Positions 1-64,000 of a DNA stretch of 64,000 nt are shown here, one piece after another; position 1 is the stretch's first letter, and every line of letters starts with the position of its first letter. Origin of the DNA: Ignavibacteriales bacterium (GTDB lineage Bacteria; Bacteroidota; Ignavibacteria; Ignavibacteriales; SURF-24); the NCBI GenBank assembly GCA_026390815.1, contig JAPLFH010000055.1, positions 1-64,000 of the forward strand, given 5' to 3'. A program made the translations under genes and the position numbers. The notes under the pieces are model-generated. The model did not search any database. It had not been told where the DNA came from and worked only from the letters and a program-made list of their open reading frames with translations.

Positions 1-468
1 GATAGCAAGTTTATAAAATTCTCAGATTTTTAAGATGTTTTTTATTACTAATAATTGTATACGATGTTTGCTAATTCTATATTACTAACAGTGCACGATG
101 TCTTGCTTATTTTGTGTTACCGATGTTGTGCTTATTCTCAAATAATGATTACTGCAAAATACTGAGTGTAAAAGTTACTATCCGTAGTGGGACTAAAAAT
201 TAGTTGTTGAATAGCGAAGGTTTTAAACACATGCCATAATATCTCAAAGTTTTCAATTATTTTTGAAGAAAGGCTTAAGCCTTTCCTCTGAACTAAAATG
301 TCATTTACACCAAATATTTTACAGACTCATCCAATTTGATCCGTTTTCGTTACAATTTCGAACTTTTTGAAAAAGCTTTGTCATAATTTTGTTCTGAAAT
401 TTTTCTAAAAATTTAGTTATAGAATTCTCATCGCCTTATATCCCAACTAGACATTTAAAATTAAATGG
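1..468. other. gene-free left edge with degenerate short repeats
   Basis: No convincing coding region is visible on either strand in this AT-rich stretch. It holds three degenerate copies of a short unit beginning ACGATGT or CGATGTT and continuing to GCTTATT or GCTAATT, at about 61-85, 95-120 and 121-139. It may be the 3' flank of whatever lies to the left of the window. I see nothing else I can name in it. Confidence 0.4.
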
Positions 469-630
469 TTATTCTTCACAAGCTTTCGACCAAGTTGTTT
501 TTTTTGAAGGTGTAATACTCATCATTGGAGGGAAAAAAGGTTTTAGTTTTTTCTCTAATTCTTTATAATCCTGAATTCTTTGATTCATCGCTTTCCACCT
601 CTTTGATTTATTTTGCGATATATTTTTCAT
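469..630 (-). CDS. small hypothetical protein (53 aa), coupled to the Clp-fold protease
   Basis: I do not recognise the family. The frame encodes 53 residues starting MKNISQNKSKRW and ending WSKACEE. It is strongly basic at the N-terminus, has a charged segment (DYKELEKKLK), then a PFFPPMMS stretch, and no signal peptide or membrane segment. It is credible as a gene because its ATG lies only 3 bases after the stop of the upstream protease gene and is preceded by a good ribosome binding site (AAAGGAG at about 641-647 on the minus strand, ending 10 bases before the ATG). The arrangement implies co-transcription and probably translational coupling. It may be an accessory, substrate or inhibitor of the protease; that role is inference only. 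Confidence 0.6.
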   Translation of the reverse strand: MKNISQNKSKRWKAMNQRIQDYKELEKKLKPFFPPMMSITPSKKTTWSKACEE

Positions 631-633
631 ATA

Positions 634-1545
634 TCAGTCTCCTTTAATATTAATGTTGCTATAGAAATGATCATTCTTGGATTCTATTACTTTTGCAATA
701 TCTCTATTTAGTAAATGATCTGTTCTTAAATATAGTTCCCATATCTTATGCCATTGTTCACTATCTAATTCAATTTCGCTAACTTTCAATCCACAATCAA
801 TAGCTTGCTTGAAAAATATAGGTCTTCCATGTGATTTGGTTTCAAGCGGTGAGAGAAAGGGTTTTATTTTTTTTCTAATATCCCTTACACCTTCTTTAGA
901 CATCATTCCAAGTTTAAGATACTTTATTGCAATACTCTCTGAAAGCTCTTGCGCTCGACGTAAATCCTCAATAAGTCTGGAATCATATCTCTGGAGCTGT
1001 TGTAAATATGGTTCAACTCTCCCATTTATTTCCTTAGTAGCTTTTTTTAATAATGTTTCGAAGCTATTAATTATACCGTGAACTGAAAACACTTTTCGTG
1101 TTCCATCTTCAACTATTGTTACTTGAGGATCAATAGGACCTAGTTCTGATGTTTTGCTCATATAAATATGATTACTACCCATACAAATCATAGTTGCTGC
1201 GGATTTTGCCATATTTGGAACAACTACTTCGAAACAATCGTTTGAATACGCACGACATACATTAATTATTCTCTCCGCAGCAAGACCCGAACCACCAGGT
1301 GAATTCAATATCAAAACTAACCCATTAGAATTTAGTTCAGTATTTTGCAGTACTTCCTCGATCATTTTCGCATCTTCATCCTCAATCATGACAGGGAATG
1401 TAAAAGAGGTAAAAAAAGTAATTACAGTTTTATTAAAATAATTCTCTAACTCCTTAATTAAAGCTTGACGGACTGGTGGTGTTTGATGAATTTCGTTTAA
1501 TAATTTTTTATAAGCAGCACGATTTTCATTATTTTTTTTTGACAT
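634..1545 (-). CDS. SDH-family Clp-fold serine proteinase
   Basis: A 303-residue protein of the SDH_protease family (ClpP/crotonase fold, serine dehydrogenase proteinase type). Visible signatures are the oxyanion-type loop NSPGGSGLAA at residues 81-90, the nucleophile region NMAKSAATM with candidate catalytic Ser115, and GPIDPQ at 136-141, which in this family follows the active-site helix. There is no signal peptide, so it is probably cytoplasmic. The ATG is preceded by GGAGAGAGGAG. The C-terminal half (about 150-300) is basic and helical and resembles other family members. It heads a minus-strand pair with the 53-residue gene at 469-630 and lies downstream of a tRNA-Ser. Members of this family are often found in accessory regions; the substrate is unknown. 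Confidence 0.85.
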   Translation of the reverse strand: MSKKNNENRAAYKKLLNEIHQTPPVRQALIKELENYFNKTVITFFTSFTFPVMIEDEDAKMIEEVLQNTELNSNGLVLILNSPGGSGLAAERIINVCRAYSNDCFEVVVPNMAKSAATMICMGSNHIYMSKTSELGPIDPQVTIVEDGTRKVFSVHGIINSFETLLKKATKEINGRVEPYLQQLQRYDSRLIEDLRRAQELSESIAIKYLKLGMMSKEGVRDIRKKIKPFLSPLETKSHGRPIFFKQAIDCGLKVSEIELDSEQWHKIWELYLRTDHLLNRDIAKVIESKNDHFYSNINIKGD

Positions 1546-1650
1546 CTCCTCTCTCCGATATGAAAAAATGTGAATTCATAAGGAATAAATAAAAGTCAGG
1601 GTAAAAATAGAATGATGGTAATAAAAAAGCAAACAGAGACTTTTATTGAA

Positions 1651-1681
1651 AAATACAAAAAGTAGGTTATTTAACCTGCTT
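1651..1681 (-). terminator. rho-independent terminator of tRNA-Ser
   Basis: Read on the minus strand, AGCAGGTT and AACCTACT form a hairpin with one mismatch and a 4-base loop (1661-1680). It is followed by a T-rich stretch (TTTTTGTATTT). It lies about 10 bases beyond the 3' end of the tRNA, which fits a tRNA terminator. Confidence 0.6.
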
Positions 1682-1689
1682 TGCTGTTG

Positions 1690-1776
1690 CGGAGAGTCAG
1701 GGATTCGAACCCCGGAAGGACTTGCATCCTTAACGGTTTTCAAGACCGCCGCATTCAACCACTCTGCCAACTCTCC
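1690..1776 (-). tRNA. tRNA-Ser (anticodon UGA)
   Basis: On the minus strand the sequence begins GGAGAGTTGGCAGAGTGGTT and ends GGGTTCGAATCCCTGACTCTCC. The 7-bp acceptor stem (GGAGAGT with ACTCTCC) is perfect. The anticodon arm reads CGGTCTTGAAAACCG, giving anticodon TGA. There is a long variable arm (AAGGATGCAAGTCCTT), typical of serine tRNA, and a standard T-loop TTCGAAT. The discriminator base is G (1690). The CCA end is not encoded; the next bases are CAACAG. Confidence 0.96.
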
Positions 1777-1881
1777 GTTTTCGCTGCCCAAATATAAAAA
1801 ATAGACCGCTCTTAACAAAAGCAATTCTGTTGTACTTCTTAATAAAATGTTAAATTTGTAAAACATATTTTAGGTTTTTTG

Positions 1882-2634
1882 ATGAATGAATTTAAATCCT
1901 TTGCCAATCTGCTTGCAAATGAAAGTGGTAAAATAATTCGGGATTATTTCCGCACACAAATTTCGGTGGATTCCAAAGCCGATCAATCTCCGGTAACAAT
2001 TGCTGATAAAAAAGCCGAAGAAATTATGCGCAAATTAATAATGAAAGATTATCCTGACCATGGAATACTTGGTGAAGAATTTGGGAAACATAATGGTGAT
2101 TCTGAATACCAATGGATTCTTGATCCGATTGATGGTACAAAAAGTTTTATTTGCGGAGCAGTTACTTTTGGAACACTCATCGCACTTTTAAAAAATGGAG
2201 AGCCAATTCTTGGAGTTATTAATCAGCCAATCTTAAATGAATTTTTAATTGGAGATAATTTAACTTGTGAATTAAATAATGTAAAAGTATCTGTAAGAGA
2301 TTGTAGCAACCTTTCAGAAGCTGTATTATTAACTACTGATCATTTGAATGTTGAAAAGCACCAGAACGCAGTAAAATTTTATAAGTTGATTAAAAAAGTT
2401 AAACTCTACCGTAATTGGGGCGATTGCTACGGTTATTACTTAGTTGCCACTGGCTTTGCAGATGTTATGATCGATCCGATTATGTCAGTTTGGGATTTAA
2501 TGGCTTTGATACCAGTAATCCGTGGAGCAGGTGGTTTAATTACTGATTACAACGGAAATGATCCAGTTAAAGGAAATAGTATTGTAGTAGCACAAAAAAA
2601 AATCCATAAAGAAGTTATAAAAATTTTAAATTAA
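1882..2634 (+). CDS. hisN: HisN-type histidinol-phosphatase / inositol monophosphatase family
   Basis: A 250-residue Mg2+-dependent phosphatase of the IMPase superfamily. The metal-binding signatures are GEEFG at residues 64-68, DPIDGTKSF at 81-89 and the C-terminal WDLMALIPVIRGAGG. The GTKSF sequence and length fit the HisN subgroup, which dephosphorylates histidinol phosphate, but an inositol-1-phosphatase or CysQ-like role cannot be excluded from sequence alone. A TTG lies directly before the ATG at 1882; the ATG, preceded by TTTTAGG, is the better start. It is divergent from the tRNA gene, and no other histidine-biosynthesis gene is nearby. Confidence 0.8.
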   Translation: MNEFKSFANLLANESGKIIRDYFRTQISVDSKADQSPVTIADKKAEEIMRKLIMKDYPDHGILGEEFGKHNGDSEYQWILDPIDGTKSFICGAVTFGTLIALLKNGEPILGVINQPILNEFLIGDNLTCELNNVKVSVRDCSNLSEAVLLTTDHLNVEKHQNAVKFYKLIKKVKLYRNWGDCYGYYLVATGFADVMIDPIMSVWDLMALIPVIRGAGGLITDYNGNDPVKGNSIVVAQKKIHKEVIKILN

Positions 2635-2641
2635 AAATTTA

Positions 2642-3019
2642 TTACTTCTTCTTTTTTTTCTTTGTTGTTTTATCGATTTCACTCTTGTTTTCACTTACCA
2701 AAGAATCAGGTTTAATGAATCCTTCCTTTAAAAGATTATCCATTGATTTGAAGAAAGTTATTTTTACTTCAGTAGAATTATAATAGCCTGTAGATTCAAT
2801 TCTAACTCCGTAAATCTCCTTTTGAAGTCGTACTGAGGAAACCAAAATATCGTTCGCAATCAATTGATTTTCGATTTCATTTTTTTTATTCGGAATGTTT
2901 GATAAACACCAGTATACGCCTCTTTTTGCATTCAAGAATGCGGAATCGAGTTTTAATTCCGAAAATTCCTGGGCAATTACAATTGTTGGAATGAGAAATA
3001 TTAGCAATGTTCTATTCAT
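2642..3019 (-). CDS. exported hypothetical protein with lysine-rich tail
   Basis: A 125-residue protein of unknown family. It starts with a short Sec signal peptide (MNRTLLIFLIPTIVIAQ, cleavage likely after IA or AQ). The mature part is mixed alpha/beta with no motif I know and ends in a run of six lysines after KTTK. The start has a GAGGGG ribosome binding site (minus strand, about 3025-3030). It is convergent with hisN; the stop codons are 8 bases apart with no strong hairpin between them. Confidence 0.65.
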   Translation of the reverse strand: MNRTLLIFLIPTIVIAQEFSELKLDSAFLNAKRGVYWCLSNIPNKKNEIENQLIANDILVSSVRLQKEIYGVRIESTGYYNSTEVKITFFKSMDNLLKEGFIKPDSLVSENKSEIDKTTKKKKKK

Positions 3020-3154
3020 TTTACCCCTCTTGATTTTTTAGTTCCAATTTATAGAAAAAATAAATTAGAATACAGGTTTTATTGTTGCAACCATTTTAAT
3101 CAACGAACATCATATTAATCAGAAACAGCAAATAAAACTAAAAAGGATACAAAA

Positions 3155-3493
3155 ATGAATAACAGTATAATAAACGGTACCGATCTGAATTTTGATTCTG
3201 AAGTTCTATCATCTAACACACCTGTGCTTGTTGATTTTTGGGCTCCCTGGTGTGGACCTTGCAGAATGGTTGCCCCAATTGTTGAAGAAATTGCAACCGA
3301 ACTTAGCGGAAAACTTAAAGTTGTTAAAGTTAATACTGATGAAAATTTTTCAGTTGCAACACGATATGGAATTATGAGTATTCCAACACTTGGAATATTT
3401 AAAGGTGGTCAATTAGTGGATTCTGTTATTGGAGCGGTTCCAAAACATCATCTGATGAGTAAAATTAAACCGCATATTTCAGCGGTTAATTAA
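3155..3493 (+). CDS. trxA: thioredoxin
   Basis: A 112-residue cytoplasmic thioredoxin. The active site WAPWCGPC is at about residues 29-36, the cis-proline loop is [11 protein letters not shown], and the conserved D and W upstream (LVDFWA) are present. There is no signal peptide, so it is the cytosolic dithiol reductant rather than a TlpA/ResA-type exported protein. The start ATG follows AAAAAGGATACAAAA. It is followed by a strong inverted repeat that separates it from the convergent ferredoxin gene. Confidence 0.97.
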
Positions 3494-3509
3494 AATTGAT
3501 TTATTAATT

Positions 3510-3535
3510 GTTCAGTCCCTATTTAGGGACTGAAC
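3510..3535. terminator. hairpin between convergent trxA and ferredoxin genes
   Basis: A perfect 11-bp inverted repeat (GTTCAGTCCCT and AGGGACTGAAC) with a 4-base ATTT loop lies between two convergent genes. There is no long T-run on either side, so it is probably a bidirectional terminator or mRNA 3'-end structure rather than a textbook intrinsic terminator. Confidence 0.6.
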
Positions 3536-3556
3536 ATAATGAAATGACTTCGTTTA

Positions 3557-3769
3557 TTATTGTGGTTCTACAATCGCATCAACTGCACAAACTTCGGCAC
3601 AAGATTTACAATCATTGCATAATTCTGGCGCTATGAATGTATGATCTTCTGAAATAGCCGGTTTTTCTTCTTCATTAAATTTATAAGATTCTCCAGCGTT
3701 ATAAATTGCATTATTCTCGCATTCTTCAATACAGGCAGCACAGCTAATGCATTCTTCGGTAATCACCAT
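3557..3769 (-). CDS. 2[4Fe-4S] ferredoxin
   Basis: A 70-residue bacterial-type ferredoxin. The first cluster motif is CISCAACIEECENN and the second is CNDCKSCAEVC, giving the two CX2CX2-4CX3C ligand sets of a dicluster ferredoxin. The start is set at the ATG at 3769 (MVITEE), because GGGAG lies 9 bases upstream; a frame-open extension to 3805 has no such site. The sequence fits the small ferredoxins common in Bacteroidota/Chlorobi relatives (FdhF or Fer type). It is an electron carrier, and no dedicated partner is adjacent. Confidence 0.93.
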   Translation of the reverse strand: MVITEECISCAACIEECENNAIYNAGESYKFNEEEKPAISEDHTFIAPELCNDCKSCAEVCAVDAIVEPQ

Positions 3770-4132
3770 TTTATATTCTCCCGTAAAAATTTTTATTAAG
3801 ATCACTATTTTGTATCGGTGAAATTACAAATACGATGCCATCATTTTTACTCAGTGCGCAAGAATTGTATTTTATCAAATTGCGTTGATAAACTTTATTT
3901 ATAGCTTAAAATCGAATTACAAAAGAAAAGTCATGGAGAAAAAATATTCAACATGATTGATTGCTTCCTAAATCTAAGAAAAAATATTATTCAATTTCTA
4001 ATTAGCGGAAAGTGCAGTTGGTTAAATATCTGCAAAATATTATAATTAATTCCAAATCCTATTTGATTGTAAGTTGGCTAAAAAGTAATTTGAGAAACAA
4101 AAAATAGCTTTCAAAATCCTATTTATAAAAAA
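3770..4132. other. intergenic region, no gene seen
   Basis: About 360 bases of AT-rich DNA lie between the divergent ferredoxin and DUF5009 genes. Only very short frames occur. It presumably carries both promoters; I could not pick out a box with confidence. Confidence 0.4.
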
Positions 4133-5593
4133 ATGAGTACTTCCAGTACAACACTTAATATTGAATCAACATCAAAACGTGCGCGTGCACTGGATGCAGT
4201 TAGAGGTTTTGCAATCCTAACGATGTTTCTTTCAGGAAGAGTGCCATTTGGAGTTCTGCCCGATTGGATGTACCATGCCCAGGTTCCTCCACCGCTTCAT
4301 AAATTTATTGATACACTTCCGGGCATTACGTGGGTAGATCTTGTTTTCCCATTTTTCCTATTTTCTATGGGTGCAGCAATTCCGCTTGCTCTTTCAAAAA
4401 GAATTGAGGAAGATGTACCAAAGTGGAAAATCTATTTTGGAATTTTTGAAAGAGGTTTGCTGCTTGTTGGTTTTGCAATCTACGATCAACATATTCGTCC
4501 TTATTCAATGAATTCAAATCCCACAACGATTACCTGGCTTACATCGCTGCTTGGTTTTGTTTTGCTATTTCCCGTATTGTGGCGAATGCCAAAAACATGG
4601 AAACCAGTAATTCAAAATTACGTTAGAGCTGCCGGTTGGATTGGTGCAATTCTTTTTATGGTTTTAGTAAGATTTCCGGAAACGAGTTTTAATGGTCAGT
4701 TCTTTTCTCTTTTCCGAAGTGATATTATTATTCTTGTTCTTGCTAATGTTGCTGTAAGCGGTTCAATCGTCTGGATTTTCACTCGTTCAAATTGGTATTT
4801 AAGATTTGGTTTACTGGGGATTTTGTTAGCAGTAAGATTAACTCACTTAGAACCGGGTTGGATTCAATTCTTCTGGAATGGTTCAGCAAACTGGTGGTTT
4901 AGATGGATTGGTAATATTTATTTCCAACAATATCTTTTTGTTATTATCCCCGGAACAATTGCAGGCGATTTAATTTTGCGATGGATGAAATCACCACAAG
5001 AAAAAATTTCTACCGAAATTAAAAGTTCTAAATCAAAATTAATTTACATTACATTGTTGATGTTTGGTTTCATTCTGGTTCTACTCGTTGGTTTGAAAGG
5101 CAGATGGGTAGAAGCAACAACTATAATTTCCTTTTCAATGTGCGCACTTGGTTGGTGGTTTCTTTCAGATCCGAAGAATGAAATGGAAAAACTATTTAAA
5201 AATATTTATACCTGGGGAGCATTCTGGTTAGTGTTGGGACTCATCTTTGAACCATACGAAGGAGGAATTAAAAAAGATCATCCAACGATGAGTTACTATT
5301 TTATTACCTCCGGTCTGGCGTCTTTTCTTTTTATTGGCTTTTCTATAATTATTGATATATTTAAAAGAAAATGGTTAAACCTGTTGGTGTACAATGGGCA
5401 AAATCCTTTGATAGCTTATGCTGGAATTACTAATTTGCTTCCACCACTTCTTGCATTAACAATGCTTGGTGAGTTTCTTAATTGGATAACTCCAACCCCA
5501 TGGCTTGGTGTATTAAGAGCTTTGTTCGAAACATTCTTGTTGGGGTACTTTGTTAGTTTATTTACAAAACGCAAAATTTTCTTAAGAACATGA
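4133..5593 (+). CDS. DUF5009 / COG4299 multi-pass membrane protein (HGSNAT-like)
   Basis: A 486-residue integral membrane protein with about ten to eleven hydrophobic segments. The N-terminus RALDAVRGFAILTMFL, followed by WVDLVFPFFLFSMGAAIPL, is the signature of the COG4299/DUF5009 family. That family is related to heparan-alpha-glucosaminide N-acetyltransferase and to acyltransferase-3 proteins, which move acetyl groups across membranes onto sugars. The bacterial substrate is unknown; modification of a cell-surface glycan is the usual guess. The start follows no strong Shine-Dalgarno sequence (AAAAA before ATG). It is followed 43 bases later by a DNA methyltransferase; a functional link is not evident. 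Confidence 0.85.
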   Translation: MSTSSTTLNIESTSKRARALDAVRGFAILTMFLSGRVPFGVLPDWMYHAQVPPPLHKFIDTLPGITWVDLVFPFFLFSMGAAIPLALSKRIEEDVPKWKIYFGIFERGLLLVGFAIYDQHIRPYSMNSNPTTITWLTSLLGFVLLFPVLWRMPKTWKPVIQNYVRAAGWIGAILFMVLVRFPETSFNGQFFSLFRSDIIILVLANVAVSGSIVWIFTRSNWYLRFGLLGILLAVRLTHLEPGWIQFFWNGSANWWFRWIGNIYFQQYLFVIIPGTIAGDLILRWMKSPQEKISTEIKSSKSKLIYITLLMFGFILVLLVGLKGRWVEATTIISFSMCALGWWFLSDPKNEMEKLFKNIYTWGAFWLVLGLIFEPYEGGIKKDHPTMSYYFITSGLASFLFIGFSIIIDIFKRKWLNLLVYNGQNPLIAYAGITNLLPPLLALTMLGEFLNWITPTPWLGVLRALFETFLLGYFVSLFTKRKIFLRT

Positions 5594-5636
5594 TTTATAT
5601 TGCCTGAAACTTAAAATCAATTTGTAAAATTTTAAT

Positions 5637-6593
5637 ATGGAAATTATGCAACAAAAATCTTTGAGAAATAAAACAATACTTTTAAATGAAAAAGAAAAAT
5701 CTCGTTTAAAAAAGAAATTGATAAATGTTTTACCGGAAAATCATTTACAGTCTCCAATAACCGGAACTATAAACGGTGATTGTCTTACCTGGGCTGAGTA
5801 TCTTCCAAATGATTTTGTTGATTTACTTTTTTTAGATCCACCATATAATCTAATTAAAGATTTTAATGGTTGGAAGTTTAGCAAAAGGAAAGTGGATGAT
5901 TATTCCGATTGGCTTGATAATGTAATTATTAGATTAAAGCCGATGCTAACAAAAACAGCCTCTATTTATATCTGCGGCGATTGGTACTCCTCAACTTCTA
6001 TTTTCCAAGTTGCATCAAAACACTTTATTGTTAGAAACAGAATTACATGGGAAAGAGAAAAAGGACGGGGTGCAAAAGCTAACTGGAAAAACTCCAGCGA
6101 AGATATTTGGTTTTGTACAATGTCTGATGATTATACTTTTAATCTTGACGCTGTTAAAATGAAAAGAAAAGTATTGGCTCCGTACACCGTTAATGGTGCG
6201 CCTAAAGATTGGGATAAAACCCAAATTGGAAACTTCCGTGTTACACATCCTTCAAATTTGTGGACGGATATTTCTATACCATTTTGGTCAATGCCAGAAA
6301 ATACAAATCATCCTACGCAAAAAAGTGAAAAGCTGCTGGCAAAAATAATTTTGTGCAGCACCAATAAAGATGATTTAGTTTTCGATCCGTTCCTTGGAAG
6401 CGGAACTACTTCAGTTGCGGCAAAAAAATTGGGGAGAAAATATCTTGGGATAGAGTTGAATGAAGATTTCTGCCTGTTTGCAGAGAAACGCCTTGAATTA
6501 GCAGACGCAAATAAAAAAATACAGGGACTTGCTGATGGTGTTTTTTGGGAAAGAAATACTTTTTCGCTGCAAACAAAGAAAAAAAGTTGTTGA
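5637..6593 (+). CDS. site-specific DNA methyltransferase (beta class, probably N6-adenine)
   Basis: A 318-residue amino-methyltransferase. The catalytic motif IV DPPYN is at residues 67-71, and motifs X (NHPTQKSEKL, from about 224) and I (FDPFLGSGT, 249-257) come after it. That order defines the beta class (M.HinfI/CcrM/RsrI-like topology). DPPY favours N6-adenine over N4-cytosine. Residues about 135-215 would hold the target-recognition region. No restriction endonuclease, specificity subunit or helicase is adjacent, so it may be an orphan regulatory or protective methylase. Two ATGs are possible (5637 and 5646). The recognition site cannot be read from the sequence. Confidence 0.9.
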   Translation: MEIMQQKSLRNKTILLNEKEKSRLKKKLINVLPENHLQSPITGTINGDCLTWAEYLPNDFVDLLFLDPPYNLIKDFNGWKFSKRKVDDYSDWLDNVIIRLKPMLTKTASIYICGDWYSSTSIFQVASKHFIVRNRITWEREKGRGAKANWKNSSEDIWFCTMSDDYTFNLDAVKMKRKVLAPYTVNGAPKDWDKTQIGNFRVTHPSNLWTDISIPFWSMPENTNHPTQKSEKLLAKIILCSTNKDDLVFDPFLGSGTTSVAAKKLGRKYLGIELNEDFCLFAEKRLELADANKKIQGLADGVFWERNTFSLQTKKKSC

Positions 6594-6713
6594 CTTATCA
6601 ATTACAAAATATTAAGTTAAAATCGAGATTGAAAAAGAAAGGAATTTGCCACAAAAAAAATCATTTCACATAAGTTCTAATTTATCATTTCAAAAAACCA
6701 TTTAGGAGGATCT

Positions 6714-8303
6714 ATGAAGAAAGGTTTATTATTTGTTTTCGTTCTTTTATTGGCTTCCACTATGTTTGCCCAGTGGACAGAGCAAACAAGCGGTGTAACG
6801 ACAACGTTACAGCTAATAGTTGCTGTTGATGATAACGTTTTATGGGCGTGCGGATCAAGTGGCGTTGTTCTTTTAACAACTGATGGCGGCACTACTTGGG
6901 TAAAGAAAACCCCCACAGATGCAACTGTTACAAATTATTCAGTTGCACCATTGGATGCTACAACAGCTTGGGTAACTGGTACAGTTGGCGGTAGCGCAGA
7001 CTGTATAATATGGAAAACTACAGATGGCGGTACAACCTGGGTTCAGCAATATCGTAATCCTACTGGATTCACCAATGGTATGGTAATGTTCGATGCAAAT
7101 AACGGTGTATGCTGGGGTGATCCAGATCCTTATCCGTCCACTGCATGGGAAATAGTAACCACCACAGATGGTGGAACTACTTGGACAAGGGTTCCTCGCT
7201 CTAATTACACGGGAGCAGATAGCGCTAACGGCGAATATGGTTCTGCACGTGGTATTTGTAAATCTGGAAATACCGTTTGGTTTACTGGATATAGTGCTGT
7301 TGCAGGTACACCAAATTCTATCTATAAGTCAACAGACAAAGGTCTTCACTGGACAAGAAGCACTTTAAACAAAGTAAGCGGTACTTCTGGCTCAGGTTAT
7401 CTGGCATTTGCTAATTCTAATCAAGGTGTATTTGTGGGTTTAGATGGAACAAGAGCTGTTACTATTGACGGCGGAACGACCTGGACAGTAGCTACAAATA
7501 CAACTCCAGCATTAAGAGCCTTAACCTATGTACCGGGAACAACTTCCTTTATTGCTACTGGCAGTTCAGGTGCAAGTCTAATCTCCAGAGATTATGGAGT
7601 TACATGGGAAGCATTAACCGGTGCACCGGCAGTGAGCCTTTATGGAGTTACTGCCACTTCTAACAATGCATGGACTTGTGGTGCCACGGGTAAAATTGCC
7701 AAATTAGCAGGTACTGCTAACGTTCCAGTAGAACTAAAATCCTTTTCAGCAAAAGTTGTTGATGGTAAAGCAAATCTTGAATGGTTTACAGTTACCGAAA
7801 CAAACAATAAAGGATTTGAAGTTGAAAGGAATATTTCCGGTGTTTGGGCAAAAGTTGGTTACGTTGATGGCAGCGGAACAAAAACAACCGGCACCAAATA
7901 TACATTTGTTGATGATATTGCAAACTTGAAATCGCAAAGTCTTTCATATCGCTTAAAACAAATTGATCTGAGCGGAACATATGAATACTCTGCAGAAGTT
8001 CAGGTTAACAATCTAGCTCCGTCCAAATTTGATATGAGCCAGAACTATCCAAATCCATTTAACCCGGCTACAACAATTAAATATGCGCTTCCATTCGAAA
8101 GCATAGTTAATGTTACAGTATACAATTCGCTTGGACAAATTGTAAGCGAGCTGGTAAATAAAGTACAACAAGCTGGTTATTACGAAGAAAATTTCAATGC
8201 TTCTAATTTATCATCTGGTACTTACATTTACCAAATTAAAGCAGTTGGTGTAAATGGCGGACAAGAATTCAGCTCTGTAAAGAAAATGATTCTTGTGAAG
8301 TAA
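6714..8303 (+). CDS. secreted YCF48/BNR-type beta-propeller protein with T9SS sorting domain
   Basis: A 529-residue exported protein. A signal peptide (MKKGLLFVFVLLLASTMFAQ) is followed by repeated propeller blades with the recurring TTDGGTTWV or STDKGLHW motif (about residues 40-330), as in YCF48/BNR and sortilin-type folds. A spacer beta domain then leads to the T9SS type A C-terminal sorting domain (linker SQNYPNPFNPATTIKYALP, ending KKMILVK). It is expected to cross the outer membrane through the type IX system and be anchored or released. The ATG is preceded by a strong TTAGGAGG. The ligand or enzyme activity is unknown. It begins a small region with another propeller cargo and a PorV-like protein. 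Confidence 0.88.
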   Translation: MKKGLLFVFVLLLASTMFAQWTEQTSGVTTTLQLIVAVDDNVLWACGSSGVVLLTTDGGTTWVKKTPTDATVTNYSVAPLDATTAWVTGTVGGSADCIIWKTTDGGTTWVQQYRNPTGFTNGMVMFDANNGVCWGDPDPYPSTAWEIVTTTDGGTTWTRVPRSNYTGADSANGEYGSARGICKSGNTVWFTGYSAVAGTPNSIYKSTDKGLHWTRSTLNKVSGTSGSGYLAFANSNQGVFVGLDGTRAVTIDGGTTWTVATNTTPALRALTYVPGTTSFIATGSSGASLISRDYGVTWEALTGAPAVSLYGVTATSNNAWTCGATGKIAKLAGTANVPVELKSFSAKVVDGKANLEWFTVTETNNKGFEVERNISGVWAKVGYVDGSGTKTTGTKYTFVDDIANLKSQSLSYRLKQIDLSGTYEYSAEVQVNNLAPSKFDMSQNYPNPFNPATTIKYALPFESIVNVTVYNSLGQIVSELVNKVQQAGYYEENFNASNLSSGTYIYQIKAVGVNGGQEFSSVKKMILVK

Positions 8304-8332
8304 CTCAAACATTTTCTAAATTTCTTTTTAAC

Positions 8333-8365
8333 AGTCCTGGCAATTGCCGGGACTGATTTATTTTA
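8333..8365 (+). terminator. rho-independent terminator
   Basis: AGTCCTGGCA and TGCCGGGACT pair over 10 bp with one G-T and a 2-base loop (8333-8354). The sequence then continues GATTTATTTT. It sits about 30 bases after the stop of the propeller gene and separates it from the next cargo gene. Confidence 0.75.
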
Positions 8366-8455
8366 AACTGTTCAAATTTCATCTTTACTTTCTTCTAAAA
8401 AGTTTTTCACTTAAATTGCTGTCAGATTATTCTTTCAATTCTTTTAAGTTAGTTA

Positions 8456-11029
8456 ATGATGAGAAATATTTTAACATTTTTCCTTTTTTCCATTTGCACT
8501 TTAATCGGCTTTGGCTTATTTGATCTGAACCATGAAAGAGAATCATTTAATTACCAGCCAGCCGATTGGTTTTATTACCAGCGTGCGTATCCAAATAAAG
8601 AAATTCCTTTTCAAAAATATTTAGAAGCCGCACAGAAAAAGCAACAATTACTTGCCAAAGAAAATTCAAGCTTTGATGGAGCCTGGAAACAGATTGGACC
8701 TTCAAACATTGGTGGAAGAATAACAGCGCTTGCAGTAAATTCATTGGGAATTAAAAATATCATCGTTGCCGGTGCTGCTGCTGGCGGGGTGTTCACATCC
8801 GGAGATGGAGGAGTGGAGTTTCATCCGACTATGGATAACTACGCCAGTCTTTCAATTGGTGCTTTAAAAGCAGATCCTGGTGATCCCAAAATAATTTATT
8901 GTGGAACTGGTGAAGCAAACACCAGCGGTGATTCTTATCCAGGGTTTGGAATTTATAAATCATACGATAATGGTTCCTCCTGGCTTCAATCAGGCTTAAC
9001 AGATGCAAGACACATTGCAGAAATTGAAGTACACTCCAATTTAGTTTTTGCTGCTGTTGCGGGCGGACTTTATTCCAAAGATAGCAACAGGGGAATTTAT
9101 AGATCGACTGATGCCGGAGCAAGCTGGGAAAGAGTTTTATTCATCAGCGATTCTACAAGTGCAATTGATGTTGCTATCGATCCGTCCGATATCAATATTG
9201 TTTATGCAGCAATGTGGGAAAGACAGCGTGGTCCTTCATTCAGAAAAGTTTCCGGTTTTACTTCCGGAATTTATAAATCAACTGATATGGGAAACACCTG
9301 GACAAAACTTACAAATGGTTTACCCGTTTCATCAAATTATATTGGAAGAATAAGCATTGCAGTTGCTCCATCAAATTCTGATTTTGTATATGCACTTTAT
9401 AAAGTTTCTACTCCGAGTGATCTATCGGAAAATATTTTTGGTGGATTCTATCGTTCTACAAACAAAGGCACAAGCTGGGAAAAAATGCCCGATGGCAAAC
9501 TTGGAAATGAGTTCTCTAACTTCGGCTGGTACTTTGGTCTGCTTGAAGTCGATCCGAAAGATTACAATACTGTTTACGTTGGTGAGATTGATCTTCTTAA
9601 AACAACTGATGGCGGAAATTCCTGGAAGAACATTACTAATTCATACTCTGGTTCATTCGATCAGCAGCATCCGGATCAACATGCCCTTTACATTGATCCT
9701 ATCAATACAAATAATTTAGTTGTTGGTAATGATGGTGGAATTTTTACTTCATCAAACGGTGGAACAAACTGGAAAAAATTATACAATCTGCCAATAACAC
9801 AATTCTATGCATCAACAATTGATTATCTTCATCCGGATATCAAACTTGGTGGAACGCAGGATAACGGAACAATGAAAACAAGAGCCAGCGGAATTGATGA
9901 TTGGGAAGTAATTTATGGTGGAGATGGATTCCATTGTAAGGTGGATTATACTAATTCAAATATCATCTATACAGAATTTCAGTGGGGCGGTCTTGGTAAA
10001 AGCACTGATGGTGGAGCTAACTTTTATTATGGCTCTACAAACGGTATTGATCAAAATGATAGAAGAAATTGGTCAACTCCTTTTACTTTAGATGTACTTG
10101 ATCCGACTATTCTTTACTATGGAACTTACAGGATTTATAGATCAACAGATGGTGCACAATACTGGAGCGCAATTAGTCCTGATCTTACAAGAGGAAAAAA
10201 TGGTAAACAAGGAACGATTACCTGCATTTCAACAAACGTATTGCCGGATAATAACAGAGTAATTTATACTGGTACCGATGATGGAAAAGTTTCAGTAAGC
10301 ACTAACACCGGCATAAGCTGGAAAGACATTACTGGGAATCTTCCGCGAAGATATGTTACTGATATTCTTTGCGACCGCAGAGATGCAAGTGTAGCTTATG
10401 TTACGCTTAGCGGATACAATCAGGATTTGAAAAATCCACATATTTTTCAGACGACAAACTTTGGTGAAAGCTGGACCGACATTAGCGATAACTTGCCTGA
10501 TGTTCCTTTAAACTCAGTTGTTCTTGATTATGAAGAAGGTTTGGGAATTTATATTGGTGGTGATTTGGGAGTTTATTACAAAAGATATTTAACTGATGGT
10601 TGGAAGTTGCTTGGTTCCGGTCTTCCAAACTCACCAATCAGCGATTTAAATTATCATCAGCCAACTAAAAAATTAGTTGCTGCAACACATGGCAGATCGA
10701 TGTTTGAAATTGATCTTACCAATATTGTTAAAGTTGATGAAGAAAGAAAAAATATTCCTGAAAGCATTACACTTTACCAAAATTATCCAAATCCATTTAA
10801 TCCAAATACGGTTATTAGCTTTCGGTTATTAGCTAATAATTTTGTTACTCTAAAAGTTTTTGATAATAATGGAAAAGAAGTTTCTACATTGGTTGATGGA
10901 TACAAACCAGCGGGAATTTACAATTATAAATTTTCAGCGAATAATTGTTTATTACCAAGCGGAATTTATTTTTATCAACTAAAAGCCGGAAATTATTCAT
11001 TAACGAAAAAAATGTTGCTGCTTAAATGA
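8456..11029 (+). CDS. large secreted sortilin/BNR-repeat protein with T9SS sorting domain
   Basis: An 857-residue exported protein. An N-terminal hydrophobic segment (ILTFFLFSICTLIGFGLF) serves as signal peptide. Residues about 70-740 form sortilin/VPS10-like propellers, with WKQIGPSNIGGRITAL at the front and many blades of the type STDAGASWE, STDMGNTWT, TTDGGNSWK and TTNFGESWT. The C-terminus is a T9SS type A domain (YQNYPNPFNPNTVISF, ending KKMLLLK). A 12-base direct repeat (CGGTTATTAGCT at 10809-10820 and 10823-10834) lies in the sorting domain. Related proteins are often annotated as glycosyl hydrolases on BNR repeats alone, but I see no glycosidase active site. The Shine-Dalgarno signal is weak. 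Likely function is surface binding or structure. Confidence 0.88.
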   Translation: MMRNILTFFLFSICTLIGFGLFDLNHERESFNYQPADWFYYQRAYPNKEIPFQKYLEAAQKKQQLLAKENSSFDGAWKQIGPSNIGGRITALAVNSLGIKNIIVAGAAAGGVFTSGDGGVEFHPTMDNYASLSIGALKADPGDPKIIYCGTGEANTSGDSYPGFGIYKSYDNGSSWLQSGLTDARHIAEIEVHSNLVFAAVAGGLYSKDSNRGIYRSTDAGASWERVLFISDSTSAIDVAIDPSDINIVYAAMWERQRGPSFRKVSGFTSGIYKSTDMGNTWTKLTNGLPVSSNYIGRISIAVAPSNSDFVYALYKVSTPSDLSENIFGGFYRSTNKGTSWEKMPDGKLGNEFSNFGWYFGLLEVDPKDYNTVYVGEIDLLKTTDGGNSWKNITNSYSGSFDQQHPDQHALYIDPINTNNLVVGNDGGIFTSSNGGTNWKKLYNLPITQFYASTIDYLHPDIKLGGTQDNGTMKTRASGIDDWEVIYGGDGFHCKVDYTNSNIIYTEFQWGGLGKSTDGGANFYYGSTNGIDQNDRRNWSTPFTLDVLDPTILYYGTYRIYRSTDGAQYWSAISPDLTRGKNGKQGTITCISTNVLPDNNRVIYTGTDDGKVSVSTNTGISWKDITGNLPRRYVTDILCDRRDASVAYVTLSGYNQDLKNPHIFQTTNFGESWTDISDNLPDVPLNSVVLDYEEGLGIYIGGDLGVYYKRYLTDGWKLLGSGLPNSPISDLNYHQPTKKLVAATHGRSMFEIDLTNIVKVDEERKNIPESITLYQNYPNPFNPNTVISFRLLANNFVTLKVFDNNGKEVSTLVDGYKPAGIYNYKFSANNCLLPSGIYFYQLKAGNYSLTKKMLLLK

Positions 11030-11145
11030 CATTTAATGAATGAACTGAATTAAAGAAATTCATTCCCAAATTAATAAATTAAGTTGATTAACTATTTCAA
11101 TTCAATTAAATTGCACGCAACCTTTTTTAAATCAAGGAGGGGTTC

Positions 11146-12303
11146 GTGCAAACTAAAATAGTTATAACGGTTATAATTTTATTGTGTGGAAGTATTTATC
11201 CACAACAGAACTTAAGGACTGCTGCCATCCAGTTTAACTCATCTCTCGATTTGACTACAGATGCAAGAAGCATTGCGCTGGGCGAAGGTATAGTGGCAGA
11301 TCCAGTTGGTTTATTATCTTACAAAAATAATCCGGCAGCTCTTTCTGGTGTACATAAAGCAAATATTTTTTATAGTAACCGGAATCAGAATTTATCGGGA
11401 ATCAATTTAGAACAAAGTCATGAATCCCGTCTTTATAATGTCGGCGTTATCTTTCAAACAAATTTTGGCAATTTTGCATTCGACTATTCTAAGTTCAATA
11501 AAAGTTATTACGATCTTCCTTTTCAGGCATCATCATATTTTGGAAAAATCAATAGTTCCGACTATACATTTAATTTTTCCTTTGCAAGAAGTTTGGTCGG
11601 TAATTTATCTGGCGGAATAAACTTTAAAATTTTCAAGCGGGATAGAACTATTGAAGGTTATCCTTATATGAACTTTAATACTAAACGAACATATCTTGTG
11701 GATATTGGATTGCTTTATGGTATTATCAATCTTGCTGATAAAGCCATTGTTGATGACAAACTTAGTCTTGGAATATCTTTACAGAACTTTGGAACTGACT
11801 ATACAGAAAATTATGCAAGTGATTCTTATAGCGACTGGTTTAACTCAACGCAGGGTGGTTCGCATATACCAAGATATTTAAGAATCGGATTTTCATATAT
11901 GGTTGATGTGCCGCAAAAAGCTGCGTCTAAAATTCAGTTATCAGTTAATATGGAATACCGGAATTATCTTAACCCGCAAATAGAACGAAGAAATGGGTTT
12001 ACCTTAATTGATGACAGTGCTTTTCGCGATTACTGGGGATTGGGAATGGAAGCAGTGTTATTCAAAATTATTGCTTTGCGTGTTGGTGGTTACTCGCAAC
12101 CTTTATCTAATATGTATGGAGCTAAAAGTGATTTGAATATAAGATATGGTTTTGGTATTTATTTGCCGTTAGAAATTCTTGGTCCAACTTCACCGCTTAC
12201 ATTCCGTTTTGATTATACAGTTATTCCTATAAACAAATATGGAGTAAAGTACGATCAGAATTATTTTGATATGTTTAATGCTCAACTTTCATTTAATTAT
12301 TAA
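11146..12303 (+). CDS. PorV/PorQ-family outer-membrane beta-barrel protein
   Basis: A 385-residue exported protein. After a signal peptide (KIVITVIILLCGSIYPQ) comes the family opening DLTTDARSIALGEG and a plug-like NNPAALSG segment. Long stretches of amphipathic beta strands follow, and it ends in NAQLSFNY with a terminal aromatic residue, as in outer-membrane barrels. PorV-type proteins shuttle T9SS cargo from the translocon to the attachment complex. This paralog sits directly after two T9SS cargo genes, so it may serve them, but that is inference. The start is GTG at 11146, supported by AAGGAGGGG seven bases upstream. Confidence 0.75.
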   Translation: MQTKIVITVIILLCGSIYPQQNLRTAAIQFNSSLDLTTDARSIALGEGIVADPVGLLSYKNNPAALSGVHKANIFYSNRNQNLSGINLEQSHESRLYNVGVIFQTNFGNFAFDYSKFNKSYYDLPFQASSYFGKINSSDYTFNFSFARSLVGNLSGGINFKIFKRDRTIEGYPYMNFNTKRTYLVDIGLLYGIINLADKAIVDDKLSLGISLQNFGTDYTENYASDSYSDWFNSTQGGSHIPRYLRIGFSYMVDVPQKAASKIQLSVNMEYRNYLNPQIERRNGFTLIDDSAFRDYWGLGMEAVLFKIIALRVGGYSQPLSNMYGAKSDLNIRYGFGIYLPLEILGPTSPLTFRFDYTVIPINKYGVKYDQNYFDMFNAQLSFNY

Positions 12304-12447
12304 ACGTAATTAGGTAAAGCCAATTTATTTTAGGAATGATTTATCCTGGATGTAATTCATTTCTTTTCAATTCCCACTGTGGAGTTTTAATCATAAATTC
12401 ATCATTTTTAAGACAGAAATTTTAATTTACTTATAAAGGAATTTTTT

Positions 12448-13680
12448 ATGGCAGTTATCCGCCTGTTTAAAGCGCTACGACCTGAATCCAAAGTTGCTCA
12501 TCTTGTTGCAAGTGTACCATATGATGTTGTTAATCGTAAAGAAGCGGCGGAACAAGCAAAAGATTATCCGTTTAGTTACTTAAGAATTACCCGCGCCGAA
12601 ATTGAACTAGATGTAAAAATAAATCCTTATTCAAGTGAAGTATATCAACACGCAAAAGAAAATTTAGAGAGAATAAAAAAAGAAGCTCCGCTGTTAGTTG
12701 ATGAGAAACCCCACTTTTATATTTATAGATTAATAATGAACGAACAGACTCAGGTTGGAATTGCCGCTACATTTTCTGTAAATGATTATGATAATGATGT
12801 TATTTTGAAGCATGAAAAAACAAGGAAAGAAAAAGAAGATGATAGAACTAACCATATTGTAACTACGGAAGCGCAAACGGGACCGGTGTTTTTAACTTAT
12901 CACGGAGTGAAGGCAATAAATGATGTTGTTGATGAAACAGTAAATAAAGTTGAACCGATTTATGATTTTACAGCCTCCGATGGAATTAAACATACGATCT
13001 GGATTTTACCAGAAGAATATAATGCCGTAATAATTTTGGAAATTGCCAGTGTGAAAAATCTTTATATTGCCGATGGTCATCATCGTGCTGCAAGCGCCGG
13101 CAGAGCACAAAAAGTTAAGAAAGGAAATAATACAAATCATACCGGTAATGAAGAATACAATTTTTTTCTTGCAGTCCTTTTTCCGGCAGAGCAGTTAAGA
13201 ATTCTTCCATACAACCGGGCAGTAAAGGATCTTAATGGATTATCCAAAGATGAATTTCTTGAAAAGATTGGTGAAAATTTTTATATCGAGATAAATAATT
13301 TATCAGCCCCGAATGAGAATAAAACTTTTTCCATGTATCTTGACAGCAACTGGTATTTTATGAAACCGCACAATATTAAATCCGCTTCTAACATTGGAGA
13401 AAATTTGGATGTAAGCATACTTCAGAATTATTTATTAAAACCAATACTTGCAATTGAGGATCCGCGAACAAGTAAGCGTATCGATTTTATCGGTGGTATA
13501 AGAGGAACAGGGGAGCTTGAGCGTTTAGTAAATTCCGGTAAAGCCGCAGTTGCCTTTTCGCTTTACCCGGTTTCTGTTGATGACTTGATGAACTTATCTG
13601 ACGCTGGTGAAATTATGCCGCCCAAATCAACATGGTTCGAACCAAAACTAAGAGATGGTTTACTTGTACATCTGATATAA
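12448..13680 (+). CDS. DUF1015 family protein
   Basis: A 410-residue cytoplasmic protein of the DUF1015 family. The N-terminus (MAVIRLFKALRPESK, VPYDVVNRKEA), the HEKTRKEKEDDR segment, IADGHHRAASA near residue 210, and the C-terminal PKSTWFEPKLRDGLLVH are family hallmarks. The biochemical role is not established. Genes of this family are commonly found next to serC or serA, as here (serC starts 90 bases downstream), which suggests a link with serine or one-carbon metabolism. A good AAAGGA ribosome binding site precedes the ATG. Confidence 0.9.
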   Translation: MAVIRLFKALRPESKVAHLVASVPYDVVNRKEAAEQAKDYPFSYLRITRAEIELDVKINPYSSEVYQHAKENLERIKKEAPLLVDEKPHFYIYRLIMNEQTQVGIAATFSVNDYDNDVILKHEKTRKEKEDDRTNHIVTTEAQTGPVFLTYHGVKAINDVVDETVNKVEPIYDFTASDGIKHTIWILPEEYNAVIILEIASVKNLYIADGHHRAASAGRAQKVKKGNNTNHTGNEEYNFFLAVLFPAEQLRILPYNRAVKDLNGLSKDEFLEKIGENFYIEINNLSAPNENKTFSMYLDSNWYFMKPHNIKSASNIGENLDVSILQNYLLKPILAIEDPRTSKRIDFIGGIRGTGELERLVNSGKAAVAFSLYPVSVDDLMNLSDAGEIMPPKSTWFEPKLRDGLLVHLI

Positions 13681-13770
13681 ATTGAATGATTGGATAAAAA
13701 AACAAAACTCATAATATTGGCAGAAAAAACAGACAAGACATTTATAAAAAAATTAACAAAAGGGAATAGC

Positions 13771-14856
13771 ATGGAAAAACGAATTTATAATCTAAGTGCG
13801 GGTCCCGCTATACTTCCGGAAGAAGTATTATTGGAAGCACAACAAAATTTATTTGCATTGCCAGGTGTTGGTATGTCAATCTTAGAAATCAGCCACCGCT
13901 CAAAAACTTTTGATGCAATAATTCAGGGTGCGGAAAATGGATTAAAAACATTGCTTGGTATTGATGATAACTACCAAATTTTATTTTTACAAGGTGGCGC
14001 TACTCTTCAATTCTCTATGGTTCCGCTAAACTTAATGCCGCCAAAGAATAAAGCGGATTATATTGTTACAGGTGGTTGGGCAAAAAAAGCAGCCAAGGAA
14101 GCTAAACGAGTTGGCGTTGTTAATATAGCAGCTTCTACAGAAGCAGAAAATTTTGTTCGCATCCCAAAACAGGAGGAATTGAAATTAGATCCGGATGCGT
14201 CCTATGTTCATTTCACTTCGAATAATACACTCTACGGAACGGAATGGAAAACTGAACCGGAGGTTGGTAGTGTTCCATTAGTTTGTGATGCCTCATCAGA
14301 TTTTATGCACAAAAAACTTAGCGTGCAAAAATATGCTCTGATCTATGCCGGTGCCCAGAAAAATTTAGGTCCTGCTGGAGTAACAGTTGTAATAATTCGT
14401 AAGGATATGCTGGTAAGAAGTTCTGATAATTTGCACACTTATCTTAATTACAAAATCCATGCAGAAAATGGATCTATGTACAATACACCAACTACATTCG
14501 GTATATACATTATAGATCTGGTTTGCAAATATCTTTTAAAGATTGGTGGACTTGAAGAAATGTACAAACGTAATGTTGAAAAAGCCGAAATTCTTTACAA
14601 AGCAATTGATAATAGCGATGGTTATTACAAGGGAACAGTTCATAAAGAGAACCGTTCGCTAATGAATGTTTGTTTCCGTTTGCCCAGCGAAGAGTTGGAA
14701 GCAAAAATAATTAGTGAAGCGACTAAAGCCGGTTTCTCAGGGTTGAAAGGACATCGCTCTGTTGGTGGTTTGAGAGCATCAATTTATAATGCTTTTCCAA
14801 AGCAAGGTGTTGTAGATTTAGTTCAATTCATGCAGGAATTTAAATCTAAGAATTAA
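13771..14856 (+). CDS. serC: phosphoserine aminotransferase
   Basis: A 361-residue PLP enzyme that converts 3-phosphohydroxypyruvate and glutamate to O-phosphoserine and 2-oxoglutarate; it also acts in pyridoxine synthesis. Family features are NLSAGPAILPEEV at the N-terminus, SHRSKTF near 41-47, FLQGGATLQF, HFTSNNTLYGT, and the PLP-lysine motif YAGAQKNLGPAG (Lys197). The start is placed at the ATG at 13771, which matches the usual family length; the frame stays open upstream to about 13690 but adds residues without family support. It lies in an apparent operon with the DUF1015 gene. Confidence 0.96.
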   Translation: MEKRIYNLSAGPAILPEEVLLEAQQNLFALPGVGMSILEISHRSKTFDAIIQGAENGLKTLLGIDDNYQILFLQGGATLQFSMVPLNLMPPKNKADYIVTGGWAKKAAKEAKRVGVVNIAASTEAENFVRIPKQEELKLDPDASYVHFTSNNTLYGTEWKTEPEVGSVPLVCDASSDFMHKKLSVQKYALIYAGAQKNLGPAGVTVVIIRKDMLVRSSDNLHTYLNYKIHAENGSMYNTPTTFGIYIIDLVCKYLLKIGGLEEMYKRNVEKAEILYKAIDNSDGYYKGTVHKENRSLMNVCFRLPSEELEAKIISEATKAGFSGLKGHRSVGGLRASIYNAFPKQGVVDLVQFMQEFKSKN

Positions 14857-14875
14857 AAGACAACCCCAACTATAA

Positions 14876-14902
14876 TCCTTCTTAAAAAGGAAGGACTTTT
14901 TA
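14876..14902 (+). terminator. weak terminator or attenuator after serC
   Basis: TCCTTC (14876-14881) and GAAGGA (14890-14895) can pair, followed by CTTTTTATC. The stem is short, so read-through into the lipoprotein gene is likely. Confidence 0.4.
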
Positions 14903-14915
14903 TCGGAGGTATAAA

Positions 14916-15431
14916 ATGAATTTTAGAATTACAGAATCGGTAAAATCGTTATTCAATTTTAAAAAAGCCCCTCTCCTTGGGAGAGCCTGCCTTGCCGTCA
15001 GGCAGGGGGTTGGGGTGAGGCTGTTTATTATTTTTTTATTAGTATTTATTTCCTGCGGAAAAAAAGAAGAAGTGAAGCTGCAGACTTTTAGTGCGGAAGC
15101 CTTTGCATTTAGTTTGCCGGAAGGCTGGGAAGTAAATGCAACTATACGTGTTAAAGGATTTATGCAGAATAAAGTAAAGGATACTTTCATTGCAAAACTT
15201 GAGTATTCAGTAGATCTTGTAAAACCAAATGGTGAATCCATAAAAGCTCTTGCAAAAGATATTGCTGATGAAGAGAACACAGAAGAGTTTTCCGATCTTC
15301 CCATCGAAGTGCAAATTAATTTAGATGCAAAATATCTTCCAGGTAAGTATAAACTTATTTTTAATATTAAGGATGAACTTTCCGGGCAACAAATAATATC
15401 TGAAAAGGAATTGGAGTTAATTAAACAATAA
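14916..15431 (+). CDS. lipoprotein with palindromic repeat inserted in its N-terminal region
   Basis: A 171-residue protein of unknown function. The lipobox is LLVFISC followed by GKKEE, so it is a predicted lipoprotein with a beta-rich mature domain. The ATG at 14916 has a strong GGAGG site. Residues about 18-34 (KAPLLGRACLAVRQGVGVR region) are encoded by a GC-rich palindromic repeat at 14968-15020, giving an unusually long N-region before the hydrophobic segment RLFIIFLLVF. An alternative start is GTG at 15015, inside the repeat. The gene may be still functional because the repeat keeps the frame open. Confidence 0.65.
   Translation: MNFRITESVKSLFNFKKAPLLGRACLAVRQGVGVRLFIIFLLVFISCGKKEEVKLQTFSAEAFAFSLPEGWEVNATIRVKGFMQNKVKDTFIAKLEYSVDLVKPNGESIKALAKDIADEENTEEFSDLPIEVQINLDAKYLPGKYKLIFNIKDELSGQQIISEKELELIKQ
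14968..15020. repeat. dispersed palindromic GC-rich repeat
   Basis: A GC-rich segment in AT-rich surroundings with nested inverted repeats: CTCTCC with GGGAGAG, CCTGCC with GGCAGG, and outer CCCCTC with the terminal GGGGTGAGG. A related but shorter member lies at 28744-28787, sharing the GGGTTGGGG core. This one lies inside a coding frame. Confidence 0.7.
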
Positions 15432-15439
15432 AATTAAGA

Positions 15440-15466
15440 AATGCCATATTGTATTGGTATGGCATT
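15440..15466. terminator. hairpin between convergent genes
   Basis: AATGCCATA (15440-15448) and TATGGCATT (15458-15466) form a perfect 9-bp stem. It lies between the lipoprotein gene and the convergent HAD gene. The following CCATTTTC is only weakly T-rich, so it may act in both directions. Confidence 0.5.
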
Positions 15467-15551
15467 CCATTTTCAAAAATCAAATCCCAAAATTTGAAAT
15501 GCAAAGTGCAAACTTAAAATCAAATTTAAGACTTACATGCTCAATTTAAGT

Positions 15552-16169
15552 TTAGAAATTAATATTCCTTTTTTTTAATTCTGTAACTAGTTGATTATAA
15601 TTTTGGAATTGAATTCCATCCCATCCAATTGCTTTGGCTCCATCTACGTATTCTTTCACATCATCAATAAAAATATGTTCTGCTGATGGAACTTGAGTAA
15701 ACCTTTCTACCGCTTTGTATATCTCTGGTTCTGGTTTTATTGCTCCAACTTCGTGGGAAAGAAAAAGTTTATCGAAGTGTTTAAAAAACTCATACTGCTT
15801 ATATCCAAACTCGCGATGAATTGAATTTGTATTTGAAAGCAAAACTAGTTTATAATTCATTTTCAGTTTTGGAAGAAGAGAAATAACATCCTGATTCAAA
15901 GTGAATATTTCAGAAAAAATTTTACAAAAAGTAATTTCATCTACTGCACCTTCACATGCAACATTCATTTTAGAAAGAAAATCTTTTTCATTTATTTCGC
16001 CTTTTTCAAAACTACGGTGAATATGATAATTGTCTTTATAAAATTGAGTGAATCGTTTCCCCAGGTCTGGTTTAATCGCATCAAGACGCGCAATCATTAT
16101 GCTGTAATCAAACGGTATTAAAACATTCCCAAGATCGAAAACTACAACGGAGTATTTGAATTGAATCAT
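15552..16169 (-). CDS. HAD-superfamily subclass IA phosphatase (YihX-like)
   Basis: A 205-residue HAD hydrolase. Motif I is VVFDLGNVLIPFD, where the second acidic residue is replaced by Asn as in YihX-type enzymes; motif II is LLSNTN; motif III/IV are GAIKPEPEIY and HIFIDDVKEYV. The alpha-helical cap lies at about residues 18-90. YihX-type enzymes dephosphorylate sugar phosphates such as glucose-1-phosphate, but the substrate here is unknown. It is a stand-alone gene, with a gap of about 80 bases to the next minus-strand gene. Confidence 0.88.
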   Translation of the reverse strand: MIQFKYSVVVFDLGNVLIPFDYSIMIARLDAIKPDLGKRFTQFYKDNYHIHRSFEKGEINEKDFLSKMNVACEGAVDEITFCKIFSEIFTLNQDVISLLPKLKMNYKLVLLSNTNSIHREFGYKQYEFFKHFDKLFLSHEVGAIKPEPEIYKAVERFTQVPSAEHIFIDDVKEYVDGAKAIGWDGIQFQNYNQLVTELKKRNINF

Positions 16170-16246
16170 TATTCTATTATTTCCTAAATGGTGATTGAAG
16201 AAGGAACGCTGAGGGTGAAAATATTAAATCCCCAGTTTGAATTGAT

Positions 16247-16969
16247 TTATTTCTCCACTTCAAATAATTTATCATCCAAGTTTTGATTTACTTTTATCGA
16301 TGTTACTGTTGCTTCAATTTTTTGTGATCCCATAGTTTGAATAATTTTAAATGGATACTTTACTCCATCAACTAATTGATAATCACTGAAATCAGAAACC
16401 TGCTCTACAGAACCATTTTGTGATGCAAGAGTTTTAATCTGCTTTATTTTTAAAGCGCTTTCGGGATCATAGAATTCATAATATTTTTTACCACCTGGTA
16501 ATTCCATTTCAAGCTTAAAAACATTTTTATCGTTAAGCTTTTCTACTCCAACAAGTGTTGCTTTTATTCCGTACCGGGCATAATCTACAACAGCATTTAG
16601 ATTTGATTCTATCTTCATATCTTCAAGTGCAGCGCCAGAAATTTCATGTTTGCCGGCAGCGGTTACTTGAAATCCTTTTTCACCATTGAAAATTATTTTT
16701 ATTTCCATTCCCCCCGAATTTATAACCTGCAATAATTTGTTTGGTTCTTTCTGATAAATAGTTAAGGTTAATTTTCTTTCTTGAACCGAAGCATTCATAA
16801 AAGTAGTTCTGTCTTTAACTTTAAGTATGTTTTCTTTACCGCCAATTGCAGAAATGTAATTTTGAATTACCGTATCTGCTGTAACACCCTCTGGAATTTT
16901 ACTATATTGAGCTCGTAGAAAAGCCAATGGTGTGAATATAAAAACGATTATTAAAAATACTTTATTCAT
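16247..16969 (-). CDS. exported LolA-fold protein (outer-membrane lipoprotein-sorting-like)
   Basis: A 240-residue exported protein with a signal peptide (MNKVFLIIVFIFTPLAFLRAQ). The opening TADTVIQNYISAIGGKENI, followed by a curved beta-sheet pattern (KLLQVINSGG, VFKLEMELPGGKKYYEFYDPES, VDGVKYPFKIIQTMG), is the LolA/LppX-like fold seen in periplasmic proteins of Bacteroidota and relatives, including C-terminal parts of insulinase proteins. It probably binds lipid or lipoprotein in the periplasm; the partner is unknown. It is not the canonical LolA. Confidence 0.75.
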   Translation of the reverse strand: MNKVFLIIVFIFTPLAFLRAQYSKIPEGVTADTVIQNYISAIGGKENILKVKDRTTFMNASVQERKLTLTIYQKEPNKLLQVINSGGMEIKIIFNGEKGFQVTAAGKHEISGAALEDMKIESNLNAVVDYARYGIKATLVGVEKLNDKNVFKLEMELPGGKKYYEFYDPESALKIKQIKTLASQNGSVEQVSDFSDYQLVDGVKYPFKIIQTMGSQKIEATVTSIKVNQNLDDKLFEVEK

Positions 16970-17109
16970 TGTTATAATCGGAAAAACTTATGAAAGACGG
17001 AATTTTACGCTGTTATTATAAGTATAAACGATTTTCTAAACAAATCGAAAACTACATCGATAATTTAATTGGAGAAAAATAAATTTTAGTTAATTAAAAG
17101 AAAGGAAAT

Positions 17110-17982
17110 ATGAATCCTGATTTACTTGAACAAAAACAAAAAACAGAAGCGACACTTAAATCGATTAAAAATCTACCGCTAATTCCAAAGGTTGTTTTTA
17201 ATGTTACTAAGCTATTAAATGATCAAGCAGTTTCCACAACAGCTCTCACAAATGAAATTGGAAAAGACCAGGGATTAACTGCAAAAGTGTTATCAATTTC
17301 AAATTCCCCTTTGTATGGATTGCAACGGAAAGTTACTTCGCTTGAATTTGCAATTATAGTTTTGGGCTCCAAAGAAATATCAGATATAGTTACTGCAATT
17401 TCTCTTGCCGATGTAATGAAATTTACCAATGACAAATATTTTAATCAGGATGAATTTTTAGCACATTCTCTTTTAGTAGGAACTGCGTCTAAAAATATTT
17501 GCCAAACACTTGGCTACTTTGATATTGGCAGCGATGCTTTTGTGGCTGGTGTATTGCATGATATTGGGATACAAATCTTATATAAATTTTTTAATACGCA
17601 GTTTAAGCTTGTAGTTAATTTAGTAAAAGAAAAAAAAATAAAATTCGCTTTAGCAGAAAAAGAAATTTTTGGGTTAACTCATCAAGAGGTTGGAAAATTT
17701 TTAGGAGATAAATGGAATCTTCCCGGAAGTTTAGTTGATGTTCTAAATTATCATCATAATCCGGGTATTTCAAATAACAACAAAGCAATTCCAGCGATTG
17801 TACATCTTGCAGATTTCATGACTCAGAAATTTCAAATTGGTGGATTTTACTGGGACGAAGGAATAGAGTTGGATGAAAGTGTAATCGAAATTTTAAAATT
17901 TGAAAAGATGGATGGATTAGAAAGTTTTATTAAAAACTATCAGGATTTGTATTATCAATCAGCAGCAGCAAGCAGATATTAA
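17110..17982 (+). CDS. HDOD-domain signalling protein
   Basis: A 290-residue cytoplasmic protein of the HDOD family. Residues about 15-215 carry the domain: LPLIPKVVFNVTKLL, the SISNSPLYGLQRKVTSLEFAIIVLG segment split over two helices, and VAGVLHDIGIQIL with the HD pair. HLADFMTQKF follows near the end. HDOD proteins are non-enzymatic regulators in stress, motility and signalling. There is a good AAAGAAAGGAAAT start region. No partner regulator is adjacent. Confidence 0.92.
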   Translation: MNPDLLEQKQKTEATLKSIKNLPLIPKVVFNVTKLLNDQAVSTTALTNEIGKDQGLTAKVLSISNSPLYGLQRKVTSLEFAIIVLGSKEISDIVTAISLADVMKFTNDKYFNQDEFLAHSLLVGTASKNICQTLGYFDIGSDAFVAGVLHDIGIQILYKFFNTQFKLVVNLVKEKKIKFALAEKEIFGLTHQEVGKFLGDKWNLPGSLVDVLNYHHNPGISNNNKAIPAIVHLADFMTQKFQIGGFYWDEGIELDESVIEILKFEKMDGLESFIKNYQDLYYQSAAASRY

Positions 17983-17987
17983 TTATC

Positions 17988-18027
17988 AATTAAAAAAAAC
18001 ATTCCGATCAACTTGATGATCGGAATG
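17988..18027 (-). terminator. rho-independent terminator of the beta-barrel gene
   Basis: CATTCCGATCA (18000-18010) and TGATCGGAATG (18017-18027) pair perfectly over 11 bp. Read on the minus strand the stem is followed by eight T residues, so it ends transcription of the gene at 18061-19329. It may also stop read-through from the HDOD gene. Confidence 0.85.
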
Positions 18028-18060
18028 CTTGGTAATAAATAATTGATTTAATTATATAAT

Positions 18061-19329
18061 TTAAAAGGCGTAGCTAACAGAAATATAACCGAATGTTGCT
18101 CCACCACCACCAATGTTGTTCAAACCTTGTCTAATAACATCTTCGTTAACAGTTGCATCCAAAGAAAAAGCATCAAACTTAAAGCCCAAACCAAGCGTAG
18201 CTCCGCTGATTCCTGACAAGGAAGTAATAGTCTCGTTAAATTTCTTTGAATCTGCTGCGGATTGAGATGTTGTTTTTCCTGATACAGCAAGGTAACCTAA
18301 TCTTCCAGTTAACCAACTCGCAATTTTAAATTCAGCGCCAAGATTCCAAACAGGGAATAGGAATATAGAATTTGATAATTCTGGTGAAACATTGTTTACT
18401 TCGGGTGTGGTTACAGATTGCATTACCATTGCAATACCACCAGCTAAAAGTAAGTCGTCTGTTTTATAATTAATTCCAACACCACCAAGTATTTGAGATG
18501 TTGATTGGAGATCTGTAGATTTTGAACTGATTGTTCCAGTTATCGGATCAGCTACTGGAATATCCATAGAACCGCTTGTTAAATTTACTGCTACGATAGG
18601 AACCAAGGATACTTTTTCACTTAACCCTAAGAAAACCCTGCCGGTAACAGCAATAATTGTCTGCGAAAATTTAGTTTCTGTTCCTTTATCAGGTTTTACA
18701 GATGTACTTGGAAGAAGCAAAGAAGCACCAACATCAATTTTAAAATTTTGTCTGTTCATTAAAAAACCGAAGTTAAAACCAATTTGACTTGCAGAAGCTA
18801 CTCCGCCGCCGCCTGCTGCTGGTTTACTTTCATTTGTTGATGAAGCATAAGAAACCCCAAAACCAAGTGAATTGCCACCACCAAAATTAAATGATCCTAA
18901 TACTTCTAAATTATTGTTGATTGGAACAACTGTACCTGCACCTACAACGCTGTTTGTTTGACCAACAAGCGAGCTGCAGGCAGATAAGGATCCGATAGAA
19001 GCAAGTCCATTAAAGTCGCCTCGAGTTAATAATGCTCCAAGAACAAGCCTATCATTCAGCTTGAAATTGAAACCCGCAAATTGTCCAACACCACCTTTAC
19101 CAAAATTAGTTCCAGTTGATGAGCCTAAATCGCCCCAGACAAAATCGCTATAAACAGTTGTCCAGGCTGGATTAGAAGTCATCTGGTAAGGATCTATCAA
19201 ATATGGGTTGCTTCCCATACTTAGCAACCGCGCATATCCACCGGTTCTTTCAATCCCTTTTTGCTGTGCTAAGGATAGAGTAGAAATTGTTAGAATAACA
19301 AGAAATAAAGTAAAAATTTTTTTTAGCAT
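18061..19329 (-). CDS. outer-membrane beta-barrel protein, function unknown
   Basis: A 422-residue exported protein. A signal peptide (MLKKIFTLFLVILTISTLSLAQ) precedes a glycine- and serine-rich beta-strand sequence and a C-terminal strand ending YISVSYAF with the aromatic residue expected for BAM insertion. The opening GGYARLLSMGSNPYLIDPYQMTSNPAW resembles the PorV/FadL-like style of Bacteroidota barrels, but no specific family is clear. A strong GCAGGAGG Shine-Dalgarno sequence precedes the ATG. It is transcribed alone with a strong terminator. Confidence 0.75.
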   Translation of the reverse strand: MLKKIFTLFLVILTISTLSLAQQKGIERTGGYARLLSMGSNPYLIDPYQMTSNPAWTTVYSDFVWGDLGSSTGTNFGKGGVGQFAGFNFKLNDRLVLGALLTRGDFNGLASIGSLSACSSLVGQTNSVVGAGTVVPINNNLEVLGSFNFGGGNSLGFGVSYASSTNESKPAAGGGGVASASQIGFNFGFLMNRQNFKIDVGASLLLPSTSVKPDKGTETKFSQTIIAVTGRVFLGLSEKVSLVPIVAVNLTSGSMDIPVADPITGTISSKSTDLQSTSQILGGVGINYKTDDLLLAGGIAMVMQSVTTPEVNNVSPELSNSIFLFPVWNLGAEFKIASWLTGRLGYLAVSGKTTSQSAADSKKFNETITSLSGISGATLGLGFKFDAFSLDATVNEDVIRQGLNNIGGGGATFGYISVSYAF

Positions 19330-19521
19330 ATGTCCTCCTGCTGTAAAAAGTTTATAAAAACGGAGGTATAATAGAATAAAAGATACTTAAAAGCAAGTAT
19401 AAACTAAACTTTAAGGGTTTTGAAATGAAAGAATTGCAAATTTGCCGGAAGTAAATGATTTTTATAAAACCTCAAGCATAATAATTTTTAAAAATTAAAT
19501 TACCGCACCATGCAGATTCTT

Positions 19522-20145
19522 TTATCTAAAAGCGAAATCTATTCCGATTCTCATTATCACACCAGAAGAATTCAATGATGTGAATTGATTGTATTTTTCT
19601 TCTTTTTCAAAGTAAGCTGCATTATGAATTATTTCTAACATCAAACTGGAATTAGGTCCGATTCTATAGAGAATACCACCACCAACCTGCCATACGAATC
19701 CATTGTATGTTAATGAAATGGTTTCTGACTCATTTGAAAAGCTATTATAGGATTCATACGATATACGAGTTAATCCATAACCAATTCCCCCGACTACAAA
19801 AGGACTAACCGGTGCTCTATCCATAGGAAATTCTACTCTTAATTTAGCAGTAATTGGTAAATGCCAGCCGACCCATTCGTTCAACTTTTGACCGGTTCGG
19901 ATTTTAACGCCAAGCTTTTCCTCATTATTCAGGTAGGAATCATTCCTGATGCTTCTGTAGTATAAATCGCCACTGATTAAAAAAGTAATATTTTCATTTA
20001 GAATTGTTCCGTAGTCAATGCCATAAATAGCTCCGTTTTTCAAATCGTATGGTGTATAAACACCGGCTTTAAAAGAAAAACTTTTCCATTGTGCAATAGA
20101 AAGTATTGGTAGTAAAAGTAAAAAAGTTAAAATTTTATTTTTCAT
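19522..20145 (-). CDS. outer-membrane beta-barrel protein (OmpA/OmpW-like size)
   Basis: A 207-residue exported protein with a signal peptide (MKNKILTFLLLLPILSIAQ) and an eight-stranded-barrel-like sequence (VSPFVVGGIGYGLTRISYES, WQVGGGILYRIGPNSSLMLE), ending MRIGIDFAFR. The start is put at 20145 because AAGGAATATTAAA precedes that ATG; the frame stays open to 20214 without a signal sequence. The family is not identifiable beyond outer-membrane protein beta-barrel domain. Confidence 0.7.
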   Translation of the reverse strand: MKNKILTFLLLLPILSIAQWKSFSFKAGVYTPYDLKNGAIYGIDYGTILNENITFLISGDLYYRSIRNDSYLNNEEKLGVKIRTGQKLNEWVGWHLPITAKLRVEFPMDRAPVSPFVVGGIGYGLTRISYESYNSFSNESETISLTYNGFVWQVGGGILYRIGPNSSLMLEIIHNAAYFEKEEKYNQFTSLNSSGVIMRIGIDFAFR

Positions 20146-20287
20146 TTTAATATTCCTTGTTCTATAATAAGTAGAATAGATTAGCCAAGGATTGTGCCAT
20201 CGACTTAATTGCAATAAAAGAAATCATTTTAATTTCACTTGCCATATCTGTATAGTTTTGTAAACTCAAGTGGAGTTTTTAGACAAC

Positions 20288-20318
20288 TATAAAATAGAGA
20301 GGCAGTTATCACTGCCTC
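20288..20318 (-). terminator. terminator of the CX4CH-YceI-DUF5777-CXXCH operon
   Basis: GAGGCAGT (20299-20306) and ACTGCCTC (20311-20318) pair perfectly with a 4-base loop. On the minus strand the stem is followed by CTATTTTATAG. It lies about 80 bases after the last operon gene. Confidence 0.65.
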
Positions 20319-20398
20319 CCTGAAAGAATAAATTAAAATTAGCTGGAAGGAAACTTGTTTGGGTTAAATGGAATTATTTACTATTACGGCATTTGTCG

Positions 20399-22045
20399 TT
20401 ATTTAAGCAGAACCATCTTTTTTGCATCTGTAAATTTCTCTGTCTGCAATTTATAAATATAAATTCCACTTTCAGCATTTGCCGCATTCCATTCAACATT
20501 AAAATTGCCTGCAGGTAGGTTACCATTTACGAGTGTAGCAATTTCTTTTCCTAAAATATTATAAATCTTAATCGAAACAACACCTGCTTTTTTTATACTG
20601 AAATTGATCTGTGTAGTGGGGTTAAAGGGATTTGGGAAATTTTGTTTGAGAGTATAAGTATCTGGATTTAAAGAATTTTCTTTTTCTACTTCTGATGTAT
20701 TTGGCCATTGAATATCGAAGAAGTTAGTGTTATGGGTAAAGTTCTCCACATAATTCCCCAGATTTCCAGAATTAATTGATAATCTCCAAGCATAATCAGT
20801 TGGTGGAGAGTCAAATAAACCATTGTTATTATTATCGGCAAAGAAATCAATTAAATAATCATGGTTTACCTCTAAACCAGGTAAACTGATTGCAAAATCT
20901 GAAGTTGGAACAGGAAACAATGCAAGTTTACTTATTTCTGATTGACTACCTGCATCTAATAATCGTATTCCCATCATCTCGCCTATATGAGGAACCATTT
21001 CGGAAAGATTAAGTGTAAATAGATATTTCCAATTGATGTTTGTAAAATTTGTATTATGTGCAAAGTTAACGGTTGCATCATTAAAGCTGTTGTTGAACTT
21101 TATCTCCCAAGCGTGGTCTGTGGGTAGTGCGTCGTACAAACCATTATTATTAAAGTCTACATAGAATTCAACTTTGTAATTAGCGCGGTCTGACCAGAGT
21201 ACAGGAAGATTAATATTAAAGTCAGCGCTTGGTATAGATTCAATTCTCGTTCTACCAAATTCAATTTGTGTTGAATCATCAATAACACGTAATTCCAAAA
21301 GTTGACCAATATGAGGTGTCATTCCTGTGAATTGCATTGTAAGCAAATACTTCCATTTGATATCTGTAAAATTTGTATTATGAGCAAAGTTTATAACATC
21401 ATTACCAACTGCATTGTTCAACTCAAGTCTCCAGGCATGATCTAATGGGGGAGCATCATATTTGCCATTATTATTGTGGTCCACATAAAAATCGATCCAG
21501 TAGCTATGACCAATTTGAATATTATTTATTGGAATATTAAAATCTGCAACTGAAATTGGATTTACAACCGAACGACTAACCTCCATAAAATCAGATTTAT
21601 CAACAACACGTAGTTCTAATTTTTCTCCAATATGCGGAGTCATTTCTGTAAACTGAACTGTAAGAGTTGTGGTTTGCATGCTTGCAGGATCACCGGGTAA
21701 GGATATTAATGAAGAATTGCCCGGGTTCGATTGTCCGGTTGCCCATTTTCCGGAAGGATCCTGTAATTCGTCGCCGTTAGATATCCCATCACCATCGGCA
21801 TCGTAACTTGCAAGTATTGGTCCCCACATTACTTGCCCGGTTGCACCCGGTATGGATAGGAATTTTGTTTCAACCATTTTTCCAAAAGAATTTCTTGGTC
21901 CACCTCCGTTTGGATCTACATGACAGTTTGCACAGGCATTAACGTTTCCATTTGGTATCTGGTCCACCCTAAACGGTCGCGCTAAAACTGGATTTATTAA
22001 AAGTAATGATACAACAATTATAATTAGATGCTCAGAAATATTCAT
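20399..22045 (-). CDS. CXXCH-containing surface protein with three internal repeats and T9SS sorting domain
   Basis: A 548-residue exported protein. After the signal peptide (to about residue 22) comes a single haem-binding motif CANCH (38-42), then an Asp-rich calcium-loop stretch DADGDGISNGDEL (82-94). Three tandem units of about 107 residues follow (about 128-234, 235-342, 343-447), each starting with an MTPHIG or MVPHIG motif and containing a loop like DHNNNGKYDAPP and ending NFAHNTNFTDIKW. The end is a T9SS type A domain (LKQNFPNPFNPTTQINF, ending KKMVLLK). A surface cytochrome-like electron-transfer or metal-binding role is inferred. It is the last gene of a four-gene operon. Confidence 0.85.
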   Translation of the reverse strand: MNISEHLIIIVVSLLLINPVLARPFRVDQIPNGNVNACANCHVDPNGGGPRNSFGKMVETKFLSIPGATGQVMWGPILASYDADGDGISNGDELQDPSGKWATGQSNPGNSSLISLPGDPASMQTTTLTVQFTEMTPHIGEKLELRVVDKSDFMEVSRSVVNPISVADFNIPINNIQIGHSYWIDFYVDHNNNGKYDAPPLDHAWRLELNNAVGNDVINFAHNTNFTDIKWKYLLTMQFTGMTPHIGQLLELRVIDDSTQIEFGRTRIESIPSADFNINLPVLWSDRANYKVEFYVDFNNNGLYDALPTDHAWEIKFNNSFNDATVNFAHNTNFTNINWKYLFTLNLSEMVPHIGEMMGIRLLDAGSQSEISKLALFPVPTSDFAISLPGLEVNHDYLIDFFADNNNNGLFDSPPTDYAWRLSINSGNLGNYVENFTHNTNFFDIQWPNTSEVEKENSLNPDTYTLKQNFPNPFNPTTQINFSIKKAGVVSIKIYNILGKEIATLVNGNLPAGNFNVEWNAANAESGIYIYKLQTEKFTDAKKMVLLK

Positions 22046-22077
22046 TTATTTTCTTCCTATTTATGTTTTATTAAGTA

Positions 22078-22956
22078 TTAAAATTTTAACAACCTTGTTA
22101 TATTAAATCCAATATGCCAGTCCCCGGAGTTAAAGGAATTATCAGTTCCTGCTAAATATTGAGAAGGATTTAATTGAGAACTATTAGTTAATATAATTTT
22201 AAAGAAATGTCCGCCGGTATTTAATTCAAACCCAAAAGCAACCGGATTATTTTGTTGCCTGAATCCGGTAACAGTTGGATTCCATTCGAATAACAATCCG
22301 ATGGAATTGGAAACATAATAAGTAATGTAAGTTCCAAATGTAAATGAATATTGTTTTGCATTAGTATAGATATAACTGTTATATAAATAAGATGGGACTA
22401 AACCTACGCCTAATTTTTTTGCAAAGAGAGTATTAAAAATCAACTGACCATAATATTGAAAGTTTTTAGAATCACCATCTGAGCGCCCTGGTACCGGGTT
22501 TTGCAGATTTGAATTCCAGGCTCCTCCAACCCTGCCTCCAATAATTGTTGGCAAGATATCATTTGGAATTTGTACAAAAATCTGCTTAACCCATAAATCA
22601 ACATTGTTGTTTAAATTACTTCTTCCAAAGCAAATGAACATACTGTTAGTTGGTGCATAACCGAAAGCAATTCGCATATTTACAGGTCCATCAAATCCAT
22701 AGAATTTTTTATATCCACTTTTAATAGTTGGAATAAATCTGTGCGATATTTCAAATTCAAAATCCCCTTTTTGCAATGTTTCAATTGTTGGAAGATTAAT
22801 TGATTGAGTTGATCTGAACAAATGCAAATCAAGTTCTTCCTTTGGTTCACTCTTTTGCCAAGATGGGTGATCATCCTGTCCAAAACTAATTATTGGCAGG
22901 AGAAATAAAATTGTAAAAATATTTTTTAATAAAGAGAGAAAATTTTTCTGTTTCAT
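22078..22956 (-). CDS. DUF5777 family outer-membrane beta-barrel protein
   Basis: A 292-residue exported protein with a signal peptide (about 1-26, ending ISFGQ). Family-like features are LFRSTQSINLPTIETLQKGDFEFEISHRF, spread across about residues 47-75, and FYGFDGPVNMRIAFGYAPTNSMFIC after that. The rest is amphipathic beta strands ending ITRLLKF. DUF5777 barrels are typically found beside YceI and c-type cytochromes in Bacteroidota-group genomes, as here. Function is unknown; an outer-membrane conduit or partner for the redox proteins is inference. It lies 17 bases downstream of yceI. Confidence 0.8.
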   Translation of the reverse strand: MKQKNFLSLLKNIFTILFLLPIISFGQDDHPSWQKSEPKEELDLHLFRSTQSINLPTIETLQKGDFEFEISHRFIPTIKSGYKKFYGFDGPVNMRIAFGYAPTNSMFICFGRSNLNNNVDLWVKQIFVQIPNDILPTIIGGRVGGAWNSNLQNPVPGRSDGDSKNFQYYGQLIFNTLFAKKLGVGLVPSYLYNSYIYTNAKQYSFTFGTYITYYVSNSIGLLFEWNPTVTGFRQQNNPVAFGFELNTGGHFFKIILTNSSQLNPSQYLAGTDNSFNSGDWHIGFNITRLLKF

Positions 22957-22973
22957 TAATGTCTTTCCTTAAT

Positions 22974-23543
22974 TTATTTTTTTACTTCCTTTATATAGAA
23001 ATCCAGAACTAATTTCATTGTGTTACTTATTTTCATGAACATTAACTTGGGTACTTCAATATTGTAATCAGTAAGTTGAACTTCAAAGTAAGCTTTGACT
23101 CTGTACCCTCCATCCACAGGAAACATATTGGCATTAACCTTTAATGGTTTTGTAACGCCATGAATAAACATTGCACCATCAAGTGTAACTTTAATTTCAT
23201 TCTCAGAAATCTTATCAACATAGACGATTGACCCTTTGAAACTAGTCATCGGAAAACGATCAGTTTGAAGATAATTTTCGCGCATATGCCTGTTACGCAG
23301 CCCTATTCCAGTATCGATAGTTCTTAAATCAACTTCAAAGTATAATTCGTTTTTGTTAAGAATATCTGATCCCTGGTAGAATAAATAGCCATCAATATTA
23401 TTAGTTACACCTTCAAAGTCTTCAATGGAAGCGTTTGAAATAAACTTAACTAAATTTTTTTTCGATTTATCAACCTGATACTCGGTAGAAAAAATCGATG
23501 ATGAAACTGCAAACAGTAAAATAGTGGTTAAGAGAGTTTTCAT
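22974..23543 (-). CDS. YceI family protein
   Basis: A 189-residue periplasmic lipocalin-like protein with a signal peptide (MKTLLTTILLFAVSSSIFS). Family features are YQVDKSKKNLVKFI, MRENYLQTDRFPMTSFKG at about 90-107, FIHGVTKPLKV and YFEVQLTDYNIE. YceI proteins bind isoprenoid or amphiphilic ligands in the cell envelope. The start at 23543 follows GGAAAAATT and leaves a 10-base gap to the preceding gene; an open frame to 23570 overlaps that gene and is less likely. It is the second gene of the operon. Confidence 0.93.
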   Translation of the reverse strand: MKTLLTTILLFAVSSSIFSTEYQVDKSKKNLVKFISNASIEDFEGVTNNIDGYLFYQGSDILNKNELYFEVDLRTIDTGIGLRNRHMRENYLQTDRFPMTSFKGSIVYVDKISENEIKVTLDGAMFIHGVTKPLKVNANMFPVDGGYRVKAYFEVQLTDYNIEVPKLMFMKISNTMKLVLDFYIKEVKK

Positions 23544-23553
23544 AATTTTTCCT

Positions 23554-23994
23554 TTATTCATTAAGAGCACCTTTATTTATCCATACCCCAAGTGAATCAA
23601 TTAAATACTGATTTATTTTTCCTGCTGCCGGCATTTGAAATGAATAGTTGTAGCTAAGCGCTCTATAAACAAGGCTTCCGTCTTTGTTGCCGGGTACTAC
23701 TCTTTTAAATGAAGGGTAGAGAACACTCAATTTGTTTACTAGGTTTGAATACGCCTTACCTTCAGACAGATCTAAATTTCCCTGGGGATTTAATCCTGCA
23801 TGGCAGCCTGCATAAGCACACAAAGGAGTGAAAATATTTTTTTGTAATTCGCTGAACTTACTTAGCTGAACGGTTTGTGGGATAACTGGTTTCATATCAT
23901 TTTCAGATACAATTTTATCTGCGCAGCCTGAAAAAAACAAAGTAATAAGGCTGGTAAAAAACAAGGAGCTGAAGATATTTTTTTTCAGTAGCAT
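23554..23994 (-). CDS. lipoprotein with CX4CH haem-type motif
   Basis: A 146-residue lipoprotein. The lipobox is LITLFFSGC followed by ADK. The motif CAYAGCH near residue 68 is a CX4CH variant of the c-type haem site, in the context FTPLCAYAGCHAG. This resembles the planctomycete-type cytochrome c-like modules (GCH, GNLDLSEGKAYSNLV, SFQMP). The Met in SFQMPAAG could be the distal haem ligand. The start at 23994 follows GGAG. It opens the minus-strand operon with YceI, DUF5777 and the CXXCH surface protein. Whether haem is attached to the widened spacing is unproven. Confidence 0.8.
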   Translation of the reverse strand: MLLKKNIFSSLFFTSLITLFFSGCADKIVSENDMKPVIPQTVQLSKFSELQKNIFTPLCAYAGCHAGLNPQGNLDLSEGKAYSNLVNKLSVLYPSFKRVVPGNKDGSLVYRALSYNYSFQMPAAGKINQYLIDSLGVWINKGALNE

Positions 23995-24551
23995 AATTCT
24001 CCATTCTAAGTGATTAAATATTTCCTTTAGGAAAAATGTATTTGTATTATAAAACAAAATGCAAGTGATATTTCTATAACAATAATAATTCCCAAAAAGT
24101 TTGATAAAAATATAAGTTGTGATAAATATTGATTAAGCTAACATTAGCAGCTGAAGTAAATTTATACTTTAGCCACAAAAATAATTCTGAAGTTGAATCA
24201 AATTTGTTAACACAAATCCGAGAAAAAATCTGAAATTAATTTTAAATAAAAAAAAGAAATGCTTTACAATGTAAACTTCATTTACTAATTTGCCGTACCG
24301 AAAATTATATTTCAATGTTAAATTGAGGATGAACGGAAATTAGAAACTGGTTAATTGCTTAATTAAGCATAAGAACTCTTAATACTCCAAAATTAAAAAC
24401 AGTTGAAAATTCAAATAATTTATGAATTAATTAAGCAAAGAAGATACTGAACGTTCACAATTTTTTTTCTAAAAAACTCTTGCGAATGATTTTCTTTAAA
24501 TCTATTTTTAAGCCATCTAAATTCTATTATATCAAATAAGGAATTTACAAA
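23995..24551. other. intergenic region with palindrome and repeated TTAATTAAGC
   Basis: About 560 bases between divergent transcription units, very AT-rich, with no gene seen. It contains the palindrome GCTTAATTAAGC at 24357-24368 and a second TTAATTAAGC at 24427-24436, a spacing of 68 bases. These could be operators for the downstream lipoprotein gene, or chance in AT-rich DNA. Confidence 0.4.
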
Positions 24552-25469
24552 ATGATGAAAAAGCTACTACTGGGTCTTACTGTTCTACTGTTTGTTTTTG
24601 CTGGTTGCAAGAATAATGATTTGAGCACATCGAACGATACTGATTTTGATTCTGATATTGTTCTTAATCTTCAAAGCATCCCCACCTTAAATGACACACT
24701 TAAATACCAGGTATGGTTTTACTTTGATGATAATGGAGCGACCAAACCTGTAAAAATTGGTGTACTAAAACCTGATGCAAATGGAAATGTTACGGATGCA
24801 GCTTTCTCTGCACATTTATATGATGTAAAGAGAGCAAAGTATTTTGTTCTATCTGTTGAACGAAATGTAAATGATACCTTAATAACATCTCCAAGTGCCA
24901 CACGTATTTTAGGTGGCACTATGCTTGGTAATGATGCTGAACTTGTTTTTACCAGCAACCTCTCAACTCTTCCTAATTTTAATAATATATTAGGTAAGTA
25001 CACATTGTTTACTCCAACCGATGTAACTAAGAATAAATTAAACGGTGTTTGGTTTCTTGATTACAAAAGCGACAGCTTAAAAGAAGGTTTAAAACTTGCA
25101 AAGTTACCTGCTGGTTGGAAGTATGAAGGTTGGGTTGTTAAAGATTCCAAAGTATTATCAACTGGACCATTCATTGCATCTAATGCTAAAGATGATAGCA
25201 ATAAGTATTGTGGTGCTGGAACAGTACCATCATTTCCCGGAGAAGATTTCTTAACCAACGCTCCTGCTGGATTTACTTTTCCATTAGATTTAAGCGGTGC
25301 ATCAATTTATATTTCTGTTGAAAGCGGTATTAAACTATTTGCACCTGGCAGCATAAAGATTTTAAGTGCAGATGTTCCAACCTCTGCAACACCGCAAACT
25401 ACTTATGATCTGAAGGTAACCAAGGTTAATCTTCCAGCGGGAAGTGTTAAAATAAAAGTAAAAATATAG
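24552..25469 (+). CDS. lipoprotein, weakly similar to anti-sigma-K (RskA) type domains
   Basis: A 305-residue predicted lipoprotein. The lipobox is LLFVFAGC followed by KNNDLS. The beta-rich mature part carries KLPAGWKYEGWVV and STGPFIASNAKDD, which look like the C-terminal extracytoplasmic domain of RskA-type proteins, but there is no cytoplasmic anti-sigma helix, so a regulatory function is not supported. Two ATGs in a row begin the gene, after AAGGAAT. It precedes the TonB-receptor gene by about 140 bases and may belong to the same locus. Confidence 0.65.
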   Translation: MMKKLLLGLTVLLFVFAGCKNNDLSTSNDTDFDSDIVLNLQSIPTLNDTLKYQVWFYFDDNGATKPVKIGVLKPDANGNVTDAAFSAHLYDVKRAKYFVLSVERNVNDTLITSPSATRILGGTMLGNDAELVFTSNLSTLPNFNNILGKYTLFTPTDVTKNKLNGVWFLDYKSDSLKEGLKLAKLPAGWKYEGWVVKDSKVLSTGPFIASNAKDDSNKYCGAGTVPSFPGEDFLTNAPAGFTFPLDLSGASIYISVESGIKLFAPGSIKILSADVPTSATPQTTYDLKVTKVNLPAGSVKIKVKI

Positions 25470-25608
25470 TTTTTGTTTTTACGGTTTTAATTTGAAAATA
25501 ATAAATTTTAGGTCGATGCAGAATTTTTTAGAAAAATCTAATTTAATTAAGCCCTGTTTCCAAAGATTCTGCCAGAAATAATCTTCTTATAAATAGGAGA
25601 ATGAAAAG

Positions 25609-28600
25609 ATGAGATTATTGTTACAAACCTTGTTGATCGCACTCATACTAATAACTGCTGATGTATTTGCACAATATGGAAAGATAGCCGGATATATAAA
25701 GGATGGTAAAACCGGTGAGGCTTTGGTTGGTGCAAACGTTATTGTGGAGGGCACACCATTAGGTGCTGCTACTAATCTTGATGGATATTATGCAATAGTG
25801 AATGCTACACCGGGTACTTACACAATAAAAGTTTCACTTATTGGATATAATTCATCATCAGTGGTTGGAACCAGAGTCAACATCGATCAAACAACAGAAT
25901 TAAATGTTACGTTAAATGAATCTTCAATAACAACTGCAGAGGTTGTTATTGTAGCAACTCAACCTGTTGTTCAAAAAGACGTTTCTTACAGCAGAGTTAA
26001 CTTAAATATTGAAGAGATCCAAAACCTGCCAGTAGTTAGTGCAGCAAGAATAATTGGTTTGCAGGCTGGTATTCAAGCTGGTGCTTCTGGTCCACTTATT
26101 CGTGGTGGCTCAGCAGATCAAAGTGCATTTATGTTGAATGGTTTAACTCTTAGAGATGAAAGAGATAACACACCATATACCGGTATTAGTTTTACTTCAA
26201 TTGAAGATATTCAAATCCAGACTGGTGGTTTTAATGCTGAATATGGAAACATCAGGGCTGGTCTAATAACTGCAACAACTAAAGAAGGTAAAAAGGATAG
26301 ATATTCGGTAAGCATTCTTGGAAGGTATAGCCCGATCGCACAGAAACATTTTGGACATTCGCCAAATGATATCGAATCCTACTGGGTTAAACCTTACGTG
26401 GATCCATCAGTATGTTGGACGGGGACTCAAAACGGTGCCTGGGATGAATTTAAACAAAAACAATTTCCACAATTTGAAGGCTGGATTTCTATTGCAGAAA
26501 AAACTTTAAAAAATAATGATCCTAATGATGATCTTACTCCTCAAGCTGCCCAGCGTGTTTATCTTTGGCAGTTTAGAAGATTGATTGATATCAGACAGCC
26601 AGATTATGATATTGATGCAACAGTTGCCGGACCTGTGCCTGGTGGAAAATATTTAGGCGATCTTAGATTTGCCGCCTCTTACCGTCAGTCTCAAAACATG
26701 TTACTAATACCATTAGCAACAGATTGGTACAGAGACTTTAACTTCCAGGGTAAAGTAACTTCTGATATTTATAAAGGGATGAAGTTATCATTCGACATTT
26801 TATTTGGCGAACAACGCGGAACCAATATTACTCGATCCGGTGGTCCTGGTATTTTCTCTTCAACCAGCGGTGTTGCTTCTGTGATGAATAACGAGCAATA
26901 TACAAATTCCAGAATTTTTTCACCTTCATATTTTTCCCCTTCGGTAGTTAAGAGAGATATGCAAGGACTTAAATTTACACACGCACTTAGCTCTACAACA
27001 TTCTATGAATTTTCTTTAAGCAGATTTGCATCTAACTACAGCACAGTTACTGATAGATGGCGCGATACTTCTATGATTTACAAGTTTGGAAATAATTATT
27101 ACATAGATGAAGCTCCATTTGGAATGTTTGATGGATCTTACAAAGTTGCAACTGGTATAAATGGATTGAGAACTACAATCGGTTTTGGAGATTCCAGGGA
27201 CACCAGTAAAACTGCAACTTATACTGCTAAATTCGATTTTGTTAGCCAATTAGATAAATATAATCAGATTAAAACTGGTTTTGAATTTGTATATAGTGAT
27301 AACAATGTTAACTATTGGACTTATGATAAATTTTTGCCAACATCAATCTCTCAATCCACCTGGCATAAGTATCCTGTTAGAGGTGCTATTTATGCACAGG
27401 ATAAATTGGAATTTGAAGGTATGATTGCCAACGTTGGTGTTCGCTTGGATTACGCAAATGCAGGTGGCGATTGGTATGATTATGATACTTTTACAAGCGC
27501 CTTTTCAGCAGAAAATTCAAGCAATATAAATGAATTATTAACTAAATCTCCCACAAAAAAAATACTTAATGTAAGTCCGCGTTTAGGTGTTGCATTCCCT
27601 ATTTCAGAAAACAGTAAATTATTCTTTAACTACGGACATTTCCGTCAAATGCCGGATCCAAACAACTTGTACTTATTAAGAATTCCTGCATTCTTAAAAA
27701 ATGTTACCCGTATTGCAGATCCTAATAATCCTTTACCAAGGACAATTCAATATGAGTTAGGTTTCGAACAAAACTTGATAGATCAATTCTTAATTCGTCT
27801 GGCTGGTTTTTATAAAGATAATTCACTTCAATCATATTTAGTTAGTTATGTTAGCAGAGATAGCAAGGTAAGTTACTCTGTTTCCAGACCAAACTCTTAT
27901 TCAGATATTAGAGGCTTTGAAGCTACAGTAACAAAGAATAGAGGTAATTGGATCCAGGGTTTTGTCAATTATACTTATCAGGTTACTACTTCTGGTCATT
28001 TTGGTTTTGCAACTTATTATCAAAATCAAACCGCACAAAGAGCTAATGAAGCTTCATCGCTTGACAGTTATGTAAGTAAACCAAAACCATCTCCCTATGC
28101 AAGGTTTAATGTTGATCTCTTTACTCCACGCGAATTTGGACCAAAGTTCGCCGGTTTCTATCTTTTAGAGGATTGGAGATTGAATTTGCTTGGTGTTTGG
28201 AACTCTGGTGGTTACGATACTTGGGTTGGTGGAGGATCTCTTCCAGGAGTTGTTAATAACGTTCAATGGTTAGATTTTTACAACCTTGATTTAAGATTGA
28301 GCAAGACTTTTAATATTGGTCCCGCTAATATTCAATTCTTTGTTGATGTGAGCAACGTATTTAATTATAAAGATATGAATGATTACGCCTGGTTTAATGG
28401 TAATGATAGACAAACATATTTCAACTCATTACATCTTTCTAAAGATGCATTTGTTGATTTTCCTAAAAATGCTGATGGTACGGCAAAGGTTCCCTGGACA
28501 AATTGGACCAGTAAATTAGAAGACGGAACTCCTACTGCGGGATATGAATATGGTGACGACAGACCAGGCGATTATCGGAAAGGACCTTACATTCCATGGG

Positions 28601-28740
28601 ATCCGAATGCATCTGGACCACAAAAGGAAGAATGGAAGAAAAATAAATCTTATATCGATATGCCTAATCAGGAATATCTTACGTTCTTAAATCCCAGAGA
28701 CATTTTCTGGGGAATAAAAGTGAACTTCGAAATATTTTAG
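25609..28740 (+). CDS. TonB-dependent receptor with N-terminal CarboxypepD_reg-like domain
   Basis: A 1043-residue outer-membrane receptor. In order it shows a signal peptide (to about 22, ending VFAQ), a carboxypeptidase-regulatory-like domain (about 25-110, GYIKDGKTGEALVGANVIV), a plug domain (about 125-225, with LPVVSAARIIGLQ and IRGGSADQSAFMLNG), and a long beta-barrel ending WGIKVNFEIF. This is the architecture of SusC/Oar-like receptors in Bacteroidota relatives. It would import or bind a large ligand using TonB energy. No SusD follows; instead a large exported protein, a PorV-like barrel and a TIG lipoprotein do. The ATG follows GGAGAATGAAAAG. Confidence 0.9.
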   Translation: MRLLLQTLLIALILITADVFAQYGKIAGYIKDGKTGEALVGANVIVEGTPLGAATNLDGYYAIVNATPGTYTIKVSLIGYNSSSVVGTRVNIDQTTELNVTLNESSITTAEVVIVATQPVVQKDVSYSRVNLNIEEIQNLPVVSAARIIGLQAGIQAGASGPLIRGGSADQSAFMLNGLTLRDERDNTPYTGISFTSIEDIQIQTGGFNAEYGNIRAGLITATTKEGKKDRYSVSILGRYSPIAQKHFGHSPNDIESYWVKPYVDPSVCWTGTQNGAWDEFKQKQFPQFEGWISIAEKTLKNNDPNDDLTPQAAQRVYLWQFRRLIDIRQPDYDIDATVAGPVPGGKYLGDLRFAASYRQSQNMLLIPLATDWYRDFNFQGKVTSDIYKGMKLSFDILFGEQRGTNITRSGGPGIFSSTSGVASVMNNEQYTNSRIFSPSYFSPSVVKRDMQGLKFTHALSSTTFYEFSLSRFASNYSTVTDRWRDTSMIYKFGNNYYIDEAPFGMFDGSYKVATGINGLRTTIGFGDSRDTSKTATYTAKFDFVSQLDKYNQIKTGFEFVYSDNNVNYWTYDKFLPTSISQSTWHKYPVRGAIYAQDKLEFEGMIANVGVRLDYANAGGDWYDYDTFTSAFSAENSSNINELLTKSPTKKILNVSPRLGVAFPISENSKLFFNYGHFRQMPDPNNLYLLRIPAFLKNVTRIADPNNPLPRTIQYELGFEQNLIDQFLIRLAGFYKDNSLQSYLVSYVSRDSKVSYSVSRPNSYSDIRGFEATVTKNRGNWIQGFVNYTYQVTTSGHFGFATYYQNQTAQRANEASSLDSYVSKPKPSPYARFNVDLFTPREFGPKFAGFYLLEDWRLNLLGVWNSGGYDTWVGGGSLPGVVNNVQWLDFYNLDLRLSKTFNIGPANIQFFVDVSNVFNYKDMNDYAWFNGNDRQTYFNSLHLSKDAFVDFPKNADGTAKVPWTNWTSKLEDGTPTAGYEYGDDRPGDYRKGPYIPWDPNASGPQKEEWKKNKSYIDMPNQEYLTFLNPRDIFWGIKVNFEIF

Positions 28741-28743
28741 TAA

Positions 28744-28787
28744 CCTCCCCTTCAAACCCTCTTATCATAAAGAGAGGGTTGGGGCGG
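28744..28787. repeat. palindromic repeat after the TonB-receptor gene
   Basis: AACCCTCT (28755-28762) pairs with AGAGGGTT (28773-28780), flanked by CCTCCCC and GGGGCGG. It shares the GGGTTGGGG core with the repeat at 14968-15020. No T-run follows, so it is not a classical terminator; it may trim or stabilise the mRNA between receptor and next gene. Confidence 0.65.
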
Positions 28788-28825
28788 TAAGTAAATATAA
28801 AGTTTGAAAAATTGTAGAGGAAAAA

Positions 28826-30934
28826 ATGAAAATAAGTTTTACTAAAAGAATTATCCCGATGTTAAGTTTGTTGCTATTAGCTGTATTCTTAATGCCGGTT
28901 AGTTCCAAAGCTCAAACCGTGGAAACCAAATGGTTAACGGCTGGCTCGCTTCATAACTGGTATTCATCTATTGGATGTGAAATTGAAGAAGGGCTGCGAT
29001 TGGAACAACAATATGGAATGCGCTGGCCTGCAGTTTATGAACACACAGATAACCAGGCTGCAAAAGCATTATGGATAGCAACTACAAATTTTACAGATGA
29101 AACCGGGGATGTTTATCCCTTCAAAGTAGTTCACGTTGGTCCTCGTGTTAAAGGTTTTGTAGAATTTACTCCAATAAAATTTGAGTTAGTAAGTAAATTT
29201 GAAGCACCACAAGCTTATACAGATGGGCTATTGAGTGAAATTGAACCATCGGATGTAAACCGTGTCGATCCAACGCTTCCGTGCGATAGAATGCTGATTA
29301 ATGTTACTAATACAAAAACCGGCATTACAATGACACGAAAGATTATGCAATGGAGTCAGGAGTTTAATGATAACTACCATATTTTTGAATATACATTAAA
29401 AAATACCGGCAATATAAATGCGGATGATGTTATTGAATTACCGGGTAAAACTTTAACTGGTGTTTATCTTTATCTTCAATGGAGAATTGCTCCTTGTGCA
29501 AACTCCAGATACGAAATTGGAAACGGCACTGGCTGGGGAATGAACACGATGATGGATGCCAGGGGCGATGGTGTTAAGGTTGATCCGGATAATCCGGATG
29601 GATTAAGAGCTCAATTTGCATGGCATGGTCCTTTCCCTGCATTTACAACGTATGATAATTTAGGTGGACCGCTCTGGACAAAAGCTGTTGATGTTTCTGC
29701 AGCAGATACAATTGGAAGACTAGCAGCTCCTCAGTTTGTTGGTGTTGTTACTATTCATGCTGATAAATCAGTTACAGATAGATCAGATGATCCTAATCAG
29801 CCATCAACAACTTCCTACGAAGGTTCAGATGAACCAAATACATCGGGCAATAATGAATATGATAAAAAGAAAAATGAAAGTGAATATGGTTGGATATCCA
29901 AAGGACACAAATCACCTCGTCATGCAGATAAAGCTGATGCTGATGGTGATTTTTCAACAGGAGCTGGAGTAGATCCTGCACTTGGAACACCTGGTGGTTT
30001 CTCCTATGCTAATGGCTACGGTCCATATACTTTAGCACCTGGTGATAGCGTTGTAATTGTAGTTGCAGAAGCTGTAAATGGATTAAGCTGGAACAAATGT
30101 GTTGAATATGGAAGAGAGTATAAAAAAGAATTTACTGCTGCAGGTAGCAACCAGGGATTAAAAGATGCGGCTAACTTGAAAAAAAATAAAAGAGTTCTTT
30201 GGGGAAAAGATTCTTTATTTCTTACTTTTCGCCGTGCAATTGCAAACTACAAATCCGGCTACAATATTCCGGCTTCTCCATTACCTCCTAAAATATTTAA
30301 TGTAAGCTCAGGTGGAGATAGAATTATTCTTAATTGGGAAGTTTTTGAAAGTGATCCGAACCTGCGTGGTTTTGAGGTTTGGAGAGCAGCCGGTAGATAC
30401 GATAGCATTTATACAAAAATATTTGAAACATCAGATGTAAGTGTTAGAAGCTACAACGATTTAACTCCGGTTCGCGGTTTTTCTTATTATTATTATTTAG
30501 TTTCAGTCGGAGATGTAATTCCAGCGGATCCTAACTTAGGAATATGGGCTAAGAAGTTGACAAGCAGCCGATATTATTCTCAAACATACGATCCCGCTAA
30601 CCTAAAAAGACAAGCTGGTACAAGCTTAAGCCAGATTAGAGTTGTTCCTAATCCATTCCATTTATCATCAAGTATTAACGACAGACTTAGATTTAGTGAT
30701 CTTGAAAGAGATAAATTGGCATTCTATAACATACCTGGTGTTTGCACAATAAAGATATACACAGAATTAGGAGAATTGATCGCCACCATCGAACATACTG
30801 ATGGAAGCGGTGATGCTTACTGGTATTCTAATACGTCATCAAACCAAATTGTGGCTCCTGGTGTGTATATAGCCATAGTTGAAGATAAAACTACAGGCGA
30901 AAGAGAAATTATTAAATTCGTTATTGTTAGATAA
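28826..30934 (+). CDS. large exported protein with C-terminal sorting-like domain
   Basis: A 702-residue exported protein of a family I know only as conserved in Ignavibacteria-like genomes. A signal peptide (about 1-30, ending SSKAQ) is followed by a beta-rich body including KWLTAGSLHNWYSSIGCEIEEG (spread over 30-60), an FN3-like segment about 488-570 (WEVFESDPNLRGFEVWRA), and a C-terminal domain with VVPNPFHLSS and CTIKIYTELGELIATI, ending EIIKFVIVR. That end resembles the T9SS type A domain, lacking the usual NYPNPFNP linker. There is no lipobox. In a SusC-like locus it occupies the position of SusD; that comparison is inference. Confidence 0.7.
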   Translation: MKISFTKRIIPMLSLLLLAVFLMPVSSKAQTVETKWLTAGSLHNWYSSIGCEIEEGLRLEQQYGMRWPAVYEHTDNQAAKALWIATTNFTDETGDVYPFKVVHVGPRVKGFVEFTPIKFELVSKFEAPQAYTDGLLSEIEPSDVNRVDPTLPCDRMLINVTNTKTGITMTRKIMQWSQEFNDNYHIFEYTLKNTGNINADDVIELPGKTLTGVYLYLQWRIAPCANSRYEIGNGTGWGMNTMMDARGDGVKVDPDNPDGLRAQFAWHGPFPAFTTYDNLGGPLWTKAVDVSAADTIGRLAAPQFVGVVTIHADKSVTDRSDDPNQPSTTSYEGSDEPNTSGNNEYDKKKNESEYGWISKGHKSPRHADKADADGDFSTGAGVDPALGTPGGFSYANGYGPYTLAPGDSVVIVVAEAVNGLSWNKCVEYGREYKKEFTAAGSNQGLKDAANLKKNKRVLWGKDSLFLTFRRAIANYKSGYNIPASPLPPKIFNVSSGGDRIILNWEVFESDPNLRGFEVWRAAGRYDSIYTKIFETSDVSVRSYNDLTPVRGFSYYYYLVSVGDVIPADPNLGIWAKKLTSSRYYSQTYDPANLKRQAGTSLSQIRVVPNPFHLSSSINDRLRFSDLERDKLAFYNIPGVCTIKIYTELGELIATIEHTDGSGDAYWYSNTSSNQIVAPGVYIAIVEDKTTGEREIIKFVIVR

Positions 30935-30968
30935 AGAGAAATTTTCACTATTAAACGGGTGTGAAATA

Positions 30969-31985
30969 ATGAGAAAATATATTATATCAATTGGCATTAG
31001 CTGTTTATTCTTTACAATTCTAACAACAGCTACATTCGGTCAGCAACAAAAATTAGCCCAGACCGGAATGAAATTTTTAAGCATTGGCAGCGATGCACGA
31101 GCAAGTGCAATGGGCGATGCAGTAACAGCGCTTGAAGGAACTTCCTCCTCTATGTTTTTTAATCCTGCAAGCATGGCGCGTTTAACAGATCTTGTAAGCG
31201 CATCTGTTGGCAATACAAAGTGGATAGCAGATATAAACCATTTATATGGAAGTATCGCTTTTAGTCCATCCCAAGGACAATATGGTGTGTTTGGATTTTT
31301 CTTCCAGACAGTCGATTATGGTGATATGGTTGGAACAATCATTGCTGATAATGAACAAGGTTTTATTGAAACTGGTTTATTCAGCCCATCTGCTTTTGCG
31401 TTTGGAGTTGGATATGCCAAAGCCTTATCAGATAAATTTGCTGTTGGTGGAAACGTTAAATATGTGTATCAGGATTTAGGAAGCGGACTTATTGGTTTAG
31501 CAGGTGATGGTTCTAAAACAGTAGTTAATGCTCGTGCTAATACCTTTGCTTTCGATATCGGAGTGTTATATCATACTGGTTATAAGAGCCTTAATTTTGC
31601 AATGTCTATTAGAAACTTTTCTAAAGAAACAAAATTTGAAAAAGAAAATTTTGAGTTGCCACTTACTTTTAAAGTAGGTATGTCTTTTAATGCGATGGAC
31701 CTCATCGATGTGAATCCGGATATGCACTCCTTATCCTTAAACATAGATGCCGTTCATCCAAGGGATTTTGATCAACAGATTAACATTGGTGCTGAATATT
31801 TATTTATGAAAACCATTGCTTTAAGAGCCGGTTTTTCAACTCCAAATGATGTTCATGATTTTACAGCAGGATTTGGAGTACAGCAAAGAATTTCCGGTAT
31901 TTGGTTAGCAGCAGATTATGGTTATACTCCGTTTACAGATGGTTTCAAAGACGTTCACAGAGTTACAGTGCAATTTGCATTTTAG
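30969..31985 (+). CDS. PorV/PorQ-family outer-membrane protein
   Basis: A 338-residue exported barrel. After the signal peptide (ending ATFGQ) it shows the PorV-family opening GMKFLSIGSDARASAMGDAV and FFNPASMARL, then beta strands and the end HRVTVQFAF. PorV-type proteins carry T9SS cargo to the cell surface. The start is placed at 30969 (MRKYII) because upstream in-frame codons overlap the previous gene and lack a signal peptide. The gene lies 34 bases after the exported-protein gene, consistent with an operon. Confidence 0.82.
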   Translation: MRKYIISIGISCLFFTILTTATFGQQQKLAQTGMKFLSIGSDARASAMGDAVTALEGTSSSMFFNPASMARLTDLVSASVGNTKWIADINHLYGSIAFSPSQGQYGVFGFFFQTVDYGDMVGTIIADNEQGFIETGLFSPSAFAFGVGYAKALSDKFAVGGNVKYVYQDLGSGLIGLAGDGSKTVVNARANTFAFDIGVLYHTGYKSLNFAMSIRNFSKETKFEKENFELPLTFKVGMSFNAMDLIDVNPDMHSLSLNIDAVHPRDFDQQINIGAEYLFMKTIALRAGFSTPNDVHDFTAGFGVQQRISGIWLAADYGYTPFTDGFKDVHRVTVQFAF

Positions 31986-32045
31986 TGTTTAATATAATAG
32001 TTGTAATTAATATATAAATTAGCAACAAATATTTTGGTAAAAAAA

Positions 32046-33323
32046 ATGAAAATGAAATTTTACAATTCAAATTTGATGAAAGTATTGAAAAGCCTTGCAG
32101 CAATAGTTTTGCTTACAACCTTTATTATCGGTTGCAATGAAGAAACAACTGAAAGCCTTTATAAAACTCAACAACCACCGCTGGGCGCCCAGCCAAAAAT
32201 TACAACGCTCAATCCTCCAAGCGAATGCCTTGCAGGTGTTGATTACGTTGAAATCACCGGGGAAAATTTTTCTACGGTGCTTGATGAAAATCTAGTTTAC
32301 TTTGGATCTGCAAGGGCTAAAGTACTGGAAGCTTCTCCCACAAGATTATTAGTAATCGCACCTAACAATCCGAAGGACACCTTGTTTATTAAAGTTACAA
32401 CACTGCATTCTGATTTTTTTAATGATAATCCCCCACAATATAAATTAAGAGTAGCCGCAGGTAATGTGTTTGTAAAGAAGAATAGAAAAATTTTCGCTCT
32501 TACATTTGATAAAGCAGGGAATGCTTACGCATCTAAAACAGAATTAGGTTTAGGTAAAGGCATTGTTAAAATTGAACCGAATGGTACTGAGACAGAGTTT
32601 GCGGATAAAGGAGCTGAAACATTCTTCACATCATTAAAAATAAAAGGAACTGATTCTTTAGTTGGAAGTTGGGGAAGAAAAAAAGCTTTGTTTCTGGTAC
32701 TTAAAGGTATTAAACCAGCAGCCTGGATTACAACTGGGTTAGGTGAAATAATTGATTTTGATTTTGATAATAAAGGATACATTTGGGCTGGTGGAAGTAA
32801 AGCCAATAATAATTTATACAGAATAAAAACCAGTGATAAAACTGTTACACCATTTGGTTTTAGTGGCGAAGTTATTGCATTAAGAGTATTTCAAGGTGCC
32901 GTTTATGTGGCTAACAAGCGCGATGATGTTATTAAAATTTTTAAATATCCAATCACCAATAATGCATTAGGTGCAGAAGAACTTTATTACGATTTTACAC
33001 AGTATTCTACAACAAATTCTATTACAGGAATGACTTTCGCGATAGATGGTACGATGTATCTTACTACTGATGATTTAACCAAACCTATTGTTATGGTAAG
33101 TTCAGATAAAATTGCTTCTGTATTTTTTGAAGTAATTGTTCCTGATGCTATTTTTGCCGGTCCTGTAATTGGTTTAGCATATGGAATTGCTGACGATCTG
33201 TATTTTATAAGAAATGAAATTACTGATCCCGCTACACCAACTACAATTCTTCAAGCGCAGGAAGTAGTTAGAGTAATTACCAAAAAACTTAGCGCTCCAT
33301 ATTATGGACGCGGCGATCTGTAA
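32046..33323 (+). CDS. IPT/TIG-domain lipoprotein with propeller-like region
   Basis: A 425-residue predicted lipoprotein (hydrophobic segment ending FIIGC followed by NEETTES). Residues about 50-135 form an IPT/TIG Ig-like domain (KITTLNPPSECLAGVDYVEITGE region, VYFGSARAKVLEASPTRLLV). The C-terminal part reads as an SMP-30/NHL-type propeller (FDFDNKGYIWAGGSK, VYVANKRDDVIKIFKYP). IPT/TIG lipoproteins of this type are common beside TonB receptors in SusC/D-like loci. The ATG at 32046 was chosen over an upstream TTG. It is the last gene before a strong terminator. Confidence 0.8.
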   Translation: MKMKFYNSNLMKVLKSLAAIVLLTTFIIGCNEETTESLYKTQQPPLGAQPKITTLNPPSECLAGVDYVEITGENFSTVLDENLVYFGSARAKVLEASPTRLLVIAPNNPKDTLFIKVTTLHSDFFNDNPPQYKLRVAAGNVFVKKNRKIFALTFDKAGNAYASKTELGLGKGIVKIEPNGTETEFADKGAETFFTSLKIKGTDSLVGSWGRKKALFLVLKGIKPAAWITTGLGEIIDFDFDNKGYIWAGGSKANNNLYRIKTSDKTVTPFGFSGEVIALRVFQGAVYVANKRDDVIKIFKYPITNNALGAEELYYDFTQYSTTNSITGMTFAIDGTMYLTTDDLTKPIVMVSSDKIASVFFEVIVPDAIFAGPVIGLAYGIADDLYFIRNEITDPATPTTILQAQEVVRVITKKLSAPYYGRGDL

Positions 33324-33348
33324 TTACTGATATCTTTTATTAGTTTTT

Positions 33349-33385
33349 AAACCCCAAGGTAATGGCTTTGGGGTTTTTTATTTTT
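33349..33385 (+). terminator. rho-independent terminator after the TIG lipoprotein
   Basis: AAACCCCAA and TTGGGGTTT pair perfectly (33349-33376), followed by TTTATTTTT. It closes the plus-strand TonB/PorV/TIG locus. Confidence 0.9.
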
Positions 33386-33783
33386 AAACAATCAGGAAAT
33401 ATTTTTGCATTTTGAAAACCTGTAAAAGGAATTATCCAAAACACAAACTTGATAGGCAAGAGCTTATGATAAGATCCCGAATACATTTTTAGATAGATTT
33501 AATCTTATTTACCTGCTCTGCAAATATTTTATAACTGGCGATAAAGATTGGAAAAACGAAAGCATGCAATTGATGCTGTTTCTTTATTGATATCATTCTA
33601 ATCATTCAATTCCCCGAGCGATTACTTTATTAGTGGAATATTACATTGCTGATAGATATCTGCTATTCTTAATGATGCTAAATCATATTAAGCTTATTAA
33701 AGTTAATGTTTTAAAACAGAACAGACATTCATCAATGAAAGTATTATTTATTTCGGCGGTAATTAACTAAGAAAGAACTAAAA

Positions 33784-33813
33784 TAAAAAAGGCACCCATA
33801 TCGGATGCCTTTA
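33784..33813 (-). terminator. rho-independent terminator of hppA
   Basis: On the minus strand AAAGGCATCC pairs with GGGTGCCTTT (one G-T), followed by TTTATTT. It begins about 23 bases after the pyrophosphatase stop codon. Confidence 0.85.
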
Positions 33814-33836
33814 AATAATGTAACTTAATGTTAACT

Positions 33837-36377
33837 CTAAGCTTGTTCTTCAGGATAATCTGATTCTCTTTTACTTTGCCATACTGCCCAGCCAATTGCA
33901 CCTGCACAAACTATAACTATTAGAATGCCGATTACAATTGAACCTGATTTTGGGGAGATTATATTAAAGTTTAATACCAAACCTAAAGTAAGCAAGCTAA
34001 CCATATTCATAACTTTTATTAAAGGATTGATAGCTGGTCCAGCAGTGTCTTTCAAAGGATCACCTACTGTATCACCAGTAACTGCAGCTTTATGAGCTTC
34101 CGAACCTTTGCCGCCATAGATACCATCCTCAATCATTTTCTTTGCGTTATCCCAAGCCCCACCTGCGTTAGCCATAAATACTGCAAGTAATTGTCCAACC
34201 AGAATCATTCCTGCAAGGAATCCACCAAGTGCATATGGACCCAATAAAAAGCCAACAAAGAGAGGTGTTGCTATTGCAAGGAATCCGGGACCAATTAATT
34301 CTTTTTGAGCTGTCTGTGTACAAATATCAACAACTCTACCATAATCCGGTTTTTTTGTTCCAGCCCAGATTTCTTTATCGCGGAACTGAATTCGGCATTC
34401 GTGAACGATATAAAAAGCTGCTCTTCCAACCGCACGGATAAGCATACTGCTGAATAAAAATGGAACCGCGCCGCCAATTAAGAACCCGATAAATACAACC
34501 GGATTAGCAACGGTTATTTTTCCAGCTTCAATTAAATATTGAGTGACGTTCATATCTCTAATTTTATCTTCACTGCCAACTGCTATTACTGCAATAAAAC
34601 TTGCAAAGAGAGATACAGCCGCAATTACAGCGGAACCGATAGCGATTCCTTTTGTTTCTGCTTTTGTTGTATTACCAACTGCATCAAGATCGGCAAGAAT
34701 TTGACGAGCGCGTTTGTAACTGCCTGGTTGTTCTTTTTCCATTTCATCTTTATCGTAACCCATTTCACCAATTCCATTTGCATTATCAGCTACAGGTCCA
34801 AATACATCCATCGAAATTGTATTTCCAGTTAATGTAAGCATTCCAATTCCTGTCATTGCTACACCGTAAGCGATGTACAATGGTGGCGTGCCTGCATAAG
34901 TTAATACTGAAAGTAGAATTGCAACAGCTATTACTACAATTGAAACTACTGTGCTTTCATAACCAACAGCAAACCCTTGGATGATGTTAGTTGCGTGTCC
35001 TGTTGTACAAGCTTTTGCAAGGCTCTTTACAGGCGAATGACTTGTATGAGTATAATAACTTGTGACTTTGTTTAATCCAATTGCTAAGAAAACTCCAATT
35101 AAACAAGTCCAGGCTGGACGCAAATCAAGTCCAATAACTCCAAAGTTTGCAAGGAAAGGCAGGTTCTTTGGATCTACAGCCCAGAAACCTTGTTTTACCA
35201 TATCTGCAATTTTGGTAGCATCAAAGTATCCTTCTGGAAAATGAAGATAGCCAAATCCAAGTAAGAAAAATCCTAACACGGAAATGACCGAACCAATCCA
35301 GAAACCACGGTGAACACTTTTAAGTGCTGTATCCGAAGTATCGTTTGGACCAGCTTTAACCGTGTATGTAGAAATGATAGAACCAAGAACACCAATACCG
35401 CGTACGAGCAGCGGAAAGATTACTCCTTTATGACCGAAAGTAGCCATACCAAGAATCATTGCTGCAACAATTGTAACTTCGTAGCTTTCAAAAATATCTG
35501 CAGCCATTCCTGCGCAATCGCCTACATTATCGCCAACGTTATCTGCAATAGTAGCAGCATTACGTGGATCATCTTCAGGAATATCTTTTTCGATTTTACC
35601 AACAAGGTCAGCACCAACATCAGCAGCTTTAGTATAAATGCCTCCACCAACTCTCATAAATAAAGCTAGAAGTGTTCCGCCAAATCCAAAGCCAAGAAGA
35701 GCTTCGTAAGCAACATCGCCAAAGATCATAAAGATCATTGTGCCACCCAACAAACCAAGACCATCGGTTAGCATACCTGTAATTGTTCCGGTTCTATAAC
35801 CAAGCTGCATTGCTTCGCCATAGCTTCTTTTAGCTGCCGCTGCAACACGTAAATTACCTTGAGTAGCAAGGCTCATTCCATTATAACCTACAGCCCAACT
35901 GAAAAGTGCACCCACCAAAAATGCAGCGGCACGTCCCCAGCGGAATGCATTTTCTGCACCAGTGTAAGTTACAAAGAGCAAGATTGTGATTATAATGATT
36001 AGTGGACCAATCCGTTTAAATTGAGCAGAAAGATATGCATTTGCGCCTTCGCGAACTGCGGCAGCAATTGCCTGCATCTTTGGTGTGCCCTGATCAGCTT
36101 TTTTTACTTGTTTAACAAGCATTAAGGCATAAAACAATCCTGCAATTGCAATTACTAATACTGTCAGCAATGCAAATATTTCCAATGTAGTATATTTTGG
36201 ATCGAAAAATAATGCGAATGGTGAGAATCCTTTTTCTGCTGTTCCTTTAGCAGATTCACCAGAAGCCTGACCTGGAAACCATAGATATATGGCTGCAAAT
36301 AAAAACATCATAAAGAGTAAATAATTGCGCCGGACTGAGTTCGAGGTCAGAAATATTTGTTTGATTTTTTTTATCAT
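33837..36377 (-). CDS. hppA: membrane-bound proton-translocating pyrophosphatase (K+-independent type)
   Basis: An 846-residue multi-pass ion pump that couples pyrophosphate hydrolysis to cation transport. Substrate motifs are DVGADLVGK (253-261) and DNVGDNVGD (279-287), plus DNANGIGEM and the C-terminal GDTVGDPLKDTAGPAINPLIK. In the segment VGNTTKAETKG (567-577) Lys572 occupies the position that is Ala in K+-dependent enzymes; family knowledge therefore predicts a K+-independent H+-pump. It is longer than the usual 670-770 residues because of an extra N-terminal hydrophobic segment and loops. The product builds proton motive force from biosynthetic PPi. Transcribed alone with its own terminator. 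Confidence 0.95.
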   Translation of the reverse strand: MIKKIKQIFLTSNSVRRNYLLFMMFLFAAIYLWFPGQASGESAKGTAEKGFSPFALFFDPKYTTLEIFALLTVLVIAIAGLFYALMLVKQVKKADQGTPKMQAIAAAVREGANAYLSAQFKRIGPLIIIITILLFVTYTGAENAFRWGRAAAFLVGALFSWAVGYNGMSLATQGNLRVAAAAKRSYGEAMQLGYRTGTITGMLTDGLGLLGGTMIFMIFGDVAYEALLGFGFGGTLLALFMRVGGGIYTKAADVGADLVGKIEKDIPEDDPRNAATIADNVGDNVGDCAGMAADIFESYEVTIVAAMILGMATFGHKGVIFPLLVRGIGVLGSIISTYTVKAGPNDTSDTALKSVHRGFWIGSVISVLGFFLLGFGYLHFPEGYFDATKIADMVKQGFWAVDPKNLPFLANFGVIGLDLRPAWTCLIGVFLAIGLNKVTSYYTHTSHSPVKSLAKACTTGHATNIIQGFAVGYESTVVSIVVIAVAILLSVLTYAGTPPLYIAYGVAMTGIGMLTLTGNTISMDVFGPVADNANGIGEMGYDKDEMEKEQPGSYKRARQILADLDAVGNTTKAETKGIAIGSAVIAAVSLFASFIAVIAVGSEDKIRDMNVTQYLIEAGKITVANPVVFIGFLIGGAVPFLFSSMLIRAVGRAAFYIVHECRIQFRDKEIWAGTKKPDYGRVVDICTQTAQKELIGPGFLAIATPLFVGFLLGPYALGGFLAGMILVGQLLAVFMANAGGAWDNAKKMIEDGIYGGKGSEAHKAAVTGDTVGDPLKDTAGPAINPLIKVMNMVSLLTLGLVLNFNIISPKSGSIVIGILIVIVCAGAIGWAVWQSKRESDYPEEQA

Positions 36378-36654
36378 ACTATTCCTATTTGTTTATTATT
36401 GAAAAAGTAAAATCTATGTTTAATAAAAACTTGCTAAAGAAATAATGAACAACTACGAGTTTGTTTTCCGGAAAGATTTTATTGCTAATTGAAATTTGGA
36501 TTTCCGATTCCCAAAGCTTTTTAAAAGAATATTTCACTTAAAACATTACAATAAATATACTTTTGAATTTTTTTTTCAAGTGTAAATGTATGATTTCAGC
36601 AGGTTTTTTCCAAAGAAAGACTCAAACAAGTTATACCTTATTACCCAATCATTT

Positions 36655-37548
36655 TTACTTCAAATCGCTAAAGCAGGAGGATTGTAAAAACTTCATCCAG
36701 TTTTTATTTTTGCTGATAACATCGTTATGACCGAGTTGTGAATAAAGGAAAATCAATTTGTTGTTTTTTAATTCATCCGCGGTTATTTCTACTTCATCTT
36801 TGGCAATAAAAGGAATTCCCCATCCTTTTAAATCTTCAATTAAATTTTCACTTTCCCATTTAGTACCGCCATCTTTTGTATAAATGTTTATCAATTTCCC
36901 ATTGTATTTTGTTAACCAATAAACATACTTTTCAGTCTGTCCGTATAAGGCATCAAAAAGAAAAACCTCTTTTATCTTTTCCGTCAATCCGCCACGCAGC
37001 AGCATAAATGAAATAGCATGATAAGCGCCGCTATGACCGGCAAGAATTATATTACCAATTTCCTGCTCTTTTATTTTTTTCTGGATAACAAGATTTTCAA
37101 CAATCTCTTTCATCAAATTAGCAAAACCATTTTCATCTTCTAATTTGCCACCAAAGGAATCTGGTGCATCTTTGGGACCTTCTGGAAAAACAAGAATTGC
37201 ATTTTTATTGCTGGCACTAAATTGCTCAGTTATGTTGAACTGCTTGCAGGCTGAATCAATGTTATTATACCAACCGTGAAAATATATTATAAAGTCAGTC
37301 GGTCCTTTTGGTTGAAATCCTTTTGGAATAAATATTAAAACAGTACTATCAGAATAATGCTTATCGGCTGGATAGAGTTTATTATCATAAGTATGTCCCT
37401 CTGCCCGGTTTGGATGTGGAAATGGTGCTGATGATAAATGCAGCTTAATTACCTCTCCATATTTTGGATAATCCTGTGCAAAACAATTACTAACAATTGT
37501 TAAAAAGATAACTGCACTTGCAACAAATAATTTATTGGATGATATCAT
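36655..37548 (-). CDS. exported alpha/beta-hydrolase-like esterase
   Basis: A 297-residue exported protein with a signal peptide (ending SNCFAQ). LIFIPKGFQPKGPTDFIIYFHGW supplies the oxyanion-hole HGW, and ILAGHSGAYHAI holds the candidate nucleophile Ser in a GHSGA elbow, in which Ala replaces the usual last Gly. A late His (SQLGHNDVI) could complete the triad. The substrate is unknown. It lies 21 bases downstream of the AGCS symporter gene, so the two may be co-transcribed. Confidence 0.75.
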   Translation of the reverse strand: MISSNKLFVASAVIFLTIVSNCFAQDYPKYGEVIKLHLSSAPFPHPNRAEGHTYDNKLYPADKHYSDSTVLIFIPKGFQPKGPTDFIIYFHGWYNNIDSACKQFNITEQFSASNKNAILVFPEGPKDAPDSFGGKLEDENGFANLMKEIVENLVIQKKIKEQEIGNIILAGHSGAYHAISFMLLRGGLTEKIKEVFLFDALYGQTEKYVYWLTKYNGKLINIYTKDGGTKWESENLIEDLKGWGIPFIAKDEVEITADELKNNKLIFLYSQLGHNDVISKNKNWMKFLQSSCFSDLK

Positions 37549-37569
37549 ATTTATCTCACAAATATTTTT

Positions 37570-38913
37570 TTAATCGCTGGACATATCCAGGTTTTTATCC
37601 CACAAATATTTTTTTGTTTCTGCAACCAATACTCCGCTTAAAGCAATAAGAGAAATAAGATTTGGAATTGCCATTAAACCATTTGCAATATCAGCAAATG
37701 ACCAAACAATTGGAAGTGATAAGACTGAACCAACCATTACCATAACAACCCAAAGCCATCTGTAAGGTTTGATTATTTTAACACCAAAAAGATATTCCGC
37801 CGCCTTTTCACCATAATAGGACCAGCCAAGTATGGTTGAAAAAACGAATGTTAGTAATCCTACCGTTAACACAATTGGTCCAATTACCGGCATATCGCTG
37901 AATGCTGCTCTTGTTAAGGAAGCTCCGACGAGTCCTTTTGTCCAATCGCCAGAGTTAACTAATACTAAACCGGTCATTGCACAAACAACTACTGTATCCC
38001 AAAATGTACCGGTTGATGAAACAAGTGCCTGGCGAATTGGATTTTTAGTTTGTGCAGCGGCTGCAACAATTGGAGCACTGCCTAAACCCGATTCGTTTGA
38101 AAACAATCCTCTTGAAACTCCATAACGTAATGCTTCCTTAAATGTTGCGCCAAGGAATCCGCCCAGGGCGGCTTGACCTGTAAATGCCGAACTAAAAATA
38201 AGTGATATAGTATTTGGAATAGCTGAGTAATTCATAAATAATAATATCAAACAGCCAAGAACATAAAAAATTGCCATAAAAGGAACGAGTTTTTCACAAA
38301 CACTTGCGATAGATTTAATACCGCCAATAATTACTATGGCTGTTAGAATAGTCATTAGAATTCCAGTAATCCAAGGTGAAATATTGAAAGTTTCTTTTAC
38401 CATCATGGAGATTGAGTTTGCCTGCACCATATTGCCAATTCCAAATGCTGTTACCGCAGTTAATGCTGCAAACACAACTCCCAGCCATTTAGCTTTAAGT
38501 CCGTGTTCAAGAACGTACATCGGTCCGCCAGCCATCATTCCATCTTTAGTTTTGATTCTATATTTAACGGATAAGAGAGCTTCTGAATATTTTGTTGCAA
38601 TTCCAAAAACCCCTGTTAACCACATCCATAATACTGCTCCAGGACCACCGGCAGCAACTGCAGTTGCAACACCAACTATATTTCCGGTTCCTATGGTTGC
38701 TGCAAGTGCGGTAGTTAATGCACCAAACTGGCTTACATCTCCGGCTCCTTCACTGTTCCGTTCCAGAGAAATTTTTATTGCTGTTCCTATATACTTTTGG
38801 ATGAAGCGAAGTTTTATTGTTAAGAAAATGTGGGTGCCAAATAGTAATATCAAAAGCGGGTAGCCCCAAACATAGTTACTTACCTGCGATAAGAAATTTT
38901 CAAGAACTTCCAT
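37570..38913 (-). CDS. AGCS-family sodium:amino-acid (alanine/glycine) symporter
   Basis: A 447-residue membrane carrier with about ten to eleven hydrophobic helices. Family signatures are GALTTALAATIGTGNIVGVATA at about 65-86 (split here over GALTTALAAT and IGTGNIVGVA), AGGPMYVLEHGL, and GVSRGLFSNESGLGSAPIVA. It imports alanine or glycine with Na+. The start is the ATG after GGAGTAAGC. It is followed by the exported esterase gene. Confidence 0.94.
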   Translation of the reverse strand: MEVLENFLSQVSNYVWGYPLLILLFGTHIFLTIKLRFIQKYIGTAIKISLERNSEGAGDVSQFGALTTALAATIGTGNIVGVATAVAAGGPGAVLWMWLTGVFGIATKYSEALLSVKYRIKTKDGMMAGGPMYVLEHGLKAKWLGVVFAALTAVTAFGIGNMVQANSISMMVKETFNISPWITGILMTILTAIVIIGGIKSIASVCEKLVPFMAIFYVLGCLILLFMNYSAIPNTISLIFSSAFTGQAALGGFLGATFKEALRYGVSRGLFSNESGLGSAPIVAAAAQTKNPIRQALVSSTGTFWDTVVVCAMTGLVLVNSGDWTKGLVGASLTRAAFSDMPVIGPIVLTVGLLTFVFSTILGWSYYGEKAAEYLFGVKIIKPYRWLWVVMVMVGSVLSLPIVWSFADIANGLMAIPNLISLIALSGVLVAETKKYLWDKNLDMSSD

Positions 38914-39270
38914 GCTTACTCCGATAGATTATTGGAATGCAGTTAACGAACAATTATTGTGAGCAATAAAAACTTTCCGCAAACTAAAAAAAATGTTTGA
39001 ATTATCATAGCTGTTTTTATTGATTTTTTACAGACGCAATATATAGAATGGAGAGTGCAGAATGTAGAACGTAGAATGAAGAATTAAAAACAACTTTTGA
39101 CTATTTATGAATTATCTCTCTTTTTAACTTTTTGCATTTACCTTTTACCTTTTTGACTTTTTCTTCGCGATAAGTATAATTCATCAAACATTTTTGTTAC
39201 TCTTTGCTATAAAAATATTTATTTTCATTACTGATAAATCTAAAGTCTTTAACAAATTAGTGAGACTAAA
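38914..39270. other. intergenic region with short repeats
   Basis: About 360 bases between divergent genes, with no gene. It carries a heptanucleotide repeat array at 39044-39085 (listed separately) and, at about 39118-39170, a pyrimidine-rich stretch of similar units (TTTTTAAC, TTTTTGCA, TTTTACC, TTTTTGAC). The remainder presumably holds the promoters of the AGCS and GH27 genes. Confidence 0.5.
39044..39085. repeat. heptanucleotide tandem repeat
   Basis: Six 7-base units run in a row: TAGAATG, GAGAGTG, CAGAATG, TAGAACG, TAGAATG, AAGAATT. The array is degenerate but the period is exact. Confidence 0.75.
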
Positions 39271-41571
39271 ATGAACAAGATAGTTTATTCCCCATTATTA
39301 ATGCTTTTCATGGTTTCGTTTTTATATCCACAGTATCCCGATTATTACATTAAAAAAAATACATGGTATGAAACATTATTTCAATCAAGAGAAAAACTGC
39401 TGCTTACACAATTGCAGATGAATAAAACTAATCCGGTGGAGCTTGGAGTATGGTATAGTGTAAGTCCATTTGCAACATCACCCAATACTTCTTTTTCAAC
39501 ATCATTTGAACCGGAAAAAGAAATTGATTTAAAGAGATCATACTTAGATGGTAAACTGAAATGGAGTATAAAGAATGATTGGAAGGATGGAAAGGTAAAT
39601 TATTTTGAACAGGTGGATAATTGTGTAAACTATCTTTTCCGTTTAATTACTACTAACAGAGATACTACAATTAAAGTTTACCTTGGTAGCGACGATGGAA
39701 TTATTGTTTGGCTAAATGATGGAAAAATTTTGGAACATAATGAAAACCGCGGTGCGGCTCCAAATCAGGAAGTGATCGATCTTAATTTAAAAAAAGGGGA
39801 GAATAAATTTTTAATGAAGGTTAGCAATAATGCTGGACCAACAGCCTTTTATTTCTCAACTATCGAAAAAGATCCAAAGGATATAATTTGGGAGTTAATA
39901 CAAAAAGATTTTAATTCAGGTAATGTTGTTCAGGAAATCACGTGGGAAAAAAGGGATAAGATTTGGGATGAAGATTGGCTCATAGGTGATTACAAGGAAT
40001 TTGCAATGCGTTACGCAAATTCAATTATGAATGATTATTCTTTGCAATATAGTAAGGCAGAAAAAATATTAAACAAAGTAAAAAGTTTGAATGATATGTG
40101 GAAAGTGAGAGATATTTATACGAAAATCCGTACAGAAGAATATGTTGTACTTACACCAACAGCTTCTTCCAAACCCAAAATAAATGGAGCGAAAATATTC
40201 GGTGTTCGCCCTGATTCACCATTTCAATTTACAATTGCAGCAACCGGAAATAGACCAATAGAATTTTTTGCTGATGGTTTACCTTCCGGTTTAAAGTTAG
40301 AAAAAAAAACCGGCATTATAATCGGTTTGCTTAAAGAGAAAGGAGAATATGATGTTACACTAAAAGCAAAGAACCAGCTTGGTGTAGATGAAAGGAAATT
40401 AAAAATTATTGTTGGAGAAAAAATTGCATTAACGCCGCCGCTTGGATGGAATAGCTGGAATTGCTTTGCGGATGCTGTCGATGAGCAAAAAGTAAAAGCT
40501 GCTGCAGATGCGATGGTTAAAAGTGGATTGGCAAATCATGGCTGGACTTATATAAATATTGATGACTTCTGGGAGAATAAACCAGGTTCAAGTAACCCCG
40601 AACTTATGGGACCGGAAAGATTAACCGATGGCAGGATCATCACAAACAAAAAATTTCCGAATATGAAAAATCTTGGGGATTATATTCACAGCAAAGGTTT
40701 AAAGATGGGAATTTATTCTTCTCCCGGTCCTTTAACCTGCGGTGGTTGTGTCGGAAGTTATCAGCACGAAGAGCAAGATGCTTTTAGCTATTCAGAGTGG
40801 GGCGTTGATTACCTGAAGTATGACTGGTGTTCTTACGATGATATTGCAAAAGATGAAAGTCTAACCGAGTTGAAGAAACCTTATGAAGTGATGCGCTCAG
40901 CGTTAAATAAAGTAAACCGGGATATTGTTTACAGTCTCTGTCAGTACGGAATGGGAAATGTGTGGGAATGGGGTAATTATGTTGGAGGCAACTGCTGGCG
41001 AACTACAGGCGATATAACAGATACATGGGAAAGTATGTCATCAATTGGATTTAATCAGGTTGGGCACGAAAAATATGCAAAGCCTGGCAATTGGAACGAT
41101 CCGGATATGCTTGTGGTTGGAATGGTTGGCTGGGGACCAAATCTTCATCCAACCAGGTTAAGTCCAAACGAACAATACACGCACATCAGTTTGTGGTGCT
41201 TGCTATCTTCTCCGCTCCTGATAGGCTGCGATATGACTCAGCTTGATGATTTTACTCTCGGATTATTAACCAATGATGAAGTGCTTGATGTAAATCAGGA
41301 TATACTTGGAAAGCAGGCAGCAAGAGTGTCTAAAGTTGGCGATTTAGAAGTGTGGGTAAAAGATTTGGAAGACGAATCGAAAGCTGTTGGATTATTTAAT
41401 CGAGGAACAAAGAAAGCGGAAGTAACTGCAAACTTTTCTGAGTTTGGATTAAATGGCAAGTGTTTAGTAAGAGATTTATGGCGGCAGAAAGATGTTGGAG
41501 TATTTGATAGTGCATACAGAAGTTTCGTTCCGAGTCACGGAGTTACTTTAGTAAAGATAAAGAAGATTTGA
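39271..41571 (+). CDS. alpha-galactosidase, GH27, with N-terminal accessory domains
   Basis: A 766-residue exported glycosidase. After the signal peptide (MNKIVYSPLLMLFMVSFLYPQ), residues about 60-210 form a carbohydrate-binding-like jelly-roll (YLGSDDGIIVWLNDGKILEH), about 295-390 a putative Ig domain (PFQFTIAATGNRPIEF, GVDERKLKI), and from about 390 the GH27 (beta/alpha)8 catalytic domain, starting TPPLGWNSWNCF. The nucleophile is Asp518 in YLKYDWC; the acid/base Asp lies in WNDPDM (609-613). GH27 members cleave alpha-galactosides, some alpha-N-acetylgalactosaminides or beta-L-arabinopyranosides. No T9SS domain is present, so it is probably periplasmic or outer-membrane associated. Confidence 0.92.
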   Translation: MNKIVYSPLLMLFMVSFLYPQYPDYYIKKNTWYETLFQSREKLLLTQLQMNKTNPVELGVWYSVSPFATSPNTSFSTSFEPEKEIDLKRSYLDGKLKWSIKNDWKDGKVNYFEQVDNCVNYLFRLITTNRDTTIKVYLGSDDGIIVWLNDGKILEHNENRGAAPNQEVIDLNLKKGENKFLMKVSNNAGPTAFYFSTIEKDPKDIIWELIQKDFNSGNVVQEITWEKRDKIWDEDWLIGDYKEFAMRYANSIMNDYSLQYSKAEKILNKVKSLNDMWKVRDIYTKIRTEEYVVLTPTASSKPKINGAKIFGVRPDSPFQFTIAATGNRPIEFFADGLPSGLKLEKKTGIIIGLLKEKGEYDVTLKAKNQLGVDERKLKIIVGEKIALTPPLGWNSWNCFADAVDEQKVKAAADAMVKSGLANHGWTYINIDDFWENKPGSSNPELMGPERLTDGRIITNKKFPNMKNLGDYIHSKGLKMGIYSSPGPLTCGGCVGSYQHEEQDAFSYSEWGVDYLKYDWCSYDDIAKDESLTELKKPYEVMRSALNKVNRDIVYSLCQYGMGNVWEWGNYVGGNCWRTTGDITDTWESMSSIGFNQVGHEKYAKPGNWNDPDMLVVGMVGWGPNLHPTRLSPNEQYTHISLWCLLSSPLLIGCDMTQLDDFTLGLLTNDEVLDVNQDILGKQAARVSKVGDLEVWVKDLEDESKAVGLFNRGTKKAEVTANFSEFGLNGKCLVRDLWRQKDVGVFDSAYRSFVPSHGVTLVKIKKI

Positions 41572-41578
41572 TTCTAGG

Positions 41579-41609
41579 AAATCCCGTCATTTATGCCGAG
41601 ATTTTTTTT
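41579..41609 (+). terminator. terminator after the GH27 gene
   Basis: AAATCCCG (41579-41586) and CGAGATTT (41597-41604) pair with one mismatch, followed by a run of T (eight T in all, 41602-41609). Confidence 0.6.
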
Positions 41610-41611
41610 AT

Positions 41612-42352
41612 TCAATTCCAGAATTTTTTGATAAGTGCTTTCATCTTTTTATAATGTGAACCTTTCCAAAAAATTCTTTTACATACCGGGCATTGGAAAA
41701 ATTCATTTTGAATTTCTTTTACCATTGGCGGCAGTTCGTTTTCAATATCAGATTTATGTACTTCTGTAAGTAAATTGTTGCATTCCAGACAGCGGGTGAA
41801 TTCCTTTATTTCATTTTTCAAATCGAACCGCAGGATAATTTCTTTTACTTGTTCTACTGGATTATCATTTCTAATCCAGTAACCGTGAGTAATTTCATTT
41901 CGCTTTAAAATATTTCTATCCTTAGTAAGAATTGTTCTTTTTTCTTCCAAAGAACTATTTACCAATTCTTCTTTAAGGAAATTATTCCGATAGCTCGCAT
42001 CAATACCAAGCATTCTTAAGTGCCGGGCTAACTTTCCAAGATGAACATCCAGAATAAACTTTGGCTCTCTTAATGGTTTATTACGAAGGTGTTGAATGCC
42101 AGAAATATCAATAGATTCAAACACCGGGTAAACACTGATGTCATCTTTATCCTGAACTAAATATTCAAAATCAACCGAGCAGCTATTAACAAGAATAAGA
42201 TCAATTTGCGTATGAGGAACACCAAGAGATTCAATCATATCTTTAATAGAAGTTTGGTCTATGAACTCGTGAGTGAATTTGATTTTTCTTTTTTCGGCTG
42301 GAAGGAAATCATTCAGTTCTTCATAAAATCTAAAATAGGCTTTGTGGATCAT
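41612..42352 (-). CDS. Mut7-C RNase-domain protein with ubiquitin-like N-terminus
   Basis: A 246-residue protein. Residues about 1-90 are a ThiS/MoaD-like ubiquitin fold (Mut7-C ubiquitin domain, AYFRFYEELNDFLPAE, LILVNSCSVDFEYL). Residues about 92-175 are a PIN-like Mut7-C RNase core (FILDVHLGKLARHLRMLGID, ILTKDRNILKR). The C-terminal part holds a zinc ribbon with CLECNNLL and CPVCKRIFW. Members are predicted RNases. The start ATG is only 2 bases after the stop of the preceding T9SS protein gene, so the two are likely co-expressed. Role in vivo is unknown. Confidence 0.9.
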   Translation of the reverse strand: MIHKAYFRFYEELNDFLPAEKRKIKFTHEFIDQTSIKDMIESLGVPHTQIDLILVNSCSVDFEYLVQDKDDISVYPVFESIDISGIQHLRNKPLREPKFILDVHLGKLARHLRMLGIDASYRNNFLKEELVNSSLEEKRTILTKDRNILKRNEITHGYWIRNDNPVEQVKEIILRFDLKNEIKEFTRCLECNNLLTEVHKSDIENELPPMVKEIQNEFFQCPVCKRIFWKGSHYKKMKALIKKFWN

Positions 42353-42354
42353 CT

Positions 42355-45300
42355 TTATTTTAATAAAATAAATTTCTTTACATCAACATAATTGCCCGCT
42401 TTCAATCTGTAGATATAAATACCGCTTGGTAATCCCGCTGTGTGGTAGCTGGCATCGAAAGTTACTTTATAACTTCCCGATGATTTCTTTTCATCAACTA
42501 GTGTTGCAATTTCTTTTCCTAAAATATCAAATACTTTTAAGGATACATTGGACATTTCATTTCTGGCGTTTAATGGAACAGAATATTCTATTATTGTTGT
42601 CGAGTTAAATGGGTTTGGATAGTTTTGTGAAAGAAAAAATTGCTTTGGAGAAGATGAAATAAATTCCTCATCAACTTTAGTTGTAAGATCAAAAAAGTCA
42701 ATAATCTTTTTTGCAACTTCCGTTCTTTTGCTTTGCGGATAGACGGTTTCGAACGGGAATCCGAAACAGACAAGTTTGCCAGGTGTGCTTCCACCTGTAA
42801 AAACTCCTTCAAAATAAATTCCTGCATAGCCAGCAGAAGTATCAACTCCAACATATTTTAGCAAACCAATCCCATTATTTACCGGCTTAACTACGTCCGG
42901 ATATTTTACGTTTATTGTGCCCTGTGTTCCATTATCAAAATAAAAAGAGCTAATTCCGCTAAAGATGGAATTGATCAAAGGCTCGGTTTGATAAATCGTT
43001 CCGGCGGCACCATTAGGCGCATCTGCCGCATATTTTATTTTAAGAAAATTGTTGATGAAACTTTTATCGCTGGTAGTTCCTTTGTAATCCAGATCCCAGG
43101 CAACTTCACTTCCGGTAACAAATAGTTTTCCACCGTTGGAAAGAAAACTTTTTACTTTGGTTTGTTCTGCTACGCTGAATGTTTCATCAACTGTGCTTTC
43201 TTCTCCAAGGATATAGTCTGCGGCTGAGTAATCATTCAAATTAAATAATCCATCGATAATTGCGTTGTTGGTAGCTGAACAAAACGATTTGAAATTATTT
43301 TGATGAAATGCCGTTGCATGTTGCCGGATAAAATTAAATGTGTTTCCTGTAGAAGCTCTGTCGAATCCGTTAACAATAATCAACTTTGCATTAACTTCAG
43401 TTGAAGGAACGCCGGCTAATACCTCAGATGGGGGAGAATCACCGGCAGAATTGCTTGCAACAATTTTGATGAAGAATAAAGAATCGGTTTGAAGATTGGT
43501 GACTATTAAATTATCCGGTTGAAGTGTAACAGTTTTACCAAAGGTTAATCCATCTTTACCGATTTTTACTTTGTAAGTTTTTACTGATGTATCCGGTTTT
43601 ACAATAATTCTTAAAGCAGTGCTTCCTTCAGTTTTAATACCGAATGATTGCGGTGTATATGGTATATTCAATTCCCTAAAATAACTTGGTTGATACATTT
43701 GTCCGGACTCATTGCTAAGAATTTTATATTTAACGGAATCTCTTAAAACATCTGAAACTGTAGTGAGCAAACTATCTATTATAATTTCCTTACTCAGGAG
43801 CCGAATACCGTGGCTGTAATCCACATAACTATCAATGTGTCCATTATAAACCGGTTGGATTGGTGTACCATCCAATTTATGCCAGCCGTAAATTACAACG
43901 TGGTTTGGTTTAGCTGGATCAACAATCTTGTTACTGATTACAACATCTTTTTTAATTCCTCCCACCACAACTCCAAGTGGTTTACCGGAAGAAATTCTTT
44001 GTTGTTCAATTGCCTGGTTGTGTTCAATAAATTTTGTTACAAGTTCGTTTGCATTACCAACCGGCAAGTAAGAAACTGGTGTAAGTTTTAAATCAGCGTT
44101 CAAATAAATATCATCAACAAGTTTTGGAGTTGGCATTGTTGCACCAAAAAGAGTAGCGAGTTTCTGTGCAGTCTTTGGTCCCATAGGTACCCGGCAGAAA
44201 TCATCGTTTGAACCGATTGCAAGATAATCCGGCATTACCTGGTAATAACATTTATGCAAAGCTCCGTTTACATCATTAAATGAAGAACGATTTGTTCTTA
44301 AAATCCTTAGAAAGTCCGGAATATTTCCTTTAGATATTTCATTAAAAATTTCAGTTTCTCTATCATCAAAAGACATATTATTTACAAACTGCATAAACTG
44401 CGTACCGGTTTTTGCTCCAGCGGGACGCGCAGGAATTGTTAATTGTTTAACCTGATAAAGATTTGATTGAACATATTGTGTGTAAGCCCGGCTGCCATAA
44501 TAAACATAATCCACACCTTCCAATGATGTTCCGGAAACCATTCCCTGGATGAAACCATTTAGCTCAACCTGAACTGTGTGAAGAATTTTTCTTTCCGGAT
44601 TATGTTTAAGAATAAATTTTATCCTTCCATCAAGGGCGGTATATTTTATAAAATCGGAATTCTCCTCGGATGTAAATTGAAAATAATTCTTAAAATAATT
44701 CTGCATCAATTTACTGCGATACCATGTTCCACCGGTAGGGCTAACCACCGGCAATCCATTGTACAAAGCTATGCTATCGTTGTATGCAAGCACACTTAGG
44801 AAATGTTTTGGAGAGGCGTTCAGCCAGGTAAGAAGTTTTTCTCCATAATTGTTATCATAATTGTAGTCGCTATCAAGGAAAGAAATTCTTTCAATATAAT
44901 CCGGTATAGTTGAGCCGCCATTCATAAATCCAAAAGTAAAACTACCGCCACCGCTATGCCCGGTTAGTACAACAAATGGATTATTATCCGCAAAAATATT
45001 TTTAATGGAATCAACAATGTTTCTTATGAGTGCAGCATTATTAGAATGATTTGATCTCCACGTGGGCCAACTTAGCTGGGTTGTTTCCAGATAAACTGTT
45101 ACCAGGTTGTAATCAAGATTATGTTCTCTAAGAAATCTTGTTTGTGCACCAATGTGCTGTATATCGTAATGCCAATCATCACCAGCTTTAAGTTTCTTGC
45201 CAAATGTCCAATCAGTGGAATTACCATTTGGTAATGCAAATAATGCTATACCAACTGGTTTGTTTATATCAAACTTTTCTGGTGAAGGAGCATTGATTTG

Positions 45301-45489
45301 AATTTTTACTTCAGGATCATATAAAAAATTTTTTACTTGTTCATCAAAAGGTGGAAGGACGGAAAAACCTGAAAGGTAAATTGAATTAATTTCTCTAATT
45401 GAATTTTCTTGTGAGAAAAATTTTGTAGCGGTGAGCAACATAAAAACTGAGAATACCAATTTAAAATTGATAAGTAATTTTATCTTCAC
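42355..45489 (-). CDS. secreted alpha/beta-hydrolase-like protein with T9SS sorting domain
   Basis: A 1044-residue exported protein. After a signal peptide (about 1-26) lies an alpha/beta-hydrolase-like region with GHSGGGSFTFGFMNGG (candidate Ser nucleophile, about residue 178). A FN3-like domain is at about 620-700, then a ThuA/DUF4350-like or glutamine-amidotransferase-like Rossmann region (about 705-930, KLFVTGSEVAWDLDY, GKLVCFGFPFET). The end is a T9SS type A domain (LSQNYPNPFNSTTIIEY, ending KKFILLK). The start codon is GTG, backed by AAGGAATTGAACC. Similar proteins are sometimes called xanthan lyase or Golvesin-like, but I see no proof of that activity. Confidence 0.78.
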   Translation of the reverse strand: MKIKLLINFKLVFSVFMLLTATKFFSQENSIREINSIYLSGFSVLPPFDEQVKNFLYDPEVKIQINAPSPEKFDINKPVGIALFALPNGNSTDWTFGKKLKAGDDWHYDIQHIGAQTRFLREHNLDYNLVTVYLETTQLSWPTWRSNHSNNAALIRNIVDSIKNIFADNNPFVVLTGHSGGGSFTFGFMNGGSTIPDYIERISFLDSDYNYDNNYGEKLLTWLNASPKHFLSVLAYNDSIALYNGLPVVSPTGGTWYRSKLMQNYFKNYFQFTSEENSDFIKYTALDGRIKFILKHNPERKILHTVQVELNGFIQGMVSGTSLEGVDYVYYGSRAYTQYVQSNLYQVKQLTIPARPAGAKTGTQFMQFVNNMSFDDRETEIFNEISKGNIPDFLRILRTNRSSFNDVNGALHKCYYQVMPDYLAIGSNDDFCRVPMGPKTAQKLATLFGATMPTPKLVDDIYLNADLKLTPVSYLPVGNANELVTKFIEHNQAIEQQRISSGKPLGVVVGGIKKDVVISNKIVDPAKPNHVVIYGWHKLDGTPIQPVYNGHIDSYVDYSHGIRLLSKEIIIDSLLTTVSDVLRDSVKYKILSNESGQMYQPSYFRELNIPYTPQSFGIKTEGSTALRIIVKPDTSVKTYKVKIGKDGLTFGKTVTLQPDNLIVTNLQTDSLFFIKIVASNSAGDSPPSEVLAGVPSTEVNAKLIIVNGFDRASTGNTFNFIRQHATAFHQNNFKSFCSATNNAIIDGLFNLNDYSAADYILGEESTVDETFSVAEQTKVKSFLSNGGKLFVTGSEVAWDLDYKGTTSDKSFINNFLKIKYAADAPNGAAGTIYQTEPLINSIFSGISSFYFDNGTQGTINVKYPDVVKPVNNGIGLLKYVGVDTSAGYAGIYFEGVFTGGSTPGKLVCFGFPFETVYPQSKRTEVAKKIIDFFDLTTKVDEEFISSSPKQFFLSQNYPNPFNSTTIIEYSVPLNARNEMSNVSLKVFDILGKEIATLVDEKKSSGSYKVTFDASYHTAGLPSGIYIYRLKAGNYVDVKKFILLK

Positions 45490-45591
45490 GGTTCAATTCC
45501 TTAAAACAGTTATTATTTTTTCTTGCGGAATTTACAAATAAATAAGAAGGATTAAAACCAGTAGGAGTTTAATTTTTCTATATGTTATTTT

Positions 45592-45999
45592 TTATTTAGA
45601 GGAAGTTTTTTGAAGCAAGGATGATTTATAAACGATATAGGGAGACAGGAAGGTGAACAACAAAACAAGAAGCCACAATCTTCCTTCCAAAATATTATAT
45701 TCCTGGAAAAGCTGTTCCAATGTTTTTCGCGCAAGATAATGACCAAAGCCAAATTCAAAAATCAAAGTCATAAAAAGCCATATGGTTCCAATAATTAATG
45801 CTTGCTTTGATGATTCAAGTTTCCATCTAATATTAAATAGCCGCGTTGCTTCAAATATCAGAATGATTAAAATTAACGAGGAAATTTGATGCGCCAGAAA
45901 TTGACCAGTAAATCCTGCATAAAGAAATTGTCTTGCTGTACCGTTTAAAATTGCCAGTACCGGCAGAAATAACCAGAGCAGGGAATATTTTTTATACAT
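45592..45999 (-). CDS. small membrane protein, four predicted helices
   Basis: A 135-residue hydrophobic protein, family not recognised. Helices are seen at LLWLFLPVLAILNG, FLAHQISSLILIILIFEATRLF (split over two lines), ALIIGTIWLFMTLIFEFGFG and LWLLVLLFTFLSPYIVY. The start MYKKYS (45999) is preferred, because the longer reading overlaps the upstream gene in another frame. It lies 16 bases after the dimeric-barrel gene and is probably in its operon. Confidence 0.55.
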   Translation of the reverse strand: MYKKYSLLWLFLPVLAILNGTARQFLYAGFTGQFLAHQISSLILIILIFEATRLFNIRWKLESSKQALIIGTIWLFMTLIFEFGFGHYLARKTLEQLFQEYNILEGRLWLLVLLFTFLSPYIVYKSSLLQKTSSK

Positions 46000-46015
46000 T
46001 TTCAAAATTAATTTG

Positions 46016-46306
46016 TTATGAAAATAATCTGGCAAAACCATCGTACGGAATCAATGGAATTACTTCAAAAGAAATCAATCCTTCTTTTACCAAGGGAAAA
46101 GTTTTTAGAATTTCTTTTGCTTCATTAACATCATTGCACTCCATAATTAATACCGCTTTATGCTCATCTTCATTAAAGTACAACTCACGGATTACTCCAT
46201 TCTGGTGGAGTTCCCACACTTTTATAGCTTCGTCTTTAAGAATTTTTTCAGTGAATTGTTCTGCAGTTATTTCGGAGTTTTCTTTTTCAATTGCTAAAAT
46301 TTTCAT
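46016..46306 (-). CDS. dimeric alpha/beta-barrel protein (YCII / muconolactone isomerase-like)
   Basis: A 96-residue cytosolic protein. Its pattern (KILAIEKE, FTEKILKDEAIKVWELHQ, ELYFNEDEHKAVLIMEC, AKEILKTFPLVKEGLISFEVIPLIPYDGF) matches the small ferredoxin-like dimeric barrel fold seen in YCII, muconolactone-isomerase-like and stress proteins. The enzymatic role is unknown. It is upstream of the small membrane protein gene. Confidence 0.7.
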   Translation of the reverse strand: MKILAIEKENSEITAEQFTEKILKDEAIKVWELHQNGVIRELYFNEDEHKAVLIMECNDVNEAKEILKTFPLVKEGLISFEVIPLIPYDGFARLFS

Positions 46307-46401
46307 AAATTTTTTTGGATATAGGATAATATATTGAAATTGATTTTAGCTGGTTATAAATTCAATTTATTATAAAATTATTATAGTAAATTTTCTGTTT
46401 T

Positions 46402-46659
46402 TTAGTTGTATGCACTTTTTCTATGTAAGATTGCAAGAATAGTTATTATATTATTTTCAACATCAAAGATAATTCTATAATCACCGACTCTTAGACGATA
46501 AAGACCTTTAAATTCTCCTTTTAGCATTTTAATATTGTTAAGTTCTAAACCTTTTATTGAAAGTTTATCGATTTTGTTTTTGATTGTGCTATGGAAAGGA
46601 TCATTGATTTGGTTGTAATCTTTTAATGCAGTTGGAGATATTTTAACAATGTATTTCAT
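46402..46659 (-). CDS. RelE/YafQ-family toxin of a type II toxin-antitoxin pair
   Basis: An 85-residue protein with the RelE/ParE fold: MKYIVKISPTALKDYNQI, IKMLKGEFKGLYRLRVGDYRIIFDVE and the final LHRKSAYN. The RLRVGDYRIIF segment and the terminal basic-aromatic residues are those used by ribosome-dependent mRNA interferases of this family. Its start overlaps the antitoxin stop by four bases (46656-46659), the usual coupled arrangement. The unit lies between the dimeric-barrel gene and PBP1. Confidence 0.88.
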   Translation of the reverse strand: MKYIVKISPTALKDYNQINDPFHSTIKNKIDKLSIKGLELNNIKMLKGEFKGLYRLRVGDYRIIFDVENNIITILAILHRKSAYN

Positions 46660-46877
46660 TTTACAAGATTCCAGTCAAGCATCTTTCCTTCTTTCTTTTC
46701 TTGTAATCCTCTTTTTACTTTCTTATAATCTTCTTCAGTTGATAAAATTTCTAAAGTTGGGTCTAATTTTTCTCTGTGCTTTAAATATTTTATAAAATTA
46801 AAGACTTCTCTAAGCTTACTTTGATCTAAAAGCGAAGCCTCTTTCTTTAGCTGTTCAAGAATTTGTATTCGGTCCAT
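46656..46877 (-). CDS. antitoxin of the RelE-type pair
   Basis: A 73-residue acidic/basic helical protein (MDRIQILEQLKKEASLLDQS, KLREVFNFIKYLKHREKL, then a flexible C-terminal part KVKRGLQEKKEGKMLDWNLVK). It has the size and order expected for an antitoxin: first gene, with the C-terminal tail wrapping the toxin. A GGATTAATT region precedes its ATG. The DNA-binding family cannot be assigned firmly. Confidence 0.72.
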   Translation of the reverse strand: MDRIQILEQLKKEASLLDQSKLREVFNFIKYLKHREKLDPTLEILSTEEDYKKVKRGLQEKKEGKMLDWNLVK

Positions 46878-46933
46878 AATTAATCCTTATAAATTCCTTA
46901 ATCAATATGCAAAATAAACTTATAAAATTCTAT

Positions 46934-48868
46934 TTAGTTACCTTGTAAGTGAATATGACATGAACCTTTTAACTTTAAAAAATCAACAGGGAAATATTTT
47001 TTATTCGGGCAATTTATTGTTGCCGGCTCGCCGGAATCAATACAAAGTTCTATATCTTGTATTGATGTTGGTCTTGTAAATTCTGTACCATAAAAACCTG
47101 TGACTTTTCTTGAAATATCAGACATCATTCTTCCCCAGATTGGTGCAGCCGCAGAGCCACCATACTGAAATCCACCATTTAATTTCCTTTTTGCATTGTC
47201 ATAGCCTGTCCAGATGGCAGTGCTTAATTGAGAATTATAACCTACAAACCAGGCATCCGTGTAATCTTGAGTTGTACCGGTCTTGCCTGCGGCAGTTCCC
47301 TTGTAATATCTTCTAACTGAAGCCGCTGTGCCGCTATCAACCACTGCCTGCATTGCTGTTGTTAGTAAATAACAAGTGGCTGAATCCAGAACAGTTACCG
47401 TATCAACATTAGCGCTGTAAAGCAGTCTTCCATTTTTATCTTCAATTTTTAATATTGAAAAAGGTTTGGCGTACTTTCCTTCCGAAGCGAATACGGCAAA
47501 GGATGCTGCCATCTCTAACGGTGTAACTTCTCCGGTTCCTAAGGCGATTGATGGATATGGTGGAATATAAGATTCGATCCCAACTTTTTTTGCAAACGCA
47601 ACCACCGAATCTGGTTTTGTAAGTTCAACAATTGCATGCGCTGCTGCTGCATTAACAGAATATTGAATAGCGCTTATCATTGGAATTGTATCATTTGTAA
47701 AAACTTCGGACGAATTTTGTGGTGTCCAAACCTGGTTGGTAATAGTGTCCACAACTGAAATGGGAGTATCGTAAGTTGGTGTTGCAAGTGTAAATCCTTT
47801 TTCCAGTAAACTTCCGTAAAGAAATGGTTTGAATGATGAACCGGGCTGGCGGTGAATTTGAATTGCACGATTCAAACCTCTTGCTTCGGAACCTGGATTT
47901 CCTCCAACCAATACCCGGATCATTCCTGTTCCTGGTTCAACGGAAACTAATCCAACCTGTGCTTCTTTCATAGAACCTGGAAAACTATTCCATTGAATTT
48001 TCACTGCATCCTCAGCAGCTTTTTGCATATCGTAATTTAGAGTTGTTGTAATCTTAATTTGATCTCTGTTCAGATAAATTCCTCTTTGGTTTAGGATTGC
48101 TGTTGCTTCACGTCGGACTTGTTCTAAAAAATGCCTGCCAAGATTTTCGTGCAGTTTTATTGATAGTGGCTGCTTTTTATATTTATTAAAATCACCATTG
48201 GAAAGTTTTCCAACTTCCACAAGATTGTATAAAACTTCATTCCTACGTGCCAATGTTTTTTCTGGATTCCTCGCCGGATCGTAAGCGCCGGGTGATTGAA
48301 GCAAACCAACTATTGTTGCTGCTTCTGTAATAGAAAGTTTATCTGGTGTCTTTCCAAAATATTCCTGGGCTGCTGCCCAAATGCCCCAAGAACTGTGTCC
48401 AAAGTAAACGGTGTTTAAATACAGTAATAGAATTTCATCTTTCGAAAATTTCCGTTCTAATGCTTTTGCTAATTCAATTTCACGCAGTTTCCTGGAGATT
48501 GATTTTTCAAAACTTAAGAAAAGATTCCGTGCTAACTGCATTGTAAGTGTGCTTCCACCCTGGGTGGAACCGGTAAGAGTTTTTAGAACAGCTCTTCCCA
48601 ATCCTTTGTAAGAAACTCCATCGTGATTGTAAAAATCTCTATCCTCGGTTGCAATCAAACTATAAATAATCCATTTGGAAATGTATCCGGTGCTTTTAAT
48701 ATCAACTCTGTTCTTCTCTCCAAAATAACCAAGCAATTTTCCATTTTGAGTAACAGCATAAGAAGCATAACTAATTTTAATCGGGGGAAGATCCTGCGGA
48801 AAAACTATCGTCTGTAAGTAAATAATAAAAAAAGTTAATAAAGAAAATCTTGTTTGCAGTAATTTCAT
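46934..48868 (-). CDS. bifunctional penicillin-binding protein 1 (transglycosylase/transpeptidase)
   Basis: A 644-residue class A PBP. The N-terminal hydrophobic segment (about 8-24) anchors or exports it. The GT51 glycosyltransferase domain (about 55-230) has the catalytic Glu75 in TEDRDFYNHDG and QGGSTLTMQLARNLF at 103-117. The transpeptidase domain (about 300-590) has SxxK at Ser344-Lys347 (QPGSSFKPF), SVN at 404-406 and KTGT at 529-532. It polymerises and cross-links peptidoglycan. The C-terminus ends with a Cys-containing tail (SGEPATINCPNKK). A housekeeping enzyme next to a toxin-antitoxin pair. Confidence 0.95.
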   Translation of the reverse strand: MKLLQTRFSLLTFFIIYLQTIVFPQDLPPIKISYASYAVTQNGKLLGYFGEKNRVDIKSTGYISKWIIYSLIATEDRDFYNHDGVSYKGLGRAVLKTLTGSTQGGSTLTMQLARNLFLSFEKSISRKLREIELAKALERKFSKDEILLLYLNTVYFGHSSWGIWAAAQEYFGKTPDKLSITEAATIVGLLQSPGAYDPARNPEKTLARRNEVLYNLVEVGKLSNGDFNKYKKQPLSIKLHENLGRHFLEQVRREATAILNQRGIYLNRDQIKITTTLNYDMQKAAEDAVKIQWNSFPGSMKEAQVGLVSVEPGTGMIRVLVGGNPGSEARGLNRAIQIHRQPGSSFKPFLYGSLLEKGFTLATPTYDTPISVVDTITNQVWTPQNSSEVFTNDTIPMISAIQYSVNAAAAHAIVELTKPDSVVAFAKKVGIESYIPPYPSIALGTGEVTPLEMAASFAVFASEGKYAKPFSILKIEDKNGRLLYSANVDTVTVLDSATCYLLTTAMQAVVDSGTAASVRRYYKGTAAGKTGTTQDYTDAWFVGYNSQLSTAIWTGYDNAKRKLNGGFQYGGSAAAPIWGRMMSDISRKVTGFYGTEFTRPTSIQDIELCIDSGEPATINCPNKKYFPVDFLKLKGSCHIHLQGN

Positions 48869-48988
48869 TTTGATATTTAATTGAGCCCAAAATTATTTGT
48901 GTTAAACCTTGTTTGATGATGAATTGTTTCAGAGCTACTTTTCATTTCTTGAAGTAACAATGTTACTCATATAAAAAAGCAACGGGAA

Positions 48989-49762
48989 TTAATACCGGAA
49001 GTGTTTAATTTGTTCTCCTTTAACTCCAATTTCTGTCATTGCTTCAATTCCAATTTGAAGATGAAGATCCACATATTTTTCTGTTACATGCCGGTCAGAT
49101 TCTTCAGTCTTTACACCTTCTGGAATCATCGGCATATCAGAAACAAGCAGCAAGGCACCGCGTGCAATTTCGTTTACATGTCCAACAATAAACAAAGTTG
49201 CTGTTTCCATGTCAATTCCAATAACCGAAAGTTTTTGAAGGTAATTTTTAAAATCTTCATCCCATTCCCATACACGGCGGTTTGTTGTATATATAACCCC
49301 GGTTCTGTAATCAAGATTATGAGAAATAATTTTATCTGAAACAAACTTGTGAAGTTTAAAGGAGGGAAGTGCGGGTACTTCTTTAGGAACATAGTCGTTA
49401 CTTGTACCTTCTCCACGGATAGCCGCAATTGGAAGAATAAAGTGACCGATTTCCGTACTGGTTTTTAAACCTCCGCATTTACCAAGAAACAAAACTCCTT
49501 TTGGTTCGCGTGCAACTAATAAATCCATAACCGTGGCGGCATTTGCAGAACCAATTCCAAAATTTATAATTGTTAATCCAGCCGAGTTTGTAACAGTTTG
49601 CATTGGTCGCCCAACACCATTAATATCGCAGCTAAACTGATCTGCAAACTTTGTTAGGTAGTTATGGAAGTTTGTAAGAAGCATGTAATCTCCGAAATCA
49701 TCTATTTGTGTTCCGGTGTAACGCGGCAGCCAGTTTTTAGCAATATCAAGTTTTGTTTTCAT
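48989..49762 (-). CDS. amn: AMP nucleosidase
   Basis: A 257-residue member of the purine nucleoside phosphorylase-like family, of the short type found in Bacteroidota-like genomes. It hydrolyses AMP to adenine and ribose-5-phosphate. Visible features are NWLPRYTGTQIDDFGDYMLL, INFGIGSANAATVMDLL, LFLGKCGGLK and the ribose-site segment VIGIDMETATLF. The start is put at the ATG at 49762; a few in-frame codons upstream are less likely. It is followed 120 bases later by PBP1, and upstream by RluE and GT2. Confidence 0.9.
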   Translation of the reverse strand: MKTKLDIAKNWLPRYTGTQIDDFGDYMLLTNFHNYLTKFADQFSCDINGVGRPMQTVTNSAGLTIINFGIGSANAATVMDLLVAREPKGVLFLGKCGGLKTSTEIGHFILPIAAIRGEGTSNDYVPKEVPALPSFKLHKFVSDKIISHNLDYRTGVIYTTNRRVWEWDEDFKNYLQKLSVIGIDMETATLFIVGHVNEIARGALLLVSDMPMIPEGVKTEESDRHVTEKYVDLHLQIGIEAMTEIGVKGEQIKHFRY

Positions 49763-49812
49763 TATTCTTCTAACCAATTTCTAAATTAAAGTTGAAAAAA
49801 TCACATGCTAAT

Positions 49813-50394
49813 TTAAAGAATTTTATCCATTGATCTAAGTTCGATAACTTCTCCCGGTTTCATTTTTTCAAGTTTCAGTTTTCCAATTCTAATTCTTATT
49901 AAACGCAATGTTGGAAAGCCAATATGTGCGGTCATCTTTCTTACCTGGCGATTTCTACCTTCAATTAAAGTTATGCTTAACCACGAAGTTGGAATATTTT
50001 TGCGATAACGAATCGGTGGAATTCTTTCCGGTACATCAGGTGCAAATTCAAGTAGCTTTGCTTTTGCCAGAAGAGTTTTCTTTCCTTCAATAACTACACC
50101 TTCCTCTAATTTCTTCAAATCATATGTTGAAGGAACTCCTTCCACCTGAACTGAATATTCTCTTTCATGTGCATTTTTTGGGTTTAGCAATTGATTCACC
50201 AATGTAGTGTCATTGGTTAATAACAATAAGCCTTCGCTGTCCATATCAAGCCTGCCAACAGGGTACACATCTTTTGGAAAAGAATAAAGATCGCCAAGCG
50301 TTGGTCTTGCTCCCTTATCGGAAAATTGTGTTAACATTCCGTAAGGTTTGTAAACGATAAAGTATTTGATTTTTTTTTTATTGAAGGAATACAT
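49813..50394 (-). CDS. 23S rRNA pseudouridine synthase, RluE-like
   Basis: A 193-residue RsuA/RluB/RluE/RluF-family enzyme lacking the S4 RNA-binding domain, as RluE does. The catalytic Asp50 lies in PVGRLDMDSEGLLLLTND. Other family blocks are YFIVYKPYGMLTQF and the C-terminal EGRNRQVRKMTAHIGFPTLRL. It modifies one uridine in 23S rRNA; the exact position cannot be told from sequence alone. It lies 7 bases after the stop of the GT2 gene. Confidence 0.93.
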   Translation of the reverse strand: MYSFNKKKIKYFIVYKPYGMLTQFSDKGARPTLGDLYSFPKDVYPVGRLDMDSEGLLLLTNDTTLVNQLLNPKNAHEREYSVQVEGVPSTYDLKKLEEGVVIEGKKTLLAKAKLLEFAPDVPERIPPIRYRKNIPTSWLSITLIEGRNRQVRKMTAHIGFPTLRLIRIRIGKLKLEKMKPGEVIELRSMDKIL

Positions 50395-50401
50395 TTTTCA
50401 A

Positions 50402-51064
50402 TCAATCTTTGATACCATTAATCTTTTGTTGCTGGTTTGTAATACTATCCAATACATCGCGATGATATATGTAGGTGGGGAATTCAACTTTATTAATACT
50501 GAATATTTTTTCAGCTCTTTCTAAAAAGTCGGAATCTTCACTGTAAGTTATATTTTTAAACCCATCAAGCTCTATAAATATTTTTCTTTTGGCAAAGAAT
50601 GTTCCGCCTATAGTGCATTGGTTTAAATGAATTGTTTTATCAGGATTATATTTATCAACTACGTACGGATTACCAATTACCTGTACTCCACCATGGATCA
50701 TATCTATTAGAGGATGCTCTTCCATATAATCAAATCTTATTTTTAAATGATCAACTGAATATTCATCATCGCTATCCAGAAAAGTTATGTATTTGCCCAC
50801 GGCGGCTTGAATTCCAGCATTTCTACTTAATGCTAATTTTCTGTTTTTATGTTTGATGTATCGGATATTTTCGTTCAGATTTAGATATTCATTTAAAATT
50901 TGAAATGTATTATCATTACTCCCGTCATCAACAAGCAGCAATTCCCATTCAATAAAATTCTGCGCAAGTAAGGAATTAATACTTCTTTTAAAATATTTTG
51001 CCCGGTTAAAGGTAGCCATAATAACAGAAATTTGCGGTTCAAAATCTTGATATACACGGATCAT
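50402..51064 (-). CDS. family 2 glycosyltransferase
   Basis: A 220-residue GT-A fold enzyme. The nucleotide-sugar binding region is SVIMATFNRAKYFKRSINSL, WELLLVDDGSNDNT, and the metal-binding DxD is in ITFLDSDDEY. No membrane helix is seen, so it is peripheral or cytosolic. The sugar and acceptor are unknown. It starts a minus-strand run with the RluE-like gene and AMP nucleosidase. Confidence 0.88.
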   Translation of the reverse strand: MIRVYQDFEPQISVIMATFNRAKYFKRSINSLLAQNFIEWELLLVDDGSNDNTFQILNEYLNLNENIRYIKHKNRKLALSRNAGIQAAVGKYITFLDSDDEYSVDHLKIRFDYMEEHPLIDMIHGGVQVIGNPYVVDKYNPDKTIHLNQCTIGGTFFAKRKIFIELDGFKNITYSEDSDFLERAEKIFSINKVEFPTYIYHRDVLDSITNQQQKINGIKD

Positions 51065-51217
51065 GTTTTTATGATTTTTATCATTTTTAAGGGTTTTAAC
51101 TTATAAATTCAAATTTTAATAAAAGCCGTTTTTTATGTCTTATAGTTTACTTATTTTAAAGCCATAATTTCCAGCTATTTTTTTTATAAAATACTAAATC
51201 TGCTGGGAGGTAAAATT

Positions 51218-51451
51218 ATGTCATATAGAGATCAAAGTAAATATTTCGAATGTTTAAAAAGATTTGAAAGAAAATTTGATTGGAGAGAATTAGAAGATTA
51301 CAAAATTCTTTTAGAAAGACATAAAGATGAAGAGGATTTTGACAAAGAATCGCTTGAATGGTTAAAAGAGCTTTACGTAAAATACTTTGTAAATAGAGAG
51401 AAAAAGAATTTTGATGACATTTTCAAGAAACCAACCAAAGATGGTAAATAG
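51218..51451 (+). CDS. small charged hypothetical protein (77 aa)
   Basis: A short, strongly charged helical protein (MSYRDQSKYFECLKRFERKF, ELEDYKILLERHKDEEDFDK, and LKELYVKYFV). No family recognised. It has a clear GGGAGG ribosome binding site nine bases before the ATG, which supports it as a real gene. It precedes the DUF2723 gene by about 100 bases. Confidence 0.65.
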   Translation: MSYRDQSKYFECLKRFERKFDWRELEDYKILLERHKDEEDFDKESLEWLKELYVKYFVNREKKNFDDIFKKPTKDGK

Positions 51452-51556
51452 TTGACCAGATACTTAGAATGTTTTCTTTTCTAATCAAAATGATTTTTGT
51501 TGGAACAACCAACCGCCAATTTTCGTATAAACTTGTAATATTTTCCAGAGGATTTG

Positions 51557-54496
51557 ATGAATTATAAACTTACTCATAAAGTTACTGCCGCATTGGTTTT
51601 TTTAATCACATTTATTCAATTCCTAATGACTGTTCAACCTACAGTTTCCTTTTGGGATTGCGGTGAGTTTATTGCTTCGGGTTATTCACTCCAAGTTCCT
51701 CATCCTCCTGGTGCACCGCTATTTTTATTGCTGGGAAGAGTTTTTTCTATGATTCCTTTTGGTGCAAATACTGCATTTAGAGTTAATATGATTTCTGTTT
51801 TTGCAAGTGCTTTCTCTGCACTATTCCTTTATTTGATTGCAGTTAAAATAATTGAGAATTATAAAGGAAAAGGACATAAGAATTTTTTAGATGGAATTTC
51901 CACATATATTGCTGCTGCAATTGGAGCCCTCTCTTTGTCATTTAGTGATACTTTCTGGTTCAATGGTGTAGAAGCCGAAGTTTATGCCGCAAGCACCTGC
52001 TTGTTTGCTTTTATTGTTTGGCTGATGATGTTATGGAATGAAAAAGCCGATGAAAAGGATAATGAAAAATATTTAATTATGATTGCGTACTTAGTTGGGC
52101 TTTCAACCGGAGTTCATCTGATGAGTGTTCTTGCAATTGTTCCGGTAGTTATGGTAATTGTTTTTAGAAAATATGTACAGGATGATGAAGCTTGTAAAAA
52201 AACAGGATATATATTTCTTGGGCATACAGCAGTTATTCTTTTAATTGCAATAGTTTTATGGGCTGGACAAAAAACTACAATTGCCCCAAGCCCGGAAGAG
52301 TATCAAGCATTTGATACAAGATTTAAATGGATTATGGTTGGAATAAGCGGTGTGGTTTTAGCAGTGTTCCGTAAAAAATTATTTAACAGGAATTCCTTTT
52401 ACATACCGTTACTGGTTGGTGGTGCTGCACTTACTATCACTTATCCCGGTGTTGTAAAAGTGTTTACAGAGGGAGTTAAATATATTGGTGGAGACAGAAT
52501 TGCTATCGATATGCTTGTAATAGTTGCAATATTTGCTATACTTGGTTTTGCAATCTACTGGTCGGTTAAAAACAATAAAGCAACTTTAAATCTGGCTTTC
52601 ATTTCTCTTCTTTTTGTTATACTCGGTTTTACAACTTATTCAATGGTAATCGTTCGTGCTAATAAACAGCCACCAATGAATGAGAATGAACCGGATAATT
52701 TTACTGAATTAGTGTCTTACCTAAACCGTGAACAATATGGAGATTTTCCGACGTGGAAAAGAAGATTTACTGCTGAACCTCATCAGCAAATGGTTTATAC
52801 AAATTATAAAAGTGATCTGGACTTCCTATTAAAGTACCAAATGGATCATATGTTTAACCGGTACTTGTTCTGGAATTATATTGGCAGAATTGGCTGGACA
52901 CAGGATGATGGTGCGACCTGGAAACAATTATTTGGTATTCCTTTCCTGATTGGATTATTTGGAATTTATTTTCATTTCAAAAAAGATTGGAAAATGGCTT
53001 CTGTGTTTATGGTTATGTTTATTTTTATGGGATACCTTACAGCATTCTATCAAAACCAACAGGAGCCGCAGCCAAGAGAAAGAGATTATTTTTACGTCGG
53101 GGCATTTTTTGTTTTTTCAATCTGGATTGCCCTTGGTGTAAAAGGTTTGGTTGAACTTGCATCGGAACACATTAAGAAAGAATCACTTGCTAAAACAGCT
53201 TCTTATGCTGTTCTTGGTGCAGCATTTATTTTGGTGCCGGTAAATATGGCTAAAACAAATTGGTTTACACACGATAGATCCAACAATTATGTCCCTTGGG
53301 ATTATTCGTATAATCTTTTGCAAAGCTGCGCTCCAAATGCAGTTCTTTTTACTAACGGAGATAATGACACATTCCCACTTTGGTATTTACAGGATGTAGA
53401 AGGTGTAAGAAGAGATGTCCGAATTGCAAACCTAAGTTTGTTAAATACTCCCTGGTACATTAAGCAGTTAAAAAATACAGAACCTTACAATGCGTTAAAA
53501 GTTGCAAGCAATTATACGGATGCAATGATAGAAAAACTTGAACCCATCAGATGGGAACCTCAAAATATAAGTGTTCCTGTTCCACCAGAAGTTTTGAAAA
53601 ATTATACTGTAAAAGATTCTTCAATTGAACAACCAGTCCCAAGAACATTTGTAGAAAGATATGGTATGATGGATTCAACAATAATGCGGACTGGTAATCT
53701 AACTTGGAAGATGGATAATACAATTGCTTACGGTGAAGTAAAAGCAGTTAGGGTTCAGGACTTGATGGTTAAGGATATTATTGAAGCGAATAAATGGCAG
53801 AGACCAATTTATTTTGCAGTAACATGTGCTGAGGATTCAAAAATCGGGTTGGCGGATTATTTAATAATGGAAGGATTAGCTTATAAACTAATTCCTGTTA
53901 AACGTAAACCAAACCAGGAATTTATAAATGAAAATGTTATGCGCAGACAACTGTTTGATGAAAATCCTGGTTTCAGTAAAAATTATAAGATTGGTTTCAA
54001 ATTCCGTGGATTGAACGACAAAAGAATTTTCTTTGATGAAAACCACGAAAGATTAACACAAAATTATAGAAGCTCATTCCTCCGACTTGCTGTTTATTAC
54101 CTATATAATGAAAAGAACAAGGAGATGTGTATTAAGGCTTTGGATGAAATGGAAAAGAAAATTCCGGCGGATGTGGTTAACATGCCGTATGGACTTCAAT
54201 TTGAAATGAGCAATATTTATTATGCTGCCGGTGCCAATGATAGATATTTAAAACTGGCGCGTAAAATTGAAAAGACAGCACTTAAACAATTGGAAACCAA
54301 TCCAAATGATGTAAGCGGTTACTACAATCCATACAGAGTTTTAAGTGAAATTTATGATAACCTGAAGGAATATAAGAAAGCGGTTGATTTGTTCAGCCAA
54401 CTTCAAAAATTATATCCTGATGATCCAGGAGTTAAAAGTGAACTTCAGAAAAACCAGATGCTGTTAACCAAACAGGACAGCATTTCTAAAAAATAA
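51557..54496 (+). CDS. DUF2723-family multi-pass membrane protein with C-terminal TPR-like region
   Basis: A 979-residue integral membrane protein. The N-terminus has the family signature QPTVSFWDCGEFIASGYSLQ (split over residues about 27-46) and VPHPPGAPLFLLLGR. About ten or more hydrophobic helices follow to about residue 570. The C-terminal third is soluble and helical with repeats, ending like TPR units (AVDLFSQLQKLYPDD). DUF2723 is predicted to be a GT-C glycosyltransferase-like superfamily member, transferring sugar from a lipid carrier to protein or glycan; this is family knowledge by fold, not proven. The ATG at 51557 is preceded by CAGAGGATTTG. Confidence 0.9.
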   Translation: MNYKLTHKVTAALVFLITFIQFLMTVQPTVSFWDCGEFIASGYSLQVPHPPGAPLFLLLGRVFSMIPFGANTAFRVNMISVFASAFSALFLYLIAVKIIENYKGKGHKNFLDGISTYIAAAIGALSLSFSDTFWFNGVEAEVYAASTCLFAFIVWLMMLWNEKADEKDNEKYLIMIAYLVGLSTGVHLMSVLAIVPVVMVIVFRKYVQDDEACKKTGYIFLGHTAVILLIAIVLWAGQKTTIAPSPEEYQAFDTRFKWIMVGISGVVLAVFRKKLFNRNSFYIPLLVGGAALTITYPGVVKVFTEGVKYIGGDRIAIDMLVIVAIFAILGFAIYWSVKNNKATLNLAFISLLFVILGFTTYSMVIVRANKQPPMNENEPDNFTELVSYLNREQYGDFPTWKRRFTAEPHQQMVYTNYKSDLDFLLKYQMDHMFNRYLFWNYIGRIGWTQDDGATWKQLFGIPFLIGLFGIYFHFKKDWKMASVFMVMFIFMGYLTAFYQNQQEPQPRERDYFYVGAFFVFSIWIALGVKGLVELASEHIKKESLAKTASYAVLGAAFILVPVNMAKTNWFTHDRSNNYVPWDYSYNLLQSCAPNAVLFTNGDNDTFPLWYLQDVEGVRRDVRIANLSLLNTPWYIKQLKNTEPYNALKVASNYTDAMIEKLEPIRWEPQNISVPVPPEVLKNYTVKDSSIEQPVPRTFVERYGMMDSTIMRTGNLTWKMDNTIAYGEVKAVRVQDLMVKDIIEANKWQRPIYFAVTCAEDSKIGLADYLIMEGLAYKLIPVKRKPNQEFINENVMRRQLFDENPGFSKNYKIGFKFRGLNDKRIFFDENHERLTQNYRSSFLRLAVYYLYNEKNKEMCIKALDEMEKKIPADVVNMPYGLQFEMSNIYYAAGANDRYLKLARKIEKTALKQLETNPNDVSGYYNPYRVLSEIYDNLKEYKKAVDLFSQLQKLYPDDPGVKSELQKNQMLLTKQDSISKK

Positions 54497-54512
54497 TTAA
54501 TTTTTTAGCAGA

Positions 54513-54530
54513 GACGCATTACAGTGCGTC
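54513..54530. repeat. short palindromic repeat GACGCA-TTACAG-TGCGTC
   Basis: A perfect 6-bp inverted repeat with a 6-base loop lies between the DUF2723 and GT9 genes (54513-54530). The element resembles the small GAGACGCA-type dispersed palindromes seen in related genomes. There is no T-run, so it is not a standard terminator. Confidence 0.5.
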
Positions 54531-54546
54531 CTTGCATTTGCAAACC

Positions 54547-55608
54547 ATGAAGATTTTAATCATAGCTCTCTCCGGTATTGGTGATGCTTTAATGTTTACA
54601 CCTGCCCTTAAGCTGCTAAAAATAAATTATCCTGATGCTAAAATAGATGCCTTAGCAATGTTTACCGGTGTTAAGGACATACTTTCCAGGAATGAATATA
54701 TTAATGAAGTATTATTTTACAACTTCCTTAAACAAGGTACAGTTAAATCCTTTTTGTATTTGCTTAAGCTTAGAAATAAATATGATGTATCAATTAATGT
54801 TTATCCATCGAATAGAAAAGAATATAATATTTTTAGTTTTCTAATTGGGGCTAAGAAAAGAGCCGCAGTAAATTACTTACGGAAAGATTTTAGTAACCTG
54901 GGTTTTCTTAATAATGTTACTATCGCAGAGAATGATAATCTTCATAACGTTGAAGAAAATATTAAATTAGTAGAAAAGATTTCGCAAAAAGAATTTAATC
55001 TAAAACCAAGTCTGGAATTACCGCTTTCTAACGAAGAAGAAATTTATGCTGAGAAATTTTTCCAGAAGGAAAATATTTCAGCAGATCAATTTGTTATTGG
55101 GTTTCATCCTGGCTGCGCAACATTGAAGAATCATATTAAACGGAGATGGGAACCGGAAAAGTTTTCTGAACTTGGGAAAAAACTCATTAAAAATTTTGAT
55201 GCAAAGATTTTAATATTTGGCGGACCGGAAGAAATAGAACTAAAAAATGAAGTGCTACGTGGAATAAATTCCACTAATGCATTTCAAGTGGAAACAAAGA
55301 ACCTTGCTCACTCCGCAGCCATAATGAAACGATGCAACCTCTTTATTACAAATGATTCGAGTCTTATGCACGTTGCCGCAGCTCTCCGGTTAAATGTTAT
55401 TGCCATTATTGGACCAACAAACACAAACTATATTCGTCCCTGGCAAACAAAACATAAAATTATTTCGCTTAACCTGGAATGCGCACCTTGTTTTTATTAT
55501 TCACCCAAACCGCTTACTTGCACCAGAAAGGATGTGCAGTTTAAATGTATTAAAGAATTGAGTGTTGATATGGTTTATAGCACCGCAGAAAAATTTATTT
55601 CAGAATAA
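54547..55608 (+). CDS. family 9 glycosyltransferase (heptosyltransferase-like)
   Basis: A 353-residue GT-B enzyme of the LPS heptosyltransferase/GT9 family. The N-terminal domain starts MKILIIALSGIGDALMFTPALKLL (split at about 1-24), and the C-terminal domain has IGFHPGCATLKN, FITNDSSLMHVAAAL and AIIGPTNTNYIRP. It is expected to add a heptose or another sugar to a lipooligosaccharide core. No LPS operon is adjacent, though GmhA is about 6 kb downstream. The ATG at 54547 was chosen because it begins the family motif. Confidence 0.88.
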   Translation: MKILIIALSGIGDALMFTPALKLLKINYPDAKIDALAMFTGVKDILSRNEYINEVLFYNFLKQGTVKSFLYLLKLRNKYDVSINVYPSNRKEYNIFSFLIGAKKRAAVNYLRKDFSNLGFLNNVTIAENDNLHNVEENIKLVEKISQKEFNLKPSLELPLSNEEEIYAEKFFQKENISADQFVIGFHPGCATLKNHIKRRWEPEKFSELGKKLIKNFDAKILIFGGPEEIELKNEVLRGINSTNAFQVETKNLAHSAAIMKRCNLFITNDSSLMHVAAALRLNVIAIIGPTNTNYIRPWQTKHKIISLNLECAPCFYYSPKPLTCTRKDVQFKCIKELSVDMVYSTAEKFISE

Positions 55609-55621
55609 CAGTTTCTAAATT

Positions 55622-56158
55622 CTAATTTCTTTCTTCTAATTTTTTAATAACATATTCCGTGCAATCTTCAATCGATTCAAAATATTTTACCAAACCTGTT
55701 TTTCTTTTTTCATTGATAAGCTGATCTTCCATTGCGTCAATGATTGGTTTCCAGATTTTGCCGTGGCAGGCGAATGGTTTTACTTCTAAAAGATTTTTAT
55801 TCATTAATTCCCACGCAGCAGAAAGCTCTACAAGAGTTCCGGTACCACCTTGCAAAGCAATGTAAGCATCACCTGTTTCTATAAGCTTATTGATTCTTTC
55901 GAAATAAGTTGAACATACAATATGTTCAGTAAGATATTTATTGTGCTGATTAAACACGCCTTCCAGTGTAATACCAATTGCTTTACCACCAAACTCCACT
56001 GCACCTTTGGATACGGCTTCCATTGTTCCATGGTTTCCACCGGTACAAACATCAAAATTATTTTTGGCAAGAATTGTCCCAAGCTTATATGCAATCTCAA
56101 ATTGTTCTTCACCTTCTAAAGGAATAGAGCTTCCGAAAACCGTTACAATTTTTCTCAT
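55622..56158 (-). CDS. LOG-family protein (TIGR00730-like)
   Basis: A 178-residue Rossmann-like protein of the lysine-decarboxylase-named LOG family. The nucleotide loops are VTVFGSSIPLEGEEQFEIAY, CTGGNHGTMEAVSKGA (in place of the usual GGG..GLMG), and LQGGTGTLVELSAAWELM, which corresponds to PGGxGTxxE with Gln for Pro. Members are phosphoribohydrolases acting on nucleoside monophosphates such as cytokinin riboside 5'-monophosphate or AMP. The substrate here is unproven. It is convergent with the GT9 gene. Confidence 0.85.
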   Translation of the reverse strand: MRKIVTVFGSSIPLEGEEQFEIAYKLGTILAKNNFDVCTGGNHGTMEAVSKGAVEFGGKAIGITLEGVFNQHNKYLTEHIVCSTYFERINKLIETGDAYIALQGGTGTLVELSAAWELMNKNLLEVKPFACHGKIWKPIIDAMEDQLINEKRKTGLVKYFESIEDCTEYVIKKLEERN

Positions 56159-56174
56159 GCATTTGCTTTCATTA

Positions 56175-58223
56175 TCAATTTAAAAATTCCCACGCAACAC
56201 CAAGCCGCATTCCTCTGCCTTGCTTTGTATAGAAAGGAACGATGTAATATACTTTATCCAACAAATTTTCAACTGTAAAGTAAATTGTTGCCCGGTTTTG
56301 AATTGTTCCGACTAAAACAAAGTCGAAGACAAGTGACGGTTTAAGTTTGCTAATAATATTTTGAGAAGTAGAACCATTTAAATATGGATACCTATTTAAA
56401 ACGTTACTCCTTTCAAAATCATACGAATAAAGGTCCTGGGTACCAACAACATTTGCAGATATTCCTACTTTTAGGTTCAGGTTTGAATCGAAAAGAATAT
56501 CTTTATAGAAAATTCCTCCCCTAAAAGTAAATTCCGGCAGTAAGTAATTTCTTGCATTACTATTTGCAATGTTATTTTCGATTTTATTATAATAAGCAGC
56601 AGCGTTGTTTTCGATAAAGATTTGCCAAATATTTAATCCAAGATTTAAACCGATCCCAAATGTTTCCATATTTATTGAAGGAATGTCTTTTACTATTCTT
56701 TTATAAAAAAGATTTGTGGAAACCAACATGTTTTCATGTTTGAACTTTAATCCTGCCTCAATATTTGTAATTTTTGAATAACGCTCGCCACAGTCACAAA
56801 CAGGCTCGTTCAAATTCATCGGTTTTTGAAAATAGGAAGCTCCACCATATAAAGAGGCTGAGTTGGAATAATTGATTGTAGCGTCTCCACCAAAACCGTA
56901 AAGGGACTGATTGTTATAATAAAGAAACCTCCCAAATACAGATGGAATAATTTTACTATCGGCATTCCTAAAACTTACTTTTCCCGCCAGGGAAACGGAG
57001 TTATCTTGGATTTTATTAAACCTTAAATCAGTATTTACAAATATCTTTTCGTAGTTAGCAATTAAATCTGCAGAAAGAAATTCATTATTATAAGTTTCTC
57101 TAAATGTACTTCCAAGCACTTTGGTAATGTGGTTGCGGGAAATTAACGCTTCATTTTTAACGATTCCTTTTTCATTTTGTCGGTACTCTAAAAGGTTAAA
57201 TCTATAATAAGCGCTCAGCTCTCCAGAAAAATTTGAAGAAAGATTGTTCAATAGTTTTAAATAAATATTATGATCTGTACTTTTCTGATAACGAGTTAGA
57301 CTTATTACCGGATCCTGATATTCAGAGGTAATCTCTGAGGTTGTCCGTTGAAGAGAATCCAAATCAATACCGCCGAACAGTTGTACTTCTGATTTTGAAT
57401 AAAAATAATTTCCTATAAGATTAAAATTTTCTGAGATGAGGTAATTCAGTTTTGCTGTAGCTTTCCAGGCGCCATAACTGCTGTTCTGAAATCGGTTTCC
57501 AATTGTGTTGTTTGTAGCTTCAAAAAAACCAATTAACCTTCTTGATATGTTAGTACGGAGAATTGCATCCACCATAGCCTCTTCATACGAAGCTTGATAA
57601 TACCTGAGCCGGCTGTAAGGTGCTTTCTTTCCTTCAATACTAAAATCATTTCTCGAAATAAAATTGATCGAAACCGGATTCATCAAATTACCATAAAGAA
57701 ACCCTCTAACCGAAGGAATGATTTCTATTGAATCAATTGATTCTGATTGTACATTGTTCAAATCTAGCGTGTTTGTAAATCTGTTATTCAACAACATTCC
57801 ATCCTGAAGGTAACTAACACTGTTATACCCGGAGCCATAAATTAATATTTCATTTGGTTGTCCGAGAGAACCGAAGTCCCGAATAAATCCCAGTGGAAAC
57901 TGATTAATAAAATCACCAGTGTACCGGTAATCATTGGTTAAAAGCTGATTCCGGTTCAGAATGGTTCCAAAATCGTTTGATAAAAGAAAGCCTTTTTGAT
58001 GAATTGGATTTATAGCCGCGGGCTTTCTTGCTTTTAGTGAATCATTGGAAATAGTAAGTGAGTCTTTTTTTGTGGTAGTATCAGGAATAACAATTATTTT
58101 TTTTATTGATAACGAATCGTTAGTAATCTTTTTCTCTTTAGAAAGTTGAAGAGTATCTCGCTGGGCAACAAGATAACCTACATTGCTTAAAAAAAGTAAA
58201 ATGATGAATAAGATTTTGTTCAT
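56175..58223 (-). CDS. TonB-dependent receptor-like outer-membrane protein
   Basis: A 682-residue exported protein with a signal peptide (ending NVGYLVAQ), a Ser/Asn/Lys-rich linker (about 21-75), a plug domain (about 95-195, ILIYGSGYNSVSYLQDGMLL, DSIEIIPSVRGFLYGN), and a beta-barrel ending GMRLGVAWEFLN. It lacks the N-terminal CarboxypepD_reg domain of the receptor at 25609. The substrate is unknown; sequences of this type are often annotated as putative porin or TonB receptor. Its stop is 16 bases from the LOG gene start, so the two may be co-transcribed. Confidence 0.8.
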   Translation of the reverse strand: MNKILFIILLFLSNVGYLVAQRDTLQLSKEKKITNDSLSIKKIIVIPDTTTKKDSLTISNDSLKARKPAAINPIHQKGFLLSNDFGTILNRNQLLTNDYRYTGDFINQFPLGFIRDFGSLGQPNEILIYGSGYNSVSYLQDGMLLNNRFTNTLDLNNVQSESIDSIEIIPSVRGFLYGNLMNPVSINFISRNDFSIEGKKAPYSRLRYYQASYEEAMVDAILRTNISRRLIGFFEATNNTIGNRFQNSSYGAWKATAKLNYLISENFNLIGNYFYSKSEVQLFGGIDLDSLQRTTSEITSEYQDPVISLTRYQKSTDHNIYLKLLNNLSSNFSGELSAYYRFNLLEYRQNEKGIVKNEALISRNHITKVLGSTFRETYNNEFLSADLIANYEKIFVNTDLRFNKIQDNSVSLAGKVSFRNADSKIIPSVFGRFLYYNNQSLYGFGGDATINYSNSASLYGGASYFQKPMNLNEPVCDCGERYSKITNIEAGLKFKHENMLVSTNLFYKRIVKDIPSINMETFGIGLNLGLNIWQIFIENNAAAYYNKIENNIANSNARNYLLPEFTFRGGIFYKDILFDSNLNLKVGISANVVGTQDLYSYDFERSNVLNRYPYLNGSTSQNIISKLKPSLVFDFVLVGTIQNRATIYFTVENLLDKVYYIVPFYTKQGRGMRLGVAWEFLN

Positions 58224-58462
58224 AAAAGAGTATTTTGAAATTCAACGATAAAGATAATAATAAAATGAAAAGCGGCAAAGGATAAGTTAAGTAAAAATTG
58301 GTGAACCGGCTAAGGATACCGGTTTGGAAGGAAAGTCTACCTGATTATAAGCCGATAAACATTGAATTAAATAAGTCTCAAAATAAAAAAATGATTTGCT
58401 TTAATCGCAAAATTAATTATTTTATACAGTGAATTTAAAACCACTAATAAAGGAGTAAAAAT

Positions 58463-58759
58463 ATGGCTGATGTAAGACCAATGACCAAGGGTCAAATTGT
58501 TGATCATCTTGCTAAAAAAACTGGAACTACAAAAAAAGTATCTACCCAGTTTCTGGAAGAATTAGTTGCCTTAACTTACAAGGAAGCTAAAAAATCTTTT
58601 GTAATACCTGGTTTAGGAAAATTAGTTCTGGCACAAAGAAAGAAAAGAATGGGAAGAAATCCTGCCACTGGTGCTGTAATTTCAATTCCTGCAAAGAAAG
58701 TTTTGAAGTTCAGAATTGCCAAAGCAGCAAAAGATGCAGTATTAGGTCCAAAGAAATAA
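58463..58759 (+). CDS. HU-family DNA-binding protein
   Basis: A 98-residue histone-like protein of the HU/IHF family. The helical dimer part has MTKGQIVDHLAKKTG, and the DNA-binding arm is GRNPATGAVISIPAKKVLKF. The basic residues along the arm are typical. There is a strong AAAGGAGTAAAAAT before the ATG. It is monocistronic, with a strong terminator. Confidence 0.92.
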   Translation: MADVRPMTKGQIVDHLAKKTGTTKKVSTQFLEELVALTYKEAKKSFVIPGLGKLVLAQRKKRMGRNPATGAVISIPAKKVLKFRIAKAAKDAVLGPKK

Positions 58760-58780
58760 TTCCTGTTAACGGTAAAATTA

Positions 58781-58815
58781 AAAGTCCCGAGATCTATCGG
58801 GACTTTTTTTATTTT
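58781..58815 (+). terminator. rho-independent terminator of the HU gene
   Basis: AAAGTCCCGA (58781-58790) and TCGGGACTTT (58797-58806) pair perfectly, followed by TTTTATTTT. Read on the other strand it also precedes CTTTTAATTTT, so it may serve the aconitase gene as well. Confidence 0.9.
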
Positions 58816-58852
58816 AAAGAGAGAATATTTTAAGAAATTAAATTCTCTAAAA

Positions 58853-61114
58853 TCAATTCATAGCTTTTGCAATTAAGTTAAGTGCGCTGCCAGCTTTGAA
58901 CCAATCAATCTGGGAAGCATTAAAGGAATGATTCAGCCAACATTCTTCTTTCGATCCATCCGTATGTTTTATTACTAACTTCAATTGCTTTTCTGGTTTG
59001 AACTCCGCCAAACCAATTATACTTAATAAATCATCCTCTTTAATTTTTTCGTAATCAGAAGGATTTGAGAAAGTAAGTGGAAGCATTCCCTGCTTCTTCA
59101 AATTTGTTTCATGGATACGAGCAAAACTTTTTACAATAATCGCTTTACCACCAAGAAATCGCGGTTCCATTGCAGCATGCTCGCGGCTGGAACCCTCTCC
59201 ATAGTTTTCATCACCAATTACTATCCAGCCGTGTCCGTGCTTTTTGTATGAACGGGCTACTTCGGGAATTGATTTGTATTCACCTGTAAAAATATTCTTA
59301 GTCTTACCGGCATCATCTGTAAAAACATTTATAGCACCAATAAACATGTTGTTGGAAATATTATCAAGATGACCCCGATACCTAAGCCATGGTCCTGCCA
59401 TTGAAATATGATCAGTTGTGCATTTGCCTTTAGCTTTTAACAGCACCGGTAAATCAATAAAATCTTTTCCGTTCCATGATTCAAACGGAGCAAGTAATTG
59501 AAGGCGATCACTTTTTGGATCAACAAAAATCTCAGTTTTGTATCCTTCTCCTGAAGGCGGAATAAATCCATTAATGCCTTTTGTAAACCCTTTCCCAGGT
59601 AATTCATCACCCGTTGGTGGAGTTAGTTTTATCTTCTCTCCTTTTGAATTTGTCAATTCATCAGTAATGGGATTGAAGGATAAACTACCGGAAATTGCTA
59701 ATGCAGTTACAATTTCCGGACTTGCAACAAAAGCAAGTGTTTGTGGGTTACCATCATTTCGCTTGGCAAAATTTCTATTAAATGAAGTTATAATTGTATT
59801 CCTTTCCCCATTCTTTAAATCAATTCTTTTCCACATCCCAATGCACGGTCCGCAGGCATTTGCTAAAACTAATCCACCGAATTTTGTTAGTGTACTTAGT
59901 TGACCATCTCTTTCGATTGTTGCGCGAACCTGTTCAGAACCAGGTGTAATAGTAAATTGGGATTTTGCTTTTAATCCATTTGCAAGAGCTTGTTGTGCTA
60001 TATTTGCCGATCGATCAATATCTTCGTAACTGGAATTTGTGCAGCTTCCTATCAATGCAACTTTAATTTCATCAGGGTAATTATTTTCTTTTACTGCTAC
60101 TTTCATTTTAGAAATTGGAACTGCAAGATCAGGTGTGAATGGACCATTGATATGAGGTTCAAGTTCGCTTAAATTAATTTCAATTACTTTATCAAAAAAT
60201 TTTACGGGATTTTGTTCTACCTCTGGATCAGCCGAAAGAAAATCTTTTAAACTTCCCGCAAATTCTGCAACATCTTTTCTATCAGTCTTCATTAAATAAT
60301 TTGCCATCTTTTCATCAAAAGGAAATATAGAAGTAGTTGCTCCAACTTCTGCCCCCATATTGCAGATAGTTCCTTTGCCTGTGCAGGATATTGATTTTGT
60401 TCCCTCACCAAAATATTCAATGATGGCACCAGTTCCTCCCTTAACAGTAAGTATTCCGGCAAGTTTAAGGATAACATCTTTTGCAGAAGTCCAGCCATTT
60501 AATTTGCCTGTTAAGTGAACTCCAATAATTTTTGGCCATTTTAATTCCCATGGCATCCCAGCCATAACATCAACAGCATCAGCACCGCCAACGCCAATAG
60601 CTATCATTCCAAGCCCACCGGCATTAGGTGTATGAGAATCAGTACCTATCATCATGCCACCGGGGAAAGCATAGTTTTCAAGTACAACCTGGTGAATTAT
60701 TCCCGCTCCGGGTTTCCAAAAACCAATACTGTATTTCCGAGAGGTGGCTTCAAGAAAATCATATACTTCTTTATTCTCATCTTTTGCACGAAGTAAATCA
60801 TCTGTTGAACCAACCTGTGCCTGAATAAGATGATCGCAATGTACAGTTGATGGAACCGCTGTGGTTTTTCTTCCTGCATGCATAAATTGAAGTAGAGCCA
60901 TCTGAGCGGTTGCATCCTGCATTGCTACCCGGTCAGGTGCTAACTCAACATAATTCTTTCCTTTAACAAATTCTTTATTTGTATGCCTCCATACGTGTGA
61001 GTAAAGAATTTTTTCAGTTAAAGTTAGTGGTCTATCCAGAATTTTTTTTGTGTTCTGAATTTTGTCTTTTAGTGATTGATAAAGTTCTTTGATTCTATCT
61101 ATATCCGCAGTCAT
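58853..61114 (-). CDS. acn: aconitate hydratase
   Basis: A 753-residue TCA-cycle enzyme with a [4Fe-4S] cluster, converting citrate to isocitrate. The cluster ligands are in [13 protein letters not shown] and [10 protein letters not shown]. The swivel domain carries [19 protein letters not shown] with the active-site Ser. The length and the tail fit the mitochondrial-like aconitase of bacteria rather than AcnB. The start at 61114 (MTADIDR) is chosen because GAGGACAACA precedes it. It is transcribed alone, sharing a terminator region with HU. Confidence 0.95.
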
Positions 61115-61281
61115 TGTTGTCCTCTTTTTTCTTTGATTCAATATAAAAAAAGTTGGGAATAATTGCAGTACGGAATTGCGAGAACATCAGTTGTAGTTTA
61201 TAAAAAAGATTGAAGAAAAAATTTTTAAAATTAAGATGAATTGGTAATCCTAATATTTTTTAGCATTCGATAATCTGAATC

Positions 61282-61863
61282 TTATCCATAAAGTTCAGTT
61301 TCTACAAGTTCGCAGATGATATGCGCAACAGTAATGTGTCCTTCTTGAATTCTTTGGGTGCTCTGCGATGGAATAACTATTGCAACATCCACTAATGGTT
61401 TGAGCCTGCCACCGCTGCCGCCAAGAAAGCCGATTACTTTAATTCCTTTTTGTTTTGCTGCTTCAACTGCTTTTAAAATGTTTGGAGAGTTACCGCTTGT
61501 TGATATTGCAATTAAAACATCACCATTAATTCCTAAACCTTCTACTGAGCGGGCAAATACATTTTCAAATCCAATATCATTTCCGCCAGCGGTTAAGTTA
61601 GAAGTGTCCGTGGTTAATGCAATTGCTGGTAAAGCAGGTCGTGTAAGATGATGACTTAATCTAATCATAAATTCGGCGGCAATATGCTGGCAATCGGCTG
61701 CACTGCCTCCATTACCACATAGTAAAAGTTTTTTCCCATTCCTAAATGATTGAATAATTAAATCAACTGAAGAAAGAATATCATCTAAACATTCTTTACT
61801 TATTTTCAATTTAGTTTCTGAGCTTTCGTTTAATGAATCGATAATAAATTTTTCTTTGTTCAT
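61282..61863 (-). CDS. gmhA: sedoheptulose-7-phosphate isomerase (GmhA-type SIS protein)
   Basis: A 193-residue SIS-domain enzyme. LLLCGNGGSAADCQHIAAEF and ISTSGNSPNILKA are the phosphosugar-binding signatures, with HITVAHIICELVE near the C-terminus. GmhA converts sedoheptulose 7-phosphate to D-glycero-D-manno-heptose 7-phosphate for LPS core. The ATG at 61863 (MNKEKF) is preferred over one four codons upstream. It is followed by the aconitase gene after about 170 bases. Confidence 0.92.
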   Translation of the reverse strand: MNKEKFIIDSLNESSETKLKISKECLDDILSSVDLIIQSFRNGKKLLLCGNGGSAADCQHIAAEFMIRLSHHLTRPALPAIALTTDTSNLTAGGNDIGFENVFARSVEGLGINGDVLIAISTSGNSPNILKAVEAAKQKGIKVIGFLGGSGGRLKPLVDVAIVIPSQSTQRIQEGHITVAHIICELVETELYG

Positions 61864-61953
61864 TTCACATCTCAATTCTTTAGTTGGAGGTTAGATTGTA
61901 TAAGAGAAATAATTTTATTGATCACAGTTTTACAACTTATCATTACAGAAAAT

Positions 61954-62718
61954 TTATGATTGGACAATCATTTTTTGTTTACAATGAACTGCATTTGCAA
62001 ATTCTGTTACCATATCCCAATTATTTTCATCTTCAAAATGGTTACCAATAACAATAATTTTTGCACCAGCTTCAACTTTTGATTGTGCTGTTTCAGCATC
62101 TCTAATTCCACCACCAACTATAACTGGTATATCACAAATTTCAGATACTGCTGTTATCATTTCTACTGGAACAGATAATTGGGCGCCTGAGCCTGCTTCA
62201 AGATAAATAAGCTTCATACCAATATACTGGGCTGCAAGTGCTGTGGCACTGGCAATTTCTGGTTTAGTACGAGGGATTGGTTTGCTGGCACTCATATATT
62301 CAGCAGCAGTATATCCACCCGATTCAATAAGCATATAACCAGTTGAAATTGGTTCAATTCCAAATCTTTTAATAATGGGTGCAGAAATTACATGTTTACC
62401 AATTAATTGATCAGCATTTCTACCACTAACCAGCGATAAATATAAAAGTGCATCGGCTTCTGGAAAAACATGACTTACGCTCCCCGGAAATATAATTGTT
62501 GGTTTGTTACATTCACTTTTAATAATACTTATGGTTCTGGACATATCCCCTTTCATCATCAGGCTGCCGCCAATTAAATAGCCATCTACTCCCGCATTAT
62601 TATTGATGTTTAGAAATGCCGGAAATCTTCCTTCATCAACTTTATCAGGATCAATCAGGATTAGAAATGCAGCGCCCTTCTGGGAAATTGTTTCTAGTAA
62701 ATAGTTATAGACTTTCAT
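61954..62718 (-). CDS. geranylgeranylglyceryl phosphate synthase (GGGP/PcrB family)
   Basis: A 254-residue TIM-barrel prenyltransferase. The start LIDPDKVDEGRF (about 21-32), GVDGYLIGGSLMM, IIFPGSVSHVFPEAD, YLEAGSGAQLSVP and VGGGIRDAETAQSK match the family, which joins a geranylgeranyl group to glycerol-1-phosphate. The family is archaeal in origin but group II members occur in Bacteroidota and relatives. The start is placed at the ATG at 62718; 30 in-frame codons upstream lack family support. No glycerol-1-phosphate dehydrogenase is in the window. Confidence 0.93.
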   Translation of the reverse strand: MKVYNYLLETISQKGAAFLILIDPDKVDEGRFPAFLNINNNAGVDGYLIGGSLMMKGDMSRTISIIKSECNKPTIIFPGSVSHVFPEADALLYLSLVSGRNADQLIGKHVISAPIIKRFGIEPISTGYMLIESGGYTAAEYMSASKPIPRTKPEIASATALAAQYIGMKLIYLEAGSGAQLSVPVEMITAVSEICDIPVIVGGGIRDAETAQSKVEAGAKIIVIGNHFEDENNWDMVTEFANAVHCKQKMIVQS

Positions 62719-62833
62719 ATTCGTCAATAAATTTTTGCAAAATATAGTTATTTTTACACAGTATAACAAAGAGTGCGGAGATACTGTATTTGAGTTTGGA
62801 TTAAACAATTGAGAATAAAAGAGATTTTAAGTT

Positions 62834-63028
62834 ATGAAGAAACAACTTAACCGAAAAGGAAAAATATATTCTTGGAATAATGGTTTAGTTTACTGTGATT
62901 TTAGTTGCGAACACGCGGTCTTTAGTAAACCGGAGGTAAGCGGAGCTTGCAGAAAAGAAATTTCCATCTGGTGCAAGCGAGTTAAAAAATATAATAACAA
63001 ACACAATAAATGTTTAGTAGGCAACTAA
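62834..63028 (+). CDS. small cysteine-containing hypothetical protein (64 aa)
   Basis: A short basic protein with five Cys (CDFSC, ACRKEISIWC and KCLVGN). The CX3C pair followed by further Cys could bind metal, but it matches no domain I know. A GAGA stretch precedes the ATG weakly. The arrangement, divergent from the GGGP synthase gene, is compatible with a real gene. Confidence 0.5.
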   Translation: MKKQLNRKGKIYSWNNGLVYCDFSCEHAVFSKPEVSGACRKEISIWCKRVKKYNNKHNKCLVGN

Positions 63029-63280
63029 TTTCATTTCGAATTTAACCCTGCTTGTTAAGAATTATTTTTCTTCTTCTTCATTAAACTTTGTAAAGATTAT
63101 TCGATAATCAGATTAATCATTTGCTTTTAATTAGCACTTCCAAACTTCTAAGGGATTTAGGATACTTTATAAGATGATAACAAGGTAAGTAAAACTATTT
63201 GGGCTTCACTAACGGAACAAATTAAATCGCAAATTGAAAAATAAAACTTAACACTCAGGTGTATTCAAATTATTACTTAT

Positions 63281-63484
63281 ATGAAAAGTAACTATTCGCG
63301 AAATATTTTTGATGAAAATGAATTTTTCGCATTTCGAATTTCGGATGATGGAAAAATTGTAAGATGCTGGCGTGGTAATAAAGATTTATCATTGATAAGA
63401 GAAAGAATCCAAAATAATTTTTACGATAACGAAGAAATAATTGATTATATTGCCACTCAAATTCTTAGTGATTTAAAATTATAA
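63281..63484 (+). CDS. small hypothetical protein (67 aa)
   Basis: A 67-residue frame beginning MKSNYSRNIFDENEFF and ending ILSDLKL, with balanced charges and an amphipathic C-terminal helix (EEIIDYIATQILSDL). No family recognised. The ribosome binding site is not clear, so it is only a moderately supported gene. Confidence 0.45.
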   Translation: MKSNYSRNIFDENEFFAFRISDDGKIVRCWRGNKDLSLIRERIQNNFYDNEEIIDYIATQILSDLKL

Positions 63485-63617
63485 TTTTTTTAATTGTGTC
63501 TTAAAATAACTTATCTAAAAACATCAATCCACAGTTATTAGTTTTTGTACCTTGACTTTTCTAATAAAAATACGATAATAGAGTAAGGTTTATTTAATCT
63601 TTTCAAATAGAACTTTG

Positions 63618-64000
63618 ATGAAAATATTTAATTTCTTAACAATAATTTTAATCCTCTTAAATCCCATGGTTTCTAACAGCAATGGGAGGGGGAAGTTTGA
63701 TTCAGTTGTACTTCAATTAAAGTGGTATAACCAATTTCAGTTTGCTGGCTATTATGCTGCTAAAGAAAAAGGATTTTACAAAGAAGAAGGATTAGATGTA
63801 ATTATCCGAGAAGGCACTCCGGATAACAGAACCATTAGCAATGTTCTTACAGGTAAAGCCAATTTTGGTGTAGGTGATGCTGATGTACTTTATTCAAGAT
63901 TAAAAGGAAATCCATTAGTAGTTCTAAGTGTAATTTTTCAGCACTCACCTTATGTACTTTTAGTTAATAATAAAGGGAATATAACTGAGCCTTCCGATTT
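63618..64000 (+). CDS. NMT1/THI5-like substrate-binding domain protein (5' part, runs out of window)
   Basis: A frame begins at ATG 63618 with a signal-type N-terminus (MKIFNFLTIILILLNPMV) and then LQLKWYNQFQFAGYYAAKEKGFY, a signature of the NMT1/THI5-like periplasmic binding domain (TauA/SsuA-like). About 127 codons are visible, ending near TEPSD. This opening is also common in sensor kinases and diguanylate cyclases carrying an N-terminal NMT1 sensor, so the full protein may be a binding protein or a signalling receptor. The rest lies outside the window. Confidence 0.85.
   Translation, partial: MKIFNFLTIILILLNPMVSNSNGRGKFDSVVLQLKWYNQFQFAGYYAAKEKGFYKEEGLDVIIREGTPDNRTISNVLTGKANFGVGDADVLYSRLKGNPLVVLSVIFQHSPYVLLVNNKGNITEPSD

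Follow-up and report, generated by a model that had tools for sequence, protein, structure and literature searches.

A TonB receptor, a PorZ-type CTD protein and a PorV-family barrel form a recurrent gene triad in Ignavibacteria: a candidate outer-membrane uptake module without SusD

The genome of an Ignavibacteriales bacterium carries 16 copies of a gene triad coding for a TonB-dependent receptor (TBR), an exported protein that is called E here, and an outer-membrane barrel of the PorV/PorQ family. One of these copies lies in the window, that is, the whole stretch of 64,000 nucleotides that was analysed. In the reading we favor, with reasonable though not strong confidence, the triad works as an uptake module of the outer membrane, doing the job of SusC/SusD with another partner and another anchor; the export of E, its contacts, its surface location, its glycan and the import itself are inferred. 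The initial annotation had likened the window locus to a SusC/D-type locus in which SusD is absent and T9SS-type parts are present. This description is borne out by the lack of SusD genome-wide and by the recurrence of the triad, and it turns out to be far more general than proposed.

In the window, the triad is embedded in a run of five genes on the forward (+) strand (24552-33323), all of them with open reading frames at these coordinates and separated by intergenic gaps of 139, 85, 34 and 48 nt. They code for a 305-aa lipoprotein of unknown family (24552-25469, lipobox FVFAGC), the 1043-aa TBR (25609-28740), E with 702 aa (28826-30934), the 338-aa PorV/PorQ-family barrel (30969-31985) and a 429-aa IPT/TIG lipoprotein (32034-33323). 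The run ends at an intrinsic terminator on the same strand (33349-33376), in which a 12-pair stem is followed by a T tract. Strand, gaps and terminator all match the directional five-gene run originally described. The terminator has the longest stem among the terminator-like sites listed, and such sites are not in excess in the region (6 vs 7.3 in shuffles). The last gene more probably starts with the ATG at 32046 than with the TTG at 32034. Its product has the lipobox FIIGC followed by NEE, and the label of IPT/TIG propeller protein given to it earlier is only half supported: the TIG domain is clear (Pfam, E=2.3e-7), but the propeller part has weak sequence support only (DUF6923, E=0.0065). 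A sequence search with a profile of this lipoprotein gave no credible match to a solved structure.

The genome (4.52 Mb, 99.96% complete) was queried with each protein, followed by ORF maps. Matches to the receptor, to the 702-residue protein and to PorV coincide at the same places, namely C55 (the window copy), C13, C24 (two copies), C43, C54, C41, C7, C57, C39 (two copies), C35, C3, C53, C37 and C33. The order TBR>E>PorV is found in most copies and varies in two, with C13 arranged as PorV>TBR>E>TIG and C3 having two genes that separate E from TBR>PorV. The E proteins of the 16 copies range from 595 to 1270 aa. Distances over the 16 copies are correlated for TBR and PorV (r=0.84), TBR and E (0.87) and E and PorV (0.79; Mantel, each P=5e-5), as expected if the triad duplicates as one unit. 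The 305-aa lipoprotein occurs once in the genome, at the window copy only, and the TIG lipoprotein only at C55 and C13. A fixed unit of five genes was rejected on these grounds, one lipoprotein being single-copy and the other present at 2 of 16 copies; the genes of the five-gene locus are real, but its core is the triad TBR-E-PorV and not all five. Outside the 16 copies, C49 (L034:4316-7360, L205:8319-11369) has an E-like gene of 1014 aa, 46% identical to the E of C7, that is divergent from the gene of a 779-aa TonB receptor and lacks an adjoining PorV gene. This E-like gene without PorV, and the E of C3 that stands apart from its TBR and PorV, count against the uptake module.

Linkage of the three genes extends well beyond this genome. 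At E<=1e-20, E702 has matches in 81 of 395 genomes that were sampled across the GTDB phylum and in 27 of about 40 genomes of the same order, the best at 59% identity over the full length. A contig scan with E702 returned 80 named loci, which come from Ignavibacteriales, Melioribacteraceae, the isolate Stygiobacter electus, Balneolaceae, Rhodothermales, candidate division KSB1 and a Caldithrix sp. MAG. This corrects the earlier idea of how widely the system is spread, as the module is not confined to a single class (KSB1, Caldithrix, Balneolaceae and Rhodothermales also have it). In a set of 120 orthologous loci, 104 of them non-redundant at 95%, TBR lies directly upstream of E in all 101 loci with enough flank, and PorV lies downstream in 109 of 110. 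Likewise, a longer E type (query C39a) matches 97 of 197 genomes of the class (E<=1e-60), and among 20 such loci in other genomes of the class it stands between TBR and PorV in 19 of the 19 complete ones. Paralogous copies with a conserved gene order, for which the initial annotation had proposed to look, thus exist both as 16 triads in the genome itself and in relatives.

Orthologues of the window-subtype E are 38-70% identical, with a mean column identity of 46% (55% for TBR). In 67 well-covered loci of this subtype, the TIG lipoprotein is found in 66, an NHL-propeller protein in 61 and a GHL10 protein in 42, and homologues of the 305-aa lipoprotein are near 13, either upstream of TBR or between E and PorV. 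The TIG lipoprotein is an accessory of the window subtype, and the 305-aa lipoprotein is an optional one. The NHL and GHL10 proteins bear type A tails. Neither adjoins the window copy, and the NHL relative in the window genome stands behind the C54 copy. In relatives (L141 and L138), a C13-type PorV-TBR-E(-TIG) set follows the window-type operon. The window-type and C13-type sets are the closest pair among the paralogues, and for this reason they may go back to an old tandem duplication.

Neither the locus nor any other part of the 4.52-Mb genome contains SusD (PF07980), with a control Bacteroides genome giving matches. PF07980 was found in 213 of the 395 phylum genomes and in 7 of about 40 of the same order, several of them weak, and E702 was not found in the families that make up most of the SusD list (f22, f25, f30, f34, f37 and f48). 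Some genomes have both SusD and the module, and a SusCDE operon has been described in Melioribacter roseus (PMC3534657), so that the relation between SusD and the module is a bias and not strict exclusion. A published study independently reports a scarcity of susCD among the gene clusters of Ignavibacteriales and a distinct catabolic machinery (PMC10576277). We found no description of the module in the open-access literature by searching for PorV together with TonB, SusD or Ignavibacteria, a search that did not cover subscription-only papers and preprints.

TBR meets the definition of a TonB-dependent outer-membrane transporter, as both the Plug and the transporter barrel are present. Pfam places a CarboxypepD_reg-like domain at its N-terminus (CarbopepD_reg_2, E=4e-18) together with the Plug (E=4e-7), and the AlphaFold model (pLDDT 84) matches PirA, Cir, BtuB and FhuA with Z of 31-38 over 516-646 residues (VIA Z 38 to PirA and 35 to BtuB). 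No solved-structure match was obtained for the TBR profile by sequence search. TBR is far below the SusC/RagA cut-off (TIGR04056, 59.7 bits vs 368.25, residues 25-441 only). SusC chains were absent among the best 50 fold matches listed, which is not evidence against relatedness.

The window E has no Pfam family and no lipobox, and a sequence search of its profile against solved structures found FN3 domains only. Its AlphaFold2 model, run with 63 orthologues, is of high confidence (pLDDT 91.4, pTM 0.88) and divides the protein into three parts. Residues 28-480 (about) are modelled as a beta-supersandwich with linker helices as in the N-domains of GH94/GH116-type enzymes, with VIA matches to CgsiGP1 (Z 19.1, 252 residues, 3.0 A), TxGH116 (Z 18.6) and cellodextrin phosphorylase (Z 18.3). 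Residues from about 485 to 590 form an FN3 domain. Residues 599-702 (about 104 residues) form a PorZ-type CTD, which matches residues 687-776 of PorZ (5m11) with Z 13.0, 2.1 A and 26% identity. With this fold, and with PF07980 absent, the possibility that the 702-residue protein is a SusD homologue by structure, which would have refuted the initial annotation, was rejected.

By both fold and sequence, the CTD of E is of the PorZ/PorU kind. NCBIfam gives a weak PorZ match at residues 639-702 of the window E and no type A (TIGR04183) match at E<=0.01, and among the 16 E proteins of the genome, 7 match the PorZ model (NF052228, best 3e-10), 3 match PorU and 5 match TIGR04183 weakly (best 8.5e-5). 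In hhalign comparisons of alignments without shared sequences, the CTDs of the longer E and E702 types are alike (E=1e-32), as are their N-domains once the CTDs are removed (E=8e-19), while type A tails are far more distant from the E CTD yet still homologous to it (E=2e-10). PorU and PorZ CTDs are longer (96-108 residues) than cleaved CTDs (67-88) and are not removed (PMC11285876, PMC5562754, PMC10202324), with PorU being held at the surface by PorV and PorZ by PorQ (PMC5562754, PMC11285876, PMC10202324). Non-cleavage of the E CTD is an inference, and cleavage of E by PorU cannot be excluded because the E CTDs are homologous to type A tails and 5 of the 16 match TIGR04183.

The 338-aa barrel belongs to the PorV/PorQ family (NF033709, 203.5 bits vs a cut-off of 90) and is below the equivalog cut-offs of PorV (92 bits, cut-off 250), PorQ (93 bits, cut-off 220) and PorV2 (NCBIfam). 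A profile of the PorV paralogues of this genome matches the solved PorV (6h3i_F, E=2.6e-39). The true PorV and PorQ are encoded elsewhere, at C15 and C47, respectively. SprA was also found, as well as a PorU with a GKLAVIK tail adjoining the true PorV, and together these components indicate that T9SS is present in the genome. Other type A T9SS tails number about 120, which makes a very large T9SS secretome for a single genome of 4.5 Mb. A PorV gene follows E-type tails in 13 of 15 own-genome cases and type A tails in none of 23 (Fisher P=2e-8); since the loci were picked for the module, the tails were compared within loci and not genome-wide. A natural tail swap is seen at C48 (L204:7164-8927), where the E-type N-domain of a 588-aa protein shares 68% identity with residues 10-510 of the C39a E, but the tail is of the canonical type A and neither a TBR nor a PorV gene adjoins it.

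Several copies have enzymes and transporters of sugar metabolism beside them. The C57 copy adjoins GH2 and GH53; GH9, CBM9 and an SSF symporter are near one of the C39 copies (C39a); the C37 copy has a PF10091 glucoamylase and CBM9 together with ORFs that read as ABC permease-like; ABC sugar-binding proteins are beside C41 and the other C39 copy (C39b), with a GntR/UTRA regulator at C41; and PF11175 is beside C33. The CAZyme-linked copies are in the setting of a polysaccharide utilisation locus, with the triad replacing SusCD. No CAZyme adjoins the window copy.

The mechanism we propose builds on what was computed (gene set, linkage, co-duplication, folds, CTD type and the T9SS of the genome); retention of the CTD, contact of E with PorV and with TBR, surface location, the glycan ligand and import are inferred. 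E would cross the outer membrane via T9SS (SprA), and its PorZ/PorU-type CTD, left uncut, would stay docked on the module's own PorV-type barrel. This private barrel would keep E on the cell surface next to TBR, an anchor step supported by analogy with PorU-PorV and PorZ-PorQ and with cognate PorP/SprF barrels (PMC9143113, PMC12618676). The non-catalytic beta-supersandwich of E may then catch a glycan fragment and pass it to TBR, which would import it using TonB energy. For this feeding step the support is analogy with SusCD and BtuBG (PMC10404256), and the supersandwich fold does not prove sugar binding by E. With many paralogous copies, the ligands would be the products of the adjoining polysaccharide-degrading enzymes.

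The module probably works like SusCD. It shares with SusC/SusD (RagA/RagB, the PULs of Bacteroidia) a TonB-dependent transporter with an N-terminal CarboxypepD_reg-like domain, a linked partner (for E, at the surface by inference), in several copies a location beside CAZymes, and many copies per genome. However, it is not a member of SusCD, as the two defining features (SusD and TIGR04056) are unmet: there is no helical lipoprotein lid, TBR falls far short of the SusC/RagA cut-off, the place of the partner is taken by a CTD protein of the T9SS that has a GH-type supersandwich, and a PorV-type barrel always comes in addition. A TonB transporter with a non-SusD surface partner is also seen in BtuB-BtuG of Bacteroides, but BtuG, the lid for vitamin B12, is a lipoprotein with a lipid anchor, whereas E has no lipobox, a T9SS CTD and a dedicated PorV (PMC10404256). 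In PorU-PorV and PorZ-PorQ of the T9SS attachment complex (PMC5562754), a CTD protein of the same type, whose retention in E is inferred, has its own PorV/PorQ-family barrel; the module differs in that the N-part of E is neither a sortase nor a double propeller and in that a TonB transporter is in the unit. Type B CTDs with PorP/SprF-like shuttles are similar in having multiple cargo-specific FadL-family barrels beside their own CTD protein, and PorP/SprF-like barrels, to which the module barrels can be likened, serve as both shuttle and anchor (PMC9143113, PMC12618676). There the barrels are not of the module's PorV/PorQ family, the CTD is not of its PorZ/type A fold and no TonB transporter is included. 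Finally, residues 28-480 of E have their fold in common with the N-terminal supersandwich of GH94, GH116, GH65 and GH15 enzymes (VIA Z 18-19), but E lacks the catalytic (alpha/alpha)6 barrel and instead continues beyond residue 480 with beta structure only (FN3 and CTD).

A role in surface attachment or envelope assembly is unlikely in our judgment, although it deserves consideration. E would here be PorZ-like: it would bind LPS or another surface glycan of the cell itself and offer it to an assembly step, with PorV holding E and TBR importing a signal or recycling glycan. The PorZ-type CTD of E and the presentation of A-LPS by PorZ in P. gingivalis (PMC8545088) fit such a role, but a TonB transporter is found in every complete copy. 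The window subtype is highly conserved (E 46%, TBR 55%), including in lineages like Balneola, is often beside GHL10 (42/67) and has no adjoining CAZyme, which might suggest a housekeeping envelope role and counts against uptake; nevertheless, several copies adjoin dietary-polysaccharide enzymes and sugar transporters, and the multiplicity fits substrate specialisation better than a single assembly task. Somewhat less plausible still is that E is ordinary T9SS cargo, a free or LPS-linked glycan binder for which PorV is a secretion shuttle only, and that E aids TBR outside any complex. For type B CTDs, the pairing of a cargo with its cognate PorP/SprF shuttle is established (PMC12618676, PMC9143113), and the E N-domain of C48 manages with a type A tail and no PorV beside it, but the E CTD resembles the retained PorZ/PorU kind and the triad co-duplicates as a unit. 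Chance gene order, with an ordinary TonB receptor next to unrelated secreted proteins, is refuted by linkage conserved in >100 loci of several classes plus the 16 own-genome copies; nothing outside the window itself speaks for it, and we give it practically no weight.

If the triad is an uptake module, the window subtype probably serves one widespread glycan, as it is conserved in several classes and is partnered by TIG, usually by NHL and often by GHL10. Given GHL10, our guess is that this ligand is a housekeeping glycan, possibly of peptidoglycan type. DigH is presumably a member of GHL10. It acts on denuded peptidoglycan glycans (PMC12288456).

Ignavibacteriales degrade polysaccharides although susCD is reportedly scarce in them (PMC10576277), and the triad is a concrete and widespread candidate for the importer. 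We are evenly divided on the broader claim that it is a third architecture for glycan import besides SusCD and BtuBG-like lipoprotein-lid systems, in which a T9SS-delivered, enzyme-derived binder held permanently by PorV feeds a TonB transporter, and that it serves Ignavibacteria as their chief means of polysaccharide import and also occurs in Balneolaceae, Rhodothermales, KSB1 and Caldithrix. If true, this would account for polysaccharide use largely without SusD in these groups. Machines for nutrient import could then count T9SS CTD proteins among their permanent subunits, each such protein having a PorV of its own, and this would also explain why the PorV/PorQ families of these genomes are large. 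In addition, TBR-E-PorV offers a simple marker for polysaccharide loci that are overlooked by SusCD-based predictors.

The gap between TBR and E contains a GC-rich hairpin on the + strand (28745-28787, about) with a folding energy of -24.4 kcal/mol (z = -4.1, 0 of 200 shuffles as good) and no Rfam match. The palindrome noticed earlier is therefore real, but its suggested role in setting the mRNA ratio was rejected as a conserved expression control, since only 7 of 116 orthologous TBR-E gaps (median 17 nt) are comparably structured. GC-rich, palindromic sequence resembling it is also present at 15003 and in other loci, so that the hairpin is probably a dispersed REP-like palindrome and not a conserved part. 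Upstream of the operon in several genomes of the same order is a conserved LuxR-type response regulator of 212 aa (L084:4392-5030, L096:16213-16851 and L098:17361-17999), a candidate regulator of the window subtype. In the window itself, a minus-strand run (20399-24057) is divergent from the TBR operon and codes for a 548-aa protein with Temptin_C and a type A tail, a DUF5777 barrel, a YceI protein and a lipoprotein with a CAYAGCH motif.
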